Origin: Novosphingobium kunmingense
GTDB lineage: Bacteria; Pseudomonadota; Alphaproteobacteria; Sphingomonadales; Sphingomonadaceae
DNA length: 64,000 bases
Direction of reading: 5' to 3'
Assembly: GCF_002813245.1 (NCBI RefSeq)
Contig: NZ_PHUF01000004.1
Span: forward strand, 312,001 to 376,000
A program made the position numbers and the translations under genes. Below are positions 1-64,000 of this stretch, piece by piece; position 1 is the first letter of the stretch, and each line of letters begins with the position of its first letter. Under the pieces are notes generated by a model. The model had not been told where the DNA came from. It saw only the letters and a program-made list of their open reading frames with translations, and did not search any database.

Positions 1-3000
1 ATCGTCATAGGCCCGACCGCCCGGATGCGCCACATGGTAGACGCAGCCCCCCAGCGAACGGCTGTTCCAGGTGTCGAACACATCGAAGGTCAGCGGCGCA
101 TCGGCGCCGAGCAGCGGATGAAGGCAATTGGGCGGCGCCCAGGCCTTGTAGCGGACGCCGCCGACGGCTTCGCCCGGGATGCCGGTGGAATGCATCGGCA
201 CGCGCCTGCCGTTGCAGCCGATGACGTGCCGCCCGGACACCAGCCCGCTGGCCTTGACCTGAAGCCGTTCGGTCGAACTGTCGACATAGCGCACCGTGCC
301 CCCGATCGCGCCGGTTTCGCCGAGCACGTTCCACGGCTCCAGCGCATGGCTGATTTCCAGCTCGACCCCGCCGGCGTGGACCGTGCCGTGAACCGGGAAG
401 CGGAACTGGTGCTGGGCCTCGAACCAATCCGGATCGAACCGGTAGCCCGCGCCGCGCAGGTCTTCGAGCACTTCGAGAAAGTCCGTCCAGCAGAAATGCG
501 GCAGCAGGAAACGGTCGTGCAGGCTGGTGCCCCAGCGAACCAGCGATCCGCCCAGCGGTTCGCGCCAGAACCACGCCACAAGCGCGCGCAGCAGCAATTG
601 CGCTGCAACGCTCATCTTCGCGTCGGGCGGCATCTCGAAGCCGCGAAACTCGACCAGGCCCAGTCGTCCGGTGGGGCCGTCGGGCGAATAGAGCTTGTCG
701 ATGCAGATTTCGGTGCGGTGGGTGTTGCCGGTGACGTCGACCAGCATGTTCCGGAACAGGAGGTCGACGATCCACGGGAACTTCGGCGGCTCGCCGGGCG
801 GCGGAACCTGGGCAAGCGCGACCTCGAGCTCGTAGAGGCTGTCGTGCCGCGCCTCGTCGATGCGGGGCGCCTGGCTGGTCGGGCCGATGAACAGGCCGGA
901 AAACAGGTAGCTGAGCGACGGGTGGCGTTGCCAATAGAGCACGAAGCTTTTCAGAAGGTCCGGGCGGCGAATGAAGGCGCTTTCGGTGAAGCTTGCGCCG
1001 CCCAGGACCAGATGGTTTCCCCCGCCGGTCCCGACCGAGCGGCCATCGACCATGAACTTGTCGGCGGTCAGCCCACATTCGCGCGCGGCGGCGTAGAGCC
1101 GGGTCGTCACGTCGACCAATTCCTCGAGCGAAGCGGTGGGATGGATGTTGACCTCGATCACGCCGGGATCGGGCGTCACCTTGAGCACCTGGATGCGCGG
1201 GTCGGGTGGCGGGGGATAACCCTCGATACGAACCGGCAGGGCCAGCGCCTCGGCCGTGGCCTCGATCTCGGCAATCAGTTCGAGGAAATCCTCAATGCTC
1301 TCGGTCGGCGGGAGGAACACCGACAGGTAGCTACCCCTCGGCTCGACCGTCATCGCGGTGCGCACCGCCCCTTCGATAATCTGCTGCTCGACGATGTCCT
1401 GCCGCGCGCCCTCTGGCACCTCGACCTTCTGGTGCATCTGCGCCGCGCTTTCGCGCTGGTCATGCACCTGGTCGGCACCTTGCGCGCGGAAATCGGCCAG
1501 CGGTGCGCCGGGATCGGTTTCGACGCGGGGGTGGACATAAGGGTATTCGTTCTTCGGCACGTGCGGCAGGGAGCCCAACGGCAGGCGATAGCCGAGCGAG
1601 GAATCGCCCGGCACCGCGAACAGCGCCCCGCGGCGCAGACGCCACTGCTCGCTTTTCCAGCGCTGCGCGTCTTTCGCTTGCTTTGCCTGCCAGCGCTGGA
1701 TCGGCAGGACATAGCCGACCGGCTTGGTCAGGCCCCGGCTGAAGGTCGTGACGATCCGCTGGCGCTCCTCGGGGTCGTCGATCTTGGGATCGAGCGGCGA
1801 GACATTGACCGGCAAATCGCCTTCGCGCTCGATCCACTTGTGCGGATCTTCGTAGACCGGGTGAACGAAGGCCTGGTCGATGCCCAACCGGCCGGCCGCC
1901 ACGGCCAGGAAATTTCCGGCCTGCTCGGCACCGATGGCGCGGTCCTCGCCGGCCTCGGGATCGCGCGCGATCAGCGCCGGGTTGCCCCACAAGGGCACCC
2001 CGTCCTTGCGCCAGTACAGCGAGAAGCCCCAGCGCGGCAGGCTTTCCCCCGGATACCACTTGCCCTGGCCGTGGTGCAGCAGTGCTCCCGAAGCAAAGGC
2101 GGAGCCCAGCTTGCGGATCAGCTTGTCGGCGTATGCCGCCTTGGTCGGACCGACGGCCTCGCCGTTCCATTCGGGCGCCTCGCCGGCATTCTCGGCCACG
2201 AAGGTCGGCTCACCGCCCATGGTCAGACGCACGTCCTGGGATTCCAGGTCCGCATCGACCCTTCGCCCCAGATCGAGCAGGGCCTGCCACCGCTCGTCGG
2301 TGAAGGGCCTGGTGATGCGTACCGCTTCCTTGACCCGGTCGACGCGCATTTCGAAGGTGAAATCGACTTCGGCCGGCTCGGCCATGCCTTCGATCGGTGT
2401 CGCCGAGCGGTAATGCGGCGCGGCGCAAAGGGGGATGTGGCCTTCGCCGGCGAACATGCCCGACGTGGCGTCGAGCGCGATCCAGCCGGCGCCGGGGACG
2501 TAGGCTTCGGCCCAGGCGTGCAGATCGACAACGTCCTCGGTCACGCCCCTGGGGCCGTCGATCGGTTCGACATCGGCCACCATCTGGATCGAATAGCCCG
2601 ATACGAAGCGCGCGGCGAAGCCCAGGCGGCGCAGCAGCTGGACCAGCAGCCAGGCGCTGTCGCGGCACGAACCGCGCCCGATTTCGAGCGTCTGCTCGGG
2701 CGTCAGCGTGCCGGATTCCATGCGGATCACATAGTCGACGCGCCTTTCGATCTGGCGGTTGACCTCGACCAGGAAATCGATCGTGCGTCCTCGGTACCCG
2801 CCTTGGCTGGCGACCAGTTCCTCGAACAGCGGGCCCTGCTCTTCGCAATCGAAATAGGCAGCAAGGTCCGACCGCAGCTTGTCGTCGTAGGCGAAAGGAT
2901 AGGTCTCCGCGTATTCCTCGACGAAGAAGTCGAACGGGTTGATCACGGCCATGTCCGCGATCAGGTCGACCTCGATGCTGAACTCGCTGACCCGTTCGGG

Positions 3001-3201
3001 GAAGACCACCCGCGCCTGCCAGTTGCCGTGCGGATCCTGCTGCCAGTTGATGAAATGCCCGTCGGGCTTGATCTTCAGCGCATAGTTGGGAACCGCGGTC
3101 CGCGCATGCGGCGCTGGGCGCAGCCGGATCACCTGGGGACCAAGCTGGACTGGCCGCGAGTAGCGGTAATGCGTCAGGTGGTGCAGGCCGGCGCGGATCA
3201 T
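1..3201 (-). CDS. DUF2126 / transglutaminase-like large protein (C-terminus cut by window edge)
   Basis: The reading frame stays open to base 1, so 1067 residues are visible; relatives are about 1100 aa and only a short C-terminal tail should be missing. The N-terminal ~270 residues form a transglutaminase fold: a bacterial transglutaminase N-domain opening ([12 protein letters not shown]) followed by a Cys-His-Asp triad in [10 protein letters not shown] (Cys near 178), DLHAWAEAY (His near 227) and ALDATSG (Asp near 241). The rest is the long DUF2126 region, with TMGGEPTFV and [14 protein letters not shown] as recognisable landmarks. The biochemical role of the family is unknown. The start at 3201 (MIRAGLHH) matches the usual family start; an in-frame ATG at 3231 would add ten residues. 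Known family context is a cluster with circularly permuted ATP-grasp and alpha-E genes, which would lie to the left and cannot be seen here. Confidence 0.9.
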
Positions 3202-3351
3202 GCGCCGAATAAGAACCTGTTCATGCTGCATTGCAATATGCAAGATGATAGTACTGCCAGGACGCTCCCATCACGGGTATGCCCTGGCAGCCTGGTCAGG
3301 TCCGGCTCGCAGCCGGAACGACGCCGTGGTTCAAAGGATCGTCCGGGCCGG

Positions 3352-4050
3352 TCAGGCCGCGTCGACCAGCACCAGTTCGCTGTCTTCCAGCGCGCGAACG
3401 GTCAGCGTCTCTTCGCCTGTGATCGCTGCCCCGTCGCGGGTCTCGATCGTCACACCGTTCACCTCGACGCGGCCAGTCGCCGGCACCAGGTAGAGGTGCC
3501 GCCCGGCTTCGGTGCGGTATTCGGTAGTCTCGCCGGCCTTGAGCGTGGCTCCGGCAACCCGCGCGTCGGCGCGGATCGGCAGGGCATCGTCCCCCGCCAT
3601 GCCCGAAGCGAGCGGCACGAAGCGCCCGGCGCGATCGCCCTTGGGGAACGGGCGCGTGCCCCAGGTCGGTTCGCCGCCCTGGCTATCGGGAATGATCCAG
3701 ATCTGGAACAGGTCGGTCGCCTCGTCCTCGAGGTTGTACTCCGAATGGACCACGCCCGATCCGGCAGACATCACCTGGACGTCGCCCGCTTCTGTCCGAC
3801 CCGCATTGCCAATGCTGTCGCGGTGCGAGATCGCGCCTTTGCGGACATAGGTGACGATTTCCATGTTGTTGTGCGGATGGGGCGGGAAACCGGTCTGCGG
3901 CGCGATGGTATCGTCGTTCCACACCCGCAGGTTGCCCCAGTGCACACGCGCCGGGTCGTGGTAGTCGGCGAAGCTGAAGTGGTGCCGGGCGTTGAGCCAG
4001 CCGTGGTTGGCTCCGCCAAGCGTGTCCAGTTTGCGGATATCGATCATCAT
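3352..4050 (-). CDS. Pirin family protein (YhhW-like bicupin)
   Basis: A 232-aa protein, the length of E. coli YhhW (a quercetin 2,3-dioxygenase). The N-terminal cupin carries the metal-binding pirin signature: HHFSFADYHDP, then FPPHPHNNMEIVTYV and GSGVVHSEYN supply the His and Glu ligands in the usual order. The C-terminal half is the degenerate second cupin. The ATG pair at 4050/4047 lies just behind an AGGAGA ribosome-binding site. The frame stays open upstream but only antisense to the neighbouring regulator, so that extension is not coding. It is transcribed away from the tandem TetR regulator (124-bp shared upstream region), which makes it a possible target of that regulator; this is inference. 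The physiological substrate is unknown, since pirins act variously as quercetinases or redox-responsive cofactors. Confidence 0.9.
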   Translation of the reverse strand: MMIDIRKLDTLGGANHGWLNARHHFSFADYHDPARVHWGNLRVWNDDTIAPQTGFPPHPHNNMEIVTYVRKGAISHRDSIGNAGRTEAGDVQVMSAGSGVVHSEYNLEDEATDLFQIWIIPDSQGGEPTWGTRPFPKGDRAGRFVPLASGMAGDDALPIRADARVAGATLKAGETTEYRTEAGRHLYLVPATGRVEVNGVTIETRDGAAITGEETLTVRALEDSELVLVDAA

Positions 4051-4173
4051 GCGTCTCCTGCTTTCGTGGAACAAGATAGGAGCGCCACCACGCACGAAAA
4101 GATGGTTACCTGTCCGATACCGGCCGCGTTGCAGGTGCCTTGATCTTGCCCGCCGGTGTTGTAGGACACAGGG

Positions 4174-5475
4174 ATGGAGAGGAGCGGAGGCTCGGCAGCG
4201 GCAGATACGATGGCGCGCCCGCGCAGGGGTGCCCGCTTCGAGCGCAAGCGCGAGGCGATCCTCGATGCCGCCGCGGACCTGATCAACAGCCGCGGCGCGC
4301 GCGGCGCGACATTGCAGCACGTTGCCGCAGCAGTCGGGCTCAATACGACCAGCGTCACCTACTATTTCCGGCGCAAGGAAATGCTGGCGGTCGAGGTGTT
4401 CGAACGCTCGCTGCAGCGGATCCTCGCAATGGTCGAGGACGCGGCAAGAGAGGCCAGCCCGCGCGAGCGGGTGCACCGCTTCGTCAAGTTCCATGTAGAC
4501 CTGCGCGCCGAGGTCATTGCCGGAACAGCGCGGCCTTTGGTCGACCTGTCGGACATCCGCACTCTCGACGAGGACCTGCAACGCCCGCTCAACGCGCAAT
4601 ACCTCGCAATCTTCCGCAAGCTGCGCGATTTCTGGGGGCCGTTCGCCAGCGCCGAGCAGCGCGAGCTGTGCACCGCGCGCGTGCACATGCTGCTCGAGGT
4701 GGTGTTCTGGCTGCCGGCCTGGCTCGAACAGTTCGCGATCAACGATTTCGGCCGGGTCTGCCGCCGCATCTGCACCATCCTCGACGAAGGGCTCGCCCCC
4801 AAGCAGGCCGGCCGGCACGCACGATTGTTTTCCGACGATGCCCTGCGCTCGGCGATGCCCGGTCTCGACATCGCAGAAGAGAGCTTCCTGCGCGTCGCAA
4901 CGCGGCTGATCAACGAAAGCGGTTATCGCGGTGCTTCGGTCGTGCGCATCGTCGGCGAGCTCAACGTTACCAAGGGCAGCTTCTACCACCACCTCGACGC
5001 CAAGGACGACCTTGTGCTCGAATGCTTCCGGCAAAGCTACAAGCGCGTCGCCATCGCCCAGTGGCTGGCCCATGAGGCGGGCGGCAGCGAATGGGAGCGG
5101 CTGAGCGGCGCAATCGCGACGCTGATCGACATCCAGTTCCGCGCCGACTGGCCCCTTACCCGCACCACTGCGTTGCAATCGTTGCCCCTCAACCTGCGCG
5201 TCGAAGTTGTCAGCCGGTCGAACCGCATCGCGCTGCGCTTCATGGGCACGCTGGTCGACGGGCTGCGTGACGGCTCGATCAATCCGGTCGATCCGGTGAT
5301 CGCCAGCCAGCTGATCATCTCGACGCTCAATTCAGCGTACGACCTCGCCGGCTGGGCGGCGCGGATGCCGCGCGAACGGGCCATCGCCTACTACGCCTCG
5401 ACCCTGGCCGACGGTCTGTTCGATGACAGCGTGCTTGACTGGGCCGGCAGCTTCATCCAGCCCGCCGGCAGTTGA
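4174..5475 (+). CDS. Tandem double-domain TetR/AcrR-type regulator
   Basis: A 433-aa DNA-binding repressor-type protein, twice the length of an ordinary TetR. Two complete TetR units follow one another. The first helix-turn-helix is at residues ~20-68 (ATLQHVAAAVGLNTTSVTYYF) with its helical ligand domain to ~225. The second helix-turn-helix is at ~232-280 (ASVVRIVGELNVTKGSFYHHL), again followed by a ligand-type domain. The two halves are clearly different in sequence, so this is an old fusion and not a recent duplication or assembly error. I chose the start at 4174 because AGGA sits 7 nt upstream; an ATG at 4210 (MARPRRGARF) is an alternative. It is divergent from the pirin gene. The effector and operator are unknown. 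Confidence 0.85.
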   Translation: MERSGGSAAADTMARPRRGARFERKREAILDAAADLINSRGARGATLQHVAAAVGLNTTSVTYYFRRKEMLAVEVFERSLQRILAMVEDAAREASPRERVHRFVKFHVDLRAEVIAGTARPLVDLSDIRTLDEDLQRPLNAQYLAIFRKLRDFWGPFASAEQRELCTARVHMLLEVVFWLPAWLEQFAINDFGRVCRRICTILDEGLAPKQAGRHARLFSDDALRSAMPGLDIAEESFLRVATRLINESGYRGASVVRIVGELNVTKGSFYHHLDAKDDLVLECFRQSYKRVAIAQWLAHEAGGSEWERLSGAIATLIDIQFRADWPLTRTTALQSLPLNLRVEVVSRSNRIALRFMGTLVDGLRDGSINPVDPVIASQLIISTLNSAYDLAGWAARMPRERAIAYYASTLADGLFDDSVLDWAGSFIQPAGS

Positions 5476-5555
5476 GCGTTGCCTTCGCGGGGAACCCGAC
5501 GCGGCCCTGCGGCGTTGGCAATCCTGCGGGCGGGACTTCGGGCAAGGAATGGACG

Positions 5556-7049
5556 ATGACAGTCGGTGAACTGATGGCCGAAAGCGGCGTGGCCTTCGGA
5601 ACCAGCGGTGCGCGCGGCACCGTGGTGGCGATGACCGACCGGGTATGTCACGGCTATACCGCCGGTTTCCTGCGCTACCTGGCGACCCTGGGCGAGTTCG
5701 CACCGGGCACCCAGGTCGCCCTGGCGGGAGACCTGCGTCCCAGCACGCCGCGCATCCTTGCCGCCTGCGCGCAGGCCGTGCGCGACCTCGGCGGAGAGCC
5801 GGTCTACTGCGGGCTGGTCCCGACGCCGACCCTGGCGCTGTTCGCCTTCGCCCAGGGAATTCCCTCGCTGATGGTCACCGGCAGCCACATTCCGGCCGAC
5901 CGCAACGGCATCAAGTTCTACCGTCCGCACGGCGAAGTGCTGAAAGAGGACGAGGCTGGCATGATGACGCAGCAGGTCGCGGTGGACGGTCGCAGCTTCG
6001 ACCCGCTGGGAAGCCTGATCGGCTCAGCCCCGCTTCCGACCCCGATCGATGTGGTGCCGCCCTATGTCGCGCGGTATCGCGACGCGTTCGGCAGCGCCAC
6101 CCTCGCCGGCAAGCGCATCGGTATCTACCAGCATTCCGCCGTCGGCCGCGACGTCCTTGTAGCCATCGTCGAGGCCCTTGGCGGCGAAGCGGTTCCGCTC
6201 GGCCGTTCGGACGAGTTCGTGCCCGTCGATACCGAAGCGGTCCGGCCCGCGGACATCGAACTGGCCCGGCAATGGGCAGAAGAACAAGGCTTCGACGCCA
6301 TCGTGTCGACCGACGGCGATTCCGACCGCCCGCTGCTCGCCGACGAGGCCGGCGAATGGCTGCGCGGCGATGTGCTTGGCGTGCTTTGCGCGCGCCAGCT
6401 TGGCGCCGACCGGGTGGTGACGCCTGTCTCCAGCAACACCGTGCTCGAGGAAACCGGCGCCTTTGCCGTCACCGCGCGGACCCGAATCGGGTCGCCTTAT
6501 GTCATCGCGGAAATGAATTCGCAGATCGCCGCCGGGGGCAAGCGCGTCTGCGGGTACGAAGCCAATGGCGGCTTCCTGCTTGGAAGCGACCTCGCGAATG
6601 GCGTCGGCACGCTCTCCGCGCTGCCCACCCGCGATGCCGTGCTGCCGATCCTGGCGACGCTGGTTGCCGCCGGACCGCAGCCGCTTTCGGCTCTGGTCGA
6701 TGCCCTTCCGCCCCGCGTGACCTACAGCAACCGCATTGCCGACTTTCCGACCGAATCCAGCAAGGCGATCCTCGCCCGGCTGGAGAACGGTACCGAGGGC
6801 GAACAGTTGGGAAGGATCGAGCACGCCTTCGGCGCAGTCGCCGGAAAGCCCGTTCGCATCGACCGCACCGATGGCCTGCGCATCACGTTCGGCAGCGGAG
6901 AGGTGATCCATCTGCGCCCATCGGGCAATGCGCCCGAACTGCGTTGCTACAGCGAGGCGACCAGCGCGGAGCGCGCTCGCACGATCAACGACGCGGCGCT
7001 AGACGTGGTAAGGACGATTCTGGCCAAGGACGTGGCCACGCCCGCCTGA
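5556..7049 (+). CDS. Phosphomannomutase (alpha-D-phosphohexomutase superfamily)
   Basis: A 497-aa enzyme predicted to interconvert mannose 6-phosphate and mannose 1-phosphate in the cytoplasm, feeding GDP-mannose synthesis. Superfamily landmarks are in order: N-terminal FGTSGARG, phosphoserine loop TGSHIPADRNGIKFY (Ser near residue 110), metal-binding loop DGDSDRPL, sugar-binding GYEANGGF, and C-terminal phosphate-binding loop RPSGNAPELR. The phosphoserine loop differs from the common TASHNP form but keeps the Ser. The ATG at 5556 has AAGGA about 7 nt upstream. The gene runs convergently into the manA/manC operon with no bases between the two stop codons, so it supplies that pathway from the opposite strand. 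A phosphoglucomutase or dual specificity cannot be excluded from sequence alone. Confidence 0.87.
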   Translation: MTVGELMAESGVAFGTSGARGTVVAMTDRVCHGYTAGFLRYLATLGEFAPGTQVALAGDLRPSTPRILAACAQAVRDLGGEPVYCGLVPTPTLALFAFAQGIPSLMVTGSHIPADRNGIKFYRPHGEVLKEDEAGMMTQQVAVDGRSFDPLGSLIGSAPLPTPIDVVPPYVARYRDAFGSATLAGKRIGIYQHSAVGRDVLVAIVEALGGEAVPLGRSDEFVPVDTEAVRPADIELARQWAEEQGFDAIVSTDGDSDRPLLADEAGEWLRGDVLGVLCARQLGADRVVTPVSSNTVLEETGAFAVTARTRIGSPYVIAEMNSQIAAGGKRVCGYEANGGFLLGSDLANGVGTLSALPTRDAVLPILATLVAAGPQPLSALVDALPPRVTYSNRIADFPTESSKAILARLENGTEGEQLGRIEHAFGAVAGKPVRIDRTDGLRITFGSGEVIHLRPSGNAPELRCYSEATSAERARTINDAALDVVRTILAKDVATPA

Positions 7050-7856
7050 TCAGGAGATAGGCTGGGCGATCAAGCCGCGCGCGCCGCGCGGAATGGCAAG
7101 TCGCCCCACCGACACCGCCAGTTCGCAGGCCCCGGCGGAAACTGGCGCACCGTCCACCGCAACTGCAAGGTCGATCGGAACCACCAACAGGCCGCCGCTA
7201 CCGAACAGGGCCTGGGCCTCATCTGACAAGGGACCGTCATAGCGGACCAAGCGGAACAGCGGCCCGTCGACCAGCGTGATCTCGCCGCGATCGGAAACAT
7301 GCCGCCGGCGCGGATCGTCGTAGGGCTCGCCGCGGGCCACGGCGATGCCGTCATCGAGGTGCAATTCGCGCGGGCGGCCGTAATCGTAGAGCCGATAGGT
7401 TATGTCGCTGTTCTGCTGGACCTCGATCAGGCTCACTCCCGCACCGATCGCATGGACCGTGTTGGCGGGAATGTAGAAGAAATCGCCCGCCTTGACCGGA
7501 AACCAGGTCATCAGGCCTTCGATCGCTCCGTCGCAGGCGGCGCGGCGCATGTGCCGCGCATCGACGGCCCGATCGAAGCCGATGCCCAGCATCGCGCCTT
7601 CATCGGCGGCGATCACCAGCCAGCATTCCTCCTTGCCCTGCTTGCCCAGCCCGGCCTGCAGCGTCTGCGCATCGCTGGGGTGGACCTGGACCGACAGCTT
7701 TTCGCTGGTGAAGATGTACTTTATCAAAAGCTGGCTTAGCGCGGCAGGCGGTTCGAACCAGACCTCGCCGATGCGCTGTCCCGCAGGCGTTTCGAACGGG
7801 GGCGGCAGGCGATCCTTGCCCCACGGCTTCTCGACCATCCGGGTCGGCAGGGTCAC
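7050..7856 (-). CDS. manA: Class I mannose-6-phosphate isomerase
   Basis: A 268-aa cupin enzyme of the short (Bacillus-like) type, interconverting fructose 6-phosphate and mannose 6-phosphate. Metal-ligand regions are visible: LSVQVHPSD (Gln and His), KEECWLVI (Glu) and ANTVHAIG (His), followed by the family's RLYDYGR active-site arginine motif. The probable start is the GTG at 7856, which overlaps the manC stop as GTGA; an ATG six codons further on (MVEKPWG) is the alternative. The tight overlap means the gene is translated together with manC as the last gene of the four-gene leftward operon. Together with ManC and the facing phosphomannomutase it gives a complete fructose 6-phosphate to GDP-mannose route. 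Confidence 0.9.
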   Translation of the reverse strand: MTLPTRMVEKPWGKDRLPPPFETPAGQRIGEVWFEPPAALSQLLIKYIFTSEKLSVQVHPSDAQTLQAGLGKQGKEECWLVIAADEGAMLGIGFDRAVDARHMRRAACDGAIEGLMTWFPVKAGDFFYIPANTVHAIGAGVSLIEVQQNSDITYRLYDYGRPRELHLDDGIAVARGEPYDDPRRRHVSDRGEITLVDGPLFRLVRYDGPLSDEAQALFGSGGLLVVPIDLAVAVDGAPVSAGACELAVSVGRLAIPRGARGLIAQPIS

Positions 7857-8908
7857 TGGTTGGCCGCCCTGAACAGCTTGCCGACCTTCTGGGCGCCGTC
7901 CGCCGTGGTGACGAGGATGTCGTCGCCGTCGACCACGACGATAACGTCGCTGAGGCCGATGACCGACACGTGCGGCCCGTCGCTGTCGACCAGCACGTTG
8001 CGGCAATCGACCAGTTCGACATCGCCGCGGCTGGCATTGCCGTCCTCGTCGCGGTCGAGCGCAGCGTGAAGAGCTTGCCAGTTGCCGATGTCGGACCAAG
8101 CCATGTCGGCCGGAACCATTGCCGCGCGGTCGGTGTTCTCCATCACCGCATAGTCGACCGACTCGCTCTCGATCCGGGCGAATGCCTCGGCATCGGGATG
8201 AAACTGCGCACCCTCTTCGCGCCCCTTTGCGACGGCCTCGTGTGCTGCGGCCAGGATCGCCGGCCGGTGGCGGCCCAGCTCGTCAAGAAAGGTCGCGACC
8301 TTGAAGGCGAAGATGCCGCCGTTCCAGGCATAGCCGCCGTGGGCCAGGAACTGGCGCGCCCGCTCAAGATCAGGCTTTTCGACAAAGCGCGCGACGCGAA
8401 ACCCCTGATCGCCGATCGGCGCCCCGCGTTCGAGATAGCCGAAGCCAGTTTCGGGTGCCGTCGCCTCAATCCCGAAGGACACCAGCCACCCATCATCCGC
8501 GAGGCTCGCCGCCTTGGCCGCCGAGGCGCAAAACGCTTCGGCGTTGCCGATGTGGTGATCGCTCGGGCAGACCAGCATGATCGCTTCGCCGGGCAGGCGC
8601 AGTGCCGCAAGCGCGATCGCCGCAGCGGTGTTGCGAGCCGATGGTTCGACGATGATCTGCGCGCCGAAGTCCTGGCCTACCTGGTCCATGACATGTTCGA
8701 GATGCGCCGTTCCCGTGACGACGACTGGCCCGGCAAACTGGCCGGGATCGCCGCATCGGCCCAGCGTCGCTTCGAACAGGGTGCTGTCGCCGACCAGCGG
8801 CAGAAACGGCTTGGGCTTGGTCGCACGGCTGCGCGGCCACAGGCGCGTGCCGCTCCCGCCGCACAGGATGACCGGATGGATCTTGGCACTGTCGGAAGGC
8901 ATCGTCAT
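7853..8908 (-). CDS. manC: Mannose-1-phosphate guanylyltransferase (GDP-mannose pyrophosphorylase)
   Basis: A 351-aa nucleotidyltransferase that joins GTP and mannose 1-phosphate into GDP-mannose. The nucleotide-binding signature ILCGGSGTRLWPRSR is at residues ~14-28, followed by KPKPFLPL, EPSARNTAAAIALAAL, the PSDHHI metal site, GYLERG, FVEKPD and WNGGIFAF, all in the standard order. It is the single-domain form without the C-terminal isomerase domain of bifunctional enzymes; the isomerase is the separate downstream gene. The start is ATG 8908, or 8902 two codons later; no strong ribosome-binding site separates them. Only 12 bases separate it from the GH130 stop, and it shares the GTGA overlap with manA, so all four leftward genes are probably one transcript. 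Confidence 0.93.
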   Translation of the reverse strand: MTMPSDSAKIHPVILCGGSGTRLWPRSRATKPKPFLPLVGDSTLFEATLGRCGDPGQFAGPVVVTGTAHLEHVMDQVGQDFGAQIIVEPSARNTAAAIALAALRLPGEAIMLVCPSDHHIGNAEAFCASAAKAASLADDGWLVSFGIEATAPETGFGYLERGAPIGDQGFRVARFVEKPDLERARQFLAHGGYAWNGGIFAFKVATFLDELGRHRPAILAAAHEAVAKGREEGAQFHPDAEAFARIESESVDYAVMENTDRAAMVPADMAWSDIGNWQALHAALDRDEDGNASRGDVELVDCRNVLVDSDGPHVSVIGLSDVIVVVDGDDILVTTADGAQKVGKLFRAANQ

Positions 8909-8920
8909 CTTTCGCTGGTA

Positions 8921-10231
8921 TCAGTCCATCATCGCCAGGAGATCGGACACGGTGGTCGAGGCGAAGCCCACCGCGCTGTCCGAAATGCCGTAGGGGATGA
9001 GCAGGGCTTCGCCTACCTTCATTGCCCCGCAGGTGTACACGACGTTGGGCACATAACCCGAACGGTCGGCATCCTCGGCGGTCAGCACCGGTTCGCGCGT
9101 GCGGGCCAGGACCTTCGAAGGGTCGTCACGGTCGAGCAGCGCGCAGCCCAGCGCATACTTGCGCATGGCCCCGACCCCGTGGGTCAGCATCAGCCAGCCG
9201 GCGTGGGTCTCGATAGGGGCGCCGCAGTTGCCGATCTGGATGAACTCCCAAGGATACTTCGGCTCCATCAGGAGCACGCCATCGTCATCCCAGGTGTCGA
9301 TGCTGTCCGAGCGGAGCAGGAACAGGTTCTTACCGTCCTGCCGCCCGATCATCGCATAGCGCCCGTCGATGGGCCGGTCGAACAGGGCCATGCCCTTGTT
9401 GCGGCCCGCCTTGCCGCGGATCGGCTCGAGCTCGAAGGCACGGAAGTCACGGGTGCGGAGCAGTTCGGACCGGATCGAGCTGCCCGAATAGGCGGTGTAG
9501 GTGCCGATCCATTCGTAGTCGTCCTCGCCGTGCCGGAAACGGACCAAGCGCAGATCCTCCAGACCGCCGCGCTGCTGTTCCGTGATCGGGAAGATCACGC
9601 AGTTTGACAGTGTGCTTTCGGCGTTGCGGTGGACCATGACGCCTTCGTCGGCATCGGTCAGGGTGGTGTCGTCGATCACCGCCGCCGTGGCGAAATGGCT
9701 TTGCGGCCAGAGCTGGAACGACCCGTCGGCTTCGGCGATCCCCTCACGAAAGGCGATCGAGCTGATGTGCCCCTCGCCCACCGCGCGCAGCGACATGACG
9801 AACCGAGACGCCCCCTCGCACATGCCCGACTGGTCGGGATGGGGGACGATCGACGGGTTCATCAGGGCGGCTGCCGCATAGGTGTATTCGTGGCAGAAAT
9901 AGGCCCCGATCAGGCGCTGCCGGGCGGGCGAGAACCCGCAGTCGTGCAGGCCATGATGGTGCTCGACCTCGCGGTAGCGTTCCTCGAAGACCTGTTCGGT
10001 CTGCCAGTGGCGCTCGGCGAAATCCTGGATGACGCGATCATATTCGGCTTCGACTTGTTCCTCGCTCAGCGCGGCGACGTCGTCGACGAGCCGCTGCGCA
10101 CGGTCGACCGGCGCCGATGCGGATTGCCAGCCGAGGTGAAAAGGCCGGAGAACGACGCGCGAGGGATCGGCATGCAATCGCGTATCATGGATGAGCAAGC
10201 GTTGCGGCTGGCCCGTGGTAGTCTTCAGCAA
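8921..10231 (-). CDS. Glycoside hydrolase family 130 protein (mannoside phosphorylase/hydrolase-like)
   Basis: A five-bladed propeller enzyme of GH130, a family of beta-mannoside phosphorylases and some hydrolases. Recognisable segments are HADPSRVVLRPF near the N-terminus, MNPSIVPHPD, FVMSLRAVGEGH, GGLEDLRLVRF (the acidic strand of the active site), KGMALFDRPI, GNCGAPIETHAGWLMLTHGVG and GYVPNVVYTCG. I cannot decide from sequence whether it phosphorolyses or hydrolyses, or which linkage it uses. The only in-frame ATG, at 10324, would overlap the upstream gene by 140 bases. I prefer the TTG at 10231, which follows an AGGGGA box (436 aa, 47-base overlap). Its place between a GT4 enzyme and the GDP-mannose genes implies it acts on a mannose-containing product. 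Confidence 0.83.
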   Translation of the reverse strand: MLKTTTGQPQRLLIHDTRLHADPSRVVLRPFHLGWQSASAPVDRAQRLVDDVAALSEEQVEAEYDRVIQDFAERHWQTEQVFEERYREVEHHHGLHDCGFSPARQRLIGAYFCHEYTYAAAALMNPSIVPHPDQSGMCEGASRFVMSLRAVGEGHISSIAFREGIAEADGSFQLWPQSHFATAAVIDDTTLTDADEGVMVHRNAESTLSNCVIFPITEQQRGGLEDLRLVRFRHGEDDYEWIGTYTAYSGSSIRSELLRTRDFRAFELEPIRGKAGRNKGMALFDRPIDGRYAMIGRQDGKNLFLLRSDSIDTWDDDGVLLMEPKYPWEFIQIGNCGAPIETHAGWLMLTHGVGAMRKYALGCALLDRDDPSKVLARTREPVLTAEDADRSGYVPNVVYTCGAMKVGEALLIPYGISDSAVGFASTTVSDLLAMMD

Positions 10232-12545
10232 GCGCGTCCCCTGCCCGTTGAGTTGTGCGGCGCTCTCCGAGCATCGGCTGCAGGGCAGCGTAACCCAGTT
10301 GGAAAGCGAGTATCGATTCGGCACCGCAATTCGCGTTGGCCCCGCGTGGGGTCACCCCGTCGCGGCACCGACCGCTGGCGATATCGCCCAATATAGCACC
10401 GCGATCGTTCGCGCCAAGGAACCAGCGGTAAGCCGTCACGGCGTGATCGACCCAGCGCTGCGATGGCGCGGCGGCGTGGGCGGCAGCAGCCGCCTCGATT
10501 GCGGCCTGGGCTTCAAGCGGCTGCTGGTCGAACGGCATCTGGCCATGGTGCTGGCCGAAGCTTTCCGAACCGACCGGCCGGAACAGGCCATTGGCGGCAA
10601 TCTGCCGGTCGGCAATCCAGTCGAGCGTGGCAAGGCCCAGCCCGATCCAGTCGCCGCGACCGCAGACCTGGCCCGATTCGATCAGCGCCTGAGGCAGACG
10701 AGGGTTGTCATAGCCGAGTACGGCCTCGAACCAAGCCCAATCAGGCCGGCGCGAAGCGGCCAGCAGCCGTTCAAGCAGCAAGGCCCCGCGACGGATCAGC
10801 GCTTCGGCCTGGGGGTGGTGCCCGTCGGCACGCAGGACTGCGCAGGCGCCAAGCATGCCGAATGCCATCGCGCGCGGCGATTCGACGCCGTCGAGCGCGC
10901 GCAATGTCTGGTCGAACAGGTGCCGCGCCCAATCGCGCAGATCGGGAAACGGCGAATGTTCGGCCGTATCGCCAAGCGCCCACAACCCGCGGCCATTGGA
11001 ATCGTCCGAACCCTCGTCCTCGCACCAGGTGCGGTCGAAGCGCATGAAATTGCGGAAATGGTTGCGATCCGGGTTCCAGGCGTACTGGATGAAGCTGGCG
11101 AAGGTCGAACTCCACGATAGTCGATCAATCGGATTGAGCGCCGGCGCATGGTTCATCAGGATCAGCGCGCGGGCGTTGTCGTCAAGGCAGTAGCCATGGC
11201 GACGGTCAGGCACGATACCGATCGCGTGCTGCAGCATCCCCGTGCCATCGCACATCGCCAGGACGCCATGCATGCCAGGCGTGGCGGTTAGCGGAATCTC
11301 GGCGAGCGGCTGCGCTGCGGCAGCCTGGACCAGCGCGGCGGTAGAATCGGCGAAGCGCGGCCAGATGGTCTTGCGGCCTTCGCCATAAGCGCGGCGGCGC
11401 GTCGCCATAAGGTATTCACGATCGTCGAGCAGTGCGTTGACCGCCTCGGCAATCGCGCCGCTCGAATGGGGTTCGACGATCACGCCGACCCCGTCGGCCA
11501 GCAGTTCGCGCGCATGGACATATGGAGTGGAGACTACCGCTTTGCCCAGAGCCACGGCATAGCTGAGCGTCCCCGAAGTGGCCTGCTGCAGGTTCGGATA
11601 GGGCGTGAGGTAGACATCGCAGGCCTCGAGTTGATCAAGCAGCTCGGGCGTTTCGAGGAAGCGGTTATCCCACTCGATATGCTGCGCGACGCCCAGCCGT
11701 TCGGCCAGCGCCACAAGCCGTTCGCGGTAGACCTCGCCTTGCTGCGCGACAAGGTTGGGATGCGTTGCACCGACGATCCGATAGACCGTCTCGGGATGGC
11801 ACGCCACGATGGCAGGCAAGGCTTCGATCGCGTGTTCCAGCCCCTTGCCCGGACCGAGCAGCCCGAAGGTCATCAGGACATTGCGACCGGCAAGTCCCAT
11901 TGCCTCCTTGAACGCCGCCTCGCGGCCGAACGGACGATCCGGCGCGCCGTGGGGAATGACTGCAACGCGGTCGGCAGGGGCGTGGTAGAGATCGACCAGC
12001 AGATCGCGGCCGTGCGCCGACATGACCATGATCCGCGAGGCGCGCGAAATCAGATGTTCGACGATGCGGCGCTGGTTGGCGCTCGGCTCGCTCAACACGG
12101 TGTGGAATGTCACGACCAGCGGCGCCGCAATCCGGTCGATCAGTTCGCAGACCATTTCTCCGTCTGGACCGCCGAAAATGCCGAACTCGTGCTGCAGCCA
12201 GACTGCATCGGGGGCCGCTTCGTTGATCTGGCGCGCCGTGGCGCGGTAGCTTTCGATCTCCGACTGGTCGACGCGGACCACCCCACCGGCGTACTGCGCG
12301 CCGCTATCGGCGTCATCGAGAGCATAAACGGTCGAAGCGATCTCGCCGTGGTATTCAGCCAATTGCTCGACCACATCGGCGGTGAAGGTGGCTATTCCGC
12401 ATTTTCGCGGAACGTATGTGCCGATCAGGGCGAGCGAGAGGCGCCGCGGGACAGGACGACCGACCGGACGCGAAAAGATCTGCACGACGGGGCTGTCATC
12501 GACGCGAGGGTAGGAGTGTCGCGGTTCCGCGTACAGTTGATCCAT
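10185..12545 (-). CDS. Two-domain glycosyltransferase: GT4 domain plus C-terminal helical-toroid-like domain
   Basis: A 786-aa protein. Residues ~25-400 form a GT4/GT-B glycosyltransferase: LALIGTYVPRKCGIATFTADVV at the nucleotide-sugar end, WLQHEFGIFGG, FHTVLSEP, MSAHGRDLL, FGLLGPGKGLEHAI and the C-lobe ATSGTLSYAVALGKAVVSTPY. Residues ~410-780 form a second, mainly helical domain (YCLDDNARALIL, FRNFMRFDR, GRGLWALGDT, FGQHHGQMPFDQQPLEA) that resembles an alpha/alpha-toroid glycoside-processing fold; I do not recognise its activity. It is the first gene of the operon with GH130, manC and manA, so GDP-mannose is the likely donor (inference). The start is ATG 12545; a TTG at 12566 could extend it. 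It is divergent from the CoA-transferase gene across 235 bp in which I see no distinct element. Confidence 0.83.
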   Translation of the reverse strand: MDQLYAEPRHSYPRVDDSPVVQIFSRPVGRPVPRRLSLALIGTYVPRKCGIATFTADVVEQLAEYHGEIASTVYALDDADSGAQYAGGVVRVDQSEIESYRATARQINEAAPDAVWLQHEFGIFGGPDGEMVCELIDRIAAPLVVTFHTVLSEPSANQRRIVEHLISRASRIMVMSAHGRDLLVDLYHAPADRVAVIPHGAPDRPFGREAAFKEAMGLAGRNVLMTFGLLGPGKGLEHAIEALPAIVACHPETVYRIVGATHPNLVAQQGEVYRERLVALAERLGVAQHIEWDNRFLETPELLDQLEACDVYLTPYPNLQQATSGTLSYAVALGKAVVSTPYVHARELLADGVGVIVEPHSSGAIAEAVNALLDDREYLMATRRRAYGEGRKTIWPRFADSTAALVQAAAAQPLAEIPLTATPGMHGVLAMCDGTGMLQHAIGIVPDRRHGYCLDDNARALILMNHAPALNPIDRLSWSSTFASFIQYAWNPDRNHFRNFMRFDRTWCEDEGSDDSNGRGLWALGDTAEHSPFPDLRDWARHLFDQTLRALDGVESPRAMAFGMLGACAVLRADGHHPQAEALIRRGALLLERLLAASRRPDWAWFEAVLGYDNPRLPQALIESGQVCGRGDWIGLGLATLDWIADRQIAANGLFRPVGSESFGQHHGQMPFDQQPLEAQAAIEAAAAAHAAAPSQRWVDHAVTAYRWFLGANDRGAILGDIASGRCRDGVTPRGANANCGAESILAFQLGYAALQPMLGERRTTQRAGDALAEDYHGPAATLAHP

Positions 12546-12780
12546 TGTCGGGGGCCCATCCTTCAAAGTACGAAAAGGTTAACACGCGAGGTTCGGCAAT
12601 GTTCCGCAAGCGCTAACAAAATCGGCTGTTCCGACGCTAACACACGGCAAATCGTGAGAAGTTCCATGTTGCAACGCAACATTATTGCGGCTGCAGCCTC
12701 GATAGAACCAAGGCGAGCCGGCTTTGTTTCCGCGCAATCGCCATTTGCCCTTCGGGACAGGCCGGGGCAAAGACCCCGGC

Positions 12781-14025
12781 GTGACCACCGAACCGACCAG
12801 CCTAGACGGCCCGCTTCACGGGCTTCGCGTCCTCGAACTCAGCAGGGTTCTTGCAGGGCCATGGGCCTCGCAGATGCTCGGCGATCTTGGTGCCGACGTC
12901 ATCAAGGTGGAGCAGCCTGGCCAGGGCGACGACACGCGGCGCTGGGGCCCCCCGTTCCTGCCCGACGGATCGCGCGATTCGGCCTATTACCTGTGCGCAA
13001 ACCGCAACAAGCGCTCGATCGCCATCGATATCGCCCGGCCCGAAGGCGCCGACCTTGTGCGCAAGCTCGCCGAGCGGTCGGACATCGTCATCGAGAACTT
13101 CCGCGTCGGCGCCCTCGCTCGCTATGGCCTCGACTATGAATCGCTGCGCGCGATCCGGCCCGATGTCATCTACTGTTCGGTCACCGGGTTTGGCCAGGAC
13201 GGTCCCGAAGCCAATCGCGGCGGATACGACTTCCTGATCCAGGGCATGAGCGGGGTGATGAGCGTGACCGGTCGGCCCGACGGGGAACCGGGCGAAGGGC
13301 CGCTCAAGACCGGGATTCCGATCAGCGACCTGTCGACCGGGCTCTACGCCACGATCTCCATCCTTGCGGCGCTCAATCACCGCTACCGTACCGGCGAGGG
13401 GCAGTACATCGACGTGGCGCTGCTCGATTCGCAGGTTGCGCTGCTGGCCAACCAGGCCTCGGGCTGGCTGAACGGCGGGGTGGAGCCGAAGCGCATGGGC
13501 AATGCCCATACCCTGATCACGCCCTACCAGGATTTCACCTGCGCGGACGGCGACATCATGATCGCAGTCGGCAACGACAGGCAGTTCGCCAAGCTGTGCG
13601 ACGTGCTGGGCGTGCCCGACCTGGCGACCGACCCGCGCTTTGCCGAATCCGGGGAGCGCAGTGCCAACCGGGCCGATCTGTTCGCGGTGATCAAGCCGAT
13701 CATCGCCGGAAGGACCAGCGCCGACCTGCTCGAAGCACTCGATGCCGCAAAACTGCCTTGCGGCAAGGTCAACACCGTGCCCGAGATCCTGGCCCATCCG
13801 CAGATCGAGGCGCGCGGCCTGATCCACGAACTGACGCGCGACGACGGCACGCCGGTCAAGTTCCTGGGATTTCCCGGCAAGCTGTCGCGCAGCCCGGCGA
13901 CCTACCGCCGCGTGCCGCCGCGCTCGGCGCAACATACTGCCGAGGTGCTTGGCGCCGAGCTCGGCCTGGACAAGGATGAAATCGCCGCCCTCCTGTCCTC
14001 CGGGATCGTTGCCGATCGGCTGTGA
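12781..14025 (+). CDS. CaiB/BaiF (class III) CoA-transferase
   Basis: A 414-aa formyl-CoA-transferase-family enzyme moving CoA between carboxylic acids, substrate unknown. Family features in order: GLRVLELSRVLAGPWA at the N-terminus, GADVIKVEQP, NRNKRSIAIDI, ENFRVGALARYGLDY, the GGYDFLIQGMSG segment that carries the catalytic Asp in this family, KTGIPISDL and DVALLDSQV. It is full length. The start is GTG 12781 (VTTEPTSLDGPL); no good ATG exists nearby, and a TTG 57 bases upstream would add unconserved residues. A flavin reductase follows after 19 bases, so the two are probably co-transcribed. No ligase, racemase or dehydrogenase partner lies nearby, which leaves the pathway open; racemases such as Amacr share the fold. 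Confidence 0.9.
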   Translation: MTTEPTSLDGPLHGLRVLELSRVLAGPWASQMLGDLGADVIKVEQPGQGDDTRRWGPPFLPDGSRDSAYYLCANRNKRSIAIDIARPEGADLVRKLAERSDIVIENFRVGALARYGLDYESLRAIRPDVIYCSVTGFGQDGPEANRGGYDFLIQGMSGVMSVTGRPDGEPGEGPLKTGIPISDLSTGLYATISILAALNHRYRTGEGQYIDVALLDSQVALLANQASGWLNGGVEPKRMGNAHTLITPYQDFTCADGDIMIAVGNDRQFAKLCDVLGVPDLATDPRFAESGERSANRADLFAVIKPIIAGRTSADLLEALDAAKLPCGKVNTVPEILAHPQIEARGLIHELTRDDGTPVKFLGFPGKLSRSPATYRRVPPRSAQHTAEVLGAELGLDKDEIAALLSSGIVADRL

Positions 14026-14044
14026 TCGCCCTACCCCACGCCCT

Positions 14045-14557
14045 ATGACCGAACTCGCCCCCGCGCCGATCGAGCAGCGCCTGAAGCGCGTGCTGCGCTA
14101 TCTGCCGGCGCCTGTCGGCATCGTATCGAGCTTCGATCCCGAAACCGCCGAGCCGGTCGGCCTCGCCATGTCGGCGCTGATGCCGGTCAGCCTTGAACCG
14201 GCGGCCATGGCCATCGCGATCAACCGCGCCGGATCGGCACACGACGCGATGATCCGCGCGGGGCGTTTCTGCATCAACCTGCTTGATGCGGAGCGGCAGG
14301 ACTATCTGGCACCCTTTGCCAGCCATGCCGGCCGCGCCGATCGCTTCCAGCAACCCGCCTGGTGCCACAACGGGCCGGTCTGGTACATCAAGGGCTCGCC
14401 CGCCGCCATCTTCTGCACGGTACGCGAGTGCATGGGCTTTGGCACGCACGACGTCCTGATCGGCGAAGTCTACGACCTGATCGCCAGCGGCGGCGATGAT
14501 ATCCTGGGCTGGGCCAACGGCGCGCTGGGGCGCCTTTCACCGATCGACGAGGCCTGA
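14045..14557 (+). CDS. Flavin reductase family protein (FMN-binding split barrel)
   Basis: A 170-aa protein with the flavin-reductase-like split-barrel fold: an N-terminal LKRVLRYLPAPVGIVSSF opening, the PVGLAMSALMPVSLEPAAMAIAIN core, GRFCINLL, and a late GTHDVLIGEVYDL strand. Members reduce free FMN or FAD with NAD(P)H and commonly supply a two-component monooxygenase, or bind flavin themselves. It begins 19 bases after the CoA-transferase and probably shares its transcript. No matching oxygenase component is present in the window, so its partner is elsewhere or it acts alone. The next gene is convergent, 43 bases away. Confidence 0.87.
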   Translation: MTELAPAPIEQRLKRVLRYLPAPVGIVSSFDPETAEPVGLAMSALMPVSLEPAAMAIAINRAGSAHDAMIRAGRFCINLLDAERQDYLAPFASHAGRADRFQQPAWCHNGPVWYIKGSPAAIFCTVRECMGFGTHDVLIGEVYDLIASGGDDILGWANGALGRLSPIDEA

Positions 14558-14600
14558 GCGGCGGCGCCGGCTCGCTGGAACCGAACGCCGCGGCGGGTCG

Positions 14601-17600
14601 TCAGGGGGTCACGCCGGCGCTCTGCAGGTGCAGGTACCAGTCGTTGGCAGAGGCGTCGGCAAATCCGGCCGCGTGGTCGACGTAGAGCCCGGCGATGCTG
14701 TCCAGCCCCAGCAGGGTCAGCGACCCGCCAGTCGTGAACGCCAGCCGCGCGTCGATCTGCCCATCGTGGTTGTAATCGCCAAAGGTCGCGGTGCGCAAAG
14801 CCGCACCGTCGAGCAGGACGACACGATCCTCGGCAAGGTCGAAATCGGTCACCACGTCGTCGCCATAGGACTTGCCGAAGGCAAAGCTGTCGTGTCCCTC
14901 GCCGCCGGTCAGCAAGTCGTTGCCGGTATCGCCCTGCAGCCAGTCGTGGCCGTCGAGCCCGAACAGCCGATCGTCGCCGCGGCCGCCACGGATCTGATCC
15001 TCCCCGGCCGTGCCGACGAGCCAGTCGATGCCGTTGCCACCGGCCACCTCAAGCCCGTCCGCAATCCCCGTCACCGTGACGCTGACCGAAGCCGTGCTGG
15101 TCAGCCCGCCACTGTCGCGCACGGTATAGGTGAAGGTGTCGATGGCCGTCGCACCGGGCGCCAGCGCATCGAAGGCGTCGCCATCGGCGACATAGCGCAG
15201 GGTCTGGCTGGCGGCATCGAAGACCAGGCTGCCGTGGGTGCCGGTGGTGTCGATCGCGCTGATTTCCAGCACATCGCCCAGATCGGGATCGAAGTCGTTG
15301 CCCTGCAGCAGGCTCCACAGGTTCGCGCTGGTCGCGTCCTCGTTGGCGGCAATGGCATCGCCCACGGCAGTCGGAGCCTCGTTGACGTCGCCGACGGTTA
15401 TGACGATGTCCTGCGTGCTGTTGAGCCCGGCTGAATCGGTAACCTTGACCGTCACCGTGAAACTGCCGGTCGCCTCGTGGTCGAAGGCTGCGGTGGTGGT
15501 CACCGCGCCGGTCGCCGCATCGACGACAAATCGGCCGCCGGCGTCGTCGACAAGCGTGTAGGTCAGCACGTCGCCCGTCGTGTCCGTCGCCGAAAGGGTG
15601 CCGACAAGAGTGCCCCCCGGCTGATTTTCGGCCACCACGTCGTTCGACAGCACGACGTCGTGCGGGGTGATGCCCATCAAGAGCAGCGCAAGCTGCGGAT
15701 CATGGTCGGTCGGGCGCCCTTCGGCGCCGAACTGCGCGTTGAGATGAACCGCGTCATACCGCGTGCCCTCGAACAGGCCGCCAGTAACCAGCATGTTGTC
15801 GATCAGCTGGTGATTGCCGTCGAACACGTAGGAATAGCGTTCCGCCGCGTCGAGCAGCATCGCCAGGTTGGTGAATACCCCGCCGTCGGTAAGCTGCGTC
15901 TGGGCCCGTTCGAAGTAGAACCCGTTCCAGTCGCCCAGCACCATGTACTGCCCCGAAGGATCGGCGGCGAGCCGATCGTTCACATAGGCGCCGACGGCTG
16001 CAGCCTGGGCGGTGCGCGCGGCATCGCCCGCATCGGCCGGAGGCTGAGTCGCACCCCAGAGCGGATCGCTGCCCCCGCGGGAGGTGAAGTGGACGTTGAT
16101 CGTCGTCACCGTCTGGCCGTTGAATTCCCAGGTTGCCGCCAGCGGCTTGCGGCTGCCGTTGAAGGCCGGGTCGGTAACCAGCGCAAGGCTGCCTTCGAGC
16201 AGGGCCACGCGGTCGGGCCGATAGAGATAACCGTTGCGGATGTTGCCGCCGGGTTCGCCCCCGGTGGAATTGGCGACGGCCGGGGCGATTTCGACGTAGA
16301 CGTAGGTGATGCCGCTCTGGGCGTAGATCGCATCGATCAAGCCCTGCGCGTTGCTCGCCCCGCTGAGGCTCGTGCCGCTGCCGGCGCCGTCCGCGTCCTG
16401 CATTTCCTGAACGGCGATGATGTCGGGCGCCATGAGGTTATAGACGATGTCGTTGCTCAGGATCTCGTATTTGTGGTCCGACGGATCGAGATTTTCGAGA
16501 TTGTAGGTCGCCACCGACATGTAGTTGGCATCGCCGCGCAGCACGCTGACCTCTTCCGTCAGGGTGACGTCGCTGGTCACCGTGACGGCCTCGGTCGCCA
16601 GCAGCTCGTAGTGCTCGAAGCTGTAACCGATGACGCCGGTCACGCTGGCAAGCTGATCGCCGATGGTGTGGTTCGGGACATAGCCGATCAGGGCGCCGAA
16701 GCGATCGTCGAGCTGGAGTTTCTCGGGATTGAAGTCCCCGGCCCCGATCGTGATCCCGCCCCGGTCGTTGACCCCCGTAGAGCCGACGCCGAGCGAGGCG
16801 ACGATGTCGGTTTCGCCGTACTGGTTGGTGTTGGAGACGACCAGCGGGCTATCTACGGTGACCCGCATACCTTCCAGCGATTCCCAGAAGTCAATCCCGT
16901 CGCTGGCAGGGTCGAAGCTGGTCAGCCCGTCGTTGTCGATGGTCTGGCTCGGTGGAAGGAGCCCACCCGCGCCGATCAACATGGCCGCAGGCAGCGCGTT
17001 GCCGGTGCTGGTCACGGTGATATTGGCCGGCGTGGCGTCAATCTCGGTCAACGAAAGCCCCGCGCCCGAAGCGAATTCCGCCACCGTGCCCTTCACGCTG
17101 ACGGCATCGCCGACGGCCACACCCGGGGCGATGCCGGTGTAGACAAAGATCGCGTCCGAGGTGGCGGTGTTGCCGTCGCCGCCGGGGTCCTGCAGGTAGA
17201 AGCCGCCGGCATCGACCGCGGTTACGATGCCCGTGGTGATGACCGGCTGGCCGGCATAGGCCGAGAGGTGGCCCGCCCCCTGGATTGCCATGATGGTCAG
17301 CGCGATCGGATCGTCGTTGACAATGGTCCCGGTGGCGCCGCCATCGGCGATCACGGCGTTGCCGGTCACGTTCGACAGGGTGACGGTCAACGTTTCGTTG
17401 ACCTCGCCCAGCGTGTCCCCACGCACGGGGATGGTAATCGTCTTGGTGAACTCGTTCGCGGCGAAGGAGACGGTACCGGCCAGCACCGCGCCGATCCCAA
17501 GGTCCGCGCCGTCGGCCGTGCCCAGCGCGGCCTGCCAGTCGACGCTGGCCTGGGTAGCGTAACCGCCGGCGCGCGACACGGTAAAGGTCAGCAGCGCCTC

Positions 17601-19133
17601 GCCGGCGTTGCCTTCGCTCACGCGCGCGTCGGCGATGCGAATCTGGCCAAGTGCCGTGCCCGACAGGAAGGTCTGGCCGCCGTTGACCGCCGCGGCGGTA
17701 TCGGCAACGTTCGCCGTCCACGTGAAGTCCGCATAGCTCGATCCCGTGCCGGTCAACTGGAGCGTGAAGCCGACCGCAGCGTTTTCCTGTGCAATGCCGA
17801 TGTCGGTGCTGGTCATGCTCGCGGCCACGCCGCTGGTTGCCGTCATCGCTCCTTCGTAGCTGAGGAACTGGACGACGCGGCCAATGCTGTCGACCAGCGC
17901 GATCCCGTCGGGCGCACCGTTCTGCAAGGCGGGTGCCAGCACCTTGACGAACCCGAAGCCGCTGCCTGCATCGGCCAGCGTGCCCGACAGGTTGAGCGTG
18001 CCGTAAACGCCGCCACCGTTGCCGTTGTAGAGCACCAGCTTCCAGCCGGTCAGATCGGTGCCGGCAAGGCCGGCAAGTTCGATGAACTCGTTCGCGTCGG
18101 TTCCGACCGGATCGTAGTTGATCTCGTTGACGAAGACATTGGCCACCGGCGGCAGGTCGTCGGCGACGATCGTGCCGGCGCCGGACCCGTCGAGGATCGT
18201 GGCGCCGCCGGTCGGATTGGACAAGACCACCGCGAAAGTCTCGCTCGCTTCGACGAATGTGTCGCCCGCGATCTGGACAGTGATCGTCGCGCTGGTCTGC
18301 CCTGCGTCGAAATGGACCGTCCCGGTCAGCGGTCCGGCAAAGTCGGCCGCGCTGGTCGTCCCGTTCTGGACGGTCCAGGTGGCATCGACCGCGCCGTCGC
18401 TGCCGCCGCTTCGGGTCACGGTGAAGGTGATCGCGGCGGCTCCGGCATTGCCCTCGACCAGCGAGGCGTCATTGATGCTGAGCGCGCCGGGCTGGCTCTG
18501 GACCAGGGCCGTGCTGGTCACCGCGATATCGTCGATCCCGATCCATTCGTCGTTGCCTACGGCGTTGGTCGTGATGATGCGAACTTCGACCTGCGCCTGG
18601 TTGTTCGCGCTGCTTGGCAGGGTGACCGTGACTGCGGTCGTCAGTGTCGCCAGGCTGGGCCCGGTGCTGGCATCGGCGATATAGCCCGCCGGAAGGTCGA
18701 TCCACGCACCTGTGCTGCCGATGCGGTATTGCACGGCAATCGGCTGGACGGCGTTGTCGGTGGATGCGTCAAGATCGCGTGCGTTGAAGCTTAGGGTGAC
18801 GCCTTGCCGACCGGTCGCGTTGAGATAGATCGCCAGGTATGGTGCGCTGGCGGGACCGGATCCCTGCAGTGCGACGGTGGCGTTTGCGATCTGGAATTCC
18901 GCGACACCGCCATTGGTGATGCCGGGACTGAGCTGGTTGGCAATGACATCGATCGTGCCGGCCGACCCGGTGATCGTTCGCGGATCGGTACCCGTCGCCG
19001 AGGTCAGTCCATCGCCCAGAAAGCCGACGATGCTGGGCACGAGGTCCCAGTTGTCGTTGGTCGTGATCAGGCCGGTGTTGCTCCAGTCCTGCAGCAGGTC
19101 GCCGCTGGCCAACGAGAAATAAGTGTTCGACAT
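14601..19133 (-). CDS. Large secreted multidomain endonuclease/exonuclease/phosphatase-family nuclease with RTX C-terminus
   Basis: A 1510-aa modular extracellular protein resembling ExeM/NucH-type nucleases. Approximate modules: N-terminal beta-sandwich 1-210; Calx-beta 215-323 (SLVEGNAGAAAITFTV); lamin-tail domain 331-494 (FVNEINYDPVGTDANEFIEL); second Calx-beta 498-611; an OB-fold-like linker to ~865; EEP nuclease ~870-1150 with catalytic landmarks SVATYNLENL, AVQEMQDAD, LGDWNGF and TDHDPQL; cadherin-like repeat 1164-1254; another beta-domain; and an RTX-like Ca2+-binding tail at 1368-1421 (GGRGDDRLFG, GDTGNDLLTGG). There is no N-terminal signal peptide. With the RTX tail this suggests type I secretion, but no transporter genes are near. 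AAGGGG precedes the ATG by about 9 nt. The likely role is degradation of extracellular DNA for phosphate or biofilm turnover. Confidence 0.9.
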   Translation of the reverse strand: MSNTYFSLASGDLLQDWSNTGLITTNDNWDLVPSIVGFLGDGLTSATGTDPRTITGSAGTIDVIANQLSPGITNGGVAEFQIANATVALQGSGPASAPYLAIYLNATGRQGVTLSFNARDLDASTDNAVQPIAVQYRIGSTGAWIDLPAGYIADASTGPSLATLTTAVTVTLPSSANNQAQVEVRIITTNAVGNDEWIGIDDIAVTSTALVQSQPGALSINDASLVEGNAGAAAITFTVTRSGGSDGAVDATWTVQNGTTSAADFAGPLTGTVHFDAGQTSATITVQIAGDTFVEASETFAVVLSNPTGGATILDGSGAGTIVADDLPPVANVFVNEINYDPVGTDANEFIELAGLAGTDLTGWKLVLYNGNGGGVYGTLNLSGTLADAGSGFGFVKVLAPALQNGAPDGIALVDSIGRVVQFLSYEGAMTATSGVAASMTSTDIGIAQENAAVGFTLQLTGTGSSYADFTWTANVADTAAAVNGGQTFLSGTALGQIRIADARVSEGNAGEALLTFTVSRAGGYATQASVDWQAALGTADGADLGIGAVLAGTVSFAANEFTKTITIPVRGDTLGEVNETLTVTLSNVTGNAVIADGGATGTIVNDDPIALTIMAIQGAGHLSAYAGQPVITTGIVTAVDAGGFYLQDPGGDGNTATSDAIFVYTGIAPGVAVGDAVSVKGTVAEFASGAGLSLTEIDATPANITVTSTGNALPAAMLIGAGGLLPPSQTIDNDGLTSFDPASDGIDFWESLEGMRVTVDSPLVVSNTNQYGETDIVASLGVGSTGVNDRGGITIGAGDFNPEKLQLDDRFGALIGYVPNHTIGDQLASVTGVIGYSFEHYELLATEAVTVTSDVTLTEEVSVLRGDANYMSVATYNLENLDPSDHKYEILSNDIVYNLMAPDIIAVQEMQDADGAGSGTSLSGASNAQGLIDAIYAQSGITYVYVEIAPAVANSTGGEPGGNIRNGYLYRPDRVALLEGSLALVTDPAFNGSRKPLAATWEFNGQTVTTINVHFTSRGGSDPLWGATQPPADAGDAARTAQAAAVGAYVNDRLAADPSGQYMVLGDWNGFYFERAQTQLTDGGVFTNLAMLLDAAERYSYVFDGNHQLIDNMLVTGGLFEGTRYDAVHLNAQFGAEGRPTDHDPQLALLLMGITPHDVVLSNDVVAENQPGGTLVGTLSATDTTGDVLTYTLVDDAGGRFVVDAATGAVTTTAAFDHEATGSFTVTVKVTDSAGLNSTQDIVITVGDVNEAPTAVGDAIAANEDATSANLWSLLQGNDFDPDLGDVLEISAIDTTGTHGSLVFDAASQTLRYVADGDAFDALAPGATAIDTFTYTVRDSGGLTSTASVSVTVTGIADGLEVAGGNGIDWLVGTAGEDQIRGGRGDDRLFGLDGHDWLQGDTGNDLLTGGEGHDSFAFGKSYGDDVVTDFDLAEDRVVLLDGAALRTATFGDYNHDGQIDARLAFTTGGSLTLLGLDSIAGLYVDHAAGFADASANDWYLHLQSAGVTP

Positions 19134-19341
19134 CTAGTGCAACCCCTTGGGTGGAATCCTTGGCCGGCCCGATCCGCCGGTTTCTGCGGGCCACGAGGGC
19201 GAAACCGTGGTGCGGGCGTGTTACGGTTTCAAGAACGATCGACGTGAATCTGTGGACAGCCGCAAGCAGCCGTCCCACATTGGGTCAGGTCGAAATATCA
19301 ATGCTTTGCAGGCTTAATGCGCGCAATTCCATTTCGCGCAA

Positions 19342-19791
19342 TCAGGGTTTTCGGCGCTGCAGCCCCGAGCGCTTGCAGCTGGCGACAAGCTCGCCCCTCT
19401 GATTGAAGGCCTGATGCTGGAAGGTCACGATGCCGGCGTCGGGCCGCGACCGCGAGTCACGCAGTTCGAGCACTTCGGTGACGATGTTAAGCGTGTCCCC
19501 GACGAAGACCGGCTTGGGGAAGCGTACCTCGTCCCAGCCAAGATTGGCCACCGCCGTGCCCAGCGTGGTATCGCCCACGCTGACCCCTACCATCAGGCTC
19601 AGTGTGAAGCACGAATTGACGAGGATTCGGCCGTAGTCCGAGTCCTTCATATATTCGGCGTCGAGATGGAGTTGCGCCGGGTTGTGGCTCAGCGTCGTGA
19701 ACAGCAGGTTGTCGGTCTCGGTAACCGTCCTGCGGATGGCGTGTTCGAACCGCTGCCCCACTTCCAGTTCGTCGAACCACAACCCCGCCAT
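19342..19791 (-). CDS. MaoC-like hot-dog-fold dehydratase/hydratase
   Basis: A 149-aa single hot-dog protein with the hydratase motif around HNPAQLHLDAEYMKDSDYGRI, where the Asp/His pair of (R)-specific enoyl-CoA hydratases lies, and a C-terminal FPKPVFVGDTLNIVTEV strand typical of MaoC enzymes. It probably adds or removes water from an acyl-CoA; closest in style are mesaconyl/methylmalyl-CoA-type dehydratases, but the substrate cannot be read from sequence. The start is ATG 19791 (MAGLWFDELEVGQRF, the conserved family opening). It is divergent from the MFS transporter (178 bp) and followed after 208 bp by the large nuclease on the same strand. That gap holds a pair of CGCGCAAT direct repeats and no clear terminator. 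Confidence 0.88.
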   Translation of the reverse strand: MAGLWFDELEVGQRFEHAIRRTVTETDNLLFTTLSHNPAQLHLDAEYMKDSDYGRILVNSCFTLSLMVGVSVGDTTLGTAVANLGWDEVRFPKPVFVGDTLNIVTEVLELRDSRSRPDAGIVTFQHQAFNQRGELVASCKRSGLQRRKP

Positions 19792-19969
19792 GCCTTGTCT
19801 CCCCGATCTCGCCAGCCGCCCTACCAGCCGCGTTCAGCGGGTGCCAGCCCGACCGACTTATGGTAACGTTCACACGATTGCAGGGGAAGGCATACGAATG
19901 TGACTGGACTTGGCCGCACTGCGCGTCATCTATGCCGCCACAACACGATAAACGATGGGAGAAATCGCA

Positions 19970-21295
19970 ATGGCCGCGCCAATAACCGGAACGAGGGGGC
20001 TGCAAACCCCGCCCGGCAAGAGCACGTCGGGCACGACCACGGTCCTGCTGCTGGTCTTCGCCGTGTTCTTCATCCTTGGCGGGGTGACGAACATCAATGA
20101 CCTCTTGGTCGGCAAGTTCCGGCCGATGTTCCAGTTGTCGCACGCCGAAGCCAACCTGGTGCAGATGGCATTCTTCATCGCTTACGCCGCCTTCTCCATT
20201 CCCGCCGGCATCATCATGAGCCGCCTCGGCTATATCCGCACCTTCGTGCTGGGCTTCGTCATGGTGGCCGCCGCTTCGCTGCTGTTCATCCCGGCTTCCG
20301 CCAACGCCTCGTTCGGAGGGTTCCTGGCCGCGTTGTTCTTCATCGGCGCGGGGATCACCGTGCTGCAGGTGGCAATGAACCCGGTCATCACGACGCTTGG
20401 CCCGACAGAGACGTCGCACAGCCGGCTGACCTTCGCCCAGGCGTTCAATTCGATCGGCGTGACGCTGATGGTCTATGGCGGGGCGTCGGTCCTGCTCGGC
20501 GATGCCAAGCCGATCGATGCAGCCTCGGCCACGGCCGAACAGCTGCAGGCTTACCGTGTCGAGCAGGGCGCCTCGATCGGCCACGCCTACATGTGGCTGG
20601 CCGTCGCCATGCTCGCGATCGCCGCGCTGTTCTGGGCGTTCCGATCCGCGCTCGACGGCGCCAAGGCCGAGGAGGCCAAGGTCGCCGGCACGCTCGACCT
20701 TCTTCTCACCAACCGCCGCGTCCAGTGGGGCGCGCTGTGCATCTTCATGTACGTCGGCGCCGAAGTCGCGATCGGATCGAACATGATCGCCTATCTCGGC
20801 GAACAGAGCGTCATGGGCCTGGGTCTCGAAGAGGCGGGCAAGCTGGTCGCGTTCTATTGGGGCGGGGCGATGATCGGCCGACTGGTCGGCGGCTTCGTGC
20901 TGCGGATGTTCCGCCCCGGCCGGGTTCTGACCACCTATGCCGCCGCCGCGATCGGCCTGCTGACGCTGTCAGCGCTGTCGATGGGCACGCTTTCAGGCTG
21001 GTCGCTGATCCTCGTGGGCTTCTGCAATTCGCTGATGTTCCCGACCATCTTCAGCCTCGGCACCGAAGGCCTTGGCGAACGCGCGCCGCAGGGTTCGGGG
21101 ATCCTTTGCACGGCCATCGTCGGCGGGGCTCTGGTCCCCTTCCTGTTCGGCACCGTGGCCGACCTGTCGCACAACATCCGCATGGCGCTGATCGTGCCGG
21201 CGGTGTGCTATGCGATCATCGCCGCTTTCGGACTGTGGGCGGTGCGCCACCCCAGCCGCGTCGAGCAGGCGGCGGAGGCCCCCACCTTCCAGTAA
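19970..21295 (+). CDS. Sugar MFS transporter (FucP/GluP-like)
   Basis: A 441-aa inner-membrane protein with about 12 hydrophobic segments and the FucP/GluP family character: a VFAVFFILGGVTNINDLLVGKF first helix, QMAFFIAYAAFSIPAGIIMSRLGY, and the HSRLTFAQAFNSIGVT loop where family members carry substrate-binding residues. Relatives are proton-coupled importers of fucose, glucose, galactose or N-acetylglucosamine. The start is ATG 19970 with GGGAGA 8 nt upstream; an ATG at 19955 overlaps that ribosome-binding site and is unlikely. There is no sugar kinase or glycosidase next to it, so the substrate is uncertain. It faces yqgE convergently. Confidence 0.9.
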   Translation: MAAPITGTRGLQTPPGKSTSGTTTVLLLVFAVFFILGGVTNINDLLVGKFRPMFQLSHAEANLVQMAFFIAYAAFSIPAGIIMSRLGYIRTFVLGFVMVAAASLLFIPASANASFGGFLAALFFIGAGITVLQVAMNPVITTLGPTETSHSRLTFAQAFNSIGVTLMVYGGASVLLGDAKPIDAASATAEQLQAYRVEQGASIGHAYMWLAVAMLAIAALFWAFRSALDGAKAEEAKVAGTLDLLLTNRRVQWGALCIFMYVGAEVAIGSNMIAYLGEQSVMGLGLEEAGKLVAFYWGGAMIGRLVGGFVLRMFRPGRVLTTYAAAAIGLLTLSALSMGTLSGWSLILVGFCNSLMFPTIFSLGTEGLGERAPQGSGILCTAIVGGALVPFLFGTVADLSHNIRMALIVPAVCYAIIAAFGLWAVRHPSRVEQAAEAPTFQ

Positions 21296-21320
21296 GTCAC
21301 GCGAAGCCGGGCGGTGCCGT

Positions 21321-21881
21321 TCAGGCCCGCCCGGTCTGGCTGGCCAGCAGCGCCGGATCGATCCCGTCCGCCAGCCACGCCTGGCGCCAGCGATCCTCGG
21401 TCGGAACGTCAAAGACGATTTCGGGCCGCCCCTGTGCCGCATACCATCCGTGGCGGCGCATTTCAGCGTCGAGCTGGCCGGCATCCCAACCGGCATAACC
21501 CAGCACGACCACGAAGCGCCGCGGCCCGACGCCGGCGGCGATGGCGGCCAGCACTTCGCGCGACATGGTCATCGCACCCAGCGGTCCGGCATCGATCGTC
21601 GCCTCGCTCCGCCAGTCGCTGCTGTGGAGGACGAACCCCCGCTCGGTCTCGACCGGACCGCCGAGCAGGACCGGATCGTCGGGCGCCTCGCCGGGATCGA
21701 TCTTTAGATCCGCCAGGATCGAATGGAGCGTCACGCCGGGAACAGCCTGTCCCACCCCCAGCCCCAGCGCGCCATCCGCGTCGTGGCGGATCATCGCGAT
21801 CACCGCGTGATCGAAACGCGGATCGCCCATGCCCGGCATGGCGAGAAGCAGGCAACCGGTGAGAAAGGCAGCGTCGGTCAT
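21321..21881 (-). CDS. YqgE/AlgH family protein
   Basis: A 186-aa cytoplasmic protein of the UPF0301/YqgE/AlgH family. Characteristic segments: LTGCLLLAMPGMGDPRFDHAVI at the start, GLGVGQAV, LLGGPVETERGFVLHS and the late VLGYAGWDAGQLDAE motif. The molecular function is unknown; AlgH was linked to alginate regulation in Pseudomonas, and an enzyme-like pocket has been proposed for the fold. Length is normal. It is divergent from rpmI, sharing about 170 bp of upstream sequence. Confidence 0.92.
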   Translation of the reverse strand: MTDAAFLTGCLLLAMPGMGDPRFDHAVIAMIRHDADGALGLGVGQAVPGVTLHSILADLKIDPGEAPDDPVLLGGPVETERGFVLHSSDWRSEATIDAGPLGAMTMSREVLAAIAAGVGPRRFVVVLGYAGWDAGQLDAEMRRHGWYAAQGRPEIVFDVPTEDRWRQAWLADGIDPALLASQTGRA

Positions 21882-22055
21882 GGCCAGGCCAGCCTCTCAC
21901 GATCGGCGCGGCGATGCCAGCGCCTAGACGGGAGCCTTGCCTTTCGCGCGATTCGCGTTTAGGGGCGCGCCCTTCATCGACACGGATTCGATGGCCTGCC
22001 TGGCCAACTAGGGCTGCCATGGCAGGTCGGACGTGTCTCAACACAGGAGACGAAA

Positions 22056-22259
22056 ATGCCCAAGCTCAAGACCAAGAGCGGCGTCAAGAAGCGCTTCAAG
22101 CTCACCGCCACCGGCAAGGTGAAGCACGGCGTCGCCGGCAAGCGCCACCGCCTGATCAGCCACAATGGCAAGTACATCCGCCAGAATCGCGGCACCGACG
22201 TGATCTCCGACGCTGACGCGAAGGTGATCAAGAAGTGGGCGCCCTACGGGCTGAACTGA
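22056..22259 (+). CDS. rpmI: 50S ribosomal protein L35
   Basis: A 67-aa basic protein of the large ribosomal subunit. The family opening [25 protein letters not shown] and the RHRLISHN segment are intact. AGGAGA lies 6-7 nt before the ATG. It is followed after 13 bases by rplT, the usual pair; infC, often just upstream, is absent here because yqgE is divergent. The 174-bp leader contains a CCTGCC...GGCAGG inverted repeat close to the ribosome-binding site, which could fold as a leader. L20-mediated autoregulation, known in other bacteria, is possible but not shown by the sequence. Confidence 0.98.
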
Positions 22260-22272
22260 GGAACGCTAGACC

Positions 22273-22632
22273 ATGAGCCGTATCAAACGGGGTGTTACCA
22301 CCCGCAGCAAGCACAAGCGGATTCTCGACCAGGCCAAGGGCTATCGCGGTCGCCGCAAGAACACCATCCGCGTCGCGCGCCAGGCCGTCGAAAAGGCCGG
22401 CCAGTACGCCTACCGCGACCGCAAGGTGAAGAAGCGGTCCTTCCGCGCCCTGTGGATCCAGCGCATCAACGCTGCGGTCCGCGCCGAAGGCCTGTCCTAT
22501 TCGCAGTTCATCCACGGCGCCAAGCTCGCGGGAATCACGCTGGACCGCAAGGTCATGGCCGATCTCGCCATGAACGAAGGCGGCGTGTTCAACGCAGTCA
22601 TCGCCAAGGCGAAGGCAGCCCTTCCGGCCTGA
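22273..22632 (+). CDS. rplT: 50S ribosomal protein L20
   Basis: A 119-aa large-subunit assembly protein that binds 23S rRNA early in assembly. The sequence begins [18 protein letters not shown] and keeps the [19 protein letters not shown] and [19 protein letters not shown] blocks without gaps. It is co-transcribed with rpmI (13-bp gap) and closed by a strong intrinsic terminator 24 bases after the stop codon. Confidence 0.98.
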
Positions 22633-22656
22633 CGCCCGCAGTTCTGCAGACAACCG

Positions 22657-22690
22657 AAAGGGCGCGGAAAGCCATTTCCGCGCCCTTTTC
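22657..22690 (+). terminator. Rho-independent terminator of rpmI-rplT
   Basis: Perfect 14-bp inverted repeat AAAGGGCGCGGAAA / TTTCCGCGCCCTTT with a 4-base loop, ending in a short T run. It starts 24 bases after the rplT stop. Confidence 0.9.
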
Positions 22691-22776
22691 ACGTCAGGCC
22701 TGCGCGCGGCCGGGCTTGATCCCTGCCCCGCGGCGCACCATATTCAGTGCGATAAGGCGCGCAGTGAGGGGTGGTC

Positions 22777-23673
22777 GTGACGTCCTGCAGTTCGGTCCAG
22801 GTGCGCTTTCATACGCCGCCGGATGACCTGCGCCCCTATTTCACCACCTTCTATTGCGCCGATCTCGATCCCGGCGATGACGAAACCCTGGTCGACAGCC
22901 TTCATCCCGAATGGGCCGGCCTGCGGTTCTTTTCATCCGCGCTCGGCCGCTCCTGGTTCGAAGGGGGCAAATCGCTGGACAACGCGCGGTTCGTTGCGAC
23001 CGGTCCGTCCAGCCATCCGCTTCATTTCGTACTTCCCCGGACGCGGTTGTGGGGCATCGGCCTGCTGCCGCTGGGCTGGGCCAAGTTCATCGGCCAACCC
23101 GCGTCGGACTGCGCCAACCTGGTCTGCGACGGCAACTCCCACCCCGCCCTAAGCCACCTTGTCCCGCTGGCCGGGCTGCTCCACGGCGGCAAACTGACCG
23201 AGATGGAAGAGGTCGAGGCGATCGCCGCCTTCTTCCGCCGGCTCGACCGGCCCGAACTGCCCGATCACCAGCGCATCACCGATATCCACGCGGCCATCGT
23301 CGATCCAACCGCGTCGTCGGTCCACGATCTGGTCGACCTGACCGGGCTTGGCCAGCGCACCATCGAGCGGCTGTGCCTGCGCCACTTCGGTTTCTCGCCC
23401 AAGGTCCTGCTACGGCGCCAGCGCTTCATGCGCAGCCTCGCGCAGTTTATGCTCGATCCCTCGCTCAAGTGGATCGGCGCGCTCGACAGCCATTATCACG
23501 ACCAGGCCCAGTTCGTGCGCGAGTTTCACGCCTTCATGGGCGTGACTCCGGGCGAATACGCCGCCCAACCGCATCCGGTGCTCAGCCGCTTCGTGCAGGA
23601 GCGCGCGCGCTCCCAGGGCGCGGCGGTCCAGACGCTCGATCGCCCCGCCGGAGCAAGCAAGGGCCAGCCCTAG
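22777..23673 (+). CDS. AraC-family transcriptional regulator
   Basis: A 298-aa regulator. The C-terminal ~100 residues form the AraC double helix-turn-helix: SVHDLVDLTGLGQRTIERLCLRHFGFSPKVLLRR for the first, and HDQAQFVREFHAFMGVTPGEY as the conserved end of the second. The N-terminal ~190 residues begin FHTPPDDLRPYFTTFYCADL, the AraC-linked sensor type seen in many proteobacterial regulators, and give no ligand clue. I chose the GTG at 22777 because a GAGGGG box lies about 6 nt upstream; the GTG at 22771 lies within that box. It stands alone between rplT and pheS, so its target is not evident. Confidence 0.88.
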   Translation: MTSCSSVQVRFHTPPDDLRPYFTTFYCADLDPGDDETLVDSLHPEWAGLRFFSSALGRSWFEGGKSLDNARFVATGPSSHPLHFVLPRTRLWGIGLLPLGWAKFIGQPASDCANLVCDGNSHPALSHLVPLAGLLHGGKLTEMEEVEAIAAFFRRLDRPELPDHQRITDIHAAIVDPTASSVHDLVDLTGLGQRTIERLCLRHFGFSPKVLLRRQRFMRSLAQFMLDPSLKWIGALDSHYHDQAQFVREFHAFMGVTPGEYAAQPHPVLSRFVQERARSQGAAVQTLDRPAGASKGQP

Positions 23674-23768
23674 GCCGGACGCGCCACCATTTCCGTTTTG
23701 CAACCGGCCGCCGGGCTGGCTAAAGGGCCCGCTTCCCGCCCTTTCGCAGAAATGGAAACGACAGACCC

Positions 23769-24866
23769 GTGGACTATGCCGCAACCCGTGAAGACGCGCT
23801 GGCGCAGATCGCCGCCGCGCAGGACCTGGGCACGCTGGAAACGCTGCGGGTGGGCTTCCTGGGCAAGCAGGGGTCGATTTCGGGCCTCCTGAAGACGCTG
23901 GGCGGCATGTTGCCCGAGGAACGGCAGCAGGTCGGGCCGCAGATCCACGCCCTGCGCGAAAGCGTGAGCGAGGCGCTGGCCGCGCGCAAGGACGCGCTTG
24001 AAGCAGCGGCGCTGGCGCAGCGGCTTGCCGGCGAGACGGTCGACCTGACCCTGCCCGCACCCGAGGCTCCGCGGGGCTCGATCCACCCGGTCAGCCAAGT
24101 GATGGACGAACTTGCCGAAATCTTCGCCGACATGGGCTTCGCGGTCGCGACCGGGCCCGAAATCGAGGACGACTGGCACAACTTCGGCGCGCTCAACATC
24201 CCCGAAAGCCATCCGGCGCGGGCAATGCATGACACCTTCTACTTCCCCGACCAGGATGGGGAAGGCCGCGCCATGCTGCTGCGCACCCATACCAGCCCGG
24301 TGCAGATCCGGGCCATGCTGGCGCAGGGGGCGCCGATCCGCATCATCGCTCCGGGCCGCGTCTATCGCAGCGACAGCGACGCCACCCACACCCCGATGTT
24401 CCACCAGGTCGAAGGCCTCGTGATCGACAAGGGCATCCACCTCGGCCACCTCAAGTGGACGCTGGAAACCTTCCTCAAGGCCTTTTTCGAGCGCGACGAC
24501 ATCGTCCTGCGCCTGCGCCCGAGCTACTTCCCCTTCACCGAACCTTCGGTCGAGGTCGACGTCGGCTTCGCGATCGTCGGCGGCAAGCGGGTTCTGGGCG
24601 GCAGCGGCGATGCGCCGGGGCACGGCTGGATGGAACTGCTCGGCTCGGGCATGGTCAACCGCAAGGTGATCGCCGCCGGCGGGCTCGACCCCGACGAATG
24701 GCAAGGCTTTGCCTTTGGCGCCGGGATCGACCGGCTGGCCATGCTCAAATACGGCATGGACGATCTGCGCGCCTTCTTCGACGGCGATGCCCGCTGGAAC
24801 CGCCACTACGGCTTCAACCCCAACGACGTGCCGACCCTGTCGGGCGGCGTCGGCACTGCGGCCTAA
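23769..24866 (+). CDS. pheS: Phenylalanine-tRNA ligase alpha subunit
   Basis: A 365-aa class II synthetase catalytic subunit, charging tRNA-Phe as an (alpha-beta)2 tetramer with PheT. The N-terminal coiled-coil tRNA-binding region (to ~90) contains the LGKQGSI turn. Class II motifs follow: [46 protein letters not shown] (motif 2), PYFPFTEPS, and [13 protein letters not shown] (motif 3). The start codon is GTG at 23769. pheT begins 14 bases after the stop with its own AAAGGAG ribosome-binding site, so the two are one operon. Confidence 0.97.
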
Positions 24867-24880
24867 AGGAGAGCGCGCGC

Positions 24881-27274
24881 ATGAAGTTCTCGCTGGCCTG
24901 GCTCAAGGACCATCTCGACACCGACGCTTCGGCCGAAGCGATCGCCGAAAAGCTGAGCGCCATCGGACTCGAACTGGAAGCCCTCGAAGACCCGTCGGCC
25001 CGGCTGTCCGGATTCAAGGTTGCCAAGGTCCTGACCGCCGAACGTCACCCCAATGCGGACAAGCTGCAGGTGCTGACGGTCGACACCGGGGATGGCCAGC
25101 CGTTGCAGGTCGTTTGCGGCGCGCCCAACGCGCGTGCGGGCCTGGTCGGCGTTCTCGGCCTGCCCGGTGCGGTGGTGCCGGCTGGCGGGTTCGAGCTCAA
25201 GAAAAGCGCGATCCGCGGCGTCGAATCGAACGGCATGATGTGTTCGACCCGCGAGCTCGAACTGGGCGACGATCACGACGGGATCATCGAACTGCCCGCC
25301 GATGCGCCGGTCGGCACGGCCTTTGCCGACTATCACGGCAGCGATCCGGTGTTCGACGTGGCGATCACGCCCAACCGGCCCGATTGCATGGGCGTCTATG
25401 GCATCGCGCGCGATCTCGCCGCCGCGGGTCTCGGCACGCTGAAGCCGATTGCCGCACAGGCGGTGCCCGGCAGCTTCCCCTGCCCGGTCCCGATCCGCAT
25501 CGAGGATCCCGAAGGCTGTCCGGCCTTCTATGGCCGGGTAATCAAGGGGGTGACCAACGGTGCCAGCCCGGACTGGATCCAGGCTCGCCTCAACAGTGCG
25601 GGCCAGCGGCCGATCTCCGCACTGGTCGACCTGACCAATTACCTGATGCTGACCTATGGCCGCCCGGCCCATGCCTATGACCTCGCGAAGCTGAACGGCT
25701 CTGTCGTCGCCCGCCGCGCCCGCGACGGCGAGACCTGCCTTGCGCTAAACGGCAAGGAATACGCGCTCGACAGCGCCATGACGGTGATCGCCGACGATTC
25801 AGGAGTGCACGACATAGCCGGGATCATGGGCGGCGAACATTCGGGCTGCACCGACGAGACGACCGACGTGCTGCTGGAAATCGCCTGGTTCAATCCGGTG
25901 CGGATCGGCGATACCGGGCGCAAGCTGAACCTTACTTCCGACGCGCGCCAGCGGTTCGAGCGCGGGACCGATCCGGCGTTCCTCGACGCGGGCCTCGAAA
26001 TCCTGACCGACCTCATCGTTGGCATCTGCGGGGGCGAGCCGTCCGACGTGGTGCGCGCCGGCTCGCCGCCGGCCGCCACCAAGACCCTGGCGTACGATCC
26101 GGCCATGGCCGAGAGCCTCGGCGGCGTCGCCATCCCGGCGGAGCGCCAGCGCGAGATCCTCGCCGCGCTGGGCTTTGCGACGGACGCCCACGGCAAGATC
26201 GCGGTCCCCACCTGGCGCCCCGATATCGACGGTTGGCCCGACCTGGTCGAGGAAGTGGTGCGAATCCACGGCATCGACGCAGTGGCTTCGACGCCGCTAC
26301 CTCGCGCTGACGGCGTTGCCCGTCCCACCGCTACCGCGCCGCAGAAGCTGGAACGCAAGGTGCGCCGTGCGGCAGCTGCCCGCGGCCTCAACGAACTGGT
26401 TACCTGGTCCTTCCTGCCACAGGACGAGGCCGAACACTTTGCCGAGGGAAATGGCGGACTGTGGGTGCTGGCCAATCCGATCAGCGAGGACATGAAGGCG
26501 ATGCGCCCCTCGCTGCTTCCCGGACTGCTGTCGGCCGCCAAGCGCAATCTCGATCGCGGAGCGGCGGGCCTGCGGCTGTTCGAACTCGGCCGCCGCTACC
26601 TGCGCGGTGAAGGCGGCCATTCGGACGAACGCCTGACCCTAGGCGTCGTTCTGGCCGGCGAAAGGGCCGCCCGCGGCTGGGCAAGCGGCAAGGCGGCGGG
26701 TTTCGACGCCTTCGACGCCAAGGCCGAGGCCCTGGCCCTGCTGGCCGAGGCCGGCGCCCCGGTCGACAACCTGCAGTTCATGGGCGAGGCAGGCGCGCAG
26801 TTCCATCCCGGCCAATCCGCCACGCTGCGGCTTGGACCCAAGACCGTTCTGGCACGCTTCGGCATGATCCATCCCGCCACGCTCAAGGCCTTCGACATCG
26901 ATGGACCCGTGGCCGCGGTCGAACTGTTCCTTGATGCGATCCCCGCCCGCAAGGGTGCCGCGACCTTTGCCCGCGCCGCCTATGCGCCGCCGGCGCTGCA
27001 ATCGGTCACCCGCGACTTCGCCTTCCTGGTCGACGCCGCGTTGCCGGCCGGCGACCTCGTCCGCGCGGTCCGCGGAGCCGACAAGGGCAGCATCGTCGCC
27101 GTCCGCTTGTTCGACGATTTCCGCGGGGCTGGCGTTCCCGGGGGCCAGAAGAGCCTCGCCATCGAGGTGACCCTGCAACCGGGCGAGAGGAGCTTTACCG
27201 AAGCCGATCTCAAGGCCATCGCCAACCGGATCACGGCCGCGGCGGCCAAGCTGGGCGCCGCGTTGCGGGGATAG
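24881..27274 (+). CDS. pheT: Phenylalanine-tRNA ligase beta subunit
   Basis: A 797-aa partner of PheS, full length for the bacterial type. Domains in order: MKFSLAWLKDHLDT opening; EMAP/tRNA-binding domain ~40-150 (KVLTAERHPNADKLQVLTVD, NGMMCSTREL); B3/B4 editing domain with NRPDCMGVYGIARDLAAAG; B5 domain; and the C-terminal ferredoxin-fold anticodon-binding domain (SVTRDFAFLVD ... GEKSFTEADL-like GERSFTEADLKAIANRI). The ATG at 24881 has AAAGGAG 8 nt upstream. It is operonic with pheS, and a GNAT gene follows 31 bases later. Confidence 0.97.
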   Translation: MKFSLAWLKDHLDTDASAEAIAEKLSAIGLELEALEDPSARLSGFKVAKVLTAERHPNADKLQVLTVDTGDGQPLQVVCGAPNARAGLVGVLGLPGAVVPAGGFELKKSAIRGVESNGMMCSTRELELGDDHDGIIELPADAPVGTAFADYHGSDPVFDVAITPNRPDCMGVYGIARDLAAAGLGTLKPIAAQAVPGSFPCPVPIRIEDPEGCPAFYGRVIKGVTNGASPDWIQARLNSAGQRPISALVDLTNYLMLTYGRPAHAYDLAKLNGSVVARRARDGETCLALNGKEYALDSAMTVIADDSGVHDIAGIMGGEHSGCTDETTDVLLEIAWFNPVRIGDTGRKLNLTSDARQRFERGTDPAFLDAGLEILTDLIVGICGGEPSDVVRAGSPPAATKTLAYDPAMAESLGGVAIPAERQREILAALGFATDAHGKIAVPTWRPDIDGWPDLVEEVVRIHGIDAVASTPLPRADGVARPTATAPQKLERKVRRAAAARGLNELVTWSFLPQDEAEHFAEGNGGLWVLANPISEDMKAMRPSLLPGLLSAAKRNLDRGAAGLRLFELGRRYLRGEGGHSDERLTLGVVLAGERAARGWASGKAAGFDAFDAKAEALALLAEAGAPVDNLQFMGEAGAQFHPGQSATLRLGPKTVLARFGMIHPATLKAFDIDGPVAAVELFLDAIPARKGAATFARAAYAPPALQSVTRDFAFLVDAALPAGDLVRAVRGADKGSIVAVRLFDDFRGAGVPGGQKSLAIEVTLQPGERSFTEADLKAIANRITAAAAKLGAALRG

Positions 27275-27305
27275 CAAGTCTGCCCATGGCGCGGTAGGAT
27301 CGGGC

Positions 27306-27923
27306 ATGGCCCGACCCGCCGAGCCCGAAATCGACGATACCATCGCCCACACCCGCCTTGAAGACGGGCGCCCCGTGTGCATCCGCGCTGTGCGCCCGGA
27401 CGACGAGGAGCGGCTGCGCGACGGGATCGACCGGCTGTCGCAGCATTCACGCTACCTGCGGTTCTTTTCTGTTGCGCCGGCCCCGCCCGATCACGTCATC
27501 GAAAGGCTCGTCGACGTCGACGGGCATCTGCATCTCGCATGGGGCGCGATCCTCAGCGAAGGCCCCGCCGACGAGGCGATCGGGGTGGTCCATGCGATCC
27601 GCAGCGACGAGGCAAAACCTCGCGCCGAATTCGCCATCGGCATCGTCGATGCCTATCACGGACAGGGTCTGGCCCGGATGCTGACCGCCGTTCTGCTGAT
27701 CCACTGCGCGCGCGAAGGCATCGCGACGCTCGACGCCCAGGTCCTGGCGGAGAATACGCGGGCGATCGGCTTCATCCGGTCGCTCGGCGGCAAGCGGACA
27801 CAGACCGAAGACGGCGTTGCCGATTTCTCGATTGCGGTCCGGCCTGCCCTTGCGGCCATGCGCGCCTCGGCCGAACCGGCGGGTTTGTCAGCCGTCTTTG
27901 GGGCCTTTGCCGCCTGGCTTTGA
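27306..27923 (+). CDS. GNAT family N-acetyltransferase
   Basis: A 205-aa acetyltransferase with one GNAT domain. The acetyl-CoA-binding stretch is GIVDAYHGQGLARMLTAVLL (the Q/RxxGxG/A loop as HGQGLA), followed by AQVLAENTRAIGFIRSLGGK, the usual beta6-alpha4 end. The N-terminus (CIRAVRPDDEERLRDGIDRLS) resembles acetyltransferase domains attached to acyl-CoA synthetases and protein-lysine acetyltransferases, but no synthetase domain is present. Substrate unknown. It follows pheT by 31 bases and may read through from it; aroC is convergent, 25 bases away. Confidence 0.88.
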   Translation: MARPAEPEIDDTIAHTRLEDGRPVCIRAVRPDDEERLRDGIDRLSQHSRYLRFFSVAPAPPDHVIERLVDVDGHLHLAWGAILSEGPADEAIGVVHAIRSDEAKPRAEFAIGIVDAYHGQGLARMLTAVLLIHCAREGIATLDAQVLAENTRAIGFIRSLGGKRTQTEDGVADFSIAVRPALAAMRASAEPAGLSAVFGAFAAWL

Positions 27924-27948
27924 CCCTGCCACTCTGGACCACGCAAGC

Positions 27949-29016
27949 TTAGCCGCACTGCCCCCGGTGCAGCAGCTTGTGGTCGGCCAGAACCAGCGCC
28001 ATCATCGCCTCGACCACCGGCACGCCGCGAATGCCGACGCAGGGATCGTGGCGGCCCTTGGTGCGGATTTCGGTCGCCTGCCCGTCGCGGTCGATGGTTT
28101 CCACCGGGGTCAGGATCGAACTGGTCGGTTTGAAGGCGACGCGCACCTTGACCGGCTGGCCCGTGCTGATTCCCCCGGCAATGCCGCCCGCGTGGTTTTC
28201 GGTGAAGACCGGACCGTCGTTGCCGGGGCGCATCGGATCGGCATTTTGCTCGCCCGTCAGCCGCGCTGCGGCAAAGCCATCGCCGATTTCGACGCCCTTG
28301 ACCGCGTTGATCCCCATCATTGCCGCGGCGAGATCGGCGTCGAGCTTGCCGTAGAGCGGGGCGCCCCAGCCGGCAGGAACGCCGCTTGCCACGCACTCGA
28401 CCACGGCCCCGACCGAGCTGCCCGCCAGCCGCGCTTCGTCGACGATTTTCTCCCAGCGCGCCGCCGCAGCGGCATCGGGGCAGAAGAACGGATTGTTTCC
28501 GATCTCAGCCGGGTCGAACCGGGCCGGGTCGATCGCATCGCCGCCGATTTCCGCGACATAGCCAAGGATCGCGACCTCGGGGATAACCAGCCGCGCCACG
28601 GCGCCAGCCGCAACCCGCGCCGCCGTCTCGCGCGCCGAGGACCGCCCGCCGCCGCGGTAATCGCGAAAGCCGTACTTGGCGTCGTAGGCATAGTCGGCAT
28701 GGCCCGGGCGATAGGCCTTGGCCACTTCCGAATAGTCCTTCGAGCGCTGGTCGACGTTCTCGATCATCAGCGAGATCGGGGTACCGGTGCTCCGGCCTTC
28801 GAACACGCCGGAGAGGATCCGCACCGCATCGGGCTCCTGCCGCTGAGTAGTGAACTTCGACTGGCCCGGACGCCGCGCATCGAGGTAGGGCTGGATCGCC
28901 GTTTCGCTGAGCGCCAGTCCCGGCGGGCACCCGTCGACCACCGCGCCAAGGGCCGGCCCATGGCTTTCGCCCCAGGTGGTGAAACGCAGCAGACGGCCAA
29001 AGGTGTTGACGGACAT
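27949..29016 (-). CDS. aroC: Chorismate synthase
   Basis: A 355-aa enzyme that removes phosphate from EPSP to give chorismate, the branch point for aromatic amino acids, folate and ubiquinone; it needs reduced FMN. The signatures are intact: [22 protein letters not shown] near the N-terminus, [53 protein letters not shown], the [10 protein letters not shown] segment, and GGISTGQPV with [18 protein letters not shown] at the end. Length is normal. It lies alone, divergent from the ABM-ArsC-PnuC-kinase operon across 58 bases. Confidence 0.97.
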
Positions 29017-29074
29017 GGCCCTGCGCTTTGGCGCGTGATTGCGCGCCTGTCCATATCCGGTTTAGGAGAAGGCC

Positions 29075-29386
29075 ATGTTCCTCGTGGTGTTCCGCAACCG
29101 CAAGCGCGCCGATCTCGACGCGGCCGCCTATGCCGCCGATGCCGAGGCGATGGAGGCGCTGGCGCGGGCGCAGCCGGGCTTCGTTTCCTTCAAGAGCTAT
29201 GTCGCGGACGACGGAGAGGTGATCGCCCTGTCGGAATGGATGGACGAGGAGGCGGCGCGGGCGTGGGGCAACCAACCCGACCATGCCCGCACCCAGGCGC
29301 GCGGGCGGGCCGAATACTACGCCGATTATACCCTCTACACCTGCGCCAATCCGCGCACCCACCGCTTCGAAAGCCCGCACCTGTGA
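29075..29386 (+). CDS. Antibiotic-biosynthesis-monooxygenase (ABM) fold protein
   Basis: A 103-aa ferredoxin-like dimeric alpha/beta-barrel protein: MFLVVFRNRKRADLD, then ALARAQPGFVSFKSYV and EVIALSEWMDEEAARAW, which is the ABM pattern, and a C-terminal YYADYTLYTC strand. Family members include quinol monooxygenases, haem-degrading enzymes and stress-related proteins; function here is unknown. AGGAGA sits 7 nt before the ATG. Its TGA overlaps the GTG of the next gene (GTGA), making it the first of four translationally coupled genes. Confidence 0.83.
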   Translation: MFLVVFRNRKRADLDAAAYAADAEAMEALARAQPGFVSFKSYVADDGEVIALSEWMDEEAARAWGNQPDHARTQARGRAEYYADYTLYTCANPRTHRFESPHL

Positions 29387-29730
29387 CTGTAACCGTATAC
29401 GGAATTCCCAACTGCGATACGGTCAAGAAGGCCCGCACCTGGCTGGACTCGCACGGCGTGGCCTATGCCTTCCACGACTACAAGAAGGCCGGGATCTACG
29501 AAGCCCATCTGCGCGACTGGATCGGTCGCAAGGGCCTCGACACCGTACTCAACCGCGCCGGGACGACCTTTCGCAAGCTGCCCGAAAGCGAGCGGACGGC
29601 GCTGGACGAGGCGGGCGCGATTCGCCTGATGATTGCCCAGCCAAGCTGCATCAAGCGCCCTATCGTCGAATACGGCGGGGGCCTGCTGGTTGGCTTCAAA
29701 CCGGCCGAATGGGCGCAGGCACTGGCATGA
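29383..29730 (+). CDS. ArsC/Spx/YffB-family thioredoxin-fold protein
   Basis: A 115-aa thioredoxin-fold protein of the ArsC/YffB/Spx type. It opens VTVYGIPNCDTVKKARTWL, with a single Cys in the position of the ArsC active site, then HDYKKAGI, FRKLPESER, and the cis-Pro-like CIKRPIVEYGGGLLVGF segment. The YffB-like branch usually does not reduce arsenate, and no ars genes are near, so a glutathione- or thiol-linked reductase or adaptor role is more likely. The start is GTG 29383, overlapping the preceding stop; its own stop overlaps the pnuC ATG (ATGA). Confidence 0.87.
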   Translation: MTVTVYGIPNCDTVKKARTWLDSHGVAYAFHDYKKAGIYEAHLRDWIGRKGLDTVLNRAGTTFRKLPESERTALDEAGAIRLMIAQPSCIKRPIVEYGGGLLVGFKPAEWAQALA

Positions 29731-30332
29731 TCCTGTCCGACGAAACGCTGTGGCTGCTCGAATGGGTCGCGGCCGGGCTGGGCGTGATCAACATCGCCCT
29801 GCTGATCTTCCGGTCGCAGTGGAACTTCGCCTTCGCGATCCTGTCTGTCTCGCTTTACGTCTTCATCTTCTTCGAAAAGCGGCTCTACGCCGAAAGCGCC
29901 CTGCAACTGTTCTTCATCGCCGCCAACCTGTGGGGCTGGACGCTGTGGCGCCGGGTTGCGGGAGATCAGGGCCAGGGTCAGGTGCCGGTGCGGTGGCTCG
30001 ACTGGCGGAGCCGCGCTGTCTGGCTGGTGGCGACGGCCGCGATCAGCCTAAACCTTGGCTGGGTAATGCACCGCTATACGAACGCCGCCATGCCCTTTGC
30101 CGACAGCGCGATCGCCGGCGCCAGCGTCGCCGCACAGATCCTGCTGGGCTACCGGCGGATCGAGAACTGGGTTATCTGGATCGCGGTCGATGTGGCGGCG
30201 GTGCTGCTCTACATAAACCGCGGGCTGTACCCCACAGCCGGACTTTACGGCGGCATGCTGGTAATGAGCCTGATCGGCCTCAAGGAATGGGTCGAGGCAA
30301 GTCAGCGTCAGGTCGTACCGGCGGCGGCGTGA
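29727..30332 (+). CDS. pnuC: PnuC-type nicotinamide mononucleotide/riboside transporter
   Basis: A 201-aa membrane protein with about seven hydrophobic segments. Family features include SQWNFAFAILSVSLYVFIFFEKRLYAESALQLFFIAANLWGW, a typical PnuC core that carries substrate-contact Asn/Trp residues, and the later NWVIWIAVDVAAVLLYINRGLYPTAGLYGGML helix pair. PnuC proteins mediate facilitated uptake of nicotinamide riboside, driven by phosphorylation inside the cell. Start ATGA overlaps the ArsC-like gene and end GTGA overlaps the kinase gene, so importer and trapping kinase are translated together. A thiamine-type Pnu relative is the main alternative. Confidence 0.92.
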   Translation: MILSDETLWLLEWVAAGLGVINIALLIFRSQWNFAFAILSVSLYVFIFFEKRLYAESALQLFFIAANLWGWTLWRRVAGDQGQGQVPVRWLDWRSRAVWLVATAAISLNLGWVMHRYTNAAMPFADSAIAGASVAAQILLGYRRIENWVIWIAVDVAAVLLYINRGLYPTAGLYGGMLVMSLIGLKEWVEASQRQVVPAAA

Positions 30333-30850
30333 TCACCGTCTGCTTCCACGGCGCGGAAAGCACCGGCAAATCAGTCCTGGCAGAACGGCTGGCGCAGCAG
30401 CCCGGCTGGGCGTGGGTGCCCGAATTCGGCCGCACCTATTGCGAAGAGCACGGCACCGACCTCACCATGGACGACCTGCTCGCGATCGCACGCGGCGAGG
30501 CGGCGGCAATAGCGCAGGTCGCTGCCGCCCGTCCCGACCTGCTCATTCTCGACACCGACCAGCTGATGACCGCGGCCTGGGCCCGCAAGCTGTTCGGACA
30601 GGCGCCCGATGCCCTCCTGACCTATCCCAAGGCCGACCTCTACCTGCTGTTCGAGGCCGACGTGCCATGGCTGGAAGACGGCACCCGCCTGTTCGGCAGT
30701 GCCGAGGATCGCGCCGCCTTTGCCGCGCAGGCCCGGCAGGTCCTGGTCGATGCGGGCGTGCCATTCCGCACCATCTTCGGCACCTGGGAGGAGCGCGAGG
30801 CCGAGGTTCGCGCCTGCATTGCCGACGTGATCGCGACCGGCGCGGCGTGA
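30329..30850 (+). CDS. NadR-like nicotinamide riboside kinase (AAA P-loop)
   Basis: A 173-aa P-loop kinase matching the ribosylnicotinamide-kinase domain of NadR. Walker A is HGAESTGKSVLAERL at residues ~7-20, then FGRTYCEEHGTD, LLILDTDQLMTAAWARKLFG (Walker-B-like) and LLFEADVPWLEDGTR, a strong match to the family. It lacks NadR's NMN adenylyltransferase and helix-turn-helix parts. Predicted reaction: nicotinamide riboside plus ATP to NMN. It is coupled to pnuC by a GTGA overlap, which strongly supports a riboside uptake-and-trap pair feeding NAD synthesis. The start codon is GTG. Confidence 0.9.
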   Translation: MITVCFHGAESTGKSVLAERLAQQPGWAWVPEFGRTYCEEHGTDLTMDDLLAIARGEAAAIAQVAAARPDLLILDTDQLMTAAWARKLFGQAPDALLTYPKADLYLLFEADVPWLEDGTRLFGSAEDRAAFAAQARQVLVDAGVPFRTIFGTWEEREAEVRACIADVIATGAA

Positions 30851-30964
30851 TTTCCCCATGGATCATCCGTCGCTGACGCTTGCCAAGCCGTGCGTTTGTC
30901 CATAGCGATGCCCGACGGACGGCATCCGCCGTGCCGCCAAGACACCAATCTGGGGAGTCAATTG

Positions 30965-31213
30965 ATGCGCAAGTTTGCTATAGTGTCGCTCGCCGTTGCC
31001 GGCCTGGCCCTGGCCGCCTGCTCGGAAAAGACCGAAGACGCCGCCGCCACCGCCGCTGATTCGGCCGCCAGCGACGCCGCTGCCAATGTCGATGCCGCCG
31101 CCACCACCGCTGCCGACGCTGCCGCCGACACCGCTACGGCGGCTGCCGATGGTGCCGCTGCCGTCGAAGCCGACGTTCAGGGCGAAACCAAGGCTGAAGC
31201 CAAGGCCGACTGA
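30965..31213 (+). CDS. Small alanine-rich lipoprotein
   Basis: An 82-aa protein with a lipoprotein signal peptide ending LALAAC (lipobox Cys at residue 19), so the mature form is about 64 residues. The mature part is almost entirely Ala with regularly placed Asp, Thr, Glu and Ser (AADSAASDAAANVDAAATTA), acidic and probably a long helix or Ala-zipper coil. No domain is recognised. Lpp-like proteins end in Lys for peptidoglycan attachment; this one ends KAD, so covalent linkage is doubtful. GGGGAG lies upstream of the ATG and a strong terminator follows, so it is a single-gene unit. Confidence 0.8.
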   Translation: MRKFAIVSLAVAGLALAACSEKTEDAAATAADSAASDAAANVDAAATTAADAAADTATAAADGAAAVEADVQGETKAEAKAD

Positions 31214-31254
31214 TCCGGCCGCCCGGTCAATCCGGGCGACGATCGTTGAAACCG

Positions 31255-31296
31255 AACCGCCGGGTGTGCGTGGACCGCACCCGGCGGTTTGTTTTT
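31255..31296 (+). terminator. Rho-independent terminator after the Ala-rich lipoprotein
   Basis: 12-bp perfect arms AACCGCCGGGTG / CACCCGGCGGTT with an 11-base loop, followed by GTTTTT. A smaller GCCCGG/CCGGGC hairpin sits just before it. Confidence 0.88.
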
Positions 31297-31394
31297 GCCC
31301 AAATCAAAGAATAAGTTAACCAAGCCTTGAACCTTGGGGTGCAAGTCTGCCATGGCTGATCCCTAGATCGATCGAACCACGCCGGACCCCTGTC

Positions 31395-32396
31395 ATGACG
31401 CTTCCCGCCGCCGTTACGCTGCTGGCTTCGCTGGCCGGAAATCCCGATGCGGCGCTGGCGGTCCAGACCGATCCGACCACCCCCGCCGCGACTGCAGAAG
31501 CGACGACGCCCGCGGGACAGGCCGATCCAGTGAAAGCCCCTCCGGTCGACCCCACCGCCCCGGTTCTACCCCCGCCCGGCACACCGATGGAACCCGCTGT
31601 TCCCAACGAGATCGTGGTCACCGGGCGCGGCAAGCCACCCAAGAGCGATCCCCTCCAGGCAGTCAATGCGCAGACCTTCGAGGTCATGTCGGCGGTCGAT
31701 GGTGCAATCGTCGCGCCGATCGCCTATGGCTATCGTTCGGTCATTCCCGAACCGGTCAAGGACGGTCTGCACAACATGCTGATCAACCTGACCGAGCCCA
31801 TCGTGTTCGTGAACGATATCCTGCAACTGAAGATCGGCCGGGCAATGAAGACGCTGGCCCGCTTTGTCATCAATTCGACCGTGGGTGTGCTCGGGCTGTT
31901 CGACGTTGCCAAGAAGAAGCCGTTCAAGATCGACTACCACGTCAACGGCTTCGCCTATACGCTGGGGTATTGGGGCATCAAGCCGGGGCCGTTCCTGTTC
32001 CTGCCCCTGATCGGCCCGACCACGGTACGCGACGTCATCGGCCGCGTTCTCGATCTCTCGCTGCTGCCGGGCGTGGTCGGAAAGCCGTTCAGCGATCCCA
32101 AGTACGCGCTAGCCAGCGGCGCGCTCAAGTCGATCGACGAGCGGCTCGAACGCGACGACATGCTGATGGTGATCAAGGAAGACTGCCCTGATTCTTACGC
32201 GGCGGAGCGCGCCTGGTATCTGGCCAAGCGTCAGGCGGTGATCGACCAGTTGCGCAATCGCCCGGTCGACGTGAAGGCGCAGATGCCGGTTTGCCTTGTC
32301 GACGGCCTCAAGAAGCGCGCCGCCGACCGCGCAAAACTGCTCCCGGCCGGCGCCGCGCAGCCTGATCTCGAGGCTGACCTGACCCCCAGGTCGTGA
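31395..32396 (+). CDS. mlaA: MlaA (VacJ)-family outer-membrane lipid-asymmetry protein, without lipobox
   Basis: A 333-aa protein whose C-terminal ~240 residues are a clear MlaA domain: DPLQAVNAQTFEVMSAVD, NMLINLTEPIVFVNDILQLK, RFVINSTVGVLGLFDVAKK and LPLIGPTTVRDVIGRVLD. MlaA extracts mislocalised phospholipids from the outer leaflet of the outer membrane. The N-terminal ~90 residues are unusual: a weak hydrophobic start with no lipobox Cys, a Pro/Ala/Thr-rich stretch, then NEIVVTGRGK, which looks like the IVVTA/TonB-box-type segment of sphingomonad TonB receptors (compare GAIVVTARRR in the receptor at 46769). The rest of the Mla system is not in the window. The start at 31395 is the only reasonable ATG. 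Confidence 0.88.
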   Translation: MTLPAAVTLLASLAGNPDAALAVQTDPTTPAATAEATTPAGQADPVKAPPVDPTAPVLPPPGTPMEPAVPNEIVVTGRGKPPKSDPLQAVNAQTFEVMSAVDGAIVAPIAYGYRSVIPEPVKDGLHNMLINLTEPIVFVNDILQLKIGRAMKTLARFVINSTVGVLGLFDVAKKKPFKIDYHVNGFAYTLGYWGIKPGPFLFLPLIGPTTVRDVIGRVLDLSLLPGVVGKPFSDPKYALASGALKSIDERLERDDMLMVIKEDCPDSYAAERAWYLAKRQAVIDQLRNRPVDVKAQMPVCLVDGLKKRAADRAKLLPAGAAQPDLEADLTPRS

Positions 32397-32400
32397 CTGC

Positions 32401-33147
32401 TCAGGCGGCGGTTACCGCGACGATGTAGTTGAGCGCCATGTCGCCCGACAGGTGCAGGCCCTTCATCGCCGACCAGGCGATGCCGCGCGGGCTGCCCATC
32501 GCCAGGTCCTGCGCGCAGAGCAGGTCGCGCAACTCATCCGGAGTTACGAAATCGTTCCAGTGATGCGTGCCGCGCGGCACCATGCCGAGCCTTTCCGCCC
32601 CTTCGACCAGCAGCAGCCGCGAACGCGTCGTGCGATTGGGGGTGGACAGCACCATCAGCCCGCCCGGCGCCAGGCGCGCCTTGAGTGCGGATACGAAGGC
32701 CGCCTTGTCGGCAACGTGTTCGATCACCTCCATCGAGGTGACGAGGTCGAACTGTCCGGGCGGCAGGCTGTCCAGTTCGCCATGTCGGTAATCGATGGGC
32801 AGTCCGGCCCCCTCTGCATGGGCGCGCGCCGCTGCGATGTTCTCCGCGGCCGCATCGACACCCGTCACCGCCGCGCCAAGCCGGGACAGCGGTTCGCACA
32901 GCAGCCCCGCCCCGCACCCGACGTCAAGCGCGCGCCGGCCTTCGAGCGGCCGCAGGGCGCGCGAATCGCCCGGCCAATGCTGGTCGATGGCCTCGCGCAG
33001 GAAGGCCAGGCGTACCGGATTGAGCCGGTGCAGCATGGCCGACGACCCCTTGGGATCCCACCAATCAGCCGCCAGCTTGCCGAAATGCGCGGCTTCTTCG
33101 GGCCGGATCGTTGCGCCTGCGGTGCTTGTGAAACTTGCATTAGCCAT
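32401..33147 (-). CDS. ubiG: Bifunctional ubiquinone O-methyltransferase UbiG
   Basis: A 248-aa SAM-dependent enzyme carrying out the two O-methylations of ubiquinone synthesis. UbiG hallmarks: HFGKLAADWWDPKGSSAMLHRLNPVRL at the N-terminus, SAM motif ALDVGCGAGLL, EVIEHV, STPNRT, and the late GTHHWNDFVTPDEL that marks this family. Full length. It is convergent with mlaA (4-bp gap) and divergent from lysC (78 bp). Presence of UbiG is consistent with an aerobic, ubiquinone-using alphaproteobacterium. Confidence 0.96.
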   Translation of the reverse strand: MANASFTSTAGATIRPEEAAHFGKLAADWWDPKGSSAMLHRLNPVRLAFLREAIDQHWPGDSRALRPLEGRRALDVGCGAGLLCEPLSRLGAAVTGVDAAAENIAAARAHAEGAGLPIDYRHGELDSLPPGQFDLVTSMEVIEHVADKAAFVSALKARLAPGGLMVLSTPNRTTRSRLLLVEGAERLGMVPRGTHHWNDFVTPDELRDLLCAQDLAMGSPRGIAWSAMKGLHLSGDMALNYIVAVTAA

Positions 33148-33225
33148 GCCCCGTCCCTAACAGGGCGCCCGCCGCGGCGCGAGGGGTGCTGCGGGCAATT
33201 TTATTGCGCAAGGACAGGATTACCC

Positions 33226-34491
33226 GTGGCCCGGATCGTGATGAAGTTTGGCGGCACATCGATGGCGGGGTCCGAACGGATCCGCCGCGTGGCCAATATC
33301 GTGCGCCGCCAGCAGGCCGCCGGGCACGAAGTCGCCGTGGTGGTCAGCGCCATGGCTGGCGAGACCGACCGGCTGGTGGGCTTCTGCCGCGAGGCGAACC
33401 CGCTCTACGACCCGGCCGAATACGACGTCGTCGTGGCCAGCGGCGAACAGGTCACCTCGGGCCTGCTGGCGCTGACCCTGCAGTCGCTCGGCTGCAAGGC
33501 GCGGTCGTGGCTGGGCTGGCAATTGCCGATCCACACCGACGACGCCCACGCCAAGGCGCGTATCGAAGGGATCGATTCCGAAGCCCTGCTGGCCTCGATG
33601 GCCGCGGGCGAGATTGCGGTGATCCCCGGTTTCCAGGGTCTGTCGGACGCAGGCCGGGTGACCACCCTGGGCCGCGGCGGATCGGACACCTCGGCAGTGG
33701 CGGTTGCCGCCGGGATCGGCGCAGACCGCTGCGACATCTACACCGACGTCGACGGGGTCTACACCACCGACCCGCGGATCGTCGCCAAGGCGCGCAAGCT
33801 GAAGTACGTGACCTACGAGGAAATGCTCGAACTGGCTTCGGTCGGCTCGAAGGTGCTGCAGACCCGTTCGGTCAGCCTGGCGATGAAGGAAGGCGTGCGG
33901 GTGCAGGTCCTGTCGAGCTTCATCGACGACGACGCCACCCCCGCCGACGAGATTCCCGGCACCCTGATCGTCAGCGACGAAGAACTGGAAGGATTGGACA
34001 TGGAACGCCAGCTCATCACCGGCATCGCCGCCGACAAGAACGAAGCCAAGATTATCCTGACCCGCGTACCCGACCGTCCGGGCGCCGTGGCGACGATCTT
34101 CGGCCCGCTCGCCCAGGCCAACATCAACGTCGATATGATCATCCAGAACGTCGGGCGCGACAAGGGCGAGACCGACGTGACCTTTACCGTGCCGAGCGCC
34201 GACCTGCTCCGCGCGCAGACCCTGCTCGAGGCGCAGAAGGAAGCGATCGGCTACAACCGCATCATCACCGACGGCAAGGTCGCCAAGATCAGTGTCGTGG
34301 GCGTCGGCATGAAGAGCCATGCGGGCGTCGCCGCCACCATGTTCCGCGCCTTGGCCGACCGCGGGATCAACATCCAGGCGATCAGCACGTCGGAAATCAA
34401 GGTGTCGGTCCTGATCGACGAGGACGAGACCGAACTGGCGGTTCGCGTGCTGCACACCGCCTACGAGATGGACGCGGACGAAGCGGCCTAG
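33226..34491 (+). CDS. lysC: Aspartate kinase
   Basis: A 421-aa enzyme phosphorylating aspartate, the first step to lysine, threonine, methionine and diaminopimelate. The kinase domain opens IVMKFGGTSMAGSERIRRVA and includes LGRGGSDTSAVAVAAGIGADRCDIYTDVDGVYTTDPR, the ATP/aspartate-binding block. Two ACT-type regulatory modules follow from ~265 (VPDRPGAVATIFGPLAQANINVDMI and MKSHAGVAATMFRALADRGINI), so feedback control by lysine/threonine is expected. The GTG start at 33226 has AGGACAGG upstream. The length fits the homodimeric alpha or alpha2beta2 type. Confidence 0.96.
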   Translation: MARIVMKFGGTSMAGSERIRRVANIVRRQQAAGHEVAVVVSAMAGETDRLVGFCREANPLYDPAEYDVVVASGEQVTSGLLALTLQSLGCKARSWLGWQLPIHTDDAHAKARIEGIDSEALLASMAAGEIAVIPGFQGLSDAGRVTTLGRGGSDTSAVAVAAGIGADRCDIYTDVDGVYTTDPRIVAKARKLKYVTYEEMLELASVGSKVLQTRSVSLAMKEGVRVQVLSSFIDDDATPADEIPGTLIVSDEELEGLDMERQLITGIAADKNEAKIILTRVPDRPGAVATIFGPLAQANINVDMIIQNVGRDKGETDVTFTVPSADLLRAQTLLEAQKEAIGYNRIITDGKVAKISVVGVGMKSHAGVAATMFRALADRGINIQAISTSEIKVSVLIDEDETELAVRVLHTAYEMDADEAA

Positions 34492-34498
34492 GACCGCG

Positions 34499-35296
34499 TC
34501 AGCCGCCCCTGCGCGGACGCAGTTCGTAGTCGATGCGGATGCGGACCCACTCGCCGACCTTGTAGACCCCGCCCAGCCGCGGCGGACGGACCCGGAATTG
34601 CCAGGCCGCCGCAAGGACGGCGCGTGCCATGTTCGAACCGTCGGGATACTCGTCGAGCGCGACGCAGCTGTCGACGCGCCAGTCGGCCACGGTCCGGCAG
34701 GCAATCAACGCATAGCCCGGCCCGTCTGCGGTCGACAGGTAGCCGGCCAGTTCGCCGTCCGACGGTTCGCGATACCATGATGCGGCAAATAGCGGCTGGC
34801 CGTTGGGCGCGGACCCGACCCGCTTGCTGTCCCCTGCCACGCCCATGTCCGCCGGCCCGTAGAGCGCCTTCGTCGGACCGGGTGCCGATGCGGTTCGCTG
34901 GACACGCGATATGTCGAGCGCGGCCATCTGGTTCTTTGGCAGGGCAATGAACGCGGGCGGCGGCGGCGCGGCCGGCGCGACCTGTGGAGCAACAACCGGC
35001 GTCACCACATCGGCGCTCTTGGGCTGGACGCGCGGCTGGACCCGCGATTGCGCCGTCCTGGCGGGGGCGCTTTTCTCCGTCTGCGGCTTGTCGTCGTCGG
35101 CCGGGCGGATCGCCACGCTGACCAGCCGCGTGCCGGGCCTTGTCTTGGGCTGGTCCGGGGTCAGGCCGATCGAAAGCACCGCAAGGATGAGCGCGGCCTC
35201 GACCAGCAGGGTAAGCGCGAGCGACGGCGCGCGCGCGCCATAGCGATCACGCATCCGCGCCAGCCAGTCCGTGTCCATGTCGGGATCGTCGCGCAC
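34499..35296 (-). CDS. TonB-like periplasm-spanning protein (orphan)
   Basis: A 265-aa protein with TonB architecture: short cytoplasmic start, one membrane helix at ~24-46 (APSLALTLLVEAALILAVLSIGL), a Pro/Val/Gln-rich periplasmic stretch (~50-125), and a C-terminal globular domain ending NMARAVLAAAWQFRVRPPRLGGVYKVGEWVRIRIDYEL, which reads like a TonB C-terminal domain (conserved 'A..W.F.P....G......V....F' rhythm). No exbB or exbD is adjacent. The GTG start at 35296 follows TTGAGG by 5-6 nt; an ATG six codons later is the alternative. It is convergent with lysC. It could equally be a TonB-fold protein with a different job, so identity is tentative. Confidence 0.65.
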   Translation of the reverse strand: MRDDPDMDTDWLARMRDRYGARAPSLALTLLVEAALILAVLSIGLTPDQPKTRPGTRLVSVAIRPADDDKPQTEKSAPARTAQSRVQPRVQPKSADVVTPVVAPQVAPAAPPPPAFIALPKNQMAALDISRVQRTASAPGPTKALYGPADMGVAGDSKRVGSAPNGQPLFAASWYREPSDGELAGYLSTADGPGYALIACRTVADWRVDSCVALDEYPDGSNMARAVLAAAWQFRVRPPRLGGVYKVGEWVRIRIDYELRPRRGG

Positions 35297-35402
35297 GTCG
35301 CCTCAAGTATTGCCGGCGGACAGGCCTTGTCGCTTCGCCGAACCGTGCCCCGGACTGGCCATGGCCGCTGGCCGGGCCGGTCACAAGAGGCAAAGTGACA
35401 GA

Positions 35403-35771
35403 TCAAGCCGCTTCGGCCATCCTGGCATCGTATTCGACCTGGGCAGAGCGGATCTGGTCCATGTTGGCCTCGGCCCAGCGCAGCAGCGGACCGACATTGG
35501 CGGTCAGGCATTCACCCAGCCCGGTCAGCGCGTATTCGACCGTAACGGGAACGGTGGGGAAGACCCGGCGGGTAATCAGCCCGTCGCGTTCCAGTCGCTT
35601 GAGCACCTGGCTCAGCACCTTCTGCGACAGCCCGTGGATGTCGCGCCTCAAAGCGTTGAAGCGGGTTGCCCCCTGGCTCAGCCGGTGCAGGACAAGCAGC
35701 GCCCACTTGTCCCCGACATGGTCGAGCACGGTGCGGGCAGGGCATTCGGCACTGTAGACATCATATTCCAT
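35403..35771 (-). CDS. HxlR-family (MarR-like) transcriptional regulator
   Basis: A 122-aa winged-helix regulator: CPARTVLDHVGDKWALLVLHRLSQGATRFNALRRDIHGLSQKVLSQVLKRLERDGLITR is the standard HxlR domain. A Cys at residue 10 sits where thiol-sensing relatives (YodB, HypR, QorR) have their redox-active Cys. It is divergent from a flavodoxin-fold reductase, the commonest HxlR arrangement, so it probably represses that gene until quinones or other electrophiles modify the Cys (inference). ATG 35771 is preceded by GAGG; a longer start further upstream is not supported. Confidence 0.92.
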   Translation of the reverse strand: MEYDVYSAECPARTVLDHVGDKWALLVLHRLSQGATRFNALRRDIHGLSQKVLSQVLKRLERDGLITRRVFPTVPVTVEYALTGLGECLTANVGPLLRWAEANMDQIRSAQVEYDARMAEAA

Positions 35772-35870
35772 CGGCGGTCCTCGAAGGCGGTTTCCGGCGC
35801 GTAACCTAGTGTCGCGCAAGTGCCCTCTTTTCAGCTTTCATATAGAGCCTATGTAGCGATTCGTCATCAG

Positions 35871-35885
35871 GTTACTTTTTGAAAC
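35871..35885. promoter_or_regulatory. Candidate HxlR operator
   Basis: GTTAC-TTTTT-GAAAC is an imperfect palindrome (one mismatch) 22 bases before the flavodoxin start, of the GTTAC/GTAAC type bound by several HxlR regulators. A GTAACCT copy lies at 35801-35807 near the hxlR start, forming an inverted pair with AGGTTAC at 35869-35875. Confidence 0.45.
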
Positions 35886-35907
35886 TAGCAAGCACAAGGA
35901 TACCGTC

Positions 35908-36465
35908 ATGAGCAAGACCGTCGTCATCTATCATTCGGGCTATGGCCACACCAAGGTCGTGGCAGAGCAGGTCGCCGCCGGCGCGCAGGCCACCGTGATC
36001 GCGATCAGCCCGGACGGCGACATCACCGAAGATGACTGGGCGACGCTCGACGCAGCCGATGCCATCGTCTTCGGCGCGCCGACCTACATGGGCAGCGCCA
36101 GTTGGCAGTTCAAAAAGTTCTCCGACGCGACTTCGAAGAAATGGTTCACCCGCGACTGGGCCGACAAGGTCTTCGGCGGCTTCACCAATTCGGCCAGCCC
36201 ATCAGGCGACAAGCAGGTGACCCTGATCCAGATGCAGACGCTGGCGAGCCAGCACGGCGGCATCTGGGTCAGCCTGGGCCTCGCACCGAGCAACACCAAG
36301 GCCTCGACCCACGAGGATCTCAACAACCTCGGCGGGTCGGTCGGTCTCCTCGTCCGCTCGCCCTCGGATGCCTCGGTCGACGAGATCCACCAGGGGGACC
36401 TCGCCAGCGCGCGCCACTATGGCGAGCGCGTGTCCGCGATCGCCGCCCGCCTCGCCATCAGCTGA
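35908..36465 (+). CDS. Flavodoxin-fold NAD(P)H:quinone oxidoreductase-like protein
   Basis: A 185-aa flavodoxin/FMN-reductase-fold protein. The FMN phosphate loop is IYHSGYGHTKVVAEQVAAG (residues ~7-25), with FGAPTYMGSASWQFKKF and KVFGGFTNSASPSGDKQVTL as the other flavin-contact loops, similar to WrbA-type quinone reductases. Predicted role: two-electron reduction of quinones or similar electrophiles. ATG 35908 has AAGGAT 7 nt upstream. It is divergent from hxlR and opens the redox-stress cluster that continues with katG and ohr. Confidence 0.88.
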   Translation: MSKTVVIYHSGYGHTKVVAEQVAAGAQATVIAISPDGDITEDDWATLDAADAIVFGAPTYMGSASWQFKKFSDATSKKWFTRDWADKVFGGFTNSASPSGDKQVTLIQMQTLASQHGGIWVSLGLAPSNTKASTHEDLNNLGGSVGLLVRSPSDASVDEIHQGDLASARHYGERVSAIAARLAIS

Positions 36466-36516
36466 CCTCCGCGGGGCCGGTCTCTCCCCCCTCCCTTGTC
36501 CCGGCCCCGAACGCGG

Positions 36517-36551
36517 GAAGCCCCGCCGCGGCACTGCCACGGCGGGGCTTC
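36517..36551. terminator. Hairpin between convergent flavodoxin and katG genes
   Basis: 12-bp perfect arms GAAGCCCCGCCG / CGGCGGGGCTTC around an 11-base loop, in the convergent gap. T runs on either side are weak, so termination strength is uncertain. Confidence 0.6.
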
Positions 36552-36602
36552 GTCATCTTCCGCGACCCGGAAGGCGTCGCCCCCAAGGACGGGGAGACTG
36601 GC

Positions 36603-38861
<2,259 letters not shown>

Positions 38862-38974
38862 CTAATCGATTGTAACGATCATATTCACTTACTGTTTTTC
38901 GATTTGCCGATTAATCGTGCCGAGAGTGCAGCCGCACTTGCCCAAAACCGGCGGCGTGCTTAAGCGCCCTTGCC

Positions 38975-39982
38975 ATGACCAGCTTCCCGCACACCCGCCG
39001 CCTGATGCAACGCGGCATCGACTTTCTGGGCACCGAATACGCCGTGTTGTGCGGCGCGATGAGCTGGGTGTCGGAACGCAACCTCGTCTCCGCGATCAGC
39101 AATGCCGGCGGGTTCGGCGTGATCGCCTGCGGGGCCATGACGCCCGATCTGCTCGACGCAGAAATCGCCGCGACCAGGGCAATGACCGACAAGCCCTTCG
39201 GCGTGAACCTGATCACGATGCACCCGATGCTGTTCGACCTGATCGAGGTCTGCGCCCGGCACCGGGTCGGCCACGTCGTGCTGGCCGGCGGCATCCCGCC
39301 CAAGGGCAGCGTCGAGGCGATCAAGGCGTTCGGCGCCAAGGTGCTGGTCTTCGCACCCACGCTTGCGCTGGCGAAGAAGCTGCTGCGCTCGGGCGCCGAT
39401 GCCCTGGTGATCGAGGGCAGCGAGGCAGGCGGCCACATCGGGCCGGTCGCCACTAGCGTCCTGGCGCAGGAATTCCTGCCCGAACTGGCCGACGACTTCG
39501 TGGTCTTCGTGGCCGGCGGGATCGGCCATGGCGACATGATTGCCGCCTATCTCGAAATGGGCGCCAGCGGGGTCCAGCTCGGCACCGCCTTCGCCTGCGC
39601 CAGCGAGAGCATCGCCCATCCCGATTTCAAGAAGGCCTTTTTCCGCGCCAACGCGCGTGACGCGGTCGCCTCGGTCCAGGTCGATCCGCGCCTGCCCGTG
39701 ATCCCGGTCCGCGCCCTCAAGAACAAGGGCACCGAGGAGTTCACTGCCAAGCAGCGCGAAGTCGCCGCACGGCTTGACGCCGGCGAGGTCGACATGGCGG
39801 CAGCCCAGCTCGAGATCGAGCACTTCTGGGCCGGTGCGCTGCGCCGCGCGGTGATTGACGGCGATGTCGAGAACGGCAGCCTGATGGCAGGCCAGTCGGT
39901 CGGCATGGTCAATGCCGAGGAACCGGTCGCCACCATCCTCGATCGCCTGATCGACCAGAGCGAAACCGCGCTGGCCCGTTGA
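38975..39982 (+). CDS. Nitronate monooxygenase family (2-nitropropane dioxygenase-like) flavoenzyme
   Basis: A 335-aa FMN-dependent TIM-barrel enzyme. Landmarks: AVLCGAMSWVSERNLVSAISNAGGFGVIACGAM (FMN-phosphate side), GVNLITMHP, VLAGGIPPKGSVEAIKAFG, DALVIEGSEAGGHIGP (the conserved His region of the family), VFVAGGIGHGDMIAAYLEMGASGVQLGTAF. Members oxidise toxic alkyl nitronates, and some are enoyl-ACP reductase (FabK)-like; the SEAGGH motif fits both, but no fatty-acid genes are near. It is divergent from katG and upstream of ohr-ohrR, consistent with a detoxification setting. Confidence 0.88.
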   Translation: MTSFPHTRRLMQRGIDFLGTEYAVLCGAMSWVSERNLVSAISNAGGFGVIACGAMTPDLLDAEIAATRAMTDKPFGVNLITMHPMLFDLIEVCARHRVGHVVLAGGIPPKGSVEAIKAFGAKVLVFAPTLALAKKLLRSGADALVIEGSEAGGHIGPVATSVLAQEFLPELADDFVVFVAGGIGHGDMIAAYLEMGASGVQLGTAFACASESIAHPDFKKAFFRANARDAVASVQVDPRLPVIPVRALKNKGTEEFTAKQREVAARLDAGEVDMAAAQLEIEHFWAGALRRAVIDGDVENGSLMAGQSVGMVNAEEPVATILDRLIDQSETALAR

Positions 39983-40027
39983 AATCTGCCTTGCGGCCCG
40001 GCCTGCCACGTGGTCAGCCCTTTTATA

Positions 40028-40056
40028 TTGCACACAATTTAATTGTATCCTATTTA
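40028..40056 (+). promoter_or_regulatory. ohr promoter with OhrR operator in the spacer
   Basis: TTGCAC (40028-40033), a 17-base spacer and TATTTA (40051-40056) form a good sigma-70-type promoter. The spacer contains the perfect palindrome ACAATTTAATTGT (40034-40046), essentially the core of the known OhrR box. It lies 46-75 bases before the ohr ATG, so bound OhrR would block RNA polymerase. Confidence 0.8.
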
Positions 40057-40102
40057 ATGGCCGCGTTTGCCTTTCGCTGCGCCATTGATAGGAGACACGA
40101 TC

Positions 40103-40528
40103 ATGAACCATCTCTACTCGACGCGAGTTCGCGCCGTCGGCGGACGCAGCGGAACGATCCGCAGCGATGACGGTATCCTCGACATGGCTCTCGCCATGCC
40201 TCGGGAACTCGGTGGCAAGGGTGGCGCCACCAATCCCGAACAGCTCTTCGCCGCCGGCTATGCCGCCTGCTTCGAAAACGCCGTCATTCATGTGACGCGC
40301 GGCACCGACAACCGGGTCGGCGACAAGGACATCGAGGTCGAAACCGAGGTCGGGCTCGTCCCCAACGAAGCCGGCGGCTTCGTCCTTGCCGTTGCCATGG
40401 ACGTGACGATCGCCGGGATCAGCCAAGAGGTTGCCGAACAGATCGTCGCCGCGGCCCATGCCGTCTGCCCCTATTCGAACGCCATCCGCGGCAATATCGA
40501 CGTGGCGACGACGGTCCACACCCGATGA
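40103..40528 (+). CDS. ohr: Organic hydroperoxide resistance protein Ohr
   Basis: A 141-aa OsmC/Ohr-fold peroxidase that reduces organic and lipid hydroperoxides using two cysteines and lipoylated partners. The catalytic Cys is in AGYAACFENAV (near 56), the resolving Cys in AAHAVCPYSNAIRGN (near 121), and the Arg/Glu network residues lie in GGKGGATNPEQLFAAG. ATG 40103 follows AGGAGA. The stop overlaps the ohrR start (ATGA), and an OhrR operator lies in the promoter, so the operon is autoregulated by peroxide. Confidence 0.96.
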   Translation: MNHLYSTRVRAVGGRSGTIRSDDGILDMALAMPRELGGKGGATNPEQLFAAGYAACFENAVIHVTRGTDNRVGDKDIEVETEVGLVPNEAGGFVLAVAMDVTIAGISQEVAEQIVAAAHAVCPYSNAIRGNIDVATTVHTR

Positions 40529-40995
40529 GCGATCCGGTGGCGGCTGGCGCGGACAACGACCCCCTGCTGCTCGACCGGCAGGTTTGCTTCCCGCTTTACG
40601 CCGCCACCAACCTGCTGACGCGGCTCTATGGCCCGGTGTTGCATGACCTGGGCCTTACCTATCCGCAGTATCTCGTGATGCTTGTGCTGTGGGAAACCCA
40701 GCCACTGTCTGTCGGGGCACTGGGAACGCGGCTCTACCTCGACAGCGGCACGCTGACCCCGCTCCTCAAGCGGATGGAGGCCGCCGGCCTCGTCACCAGG
40801 ACTCGCGACCCACAAGACGAGCGGCGCGTACTTGTCGGGCTTACCGACAAGGGCCGCTTGCTGCGCTCCGAGGCCGTCAGGGTTCCCGAGATCCTTAGCG
40901 GCGGGCAGCATCCCGATGGAATCGAGGACCTGCGCGAGAGCGTGCGCGCCCTGGTTGCGGCATTGGCCGACGTGACCCAGCGCAGCAAGGGCTAG
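40525..40995 (+). CDS. ohrR: Organic-hydroperoxide-sensing MarR-family repressor OhrR
   Basis: A 156-aa MarR-family repressor. The peroxide-sensing Cys is at residue 21 in LDRQVCFPLYAATNLL, the OhrR signature. The winged helix follows (TYPQYLVMLVLWETQPLSVGALGTRLYLDSGTLTPLLKRMEAAGLVTRTRD) with the conserved DERRVLVGLTDKG wing. I see no second conserved C-terminal Cys, which places it with one-Cys OhrRs that form mixed disulfides with small thiols. It is coupled to ohr by ATGA. The cognate operator is visible upstream of ohr. Confidence 0.95.
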   Translation: MSDPVAAGADNDPLLLDRQVCFPLYAATNLLTRLYGPVLHDLGLTYPQYLVMLVLWETQPLSVGALGTRLYLDSGTLTPLLKRMEAAGLVTRTRDPQDERRVLVGLTDKGRLLRSEAVRVPEILSGGQHPDGIEDLRESVRALVAALADVTQRSKG

Positions 40996-41042
40996 GCGTC
41001 CCTTTCCCGGTCGTCGGGCCCTCGCCAATCGCTCGCCCCAGC

Positions 41043-41075
41043 AAAAAAAGGGGCCGGAACCTCGCGGTTCCGGCC
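41043..41075 (-). terminator. Rho-independent terminator of glnK-amtB
   Basis: Perfect 10-bp arms GGCCGGAACC / GGTTCCGGCC, 4-base loop, followed on the minus strand by a run of seven T. It lies about 85 bases after the amtB stop. Confidence 0.88.
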
Positions 41076-41161
41076 GGTGTAAGTTGACGTTCGCAGGAGG
41101 AACGTGGGTAGGCGGGATCAGGGGAGGAGAGGAGGAACCTGACCCCGCCAAGCTCGGTTAC

Positions 41162-42628
41162 TCAGATGTTGTAGGCGCGTTCGCCGTGTTCGTTGATGTC
41201 GAGGCCTTCGCTTTCGACTTCAGCCGACGGACGCAGGCCGATGGTGTACTTGAGGCCCAGGAACAGCACGGCCGAAACCACACCGGTCCACAGCACCGTG
41301 GTACCTACCGCCCAGATCTGGGTCATCACCTGGCCGGTGAGATCGAATTCGCCCGCCTTGGCGACCGGTGCGGTGTAGTCGATCCAGCCCTGGCCGCCCC
41401 ACGCCGGGTTGGCGACGAAGCCGGTGCCGATCGCGCCGACGATCCCGCCGACCGCGTGGATCCCGAAGACGTCCAGGGTGTCGTCGTACTTCAGCTTGTT
41501 CTTCACCGTCGTGACGAAGAAGAAGCAGACTACCGTGGCTACGGCGCCGAGGATTATCGCGGTGCCCGGGTGGGCAAAGCCCGCAGCCGGGGTGATCGCG
41601 ACGAGGCCGGTGACCACGCCCGAAGCGGCACCCAGAAGCGACGGCTTCTTGTGGACGATCTGTTCGATCACTGCCCAGGTCACGCCTGCCGCAGCGGTGG
41701 CGACGAAGGTGTTGATGAAGGCGAGCGCGCCGAAAGCGTTGGCTTCAAGGCCCGAACCCGCGTTGAACCCGAACCATCCGATCCACAGTAGCGAGGCGCC
41801 GATCATGGTCATGACCAGGCTGTGCGGCGGCATGGGCTCCGTCTTGTAGCCGAGGCGTGGACCGATCACGAGGCACCCGATCAGACCGGCAACGCCTGCG
41901 TTGATGTGGACCACGGTGCCACCGGCGAAGTCGAGCGCACCCCAGCCCCACAGCAGGCCGCTGTCGTCGGGCGCGGCGTGGAGGAAGTCCGGTCCGGCCC
42001 AGTACCACACCATGTGCGCGATCGGGAAATAGGCCAGCGTCAGCCAGAGGACCGTGAAGATGATCAGCGGCGTGAACTTCACGCGTTCGGCAAAGGCGCC
42101 GACGATCAGTGCCGGCGTGATGCAGGCAAAGGTCATCTGGAAAATGACGAAGACGTATTCCGGCAGATAGACGCTGTTCGAGAATGTCGCCGCGAAGGTG
42201 GTCGGATCGACCCCCATCAGGAAGGCCTTGTCGAGCCCGCCGACGATCTTGGGGAACGGGGTCCCGGTCGAGGTGAAGGCCATCGAGTAGCCCCAGCAGA
42301 ACCACACCAGCGCAGCTACGCAGACGATGGTCAGGACCTGCATCAGGACGCTCAGCATGTTCTTGGCGCGGACGAGGCCGCCGTAGAACAGCGCGAGCGC
42401 CGGTACCGACATGAGCAGGACGAGCGCGGATGCGACGAGCATCCAGGCGACATCGCCCTTGTTGACCATTTCAGCGGTCGGCGTGAAGGCGGCGGTCGCG
42501 GTCGCCGCTTCGGTGGCGGTGGCAGCGGCATCGACAGCCGCCTCGGTCGCGTCCTGCGCGAAAGCGGCCGTGGCGGCGAGGAGGCTGGCTCCCGCTGCGC
42601 CCACGCCGCAGACAAGCTTGCGGATCAT
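41162..42628 (-). CDS. amtB: Ammonium transporter AmtB
   Basis: A 488-aa inner-membrane trimeric ammonium channel. A cleavable signal peptide (ends TAAFA-Q near 25) and an Ala/Thr-rich stretch precede 11 membrane helices. Family signatures: DVAWMLVASALVLLMSVPALALFYGGLVR, FQMTFACITPALIVGAFAERVKF, the pore His regions HMVWYW and HINAGVAGLIG, and DDTLDVFGIHAVGGIVGAIGTG. The start is ATG 42628. It lies 41 bases after glnK, the classic pair in which GlnK plugs AmtB under nitrogen excess. Transcription from the sigma-54 site upstream of glnK is expected. Confidence 0.96.
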   Translation of the reverse strand: MIRKLVCGVGAAGASLLAATAAFAQDATEAAVDAAATATEAATATAAFTPTAEMVNKGDVAWMLVASALVLLMSVPALALFYGGLVRAKNMLSVLMQVLTIVCVAALVWFCWGYSMAFTSTGTPFPKIVGGLDKAFLMGVDPTTFAATFSNSVYLPEYVFVIFQMTFACITPALIVGAFAERVKFTPLIIFTVLWLTLAYFPIAHMVWYWAGPDFLHAAPDDSGLLWGWGALDFAGGTVVHINAGVAGLIGCLVIGPRLGYKTEPMPPHSLVMTMIGASLLWIGWFGFNAGSGLEANAFGALAFINTFVATAAAGVTWAVIEQIVHKKPSLLGAASGVVTGLVAITPAAGFAHPGTAIILGAVATVVCFFFVTTVKNKLKYDDTLDVFGIHAVGGIVGAIGTGFVANPAWGGQGWIDYTAPVAKAGEFDLTGQVMTQIWAVGTTVLWTGVVSAVLFLGLKYTIGLRPSAEVESEGLDINEHGERAYNI

Positions 42629-42669
42629 TGGGAAGTCCCCCCTTAGCGAAGTGGTGTTCGTCGCGCCCA

Positions 42670-43092
<423 letters not shown>

Positions 43093-43160
43093 TCAAGGGT
43101 TTCGGCACGCCAGTAAGTTACCGGAGCCTCATCGAACGCGCGCGAAAGCTGCGCACCTGC

Positions 43161-43865
43161 CTAATTTTTGGGCACAGCTAGCCTTGCAAAGACCGGCAGG
43201 TGGTCCGAGGCGACCGTGGCCAGGGCCGAATGGTGAACGCGGGTGTCGCCGACCTGCCAATCATCCGAGACCACGATCCGGTCGAGCTGGGCGACGGGGC
43301 GGCGGGCCGGGAACGAGCGGCCTGGGGTCAGCACCCGCCAGGGACTGTGAAACTCGCGCCAGCAGCCGCCGTGGAGCGCCCATTCGTTGAAATCGCCCAT
43401 CATCACCGCCGGGCAGGCCGGACCGCAGTGCGCGACGTCGGCGATGATGGTGCGCAATTGCTGGCGGCGGCGCAGGCCCGACAGGTCGAGGTGCATGCCG
43501 ACCACCCTCAGGCGCTGGCCGTGGGCAATCAGATCGGCCCGCACAGCGCCGCGCGGCTCGAGCGTCGGCAGGGGGACGATGCCCGCTTCGGCCACTTCGA
43601 TGTGGCGTTTCACCAGAAGGGCGTTGCCATGCCAGCCGATCGAATCCGGACGCTGGTTCAGGGCCACGGCGCGGTAGTCCGACAGGTCGTCGAGCAACTG
43701 GCGCGGCAGGACCGTCTCGCGGCGGCCAAAGCGGCGGTCAGCCTCCTGCAGCGCGACCACGTCGGCGTCGATCTCGTGCAGGACCGCCAGGATCCGGTCG
43801 GGGTCGCGCCGCCGGTCGAGACCCACCGCCTTGTGGATGTTGTAGCTGGCGAAGGTAAGCTGCAT
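43161..43865 (-). CDS. Endonuclease/exonuclease/phosphatase-family protein
   Basis: A 234-aa cytoplasmic EEP-fold metal-dependent phosphoesterase. Catalytic landmarks appear in order: FASYNIHKAVG (Asn), ALQEADRRFG (Glu), GMHLDLSG, MMGDFNEW (Asp/Asn) and VASDHLPVFA (Asp-His). There is no signal peptide or membrane anchor, unlike secreted relatives. The target could be DNA, a phospholipid head group or an inositol phosphate; sequence does not tell. The ATG at 43865 directly abuts the stop codon of the upstream pyridoxamine-oxidase-like gene, so the two are co-translated. The 152-bp gap to glnK carries the sigma-54 promoter. Confidence 0.88.
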   Translation of the reverse strand: MQLTFASYNIHKAVGLDRRRDPDRILAVLHEIDADVVALQEADRRFGRRETVLPRQLLDDLSDYRAVALNQRPDSIGWHGNALLVKRHIEVAEAGIVPLPTLEPRGAVRADLIAHGQRLRVVGMHLDLSGLRRRQQLRTIIADVAHCGPACPAVMMGDFNEWALHGGCWREFHSPWRVLTPGRSFPARRPVAQLDRIVVSDDWQVGDTRVHHSALATVASDHLPVFARLAVPKN

Positions 43866-44423
43866 CTATCCCGCGATGTAACGGTCGGTCGGTCGGGTCG
43901 GCAGCCCGTCGATCGAACGGGTCCGCCCCCCGACCTTGTCCATCCACGCCGCCGGATCGGCCTGGGCGTGGTATTTGGCCAGCGTCTGGCGCTCCTTGTC
44001 GAGCGTCATGATCGGCACGCCCCAGCCGCACGAGGTCTGCACGCTGTCGACCGCGATGTCGAAGATCTGCCGGGTGCCGGGCAGCAATGTGAAGTGCGCT
44101 TGAAGTTCGTCCCAGCGGGCGTCCTGCGGGAGCACCGCCTTGCCGTGGCCGTAGAGCCGCAGGATCAGCGCCGGCTGTTCGAAATTGCACATCATGATGG
44201 TGATGCGGCCATCGGCGGCAAGGTGCGCGTGGGTCTCGTTCCCCGAACCGGCGAGGTCGAGATAGGCGACGCGGTTGGGCCCGAGCACCTTGAAGGTCCC
44301 GTCAAGGCCCTTGGGGCTGAGGTTGATGCGCCCCGCGTCGGCGGCGGTCGCGACGAAGTAGATCGCCTGGCGCGCGATCATCGCTTCGTGATCGGGGGTG
44401 ATGTGATTGGTGAAGTCGGCCAT
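43866..44423 (-). CDS. Pyridoxamine 5'-phosphate oxidase-like FMN-binding protein
   Basis: A 185-aa split-barrel flavoprotein: HEAMIARQAIYFVATAADAGRINLSPKG, then NRVAYLDLAGSGNETHAHLAADGRITIMMCNFEQPALILRLYGHG, the core of the PNPOx-like family. It lacks the C-terminal dimerisation motif of true PdxH, so a vitamin B6 role is unlikely; relatives are annotated as flavin-nucleotide-binding or haem/F420-related reductases. The second half (TSCGWGVPIMTL) is shared by a conserved uncharacterised subgroup. It lies 35 bases downstream of prfC and directly abuts the EEP gene. Confidence 0.85.
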   Translation of the reverse strand: MADFTNHITPDHEAMIARQAIYFVATAADAGRINLSPKGLDGTFKVLGPNRVAYLDLAGSGNETHAHLAADGRITIMMCNFEQPALILRLYGHGKAVLPQDARWDELQAHFTLLPGTRQIFDIAVDSVQTSCGWGVPIMTLDKERQTLAKYHAQADPAAWMDKVGGRTRSIDGLPTRPTDRYIAG

Positions 44424-44458
44424 GGCGGTTCCCTTCGCGAAAGAACGGGCCGCCTTGC

Positions 44459-45979
44459 CTAGCGTTCCTTGGTCGCGCTGAAAACCAGGTCGGGGTTCTT
44501 TTCCTGCTGGTAGGACACGTCCCAGGCCGAGCGGGCGAGGAACACCGGATCGCCGTCGCGGTCCTTGGCCAGGTTCGCCACGTTGAAGTCGGCAAAGCCC
44601 TTCAACGCGGCGTCACTGCCCTTGAGCCAGCGCGCGGTGTCGAAGGGCGCGGCCTCGAGCATGGCCTCGACCTTGTATTCGGCCTCGAGCCGCGAAATCA
44701 GAACATCGAGCTGCAACTGGCCGACGACGCCGACGATCCATTGCCCGCCAAGTTCCGGGTAGAACACCTGGATCACGCCTTCCTCGCTGAGGTCGTCGAG
44801 CGCCTTCCGCAGCTGCTTGGTCTTGGTCGGATCCTTGAGGACCACCCGGCGCAGGATTTCGGGCGCGAAGTTGGGCAGGCCGGTAAAGCGCACCTTGTTC
44901 GTCTCGCTCAGCGTATCGCCCACCCTAAGCGTACCGTGGTTCGGGATGCCGATGATATCGCCAGGCTCGGCGGTATCGGCGATCTCGCGGTCCTGGGCAA
45001 AGAACAGGATCGGCGAATGGATCGCGACCGGCTTGCCCAGCGCCGACGGGGTCAGCTTCATGCCGCGCTTGAACGTGCCCGAGACCAGCCGCATGAAGGC
45101 GATCCGGTCGCGGTGCTGTGGGTCCATGTTGGCCTGGACCTTGAAAACGAAGCCGGTCACTTCCTTGGCTTCGGGCAGGATCGTGCCCTGTTCGCTAGGC
45201 TGCGGGCGCGGCGGCGGGGCGTATTTCGCGATGGCGTCGATCAGTTCGGTGACGCCGAAATTCTTGAGCGCCGAGCCGAAATAGACCGGCGTCAGATCGC
45301 CATGGCGGTAGGCCTCAAGGTCGAAGTCGGGATAGCCGCCGCGGGCCAGTTCGATCTCCTCGGCGATGTCGTCCGGAATTCCCTCGGCCGGGGTGCGCGT
45401 GCCGAGGAACTCGCGGCTGTCGCCTTCCGGGCGGCTGATCGTGTCGGTCGCGAAGTCGAGCACGCCCTGGAACACGCCGCCCATGCCGATCGGCCAGGAC
45501 ATCGGCACCACGTCGAGCGCGAGCGCGTCGGCCACCTCGTCCAGGGTCTCGAACACCGACCGCCCTTCGCGGTCGACCTTGTTGACGAACGTGATGATCG
45601 GCACCGAACGCATCCGGCAGACCTCGAACAGCTTGCGGGTCTGGGGCTCGATGCCCTTGGCCGCGTCGATCACCATGATCGCCGAATCGACCGCGGTCAG
45701 CGTGCGGTAGGTGTCTTCGGAAAAGTCCTCGTGGCCCGGCGTGTCGAGCAGGTTGAAGGTGATCCCGTCCTTCTCGAAGGTCATCACCGATGAGGTGACC
45801 GAGATCCCGCGCTGCTGCTCGATCTTCATCCAGTCCGAACGCGCCCGCCGCGCCTGGCCGCGCGCCTTGACCTCGCCCGCCAGGTGGATCGCCCCGCCCT
45901 GCAGCAGGAGCTTTTCGGTCAGCGTGGTCTTGCCCGCGTCGGGGTGGGAAATGATGGCAAAGGTGCGGCGATTGGACAT
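44459..45979 (-). CDS. prfC: Peptide chain release factor 3
   Basis: A 506-aa translational GTPase that recycles RF1/RF2. GTPase motifs: G1 SHPDAGKTT (residues ~10-19), switch I GISVTSSVMTF, G3 DTPGHEDF, G4 NKVDREG, then RF3-specific blocks (GGVFQGVLDF, VFKVQANMDPQHRDRIAFMRLVSGTF, GEQLQLDVL-like GQLQLDVLISRLEAEY). Complete. ATG 45979 is chosen because MSNRRTFAIISHP is the family start and AAGGGCGG lies just upstream; the frame's upstream extension is unconserved. The TetR gene follows upstream after 34 bases. Confidence 0.96.
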   Translation of the reverse strand: MSNRRTFAIISHPDAGKTTLTEKLLLQGGAIHLAGEVKARGQARRARSDWMKIEQQRGISVTSSVMTFEKDGITFNLLDTPGHEDFSEDTYRTLTAVDSAIMVIDAAKGIEPQTRKLFEVCRMRSVPIITFVNKVDREGRSVFETLDEVADALALDVVPMSWPIGMGGVFQGVLDFATDTISRPEGDSREFLGTRTPAEGIPDDIAEEIELARGGYPDFDLEAYRHGDLTPVYFGSALKNFGVTELIDAIAKYAPPPRPQPSEQGTILPEAKEVTGFVFKVQANMDPQHRDRIAFMRLVSGTFKRGMKLTPSALGKPVAIHSPILFFAQDREIADTAEPGDIIGIPNHGTLRVGDTLSETNKVRFTGLPNFAPEILRRVVLKDPTKTKQLRKALDDLSEEGVIQVFYPELGGQWIVGVVGQLQLDVLISRLEAEYKVEAMLEAAPFDTARWLKGSDAALKGFADFNVANLAKDRDGDPVFLARSAWDVSYQQEKNPDLVFSATKER

Positions 45980-46013
45980 GGTCGCCGCCCTTAGCGGCAG
46001 CACGCCTGCCGGT

Positions 46014-46634
46014 CTAGCCGAGCCCGTCCTTGAGCAGGGCGTTGGCGGTGGCCGCGACCTTGCCCAGATCCGCATCTGCGTCCATCACGCCGAAGCGCAG
46101 GCCGAGAAACACGTTCATCCCCATGATCGCCCAGGCGTGGACCTCGCCAGGCTCGGCGCCCAGTTCGCCTTTGGCATGGGCGGCCTGCAACCGTTCGAGA
46201 ATGCGCGCGGCGGTGTTCAAGTAGTGCGCGCGCCAGGCTTCGGGGGCGACGAATTCGGCTTCGTCGATGATCCGGTAGATTTCCTTGTGCTCGCGGGCAA
46301 AGCGCAGGAACGCCTCGAGCGCGACCCCTTCGGCCTCCACCGCCCCGCCCGCATGACCGCGCAGGACTGGCGCGACCTGGTCGCGCACCCGCCCGCTCAT
46401 GTCGGCAACCAGCGCCTTGAACAGCGCCTCCTTGGAATCGAAATAGGTGTAGAAGCTGCCCAGCGCCACGCCGGCGCGGATCGTGATCGAGACGATCGAA
46501 CTGTCGTGGAAGCCCTTTTCGCCGAATTCGGCCGCCGCAGCGTCCAGGATCGCGCGCTGCGTCCGCCGCCCGCGCTCGGTTCGCGGCACTTTCGCGCCCG
46601 GCGCCTTGCCGTCCTGTTGTGACGCTTTTGCCAC
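46014..46634 (-). CDS. TetR/AcrR-family regulator adjacent to TonB receptor
   Basis: A 206-aa repressor-type protein: helix-turn-helix region at ~22-70 (AILDAAAAEFGEKGFHDSSIVSITIRAGVALGSFYTYFDSKEALF), then a helical ligand domain (IYRIIDEAEFVAPEAW). It is divergent from a TonB-dependent receptor; the 134-bp gap holds an excellent palindrome (46679-46702) over the receptor's promoter region. Control of the receptor and of itself is therefore likely (inference). It lies upstream of prfC on the same strand, with a 34-bp gap. The ligand is unknown. Confidence 0.93.
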   Translation of the reverse strand: MAKASQQDGKAPGAKVPRTERGRRTQRAILDAAAAEFGEKGFHDSSIVSITIRAGVALGSFYTYFDSKEALFKALVADMSGRVRDQVAPVLRGHAGGAVEAEGVALEAFLRFAREHKEIYRIIDEAEFVAPEAWRAHYLNTAARILERLQAAHAKGELGAEPGEVHAWAIMGMNVFLGLRFGVMDADADLGKVAATANALLKDGLG

Positions 46635-46678
46635 GGTTTTGATCCCTTTTGCCTCTTCCCTGGCGCGACCGCATAATC

Positions 46679-46702
46679 AAAGTTGAAAGTTGGTTCAACT
46701 TT
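46679..46702. promoter_or_regulatory. Palindromic TetR operator candidate
   Basis: Perfect 9-bp arms AAAGTTGAA / TTCAACTTT separated by six bases, midway between the divergent tetR and TonB-receptor genes. An AT-rich TTATATAA follows directly, consistent with a -10 region for the receptor gene. Confidence 0.75.
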
Positions 46703-46768
46703 TATATAAGCCGACTCAGATAGCCGGTCGCAGCATCGGCTTCGCCTTTTGGAGGGAGAGAGATACCG

Positions 46769-49090
46769 ATGCCGATGCGCAACCTGTTTTGCCGTGCCTC
46801 ATTGATCGCCGCCGCCACCGCCGGGCTGTATGCCCTGCCCGCGCAGGCGCAGGACGCGGCCGCGACCGACGAAGCTGAAACCGCCGCAACCGATGAAGGC
46901 GCAATCGTCGTCACCGCCCGCCGCCGCGAAGAAACGCTGATTTCGGTTCCGATCGCGATCACCGCGCTGACCGGCGATCAGCTTGCTGCCAAGGGCGCCG
47001 GCGACATCACCGCTCTGGCCGAAACCGTCCCCAACGTGACGCTGGAATCCAGCCGTGCGACCAACTCCACGCTGTCGGCCTTCATCCGCGGCGTCGGCCA
47101 GCAGGACCCGGTTTCGGGCTTCGAACAGGGCGTCGGCATCTACCTCGACGACGTCTATCTCAACCGTCCGCAGGCCGCCGTTCTCGACATCTATGACGTC
47201 GAACGGATCGAAGTGCTGCGCGGCCCGCAGGGGACGCTCTATGGCCGCAACACCGTGGGCGGCGCGATCAAGTACGTGACCAAGCGTCTCGCCAACGATC
47301 CGCGCCTGTCCGCCCGCGCGACTTACGGCAGCTACAACCAGATCGACGGCGTTGTCAGCGTCAGCGCTCCGATCACGTCCGACGGCGTGCTGCGTGTCGG
47401 CGGTGCCCTGGCCCGCCTGACCCGCGACGGCTTCGGCACGAACCTGACCACCGGCCTCGACAACTACGACAAGGACGTCTGGGCTGGCCGCGGCACGCTG
47501 GAAGTCCACGGCAACGGCATCTTCGCGCGCGTTTCGGGCGATTACACCCACGACAAGTCCAACCCGCGCGGCGGCCACCGCGTGATTGCCGGCATGGTTT
47601 CGGGCGCGCCGGTGCTGAGCAACGTCTATGACACCCGCGGCGGGCTCAACACCCCCAGCCAGGACGTCAAGGCCTGGGGCGTTTCGCTGTTCCTCGAGGC
47701 GGAACCGACCGACTGGCTGACGACCCGCTCTATCACGTCATACCGCAAGGACGACTCGGCCACCCCGATCGACTTCGACGCGCTGCCCGCAGCCGACGTC
47801 GACGTTCCGGGCTACTACCGCAACCGCCAGTTCAGCCAGGAACTGCAGGCGCTGGTCAACTTCGGCAAGCTCAACGGTCTTGTCGGATTCTACTATCTCG
47901 ACGCTTCGGCGCTGACCCAGTTCGACGTGCGCCTGTTCGTCCAGTATCCGTCGCCCTTGCTGCTGACGGCCTATACCAATGCCGACATCGGCACCGAGAC
48001 GATGGCCGGTTTTGCCGACTTTACCTATGACTTCACCGACCAGCTCAGCCTTTCGCTGGGTGGCCGATATACCTGGGACCGGCGCGACGGTTATATCCTG
48101 CGCCAGTACTACCTCGGCGGCGGTTCGCCGGTGTTCGGCGGGGCCGGCATCCCCTACCTTGCGCCGCTGACGAATTTCCGCGGCAACAGCACCTACACCA
48201 AGTTCACACCTAAGGCGACGCTGACCTTCAAACCCGACCGCGACACCACGGTCTATGGTTCATACTCGCAGGGCTTCAAGGGCGGCGGCTTCGATCCGCG
48301 CGGCGTCGGTGCAAGCGCGCCGGCAGGCGTCACCCAGGCCCAGTTCCTGAGCTTCAAGCCCGAACAGGTCGACAGCTACGAAGTGGGCTTCAAGGCCAAC
48401 CTGTTCGACCGCCGTTTGTACATCGCCACGGCCGCGTTCTACATGGACTACAAGGACGTGCAGATCCCGGGTTCGGTGCCTTGCGTGGCGGGCGGATTCA
48501 CAACCTTCTGCGGCGTCGTCTCCAACGCCGGCAAGGCACGCATGAAGGGCTTCGAATTCGAAGGCCGCGCCAAGATCATCGACAGCGACGCCGGCACGCT
48601 CACGCTTTCGGGTTCGGTGGGCTATATCGATGCCAAGTACCTGCAGTACGTGACCAACGTTGCCGGCAAGCCGACCGAGGTGTCGCAGTACCGCCACGTC
48701 CAGAACACGCCCGAATGGTCGGGCAGTGCGAGCCTTGACTGGGCCATGCCACTGGCCGACGGCACCCTGACGATGGGCGCCGGGATGTCGTTCAAGAGCA
48801 AGACCTACCAGTTCGAGATCGCCAATCCGTACCTTGACCAGCCGGCCTACCAGCTGTTCGACGCCAGCATCGTCTACAAGGCACCCGGCGGCCGCTGGAG
48901 CCTGGGGGTCTACGGCAAGAATCTGACCAACGAACGCTACCGCACCTCGGGATACACCTACATGGCTGTCAACGCCACGACAGGGCAGATTGCGACCCCG
49001 ATGATGTCCGCTCTGGGCCTGGAAGGCATCCTGACCACGTTCTATGGCAACCCGCGCCAGGTCTTCGCCACGGCAACGGTCAACTTCTAA
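46769..49090 (+). CDS. TonB-dependent outer-membrane receptor
   Basis: A 773-aa outer-membrane transporter. Signal peptide ends PAQA-QD near residue 28; a TonB-box-like GAIVVTARRREE follows at ~44-55. The plug domain (PIAITALTGDQLAAKGAGDITALAETVPNV, FIRGVGQQDP, YLDDVYLNRPQA, ERIEVLRGPQGTLYGRNTVGGAIKYVTK) runs to ~165 and a 22-strand barrel to the C-terminal NPRQVFATATVNF, ending in the aromatic residue required for outer-membrane insertion. The style is that of the large sphingomonad FecA/BtuB-like receptor family for plant or aromatic compounds, but no catabolic gene is adjacent, so the substrate is unknown. It is under probable control of the divergent TetR. Confidence 0.95.
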   Translation: MPMRNLFCRASLIAAATAGLYALPAQAQDAAATDEAETAATDEGAIVVTARRREETLISVPIAITALTGDQLAAKGAGDITALAETVPNVTLESSRATNSTLSAFIRGVGQQDPVSGFEQGVGIYLDDVYLNRPQAAVLDIYDVERIEVLRGPQGTLYGRNTVGGAIKYVTKRLANDPRLSARATYGSYNQIDGVVSVSAPITSDGVLRVGGALARLTRDGFGTNLTTGLDNYDKDVWAGRGTLEVHGNGIFARVSGDYTHDKSNPRGGHRVIAGMVSGAPVLSNVYDTRGGLNTPSQDVKAWGVSLFLEAEPTDWLTTRSITSYRKDDSATPIDFDALPAADVDVPGYYRNRQFSQELQALVNFGKLNGLVGFYYLDASALTQFDVRLFVQYPSPLLLTAYTNADIGTETMAGFADFTYDFTDQLSLSLGGRYTWDRRDGYILRQYYLGGGSPVFGGAGIPYLAPLTNFRGNSTYTKFTPKATLTFKPDRDTTVYGSYSQGFKGGGFDPRGVGASAPAGVTQAQFLSFKPEQVDSYEVGFKANLFDRRLYIATAAFYMDYKDVQIPGSVPCVAGGFTTFCGVVSNAGKARMKGFEFEGRAKIIDSDAGTLTLSGSVGYIDAKYLQYVTNVAGKPTEVSQYRHVQNTPEWSGSASLDWAMPLADGTLTMGAGMSFKSKTYQFEIANPYLDQPAYQLFDASIVYKAPGGRWSLGVYGKNLTNERYRTSGYTYMAVNATTGQIATPMMSALGLEGILTTFYGNPRQVFATATVNF

Positions 49091-49139
49091 GTCTGCTGCT
49101 GGGCAGGTGCCGTCGGCATGAGCGGCACCCTGACCAAGG

Positions 49140-49177
49140 AAGGCCGCGCCGATCCTCAGGGATCAGCGCGGCCTTTT
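49140..49177. terminator. Terminator shared by TonB receptor and smr operon
   Basis: AAGGCCGCGC / GCGCGGCCTT arms with an inner GATCC/GGATC extension, followed by TTTT on the plus strand; the mirror image serves the minus-strand smr gene, whose last codons overlap it. Confidence 0.8.
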
Positions 49178-49726
49178 CATGACGATATAGAGCGCACCCG
49201 CACCGCCATGGCGGGGGTGCGCTCCGCGGACGGCGGCGATGCGGTGGGCATGGGGCCCGGCGGCCAGCCAGTCGAGCACCTTGGCGCGGATCGCGCCACG
49301 CTGGCTGCCACGGTCGGCCGCCTCGGCCGGACGCGGCCGACCGGTGATCAGGAGGACCAGGCGCGCGCCCATCGCGACCGCCTGGGTCAGGCCCTGGTCG
49401 AGCCGGGCGTGCGCCGCTTCGAGCGTGTGGCCGTGGAGGTCGAGCGTGAAATCGGGCTGGATCGAGGCACCCTTGAGCTTGCGCTCCCACGAGGAATCGA
49501 GGCCGTGCCGATCAAGCGGGCGCGGTGCGGGGCTTTGCGTCACGATCCTCGCCGGCAAAGGTGCGGCCCTGGCCTTCCTTGGGAGCGGTGCGGGCGGCGC
49601 TGGCACGACCGTGGGGGGCGGCGCCACTGCGATGCGGGCCGGCGGAGCCAAGGGCTTCACGGTCTGCGCAAGGCGGCGCCAGAGCTCGGCCTCTTCGGGC
49701 GTCAGGCCGCGCGGCGGACGGCTCAT
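49163..49726 (-). CDS. Smr (MutS2 C-terminal-like) domain protein
   Basis: A 187-aa protein. Residues ~1-85 are a Pro/Ala-rich, probably disordered start (LTPEEAELWRRLAQTVKPL, then repeated APPP). The Smr domain begins at ~90: FTLDLHGHTLEAAHARLDQGL, containing the DLHG motif, then LVLLITGRP and GGAGALYIVMKR. Stand-alone Smr proteins nick or bind nucleic acids; E. coli SmrA/SmrB act as endonucleases on DNA or ribosome-associated mRNA. The ATG overlaps the mltA stop as ATGA, so it is translated with mltA; its 3' end overlaps a terminator. Confidence 0.88.
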   Translation of the reverse strand: MSRPPRGLTPEEAELWRRLAQTVKPLAPPARIAVAPPPTVVPAPPAPLPRKARAAPLPARIVTQSPAPRPLDRHGLDSSWERKLKGASIQPDFTLDLHGHTLEAAHARLDQGLTQAVAMGARLVLLITGRPRPAEAADRGSQRGAIRAKVLDWLAAGPHAHRIAAVRGAHPRHGGAGALYIVMKRPR

Positions 49727-50925
49727 CGCGCGTTTAGGCGCTGAAGCGTTCCCTTGGGCAGGAGCAGCACGGCCTCCCCGCGCCCGCTCATCCCGCCGGC
49801 CGTCGTGCGCGCGGCGGAACCGGCGCCCCAGAACGTGTCGAACCGGTTGGCGCCCTTGATCGCACCCCCGGTGTCCTGCGCGATCCACAGCCCGCTGGCT
49901 TCGGGCCGGTCGAGCGACAGCCACACCGGGGCGCCCAATGGGACATAGGCCGGATCGGCCGCCACGCTGCTTCTGGCGCGCACCGGAACATTGAGCGCGC
50001 CGAGCGGCCCGTCGCCCGTCAGTTCCTTGAAGAAGATCCACGACTGGTTCTGCTGCATCAGCTCGCGCCCGGCTTCCGGGTTTTCGCGAATGTATTGCAT
50101 GATGCCCTGCATCGAGCCGGAATACTGGCCCGGCCCCTCGCCGATCAGCCCGCGTGCGCGCATCACGCTGCCGATCCCGGTATAGGGGTGTCCGTTCTGC
50201 CCGGCATAGCCGATCCGCATAACGCTGCCGTCGGGGCCGATCAGGCGGCCCGATCCCTGGATCTGCAGGAAGAAGAACTCGACCGGATCGGCCGCCCAGC
50301 CGATTTCCAGGCCCTTGCCGGCGAGCGCGCCGCCCTCGATCGCGGCGCGGTCGTAATAAGGGACGAAGGTTCCGGTTTCGTCGTAGCGGCCCAGCGGCTG
50401 CGTGCCGCGCTCGGTCGGTGGGGCATCTTCGGGCCGCGCGCGGACGAGGTCCGGCGGGAGCTTGAAGACCGGCACATCGTAGCCCGGCCGGCGGGTGCGC
50501 ACTCCGGCAATCTCGGGCTCGTAATAGCCCGTCGCGTGGGCCTTGCCGTCGCCGATCCGCACCGGCTCGAGCCAGGTAGCGAAGAAGCGTGCGGCATCGC
50601 CTGTCGGCCAGGTCGTTGCCGCGGCACAGGCGGGCTTCCAGTCTTCGGGCCGGGTCAGGCCCGACTGATCGGCGCGCGTCGTAACGCGGGGGCAGCTTTC
50701 GCGAAACGCGGCCAGCGCAGTCGCTGCATCATCGCCGGCAAGGCCGAGCGAGGCGACCGACGGGCCCGCCGCCGCGCCCAGCAGCAGGGCGCTGGTCAGG
50801 CCGGCAGGCGGCGCGGTGGAAACCGGCGGCGCCGGAATGCGCGTTTCGGGGATCAGGCGCCCGCAGGCGCTCAGCAGCACGACAAGAAACAGCGCGGCCA
50901 GATGGCGCGGGGGCGACCGCGTCAT
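49723..50925 (-). CDS. mltA: Membrane-bound lytic murein transglycosylase A
   Basis: A 400-aa outer-membrane lipoprotein that cleaves peptidoglycan to 1,6-anhydromuropeptides. Signal peptide ends VVLLSAC (lipobox Cys near 21). The MltA domain includes TGYYEPEIAGVRTRRPGYDVPVFKLP, the FFFLQIQGSGRL segment and AGQNGHPYTGIG; the 3D domain ends with WIAQDTGGAIKGANRFDTFWG, which carries the catalytic Asp. ATG 50925 gives the family-length protein. It lies between a Tim44-like gene (8-bp gap) and smr (ATGA overlap), a conserved alphaproteobacterial order. Confidence 0.95.
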   Translation of the reverse strand: MTRSPPRHLAALFLVVLLSACGRLIPETRIPAPPVSTAPPAGLTSALLLGAAAGPSVASLGLAGDDAATALAAFRESCPRVTTRADQSGLTRPEDWKPACAAATTWPTGDAARFFATWLEPVRIGDGKAHATGYYEPEIAGVRTRRPGYDVPVFKLPPDLVRARPEDAPPTERGTQPLGRYDETGTFVPYYDRAAIEGGALAGKGLEIGWAADPVEFFFLQIQGSGRLIGPDGSVMRIGYAGQNGHPYTGIGSVMRARGLIGEGPGQYSGSMQGIMQYIRENPEAGRELMQQNQSWIFFKELTGDGPLGALNVPVRARSSVAADPAYVPLGAPVWLSLDRPEASGLWIAQDTGGAIKGANRFDTFWGAGSAARTTAGGMSGRGEAVLLLPKGTLQRLNAR

Positions 50926-50933
50926 GCGAGGGC

Positions 50934-51605
50934 CTACCCTTCGTCGGTTTCGTCGAGCAGCCAGTCCGGGCTGGACGAGCCGGTATCGCGGCTGAAAGTC
51001 CACAGGTCATGGGCTTCGACGGCGTCGTCGAGCGAGCCGGCGATCATGACGCCGTCCGCGTCGCGCGTGACGGCAGCGATATCGGCCAGGAAACGCACGG
51101 TGATGCGCGCAGTCGTGCCCTGAAGGGCCGCGGCGACAATGGTCGCCTCCTCGATCCGGATCAGGCGGTTTGCGACCCGCTCGCCGGCGGCTTCGCGCGC
51201 ATCGATGGCGGCGTTGAAGCCTTCGAGCACATCGCGGTCGCACAGGTGGGCCAGCGCGTCGCGATCGCCCTTCCAGAACGCCTCAAGCACCATCCGGTAC
51301 GCCGCCTTGGCGCTATCGAGAAAGGCCAGCGTATCGAACCGCTTGTCGATAGCGGCAATTTCCTTGAGCCCCCGCTCGATCGCCGGGGTAACCCCTGGGA
51401 CCATAACGCGCGGCGGCACGGCGCCGGACTGGCTGTTGGGAATTTCGGGCGCAACCGGCCGCTTGGCGCCATCGCCCTTGGGCTCGAACCGCGGCTGCAC
51501 CGGGCGCTCTTCATGTTCGGCACGGCGGCCGAGCACGGAGTAAAGCCGCAGCCCGAGGAAGGCGGCGACCATGGCCAGGATGACGATCTCTACGGTCTTG
51601 TCCAC
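50934..51605 (-). CDS. Tim44-like domain protein, membrane-anchored
   Basis: A 223-aa protein with one N-terminal membrane helix (TVEIVILAMVAAFLGLRLYSVLG, residues ~3-25), a basic/Pro-rich linker, and a C-terminal Tim44/TimA-type domain (~80-223: FLDSAKAAYRMVLEAFWKGDRDAL, LCDRDVLEGFNAAIDAREAAGE, ATIVAAALQGTTARITVRFLADI, LWTFSRDTGSSSPDWLL). Mitochondrial Tim44 tethers the import motor; bacterial homologues have unclear roles but are recurrently found near envelope genes in alphaproteobacteria. The GTG at 51605 has AAGGA 8 nt upstream. It is divergent from secB. Confidence 0.9.
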   Translation of the reverse strand: MDKTVEIVILAMVAAFLGLRLYSVLGRRAEHEERPVQPRFEPKGDGAKRPVAPEIPNSQSGAVPPRVMVPGVTPAIERGLKEIAAIDKRFDTLAFLDSAKAAYRMVLEAFWKGDRDALAHLCDRDVLEGFNAAIDAREAAGERVANRLIRIEEATIVAAALQGTTARITVRFLADIAAVTRDADGVMIAGSLDDAVEAHDLWTFSRDTGSSSPDWLLDETDEG

Positions 51606-51825
51606 GAATCCAGTCCTTGCCGCCAAACGCGGCCCAATGCGCCACTTTAGCCAGAAATAGGTATCAATGACAAATGAACAACGCGTGGATGGGTTCCGGA
51701 CGTGCATTAATTGCGGCGTATGCGGCGGTGCAAACGCCGCGGCTTAGGCGTTGCCGCCTTCCCGGCGCGGTGCTAGGCGCGCGGCCACGTTTCGCGTTTT
51801 TACCCTGACCTGGAAAGCATCCGAC

Positions 51826-52350
51826 ATGTCCGACGACGGCAGCATCATCACCGACCTTGGCCTTGAAACCCCGGTGCCCAATGGCGCCGATACCTCGCCG
51901 GCCGCGGGCATAATCTCGCAGTACGTGCGCGACCTTTCGGTGGAGAATCCCAACGCGCCGGACAGCTTCCAGTGGCAGGATCCGCCGCAGATCGACGTGC
52001 AGTTCAACATCAGCGCCCGTCCGCTGAGCGACGAGGTGAGCGAGATCGCCCTGAAGATCGAGATCACGTCGAAGTGCCAGACCGGCACCGCCTTTATCGT
52101 CGACCTGACCTATGCCGGCCTTGTCGGCATGCGCAACCTCGACGAAGCCTCGATGCACGCCTTCACCTATGCCGAAGCGCCGCGCATCCTGTTCCCCTTC
52201 GCCCGCCGCGTGGTGGCCGATGCCGTGCGCGATGCGGGCTTCCCGCCGCTGCTGCTCGAACCGATCGATTTCAACGGCCTCTACGTCCAGCAACTGCAGG
52301 CGCAGCAGGACGCCGAAAGCGAAGCGGCGGAAGGCGTTTCGACCAATTGA
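51826..52350 (+). CDS. secB: Protein-export chaperone SecB
   Basis: A 174-aa tetrameric chaperone that holds preproteins unfolded for SecA. The SecB fold is clear: IISQYVRDLSVENPNAP, PPQIDVQFNISARPL, YEVSLKIEITSK-like VSEIALKIEITSKCQTGTAFIVDLTYAGL, and the conserved LFPFARRVVADAVRDAGFPPLLLEPIDFNGLY near the C-terminus. N-terminal ~20 residues are an acidic extension. It is divergent from the Tim44-like gene, with murJ and trpS following on the same strand. Confidence 0.96.
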   Translation: MSDDGSIITDLGLETPVPNGADTSPAAGIISQYVRDLSVENPNAPDSFQWQDPPQIDVQFNISARPLSDEVSEIALKIEITSKCQTGTAFIVDLTYAGLVGMRNLDEASMHAFTYAEAPRILFPFARRVVADAVRDAGFPPLLLEPIDFNGLYVQQLQAQQDAESEAAEGVSTN

Positions 52351-52390
52351 TCCCGGCACCGGTCGCCAGGCTGTCGGCGCGGGCTGAGCG

Positions 52391-53959
52391 ATGAACCTTG
52401 CCAAGGCACTGGGTTCGATCGGCGGCCTGACGCTGGCCAGCCGCGTCCTGGGCCTTGCCCGCGATGCCCTGTTTACCCGTTATCTTGGGGCGGGCTTTGC
52501 CTCGGACGCGTTTCTGGTCGCCTTCCGACTGCCCAACATGTTCCGGGCGCTGTTCGCTGAAGGGGCGTTCTCCTCGGCCTTCATCCCGCTGTTCAACAAG
52601 AAGGTCGCCAATCCCGACGGTCAGGGCCTGAAGGACGGGATCGCCTTTGCCGAAGCGGCGCTGGCGGTGCTGCTGCCGGTCCTGATCGTCATGACCTTGC
52701 TGCTGGAGATCTTCGCCTGGCCGGTCACCCTCGCGCTGTCGGGCAGGTTCAACGGCGTGACACCAGAGCAGTTCGCTTTCGCGGTCGAACTGTCGCGCTG
52801 GACGATCCCCTACCTCCTGTTCATCAGCCTCGTCTCGCTGCTTGGCGGCATCCTCAATTCGCTGCACAAATTCTGGATCAACGCGGCCGCGCCGATCCTT
52901 CTGAACCTGACGCTGATCGCCGCCCTGCTGGCCTTCAACAGCCACGACCCACTGTTTACCGCGCGCAATCAGGCGATTGCCGTGTCGGTTGCGGGCCTGC
53001 TGCAACTGCTCTGGCTGGCCTGGGCCTGCCGCGCCAACGGGGTCAGTCTCAAACTGCGCCGCCCGCGCCTGACGCCCGAGGTCAGGCACCTGCTCAAGCT
53101 GATCTGGCCCGCTGCGGCCGGCGCCGGGGCAGTGCAGATCAACCTCGTCATTTCGACCGCGCTGGCCGCATCATTGCTGGCCAGCGGTTCGGTCACCTAC
53201 ATCTACATGGCCGACCGGCTGAACCAGCTGCCGCTGGGACTGATCGGGATCGGCCTTGGGACCGTGTTGCTCCCGCTGGTCTCGCGGCAGCTTGGCGAAG
53301 GCAACGAAGCCGGCGCGCTCGAAACGCAGAACCGCGGCATGGAACTGGCGCTGCTGTTGACCCTGCCGGCAACAACGGCGCTGGTCCTGTCGGGCGAGCC
53401 GATCGCCGCCGCGCTGTTCGGCTACGGCCGCTTCACGGCGCAGGACGTCCATTTCACAGCCCAGGCTCTGGCCGCGTTCTCGGTCGGCCTGCCCAGCTAC
53501 ATCCTGATCAAGGTGCTGACGCCGGGCTATTATGCGCGCCACGATACGAAGACACCGGTGCGCTATGCGATGATCTCCATGGCGGTGAACCTCGTGCTCA
53601 ACCTTGCGCTGATCATGCCGCTGCAGCACATGGGTCCGCCGCTCGCCACCGCGATCGCCTCGACCGTCAACGTCTGGATGCTTTACGCGACGCTGAAGAA
53701 GCGCGGACAGTTTGCCGCCGATGCGCGGTTGAAGCGGCGCGCCCCGCGCCTGCTCTTGGCCGCGCTCCTCATGGGCGGGCTGCTCTGGGCGGCGCAGGCC
53801 TGGATCATGCCGTTCACCCACGGCGTCTGGTGGAGCCGGGTCCTGGCGCTGGCGGCGCTGGTCAGCGCGGGCGCGCTGGTCTATGCGCTCGCGACGCTCG
53901 TGCTGGGGGCCTTCACCCGCGACGACATCAAACTGCTTTTGCGGCGCAAGGCCGCCTGA
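52391..53959 (+). CDS. murJ: Lipid II flippase MurJ
   Basis: A 522-aa inner-membrane protein with about 14 hydrophobic segments, flipping lipid II to the periplasm for peptidoglycan synthesis. Family landmarks: LTLASRVLGLARDALFTRYLGAGFASDAFLVAFRLPNMFRALFAEGAFSSAFIP at the N-terminus (with the conserved Arg residues of the cavity) and YIYMADRLNQLPLGLIGIGLGTVLLPLVSR in the middle. Full length. It lies 40 bases after secB and 15 before trpS. Confidence 0.97.
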   Translation: MNLAKALGSIGGLTLASRVLGLARDALFTRYLGAGFASDAFLVAFRLPNMFRALFAEGAFSSAFIPLFNKKVANPDGQGLKDGIAFAEAALAVLLPVLIVMTLLLEIFAWPVTLALSGRFNGVTPEQFAFAVELSRWTIPYLLFISLVSLLGGILNSLHKFWINAAAPILLNLTLIAALLAFNSHDPLFTARNQAIAVSVAGLLQLLWLAWACRANGVSLKLRRPRLTPEVRHLLKLIWPAAAGAGAVQINLVISTALAASLLASGSVTYIYMADRLNQLPLGLIGIGLGTVLLPLVSRQLGEGNEAGALETQNRGMELALLLTLPATTALVLSGEPIAAALFGYGRFTAQDVHFTAQALAAFSVGLPSYILIKVLTPGYYARHDTKTPVRYAMISMAVNLVLNLALIMPLQHMGPPLATAIASTVNVWMLYATLKKRGQFAADARLKRRAPRLLLAALLMGGLLWAAQAWIMPFTHGVWWSRVLALAALVSAGALVYALATLVLGAFTRDDIKLLLRRKAA

Positions 53960-53974
53960 CGACAGGGACTTTCG

Positions 53975-54994
53975 ATGCGTATCGTTTCCGGCATCCAGCC
54001 GACCGGCAACCTGCACCTGGGCAATTATCTGGGCGCGATCCGCAACTGGGTGAAGATGCAGGACGAAGTGACCGCAGCCGGCGGGCAGTGCCTCTATTTC
54101 CTGGCCGATCTGCATGCCATCTCGATGCCGCACGATCCGGCGCAGCTGGGCGCCAACACGCGCGAGATGGTCGCGGCGCTGGTCGCCTGCGGGATCGATC
54201 CCGACCGCTCGATCCTGTTCAACCAGACGCAGGTCCCCGCGCACGCCGAGCTGCAGTGGCTTTTGAACGGCACCGCCCGCATGGGCTGGCTCAATCGCAT
54301 GACCCAGTGGAAGGACAAGGCCGGCAAGAACCGCGAAGGAGCCAGCGTCGCGCTGTTCACCTATCCGGTGCTGCAGGCCGCCGACGTCCTGCTCTACCAG
54401 GCGACCCATGTCCCGGTGGGCGACGACCAGAAGCAGCACCTCGAACTGGCGCGCGACATTGCGCAGAAGTTCAACAACGACTTCGCCCCCGAGGGCCAGC
54501 CGGTCTTCGCCCTGCCCGAACCGACAATCCCGCCCGAAGCCGCGCGGATCATGTCCCTGCGTGACGGCACCGCCAAGATGAGCAAGTCCGATCCTTCGGA
54601 CATGAGCCGCATCAATCTGACCGACGATGCCGACACGATCATGGCCAAGGTCAGGAAGGCCAAGACCGATCCCGAACCCCTGCCCTCCGACAAGGGCGGG
54701 CTGAACGGTCGGTCCGAGGCGGCGAACCTCGTCGCGATCTATGCCGTGATGGCGGGCGAAACGGTCGATGCCGTGCTGGGCCGCTTCGGCGGTCAGGGCT
54801 TCGGCGCTTTCAAGCCGGCGTTGGGCGAGCTGCTGGTCGAGGGGCTGGCCCCGATCAACGCGCGGTTCCTGGCGCTGCAGAACGACCGCGAGGCGCTCGA
54901 CACGATTTTGGTCAAGGGGGCGTACAAGGCGCGCGAGCTGGCCGCGCCGACGCTGACCGCCGCTTACCAGGCGCTGGGATTGGTCCGCTTTTAA
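53975..54994 (+). CDS. trpS: Tryptophan-tRNA ligase
   Basis: A 339-aa class I synthetase. The HIGH-type motif is [10 protein letters not shown] (residues ~10-20) and the KMSKS motif is AKMSKSD. Other family blocks: [58 protein letters not shown]. Length is normal. It lies 15 bases downstream of murJ and probably ends the secB-murJ-trpS run. Confidence 0.97.
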
Positions 54995-55153
54995 AGGCGA
55001 TCGTGCAATCCTGGTGGTGTCCACTTTCGCACTGTCGCACGCAGGAAACCATTCAACAGCGATTAAGCCGTCTTGGCGCAAACCATCGTCAATTCTACAC
55101 TTTTCGCCGTTCGCAGACGATTCGCGAGTAAACGGCCACGGAGGAATCTGACG

Positions 55154-55858
55154 ATGTCTTACGATAGCAGCAGAGTGGCACGTTGGGCCAAGCGCGCGAT
55201 CGTGCCGCTGGTGATTGCGGCGCTGGCCGCCTGCGCACAGCCCTTCAATGCCAAGGTTTCCCGGTTCCAGAGCCAGCTCCCCGCCCCCCAGGGGCAGAGC
55301 TTTGCGGTCGTCGCCGACGATCCCGCGCTGGCCGGTGGTCTGGAATTCTCGCAGTACGCCCGCCTGGTCGAAGCACAGATGACCAAGCTCGGCTACACCC
55401 CCGCCAGCCCCGAAAGCGCCACCATGCTGGTGCGCTTCGACTATGGCGTGGACAAGGGTCGCGAAAAGGTCCGCCGCAGCGCCGGCTTCTATCGCGATCC
55501 GTTCTACAGCCCGTGGTATGGCTACAGCCGCTTCGGCTATGGCTATGGCCGTCCCGGCTTCGGCTATGGCGGCTACGGGGCCTTCGGGCGGCCGTGGGGC
55601 TATGGCTGGTACGATCCGTTCTTCGATGACGGCTATGACAGCTACACGGTCTACACCAGCGGCATCGAGATGAAGATCGACCGCAAGGCCGACGGCGCGC
55701 GCCTGTTCGAGGGCAAGGCCGAAGCCGCCTCGCTGTCGAACCGCCTGGGCTACTTGGTGCCGAACCTGGTCGAGGCCATGTTCACCGACTTCCCCGGAAA
55801 CTCGGGCGAAACGGTGCGTATCTCGGTCGCCCCCGAAAAGAAGACGACCAAGCGCTAG
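55154..55858 (+). CDS. DUF4136-type lipoprotein with Gly/Tyr-rich insert
   Basis: A 234-aa probable lipoprotein. Signal peptide with lipobox LAAC (Cys near 27). A DUF4136-like start (KVSRFQSQLPAPQGQSFAVV, ARLVEAQMTKLGYTPASPESATMLVRFDYGV) leads into a striking low-complexity stretch at ~125-165 rich in Gly, Tyr, Phe and Arg (FGYGYGRPGFGYGGYG), then a beta-rich end with EMKIDRKADGARLFEGKAEA. Function unknown; DUF4136 proteins are common outer-membrane lipoproteins in Bacteroidetes and Sphingomonads. A terminator follows. Confidence 0.85.
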   Translation: MSYDSSRVARWAKRAIVPLVIAALAACAQPFNAKVSRFQSQLPAPQGQSFAVVADDPALAGGLEFSQYARLVEAQMTKLGYTPASPESATMLVRFDYGVDKGREKVRRSAGFYRDPFYSPWYGYSRFGYGYGRPGFGYGGYGAFGRPWGYGWYDPFFDDGYDSYTVYTSGIEMKIDRKADGARLFEGKAEAASLSNRLGYLVPNLVEAMFTDFPGNSGETVRISVAPEKKTTKR

Positions 55859-55881
55859 GCACCTGATTGCGTGAAATCACC

Positions 55882-55915
55882 AAAGGGGCGGGTCCGGCAA
55901 CGGGCCCGCCCTTTT
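55882..55915. terminator. Terminator between DUF4136 gene and dut
   Basis: 14-bp stem AAAGGGGCGGGTCC / GGGCCCGCCCTTTT (two G-T pairs) with a 6-base loop; T run on the plus strand and A run upstream, so it may serve both convergent genes. Confidence 0.85.
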
Positions 55916-55919
55916 CGCG

Positions 55920-56402
55920 TCAGTTGCCCAGCGCGACGACTCCACCGGTGGAACCGAAGCCGCCTTCGCCGCGCTGCGTCTCGTCCAGTTCATCGACCTT
56001 GAGCCAGGTGCCCTTGGTAACCTGGGCGACGACCAACTGGGCGATCCGATCGCCGCGGCGGACGTCGAACGCCTCGACGCCGTGGTTGATCAGGATCACC
56101 TTCACTTCGCCGCGATAGTCGCTGTCGATCGTGCCTGGCGTGTTGGGCACGGTGATCCCGTGCTTCAGCGCCAGGCCCGAACGCGGCCGCACCTGGATCT
56201 CGAAGCCATGCGGGATCGCCACGGCGATGCCGGTCGCCACCGCATGGCGCGCGCCCGGAGCAAGGGTCACGTCTTCGGCCGCCAGCACGTCCATGCCGGC
56301 GGCGCCGTCGGTGGCATAGGCGGGCAGTTCCAGCCCCTCGAAATGAGGCAGGCGCTTAACCGGGATCGGAATCGACGGGTTCGGTGACGGGGTTGAGGGC
56401 AT
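55920..56402 (-). CDS. dut: dUTP diphosphatase
   Basis: A 160-aa trimeric dUTPase hydrolysing dUTP to dUMP, preventing uracil misincorporation. The five motifs are in order: [57 protein letters not shown] and the C-terminal [11 protein letters not shown] flap. ATG 56402 is preceded by GAGAA and gives a 47-base overlap with the end of coaBC; the next possible start is inside conserved sequence. The coaBC-dut pairing is common in proteobacteria. Confidence 0.96.
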
Positions 56403-58023
56403 CGGCAATTCTCTCGGCAAGGATCTGGGCTACCGCATCCTTTGCCATTTCCGGCAGGCTTTCGACACCCGCATCGCTAATGATATGCACGGCGTTGACT
56501 TCGCCCCCCATGACATCGCCCGACACGTCGTTGGCGACGATCCAGTCAGCCCCCTTGCGCTTGCGCTTGTCCTTGGCGTGGTCGATCACCTTCTCGGTTT
56601 CGGCGGCAAAGCCGACGACCAGCTTGGGCCGCTTGGCACTGGCCGCGACCGAGGCGAGGATGTCGGGGTTTTCGGTCAGGCGCAACGCCGGAGGGGCGCT
56701 GCCGCGCTTCTTCATCTTTTCGCCCGAGACCTCGGTGGTGCGCCAGTCGGCCACGGCGGCGACCATGACCGCTGCATCCACGGGGAGCGCGGCCTTCACC
56801 GCTTCGGCCATTTCCAGCGCGGTCTCGACGAAAACGCGGTCCACCCCCGGCGGGCATTCCAGCGCAACGGGCCCCGAGACCAATGTGACCGTTGCCCCCA
56901 GCCGCGCCAGGGCCGCGGCGATGGCATAGCCCTGCTTGCCGCTGGACCGGTTGGCGATGTAGCGCACCGGATCGATCGGCTCGTGCGTTGGGCCGGCGGT
57001 GACCAGTACGTGCTTGCCTGCAAGCTGGTCGCTGACCGGGGCGAAAGCCTCGTCCCCGGCGAAATCGGGCTGGCCGAACAGCGGATCGTCGATCAGGGCA
57101 TCGGCAAGCTTGCTCCCTTCGAAGCTGTCGCCCCTGATCGGCTGCGGCGCGGCCTGGCCGGTGACCTCGTGGTTGATCGCATCGGGATCGGTTGGCGGGG
57201 CCGATTTGGCGCGGCCCTTCTTCGACAGGATCGGCGCGGCCAGCAGCACTTCGTCGGACGGCGTTTCCTCGGGCGCGGGAACGTCCTCGAAAGTGATCGA
57301 GGGTATCGCCTCGCCTTCGACAGGATCGTCCTCGCCGAAGACGCGGCGCGACTTGGTGGTGCGCTTGATCAGGCTGGAGGCCAGCCCGCCAAGGCCTATG
57401 TCGATCGACTGCGACGCGGCGTCGAAATCGAGCGGGCCTTCCAGCGCGAGCTGCGGTTCGACCGCCGGCATTGCCAGCGCCTCGAGGCTGAGCATCTGGC
57501 AGATCGCGTTCCACACCGCGACCGGTTCGGGCAGGCGCCCCGCACCGTATTCGCCGCAGGCCATCGGCCCCTCATCGGGATCGAGTACCGCCACTCCGCG
57601 CTCCATCAGGGTGCGCACGTTGTCTTGCGTGGCGGCGTGTTCCCACATCTTCACGTTCATCGCCGGCACGGCCAGCACCGGCTTGTCGGTGGCGAGCAGC
57701 AGCGTGGTGGCCAGATCGTCAGCAATGCCCTGGACCATCTTGGCCATCATGTTGGCCGTCGCCGGGCAGACCACCACCAGATCGGCCGCGCGGCTGAGCT
57801 GGATATGGCCCATCTCGATCTCGGCGGTGAGGTCCCACAGCGTGGTGTGGACGGGATTTTCCGACAAGGCAGCCAGCGTCATCGCGGTGACGAAGTGCGA
57901 GCCACCCTCGGTCAGCACACAGGTCACTTCGCCGCCGTTGCGGCGGATCAGGCGAACCAGTTCGCATGCCTTGTAGGCGGCGATTCCGCCCCCGACGATC
58001 AAAAGTATTCTAGGCCCGGTCAT
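56356..58023 (-). CDS. coaBC: CoaBC bifunctional enzyme (PPC synthetase / decarboxylase) with long interdomain insert
   Basis: A 555-aa coenzyme A biosynthesis enzyme; typical length is about 400. The N-terminal CoaC part (~1-182) has [43 protein letters not shown] and PAMNVKMW (FMN/substrate sites). The C-terminal CoaB part starts ~329 with [34 protein letters not shown] and ends with [14 protein letters not shown], complete. Between them, residues ~183-328 are an acidic, Pro/Ser-rich insert with no domain I recognise; the normal linker is only about ten residues. The start is ATG 58023 (MTGPRILLI), though a TTG at 58041 is possible. It is followed by dut with a 47-base overlap. Confidence 0.94.
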
Positions 58024-58128
58024 GGCCACCAGCTTGTGCAATTCCCCAGCCCTTCACGCAACAGGCTTTGCATCCGGGTTTCCCTGCGCCACAAAGGATA
58101 AGAGCGCGTTAATGCAAGGGGAGTGGCA

Positions 58129-58527
58129 ATGCGTCTGATCCTGACGATCCTGGTCTTTCTGGTCGGCCTGTTCGACCTGTTCATGGGGCTCAATTTCCTG
58201 TTCAATCCGCAGGGCACCGCGCCCGGCTTCGGTATCACCGCCGATGGCGCGGCGGGCTGGTCGGCGATCCGGGCCGACTTCACCGCCTTCTTCCTGGTCA
58301 TCGCCGGTTGCATGATGCTGGGGGCTTGGCGCCGCAACGCCGACCTGCTGCTGGTCCCTGCCGCGCTGATGGGCACCGCCTTCACCGGCCGCGCGGTCAG
58401 CCTGGCGCTCGACGGGGCCTATCCCGGCTGGCCGGTGCCGATGGCGGTGGAAGCCGTTCACGTGGTCCTGATGCTCGCTGCCTGGCGCGTCCTGCCGCAT
58501 CACCGCATCGAGGAACTGACGTCCTGA
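58129..58527 (+). CDS. Small four-helix membrane protein (DUF4345-like)
   Basis: A 132-aa protein with four hydrophobic segments (~2-24, 43-63, 67-88, 100-120), starting LILTILVFLVGLFDLFMGLNFLFNP, which matches the style of the DUF4345 group of short bacterial membrane proteins. Function unknown. ATG 58129 is preceded by AGGGGAG at 6-7 nt, better than the in-frame GTG at 58123. It is divergent from coaBC and 89 bases upstream of ftsH. Confidence 0.72.
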   Translation: MRLILTILVFLVGLFDLFMGLNFLFNPQGTAPGFGITADGAAGWSAIRADFTAFFLVIAGCMMLGAWRRNADLLLVPAALMGTAFTGRAVSLALDGAYPGWPVPMAVEAVHVVLMLAAWRVLPHHRIEELTS

Positions 58528-58562
58528 TCGCTTCCGTCGATCAGTGATTCCACGACCGTAAA

Positions 58563-58590
58563 CTTGCGCTTCACCCGTGCAGGCCTACAT
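58563..58590 (+). promoter_or_regulatory. Candidate RpoH-type promoter for ftsH
   Basis: CTTG followed after 18 bases by CTACAT, about 26 bases before the ftsH ATG; this is one base from the alphaproteobacterial heat-shock pattern CTTG-N17/18-CYTATNT. The same bases also read as TTGCGC-N16-TACATT, a weak sigma-70 site. Confidence 0.35.
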
Positions 58591-58616
58591 TGGCGGGCAC
58601 GAAAGGATTTGCGCGC

Positions 58617-60560
<1,944 letters not shown>

Positions 60561-60583
60561 CGGGTGGGCGATGGAGGCGGCCG

Positions 60584-61627
60584 TCAGGCAACTTCGAGCG
60601 CCACCAGGGCCAGGGCGAACAGGGTCAGGGCGGTGAAGGCAATGACCGACAGGGCTGCGGTGCGCCACAGCGCACCCGGCCGCGTCAGTCCGTAGGTATC
60701 CTTGAGCTGCCGGTACATGTGCAGCGGCGGTATCGCCGTCGCGGCGACGGCGATGCCGGGCAGGCCGATCAAGCCCCACAGGCTGAGCACGACGACGAGC
60801 AACGTCATGAAGCACAGCGAATAGGTCACGAATACAGTGTGGTCGTAGAGGCCGAAACGGCGCCGCCAGGCGAACAGAAGCCACACGAACGGAACCGACA
60901 GCGGGATCAGCGCCCAGGAATATTTGTAGGCGCCGGTCTGCAGCTTGTAGAGCAGGAGTTCTGGGTTGGCGGTCGCCTTCCTGACCGCGTTGGCCAGCCA
61001 CGGAATGTCCGTCTTGATCGCTTCCTTGTCATTGATGACCAGCGGCGCGCTCGACGCACCGCCAGCCTTGAGCCGTTCGAGCACGGCGAGATCGTCGCGT
61101 TCCGAGGCGAGCCTGCGATCGACATCGGCCGTGTCCGCACCAGCTTTGACAAGCCGGCCGCGCTTTGCCTCCAGTTCGGCAACCGTGGTGCGCTGCTGCG
61201 CCAGCGCGACGTTCATGTTGGGCGCCAGGGTCGAACCGCCGATCACCGATCGCACCACCGCGAACATCAGGAACACGCTGAACAGGAACAGCGCGATCGG
61301 GCTGACATAACTGGCGCGGCGGCCGTCGATGTATTCGCGGGTCAGCCTGCCCGGTCGCCAGACCAGCAGCGGCAGGGTCCGCCAGATCTTTCCTTCGAAA
61401 TGGAACACGCCGTGCAACAGATCATGGAAGAACGCACCCAGCGTCTTATGGACATGCGCCGCCTGGCCGCAGCCGTGGCAATGGCTGCCGATCAGCGGGG
61501 TGCCGCAGTTGAGGCAGGCGGTCTCGTGGGTATGGCCGTCAACCGCCTCGCCATGATCCGGCTCAACCGCACGCGCCGCCAGGGCCCCTTCGGCAATGCT
61601 GCCGACAACGTCATCGCCACCCGTCAC
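60584..61627 (-). CDS. DUF3667-type membrane protein with N-terminal zinc ribbon
   Basis: A 347-aa protein. The N-terminus carries CLNCGTPL...SHCHGCGQ, a four-Cys zinc ribbon, then KTLGAFFHDLLHGVFHFEGKIWRTLPLLVWRPGRLTREYIDGRR, which is characteristic of the DUF3667 family, and membrane helices. A long soluble insert (~155-230, AELEAKRGRLVKAGADTADVDRRLASERDDLAVLERL) is predicted helical, probably a coiled coil, before three further helices. Function unknown. The GTG start at 61627 follows AGGGGAGC by 8 nt. It is convergent with ftsH, 23 bases apart. Confidence 0.8.
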   Translation of the reverse strand: MTGGDDVVGSIAEGALAARAVEPDHGEAVDGHTHETACLNCGTPLIGSHCHGCGQAAHVHKTLGAFFHDLLHGVFHFEGKIWRTLPLLVWRPGRLTREYIDGRRASYVSPIALFLFSVFLMFAVVRSVIGGSTLAPNMNVALAQQRTTVAELEAKRGRLVKAGADTADVDRRLASERDDLAVLERLKAGGASSAPLVINDKEAIKTDIPWLANAVRKATANPELLLYKLQTGAYKYSWALIPLSVPFVWLLFAWRRRFGLYDHTVFVTYSLCFMTLLVVVLSLWGLIGLPGIAVAATAIPPLHMYRQLKDTYGLTRPGALWRTAALSVIAFTALTLFALALVALEVA

Positions 61628-61721
61628 GTCCGTGCTCCCCTGTGAACGGTGCCATTCATGGTCTTGTCAGCTTCGCCCGGTCAAGCCACCAATCTGCCGC
61701 CACCGAAGGAGAAGTCGTGCG

Positions 61722-62093
61722 ATGCGAATGGTTCTGACAGCCGCTGCGGTATCTCTGGTGCTCGCCGCCCCGGCGTACGCCGCCGAACGCACGACCGAGG
61801 CGTTCTATTCCGATGCGCTAGCGCTCAAGGCGAAGGGGCCGATGGCGCTGTTCTCAGGAAAGCTCAAGCCGCTGATGGCCGAAGGCAAGGCTGCCGGCGA
61901 AGCGCTCCGCCAGCAACGTCTGGCCGCATTGAAGCGCGGCGAGGCGCCGAGCTATTGTCCGCCCGAAGGCGGCCGGATGGGGCAGCAGGACATGCTCGAC
62001 GGGCTGGGCAAAATCCCTGCGGACGAACGGCGCAGGCTATCGCTCAGTCAGGGCATGTTGCGCGTGCTCCAGACGAGATACCCTTGCCGCTGA
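61722..62093 (+). CDS. Small secreted protein, Rap1a/Tai-like
   Basis: A 123-aa exported protein: signal peptide ending PAYA-AE near 21, then FYSDALALKAKGPMALFSGKLKPLMAEGKAAGEALRQQRLAALKRGEAPSYCPPEGG and a final RYPC. The pair of Cys (YCPP and the C-terminal PC) and helical spacing are reminiscent of the Rap1a/Tai periplasmic immunity-protein fold, but the match is loose and no type VI secretion gene is near. Start ATG 61722; a second ATG two codons later is possible. AGGAG lies 10 nt upstream. Confidence 0.65.
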   Translation: MRMVLTAAAVSLVLAAPAYAAERTTEAFYSDALALKAKGPMALFSGKLKPLMAEGKAAGEALRQQRLAALKRGEAPSYCPPEGGRMGQQDMLDGLGKIPADERRRLSLSQGMLRVLQTRYPCR

Positions 62094-62097
62094 CCGC

Positions 62098-62847
62098 CTA
62101 GGGCGTCGCTATGCCGAGCGCTGCGCGGGTGAACGGCGGCCACCAATCGCTGTACCACACCGCGACGGCGACGACCTGGCCTGCGACCAGCAAGGGGATG
62201 CCGATCCGCAAGACCCGGTGCACCGCGCCGCGCGTCACGCGGTCGTAGAGCGCGGCGATCGCCAGCAGCAGGTTGACCGCGAAATAGTAATGCACCCAGG
62301 TGTTGAACGGCCCTGTGCCAGTCACGGCGTCGAGGCCGCCGCCCCACCAGCGCTGATAGGGCCCGCCCATGATCGCGGTGGTCGCCATGAACATCAGCCG
62401 CTTGTGCGAAGGCGAATCGGCCCGGGCGCGGATGGCGAGCGCCGCGCAGATCGCGAAGGCGATAAGGACGTAGAGCGGGAAGGTGAAGAAGCGGACGTTC
62501 TCGGGGTCGGTCTGCGCCCAGAAACGCTGGCTGTAGACCTCGGCGCCGAAGCCGGTAATCACGACCAGGACGGCCAGCATGGCCCCAGCCACTCCGACAA
62601 TTCCATGAAGGTCGGGCCGGCGCCGTGCGATCAGGCTGACCTGCAGGGACAGCAGCACCAGCCAGCCGAAATAGACGAAGACGTGCGCAACCAGGATTGG
62701 TGGGGCGACGTACGGCGCCTCGCCTGCAAAGCGTTGCCTGACCGGTTCGCTGAAGCCCATCGCGACGGCGAGCCACGAGGTTGCGGCAAACAGCAGCCAG
62801 AACGCGCTGTCCCAGCGGTGACGAGATGCGAAACCGGTCGCTTCCAT
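62098..62847 (-). CDS. Uncharacterised integral membrane protein, six to seven helices
   Basis: A 249-aa membrane protein with about seven hydrophobic segments. Only weak landmarks: RWDSAFWLLFAATSWLAVAMGF at the start, VFVYFGWLVLLSLQVSLIARRRPDLHG, and RLMFMATTAIMGGPYQRWWGGG later. The HG and RRRPDLH elements suggest a cytochrome-b561/DUF420-like haem protein, but I am not sure. I chose ATG 62847 (MEATGF) because GAGGGGG lies 8 nt upstream; ATGs at 62853 and 62868 are alternatives. It is convergent with the small secreted protein. Confidence 0.7.
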   Translation of the reverse strand: MEATGFASRHRWDSAFWLLFAATSWLAVAMGFSEPVRQRFAGEAPYVAPPILVAHVFVYFGWLVLLSLQVSLIARRRPDLHGIVGVAGAMLAVLVVITGFGAEVYSQRFWAQTDPENVRFFTFPLYVLIAFAICAALAIRARADSPSHKRLMFMATTAIMGGPYQRWWGGGLDAVTGTGPFNTWVHYYFAVNLLLAIAALYDRVTRGAVHRVLRIGIPLLVAGQVVAVAVWYSDWWPPFTRAALGIATP

Positions 62848-62932
62848 GACCATCCCCCTCTTGCCCATCGCAAAGGGAAACAGGTTATTGCGGCCGCGTC
62901 AAACCGGACCGCGCGACAGTCTGATATCGCAC

Positions 62933-62967
62933 GAAAAAGCCCGCGCGCCAGGATCGGCGCGCGGGCT
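62933..62967 (-). terminator. Rho-independent terminator of rpoZ
   Basis: 12-bp perfect stem AGCCCGCGCGCC / GGCGCGCGGGCT, 6-base loop, then TTTTT on the minus strand, 24 bases after the rpoZ stop. Confidence 0.9.
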
Positions 62968-62990
62968 GCATTTGTCTATCTCGCGGTAGA

Positions 62991-63335
62991 TCAGCCGTCG
63001 TAGTCACCGCCCAGCGAGGTGTTGCGCACCGGGGCCGCAGCGGTGATGCGCAGTGCTTCGGCCTGCTGGCTGAGCGAGCCGATGTCATCGACCTCGTCAT
63101 CGTCGTCGGGCAGGACGCGCTGCAGCGAGTTGACGACCGATTCCTTGAGGTTGTCGGGCCGCACGGTCTGTTCGGCGATCTCGCGCAGAGCGACGACCGG
63201 GTTCTTGTCGCGGTCGCGGTCAATGGTCAGTTCGGCGCCGCCCGAAATCTCGCGCGCGCGCTGAGCGGCCAGCAGGACCAGGTCGAACCGGTTGGGGATC
63301 TTGTCTACGCAATCTTCAACGGTAACGCGCGCCAT
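62991..63335 (-). CDS. rpoZ: DNA-directed RNA polymerase omega subunit
   Basis: A 114-aa omega subunit that helps assemble beta' into RNA polymerase and forms part of a ppGpp site. The conserved core is [33 protein letters not shown], followed by [11 protein letters not shown] and the acidic PDDDDEVDD tail common in alphaproteobacteria. ATG 63335. It has its own promoter (63377-63405) and terminator. spoT, often downstream, is not next to it here. Confidence 0.96.
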
Positions 63336-63376
63336 CAGGGCACTCCAATTCGTACAAAACGTGCGGGAATGGTCGG

Positions 63377-63405
63377 TGTTAGGCCTTGCGCGATTCGCAA
63401 GTCAA
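63377..63405 (-). promoter_or_regulatory. Candidate sigma-70 promoter of rpoZ
   Basis: Minus-strand TTGACT (63405-63400), 17-base spacer, CTAACA (63382-63377). Transcription would start near 63370, about 35 bases before the ATG. Confidence 0.55.
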
Positions 63406-63406
63406 G

Positions 63407-63444
63407 AAAAAATCGTATAAATATCTGTTTTTAAATAGATATTT
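63407..63444 (-). terminator. AT-rich terminator of dnaB
   Basis: Just after the dnaB stop: arms AAATATCT / AGATATTT with a 10-base AT loop, then TTTTTT on the minus strand. An all-AT stem is unusual in this GC-rich genome. It ends directly at the rpoZ -35 element. Confidence 0.6.
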
Positions 63445-63447
63445 CGA

Positions 63448-64000
63448 TCAGTCGTAACTGTGCGCACCCAGCGAATCATCGGCCAGATCGCTAAAGCGCG
63501 TGATGCGGCTTTCGAAGCGCAGGCGGACCTTGCCGGTGGAGCCGTGGCGCTGCTTCGCGACGATCAATTCGGCGGTGCCGAAGACGCGTTCCATCTCGGC
63601 CTGCCAGGCGGTGTGAGCATCGTGGGTCTTGGCATCGTCGTTGTCCTGCGGGACCTTGGGTTCGCGCGCGGCGACGTAATAGTCCTCGCGGAAGACGAAC
63701 CAGACCATGTCGGCGTCCTGTTCGATCGAGCCCGATTCGCGCAGGTCCGACAGCATCGGGCGCTTGTCCTCGCGCTGTTCCACCGCACGGCTGAGCTGCG
63801 ACAGCGCGATCACCGGGACGTGCAATTCCTTGGCCAGGGTCTTCAGCCCGCGGCTGATTTCCGAAATCTCGTTGACGCGGTTGTCGTTGGCGCGGCCCGA
63901 ACCTTGCAGCAGCTGAAGGTAGTCGATCACGACGAGGCCGATGTCGTGACGGCGCTTCAGCCGGCGCGCTCTGGTGCGCAGCGCGGCGATGGTCAGCGCC
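63448..64000 (-). CDS. dnaB: Replicative DNA helicase DnaB (C-terminal part; N-terminus off the window)
   Basis: The frame is open to the right edge; only the last ~183 residues are visible. They contain the RecA-type helicase end: [16 protein letters not shown] (H3/Walker-B region), [51 protein letters not shown], and [22 protein letters not shown] near the C-terminus, all diagnostic of DnaB. The protein ends at an SYD tail. It is the main replicative helicase, unwinding at the fork. Whether an intein or other insertion lies in the hidden part cannot be seen. Confidence 0.95.

Follow-up and report, generated by a model that had tools for sequence, protein, structure and literature searches.

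The Novosphingobium kunmingense window (the whole 64,000-nucleotide stretch of DNA that we analysed) contains a five-gene mannose locus whose architecture is well supported as that of a make-and-recycle module, and which we read, on balance, as a cytoplasmic mannoside make-and-recycle cassette. Its core is a GH130-type protein, GH130L, paired with a two-domain GT4-like protein, GT4C. All five genes are present, with the following coordinates:

10185..12545, minus strand: GT4C, two-domain GT4-like protein, 793-residue ORF (PF00534, 1e-15)
11559..11585, minus strand: degenerate EX7E motif of GT4C, Q328 ... Y336 replacing Glu ... Glu
10248..11288, minus strand: C-terminal (alpha/alpha)6 domain of GT4C, ORF residues 427-773
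8921..10198, minus strand: GH130L, GH130 mannoside phosphorylase-type protein (PF04041, 1.4e-27)
9179..9556, minus strand: span of the GH130L active-site residues D215, K268, R286 and H340 (numbering from TTG 10198)
7853..8908, minus strand: ManC, mannose-1-phosphate guanylyltransferase without C-terminal isomerase domain (TIGR01479, 3e-102)
7050..7856, minus strand: ManA, class I mannose-6-phosphate isomerase (TIGR00218, 1e-16)
5472..7049, plus strand: PMM, phosphomannomutase-like protein (PF02878 to PF00408)

As a first-pass annotation had described, the first four genes are consecutive on one strand with overlaps or short gaps, and the phosphomannomutase gene faces them. GT4C starts at ATG 12545, with TTG 12566 as a possible alternative. 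The GH130L start is most likely TTG 10198, giving a 14-nt overlap with GT4C, since the homology of many relatives begins there and the longer ORF meets stop codons in others; a 467-residue reading from GTG 10324 was ruled out. ManC starts 12 nt past the GH130L stop; the ManA start codon, GTG 7856, overlaps the stop of ManC; and PMM is convergent with ManA, ending one base short of it. Of the neighbouring genes scanned, none is a Wzx, Wzy, Wza, ABC or any other type of export gene, in agreement with the annotation's view that this is not a standard polysaccharide export locus, and no flippase, polymerase or exporter gene was found in the cluster among the neighbours scanned or annotated, compact versions elsewhere included. 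The locus is 7 kb away from an MFS gluP/fucP-like gene.

Features of GH130L and GT4C

GH130L scores 97 bits against PF04041 (cut-off 26) and carries an extra helical N-terminal region of ~100 residues. Its model is a five-bladed propeller (Z 31 to 5b0p, 30 to 7fip/9fj8), and by HMM, sequence and fold (Z 30-31) its nearest relatives are beta-1,2-mannobiose/oligomannan phosphorylases. Taking the roles of GH130 active-site residues, including the catalytic Asp, from PMC4599007, we located the Asp of the GxED motif in a GLED sequence aligned with the GLED/GVED of the Teth514 enzymes; this residue, D215, is invariant in 31 relatives. R286 and H340, also invariant, align with the Arg and His of Teth514_1788/1789. 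In the Teth514 enzymes the NKD Lys is the residue aligned with K268, whose match to BT3780 K199 (beta-1,2 specificity) is an inferred, not a superposed, one. The alignments thus indicate that GH130L has basic phosphate-site residues and not the Glu pair of GH130 hydrolases, and the annotation's description of a mannoside phosphorylase-like enzyme holds in that the catalytic Asp and the basic residues of beta-1,2-mannobiose phosphorylases appear to be kept. GH130L is in the family of NF052550, the beta-1,2-mannobiose phosphorylase equivalog, but falls outside that equivalog (138 bits against a cut-off of 450). Its sequence matches are GH130 chains at 1e-29 to 1e-37, with no GT108 chains among them within the E-values searched. 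Uhgb_MS, deposited as a mannoside synthase, is a close structural relative (Z 31), and the Leishmania mannosyltransferase/phosphorylases are more distant ones (Z 20). In another genome, a GH130L paralogue (L183) adjoins a TonB receptor and a GH65 gene, a setting that suits scavenging.

The GT4 half of GT4C (residues ~40-420) has a GT-B fold with PF00534/PF13439 and matches the structures of MshA (Z 35.9) and PimA (Z 35.6). In place of the two Glu of the EX7E motif it has Q328 and Y336; in 9/9 GT4C proteins compared, including those of Ilyobacter and Deinococcus, the Gln is invariant and the second position is Tyr or Phe, and neighbouring GT4b proteins retain Glu/Glu. Because EX7E is lost, we do not class GT4C as a canonical GT4 but call it GT4-like, going by its fold and sequence, and the extra (alpha/alpha)6 half further argues against an ordinary transferase. 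The C-terminal domain (~340 residues) has conserved DDNAR, WxWFE, FDQQP, ND, CxDG and GAES motifs; a Pfam search matched it to no family, and a single-sequence PDB search gave chance matches only. A profile of the family, however, matched Yersinia YPO2471, PDB 7tem (hmmsearch E 7e-14), and the GT4C structure matched 7tem with Z 34.4 over 335 residues, among structure matches that were mostly GT4 proteins and barely covered other neighbours of the C-domain. YPO2471 is the sole solved relative that we found. It is a putative exported, stand-alone protein without assigned function, whereas the GT4C domain is fused to a GT4 half; our literature search for YPO2471 found no paper.

Conservation and gene context of the pair

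We showed that GT4C and GH130 genes lie side by side in each of the 80 genome loci fetched, which are Novosphingobium/Erythrobacteraceae-type, in 17/17 testable genomes of a phylum survey (398 Pseudomonadota genomes) and in 24/27 plasmid records. The 17 survey genomes with a full-length GH130 of this type all have GT4C, itself found in 19 genomes (hypergeometric P ~5e-28), and the divergences of the two proteins are correlated (Mantel r 0.94, 75 representatives). The plasmid records, which provide the cross-phylum evidence, take the pair into Rhizobiales, Fusobacteriota and Deinococcota, that is, into at least three bacterial phyla. The first-pass annotation had suggested looking for this adjacency and had staked its idea on co-occurrence outside this genome, which is now found far beyond it. 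ManC is present at only 32/80 of the fetched loci; hence GH130L's invariant partner is GT4C, not ManC.

Mannose-metabolism genes accompany the pair in many gene orders:

GT4C-GH130-ManC-ManA (+PMM)
ManC-ManA-GT4C-GH130-PMM
ManA-GT4C-GH130
ManC-GH130-GT4C-PMI-ROK (L191)
GT4C-GH130-AGE
(GT4-PMI fusion)-GH130S-GH130L-GT4C

At 46 tallied loci the pair stands alone, other mannose genes not being seen nearby, and no transporter or exporter gene occurs in the compact cassette versions read, such as that of Ilyobacter. A PMM homologue (58% identical) lies within the cassette on Sphingobium plasmids, and the ManC of the S. amiense cassette is only 45% identical to that of the window.

The window ManC is the sole ManC of its genome. 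ManC matches occur in 55/61 genus genomes searched, including those without GH130L, and ManC was accordingly rejected as a marker of the module. Since ManC is housekeeping in the genus and gmd is also encoded in this genome, ManC probably serves more than this module. The proposal that donor synthesis, a transferase and mannose release are gathered in one place thus stands as a dedicated mannose loop, with the reservation that its ManC is probably not exclusive to it. The genome also encodes glgA (glycogen synthase), as do most searched relatives having GH130L; with no complementarity between the two, a mannoside reserve replacing glycogen is not indicated.

Known systems and competing readings

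The closest known cluster is Teth514_1786-1789 of Thermoanaerobacter sp. X514 (two GH130, ManC and GT4), in which GH130, ManC and GT4 genes are clustered as here, and whose beta-1,2-mannoside phosphorylases are GH130L's best matches; the f43 and Ilyobacter cassettes likewise have two GH130s and GT4 genes. The Thermoanaerobacter cluster differs in having five ABC transporter genes and a GH5, and was interpreted as salvaging mannan into GDP-mannose (PMC4264767). In Leishmania, the intracellular beta-1,2-mannan mannogen is made and recycled via GDP-mannose/mannose 1-phosphate (PMC8950772). The likeness lies in the make-and-recycle idea and the shared propeller fold; the system described here differs in that GT108 gives no sequence match within the E-values searched and in that the GH130 is constantly paired with a distinct GT4-type protein bearing an additional domain, and a polymer is here a prediction. 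Like the bacterial glycogen cycle (GlgA/GlgP), the cassette combines a nucleotide-sugar transferase with a phosphorylase returning sugar 1-phosphate, but it is mannose-based, its phosphorylase family is unrelated and glgA is separate in this genome. A search for literature on a GH130 and GT4 cassette as a store or stress module yielded as relevant only the Thermoanaerobacter paper and a glycoside-phosphorylase review; apparently, the core GT4C-GH130 pair has never been studied before.

In the cycle that we propose, ManA and PMM would interconvert fructose 6-phosphate, mannose 6-phosphate and mannose 1-phosphate, and ManC would supply GDP-mannose. With GDP-mannose, a donor suggested by gene context alone, GT4C would assemble or prime a product inside the cell, either a mannose-containing oligomer or a small mannoside, which its (alpha/alpha)6 half probably trims or processes. 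GH130L would phosphorolyse, or reversibly extend, beta-mannosyl linkages, probably beta-1,2, and phosphorolysis would return mannose 1-phosphate without ATP. What we observe is which genes are present, how the operon is laid out, that the pairing is conserved, to which families the proteins belong and that the active site of GH130L is preserved. From there we infer the donor and acceptor, the type of linkage, the direction of the reaction, the product and its role in the cell, whether as a carbon/energy buffer or as a stress solute. The GT4 enzymes known so far are retaining and give alpha-mannoside products, while GH130 cleaves beta-mannosides. The original picture of a GT4 making what the GH130 breaks conflicts with this family chemistry: the same bond is not simply made and broken, unless GT4C is atypical or GH130L elongates. 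The literature searched held no assay of any enzyme from this cassette, and we know of no mannose polymer from these bacteria.

The mismatch would disappear if GH130L were itself a beta-mannan synthase, elongating from mannose 1-phosphate like Leishmania GT108, with GT4C as primer (or its C-domain as trimmer of ends) and not as polymerase. The structural relationship to Uhgb_MS and, further off, to the Leishmania enzymes points this way, and the PMM of the Sphingobium cassette could supply mannose 1-phosphate directly. Phosphate levels in cells, however, normally favour phosphorolysis, GT108 proteins are absent from the GH130L sequence matches and no product is known, and we hold this reading to be possible but doubtful. 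The same tentative standing is given to a stress-solute reading, in which GT4C makes a small mannosylated molecule, either a compatible solute or a protectant, GH130L turns it over and the cassette is part of mobile stress-tolerance islands. No more than 9 kb separates cassette copies from groES/groEL on Sphingobium, Sphingomonas and Rhizobium plasmids and in two alphaproteobacterial genomes, and from dnaK/grpE/hsp20/universal stress genes on Sphingomonas and Sphingobium plasmids. Such neighbours occur in 5/20 contexts, with a rough chance estimate of 3e-6; the copy numbers of chaperone genes are assumed in it, and the plasmid contexts are not fully independent. This repeated placement tips slightly toward a stress solute over a reserve, but no such chaperone was found near any of the 80 fetched Novosphingobium/Erythrobacteraceae-type loci.

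We judge it unlikely that GH130L instead feeds mannose 1-phosphate from outside or cell-wall beta-mannosides into GDP-mannose for glycoconjugates, GT4C being one GDP-mannose user. Such salvage was proposed for the Thermoanaerobacter cluster, and the housekeeping ManC, the presence of gmd and the L183 paralogue beside its TonB receptor are consistent with it; yet the ABC transporter genes and GH5 of that cluster have no counterpart in the compact versions read here, and the constant partner is GT4C rather than ManC. A further reading is that housekeeping mannose genes lie next to an unrelated glycosyltransferase by chance. Both ManC and ManA are common, and ManC occurs without GH130L in many relatives, but diverged mannose genes, such as the S. 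amiense ManC, have been recruited repeatedly, and the near-invariant GT4C-GH130L pairing across phyla already contradicts chance for that pair, leaving this explanation very improbable.

The make-and-recycle cassette may, in its fullest and more speculative form, be a horizontally mobile bacterial 'mannogen' pathway, unrecognised before, in which a GT4-(alpha/alpha)6 protein with a degenerate EX7E motif and a GH130 of the long form make and recycle an intracellular beta-mannan or mannoside as a stress-linked carbon and protectant store in Pseudomonadota, Fusobacteriota and Deinococcota. If so, a second cycle of the glycogen type would exist in bacteria, with mannose as its sugar, and its two core genes would have been travelling between phyla as a unit. 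The EX7E-less GT4 and the unnamed (alpha/alpha)6 family, including the solved Yersinia structure, would gain a testable substrate hypothesis, and GH130 enzymes a physiological role beyond glycan scavenging.

Organization of the mannose cassette

The first-pass annotation had described a GT4 - GH130 - ManC - ManA operon faced by a phosphomannomutase gene, and ORF listing together with Pfam and NCBIfam scans confirmed all five genes:

5472..7049 (+), PMM, phosphomannomutase
7050..7856 (-), ManA
7853..8908 (-), ManC
8921..10198 (-), GH130L, long-form GH130 protein
10185..12545 (-), GT4C, a GT4-type half followed by a C-terminal helical half (C-domain)

The ManA gene starts at GTG 7856 and overlaps the ManC stop, ManC starts 12 nt past the GH130L stop, and the PMM stop lies on the opposite strand, one base before ManA. 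GH130L overlaps GT4C by 14 nt if its start is taken as TTG 10198, which is most likely the start codon, because homology starts there in many relatives and a longer reading meets stop codons in others. The genome is 3.5 Mb in size; the nearest named relative locus belongs to a Novosphingobium MAG, with a 90% identical GH130.

Just upstream of PMM, a 433-aa protein (4174-5475, +) with two tandem TetR N-terminal domains may regulate the PMM side. An MFS transporter (19955-21295, +) scores above the gluP cut-off (glucose/galactose) and is close to fucP; the closest relative (L022) likewise has a gluP/fucP-like gene near its cassette. The 1510-aa ORF at 14601-19133 (-), with Calx-beta, ExeM/NucH extracellular nuclease, cadherin-like and RTX repeat regions, is probably a secreted nuclease.

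Conservation of the GT4C-GH130L pair

The first-pass annotation had made an adjacency search across genomes one check of its proposal, and its observation is right and understated. GT4C lies directly upstream of GH130L in all 80 loci kept from a species genome scan. Among 398 Pseudomonadota genomes, 17 encode a full-length GH130L, every one with an adjacent GT4C (P about 5e-28 for co-occurrence); GT4C is present in 19, the remaining two genes being at or near contig ends, and the C-domain occurs in this sample only as part of GT4C. On plasmids, 24 of 27 records with the C-domain, which include Rhizobium, Neorhizobium, Sinorhizobium, Devosia, Ilyobacter (Fusobacteriota) and Deinococcus, have a GH130 gene within 2 kb. 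The protein distances of GT4C and GH130L correlate (Mantel r 0.94, 75 representatives), shared species history accounting for part of this value.

Many Novosphingobium/Croceicoccus loci, 29 of the 80 genome loci in all (for example L082, 4712-5476), carry a TonB-like gene immediately 5' of GT4C and in the same orientation; the window does not. Two contigs under Acidobacteria/Sulfopaludibacter MAGs (L068, L099) may reflect contaminated bins, since their GT4C-GH130L is sphingomonad-like (67-70% identical). Solitary GH130L paralogues lacking GT4C were also seen (L183, L182, L185, L187, L212); one adjoins TonB receptor, LacI and GH65 genes, and several lie on plasmids by copper-resistance and alcohol/aldehyde dehydrogenase genes.

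Mannose genes are repeatedly recruited to the pair in differing arrangements, and these compact versions contain no transporter or exporter gene inside the cassette.

Arrangements of the cassette (GT4b, a second, canonical GT4; AGE, a protein matching D-mannose isomerase weakly)
GT4C-GH130-ManC-ManA: window type
GT4C-GH130-ManA: further arrangement
ManA-GT4C-GH130: Rhizobiales and other alphaproteobacteria
ManC-ManA-GT4C-GH130-PMM: Sphingobium and Sphingomonas plasmids
ManC-GT4C-GH130: further arrangement
ManC-GH130-GT4C-PMI-ROK: order-level relative (L191)
GT4C-GH130-AGE: further arrangement
(GT4b fused to mannose-6-phosphate isomerase domain)-short GH130-GH130L-GT4C: distant family of the phylum
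GT4b-short GH130-GH130L-GT4C, without PMI domain: Ilyobacter
GT4C-GT4b-short GH130: Deinococcus

The five-gene plasmid type has the window's functions in another order, with 45% (ManC), 43% (ManA) and 58% (PMM) identity to the window proteins. GT4b is repeatedly paired with a short GH130 (L195, L202, L157, L201), possibly a second make-and-recycle pair.

Groups of chaperone genes also adjoin the cassette: groES-groEL on plasmids of Sphingobium amiense, S. yanoikuyae and Sphingomonas bisphenolicum, and, beside other plasmid copies, dnaK-grpE together with hsp20 or universal stress genes. Two more alphaproteobacterial genomes and one Rhizobium plasmid have groEL no further than 9 kb from the cassette. 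This proximity is well above chance by a rough estimate that assumes chaperone copy numbers and includes partly non-independent contexts; it was not seen in the 80 Novosphingobium-type genome loci.

Domains and active sites of GT4C and GH130L

The GT-B half of GT4C (793 aa; model residues 40-420) best matches MshA, PimA and sucrose-phosphate synthase. Aligned to MshA, GT4C has Gln328 and Tyr336 where GT4 enzymes carry the two EX7E glutamates, and both residues are invariant in 22 relatives; in distant GT4Cs the Gln is invariant and the second position is Tyr or Phe, while neighbouring GT4b proteins retain both Glu. No Pfam family was found for the 340-residue C-domain. A profile built from 30 C-domain sequences and searched against PDB proteins matched a single one, Yersinia YPO2471 (7tem; E 7e-14), to which 335 residues of the predicted GT4C model align (Z 34.4, rmsd 3.1). 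We read the C-domain as (alpha/alpha)6-type, the barrel class being taken from the all-helical model. The motifs DDNAR, WxW(F/C)E, Q-P-EA, DG and GAES are kept in Fusobacteriota, Deinococcota and a stand-alone Croceicoccus copy, a pattern expected of an active site, and the pocket would be of glycosidase type. That stand-alone protein is encoded on a Croceicoccus marinus plasmid (L206, 7974-9017), 20 kb from GH130L.

GH130L is distinguished by a helical N-terminal extension of ~100 residues. Its nearest HMMs are beta-1,2-mannobiose phosphorylase models, but it scores well under their equivalog cut-offs. Teth514_1789, Teth514_1788 and Lin0857 are nearest by sequence, and Lin0857, Uhgb_MS and the Teth514 enzymes by fold (Z 30-31; Leishmania GT108 enzymes, Z 20). 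The catalytic Asp D215 and residues K268, R286 and H340 do not vary among 31 relatives and line up with their counterparts in the Teth514 phosphorylases. The three basic phosphate-site residues are absent from GH130 hydrolases (PMC4599007), so phosphorolysis is a better prediction for GH130L than hydrolysis.

A proposed make-and-recycle pathway and its stereochemistry

In the proposed scheme, ManA would convert F6P to Man6P, PMM Man6P to Man1P, and ManC Man1P to GDP-Man, from which GT4C would build an intracellular mannoside that GH130L would phosphorolyse back to Man1P; leftover free mannose would be handled by the isomerase or kinase genes present in some cassette versions. The main difficulty is stereochemical: known GT4 enzymes are retaining and yield alpha-mannosides, whereas GH130 enzymes act on beta-mannosides. 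GT4C is possibly an atypical GT4, as its replaced EX7E motif suggests. Otherwise, either GT4C primes or caps and GH130L lengthens or shortens beta-linked chains, by analogy with Leishmania GT108, or the two proteins work on different bonds. The first-pass reading of a mannose-oligomer make-and-recycle module is plausible and its dedicated gene layout is borne out, but it is unproven and had overlooked the alpha/beta objection.

That annotation had also suggested a reserve or compatible solute. The presence of glgA in this genome and the housekeeping character of ManC in the genus count against a simple reserve role; the single ManC copy presumably also feeds gmd, which the genome carries. The closest described case is a Thermoanaerobacter cluster of two beta-1,2-mannoside phosphorylases, ManC, a GT4 and ABC transporter genes, which its authors interpreted as serving salvage into GDP-mannose (PMC4264767). 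The present cassette shares this logic but is without transporters, and the constant partner in it is the unusual GT4C. Its physiological precedent is the mannogen of Leishmania (PMC8950772).
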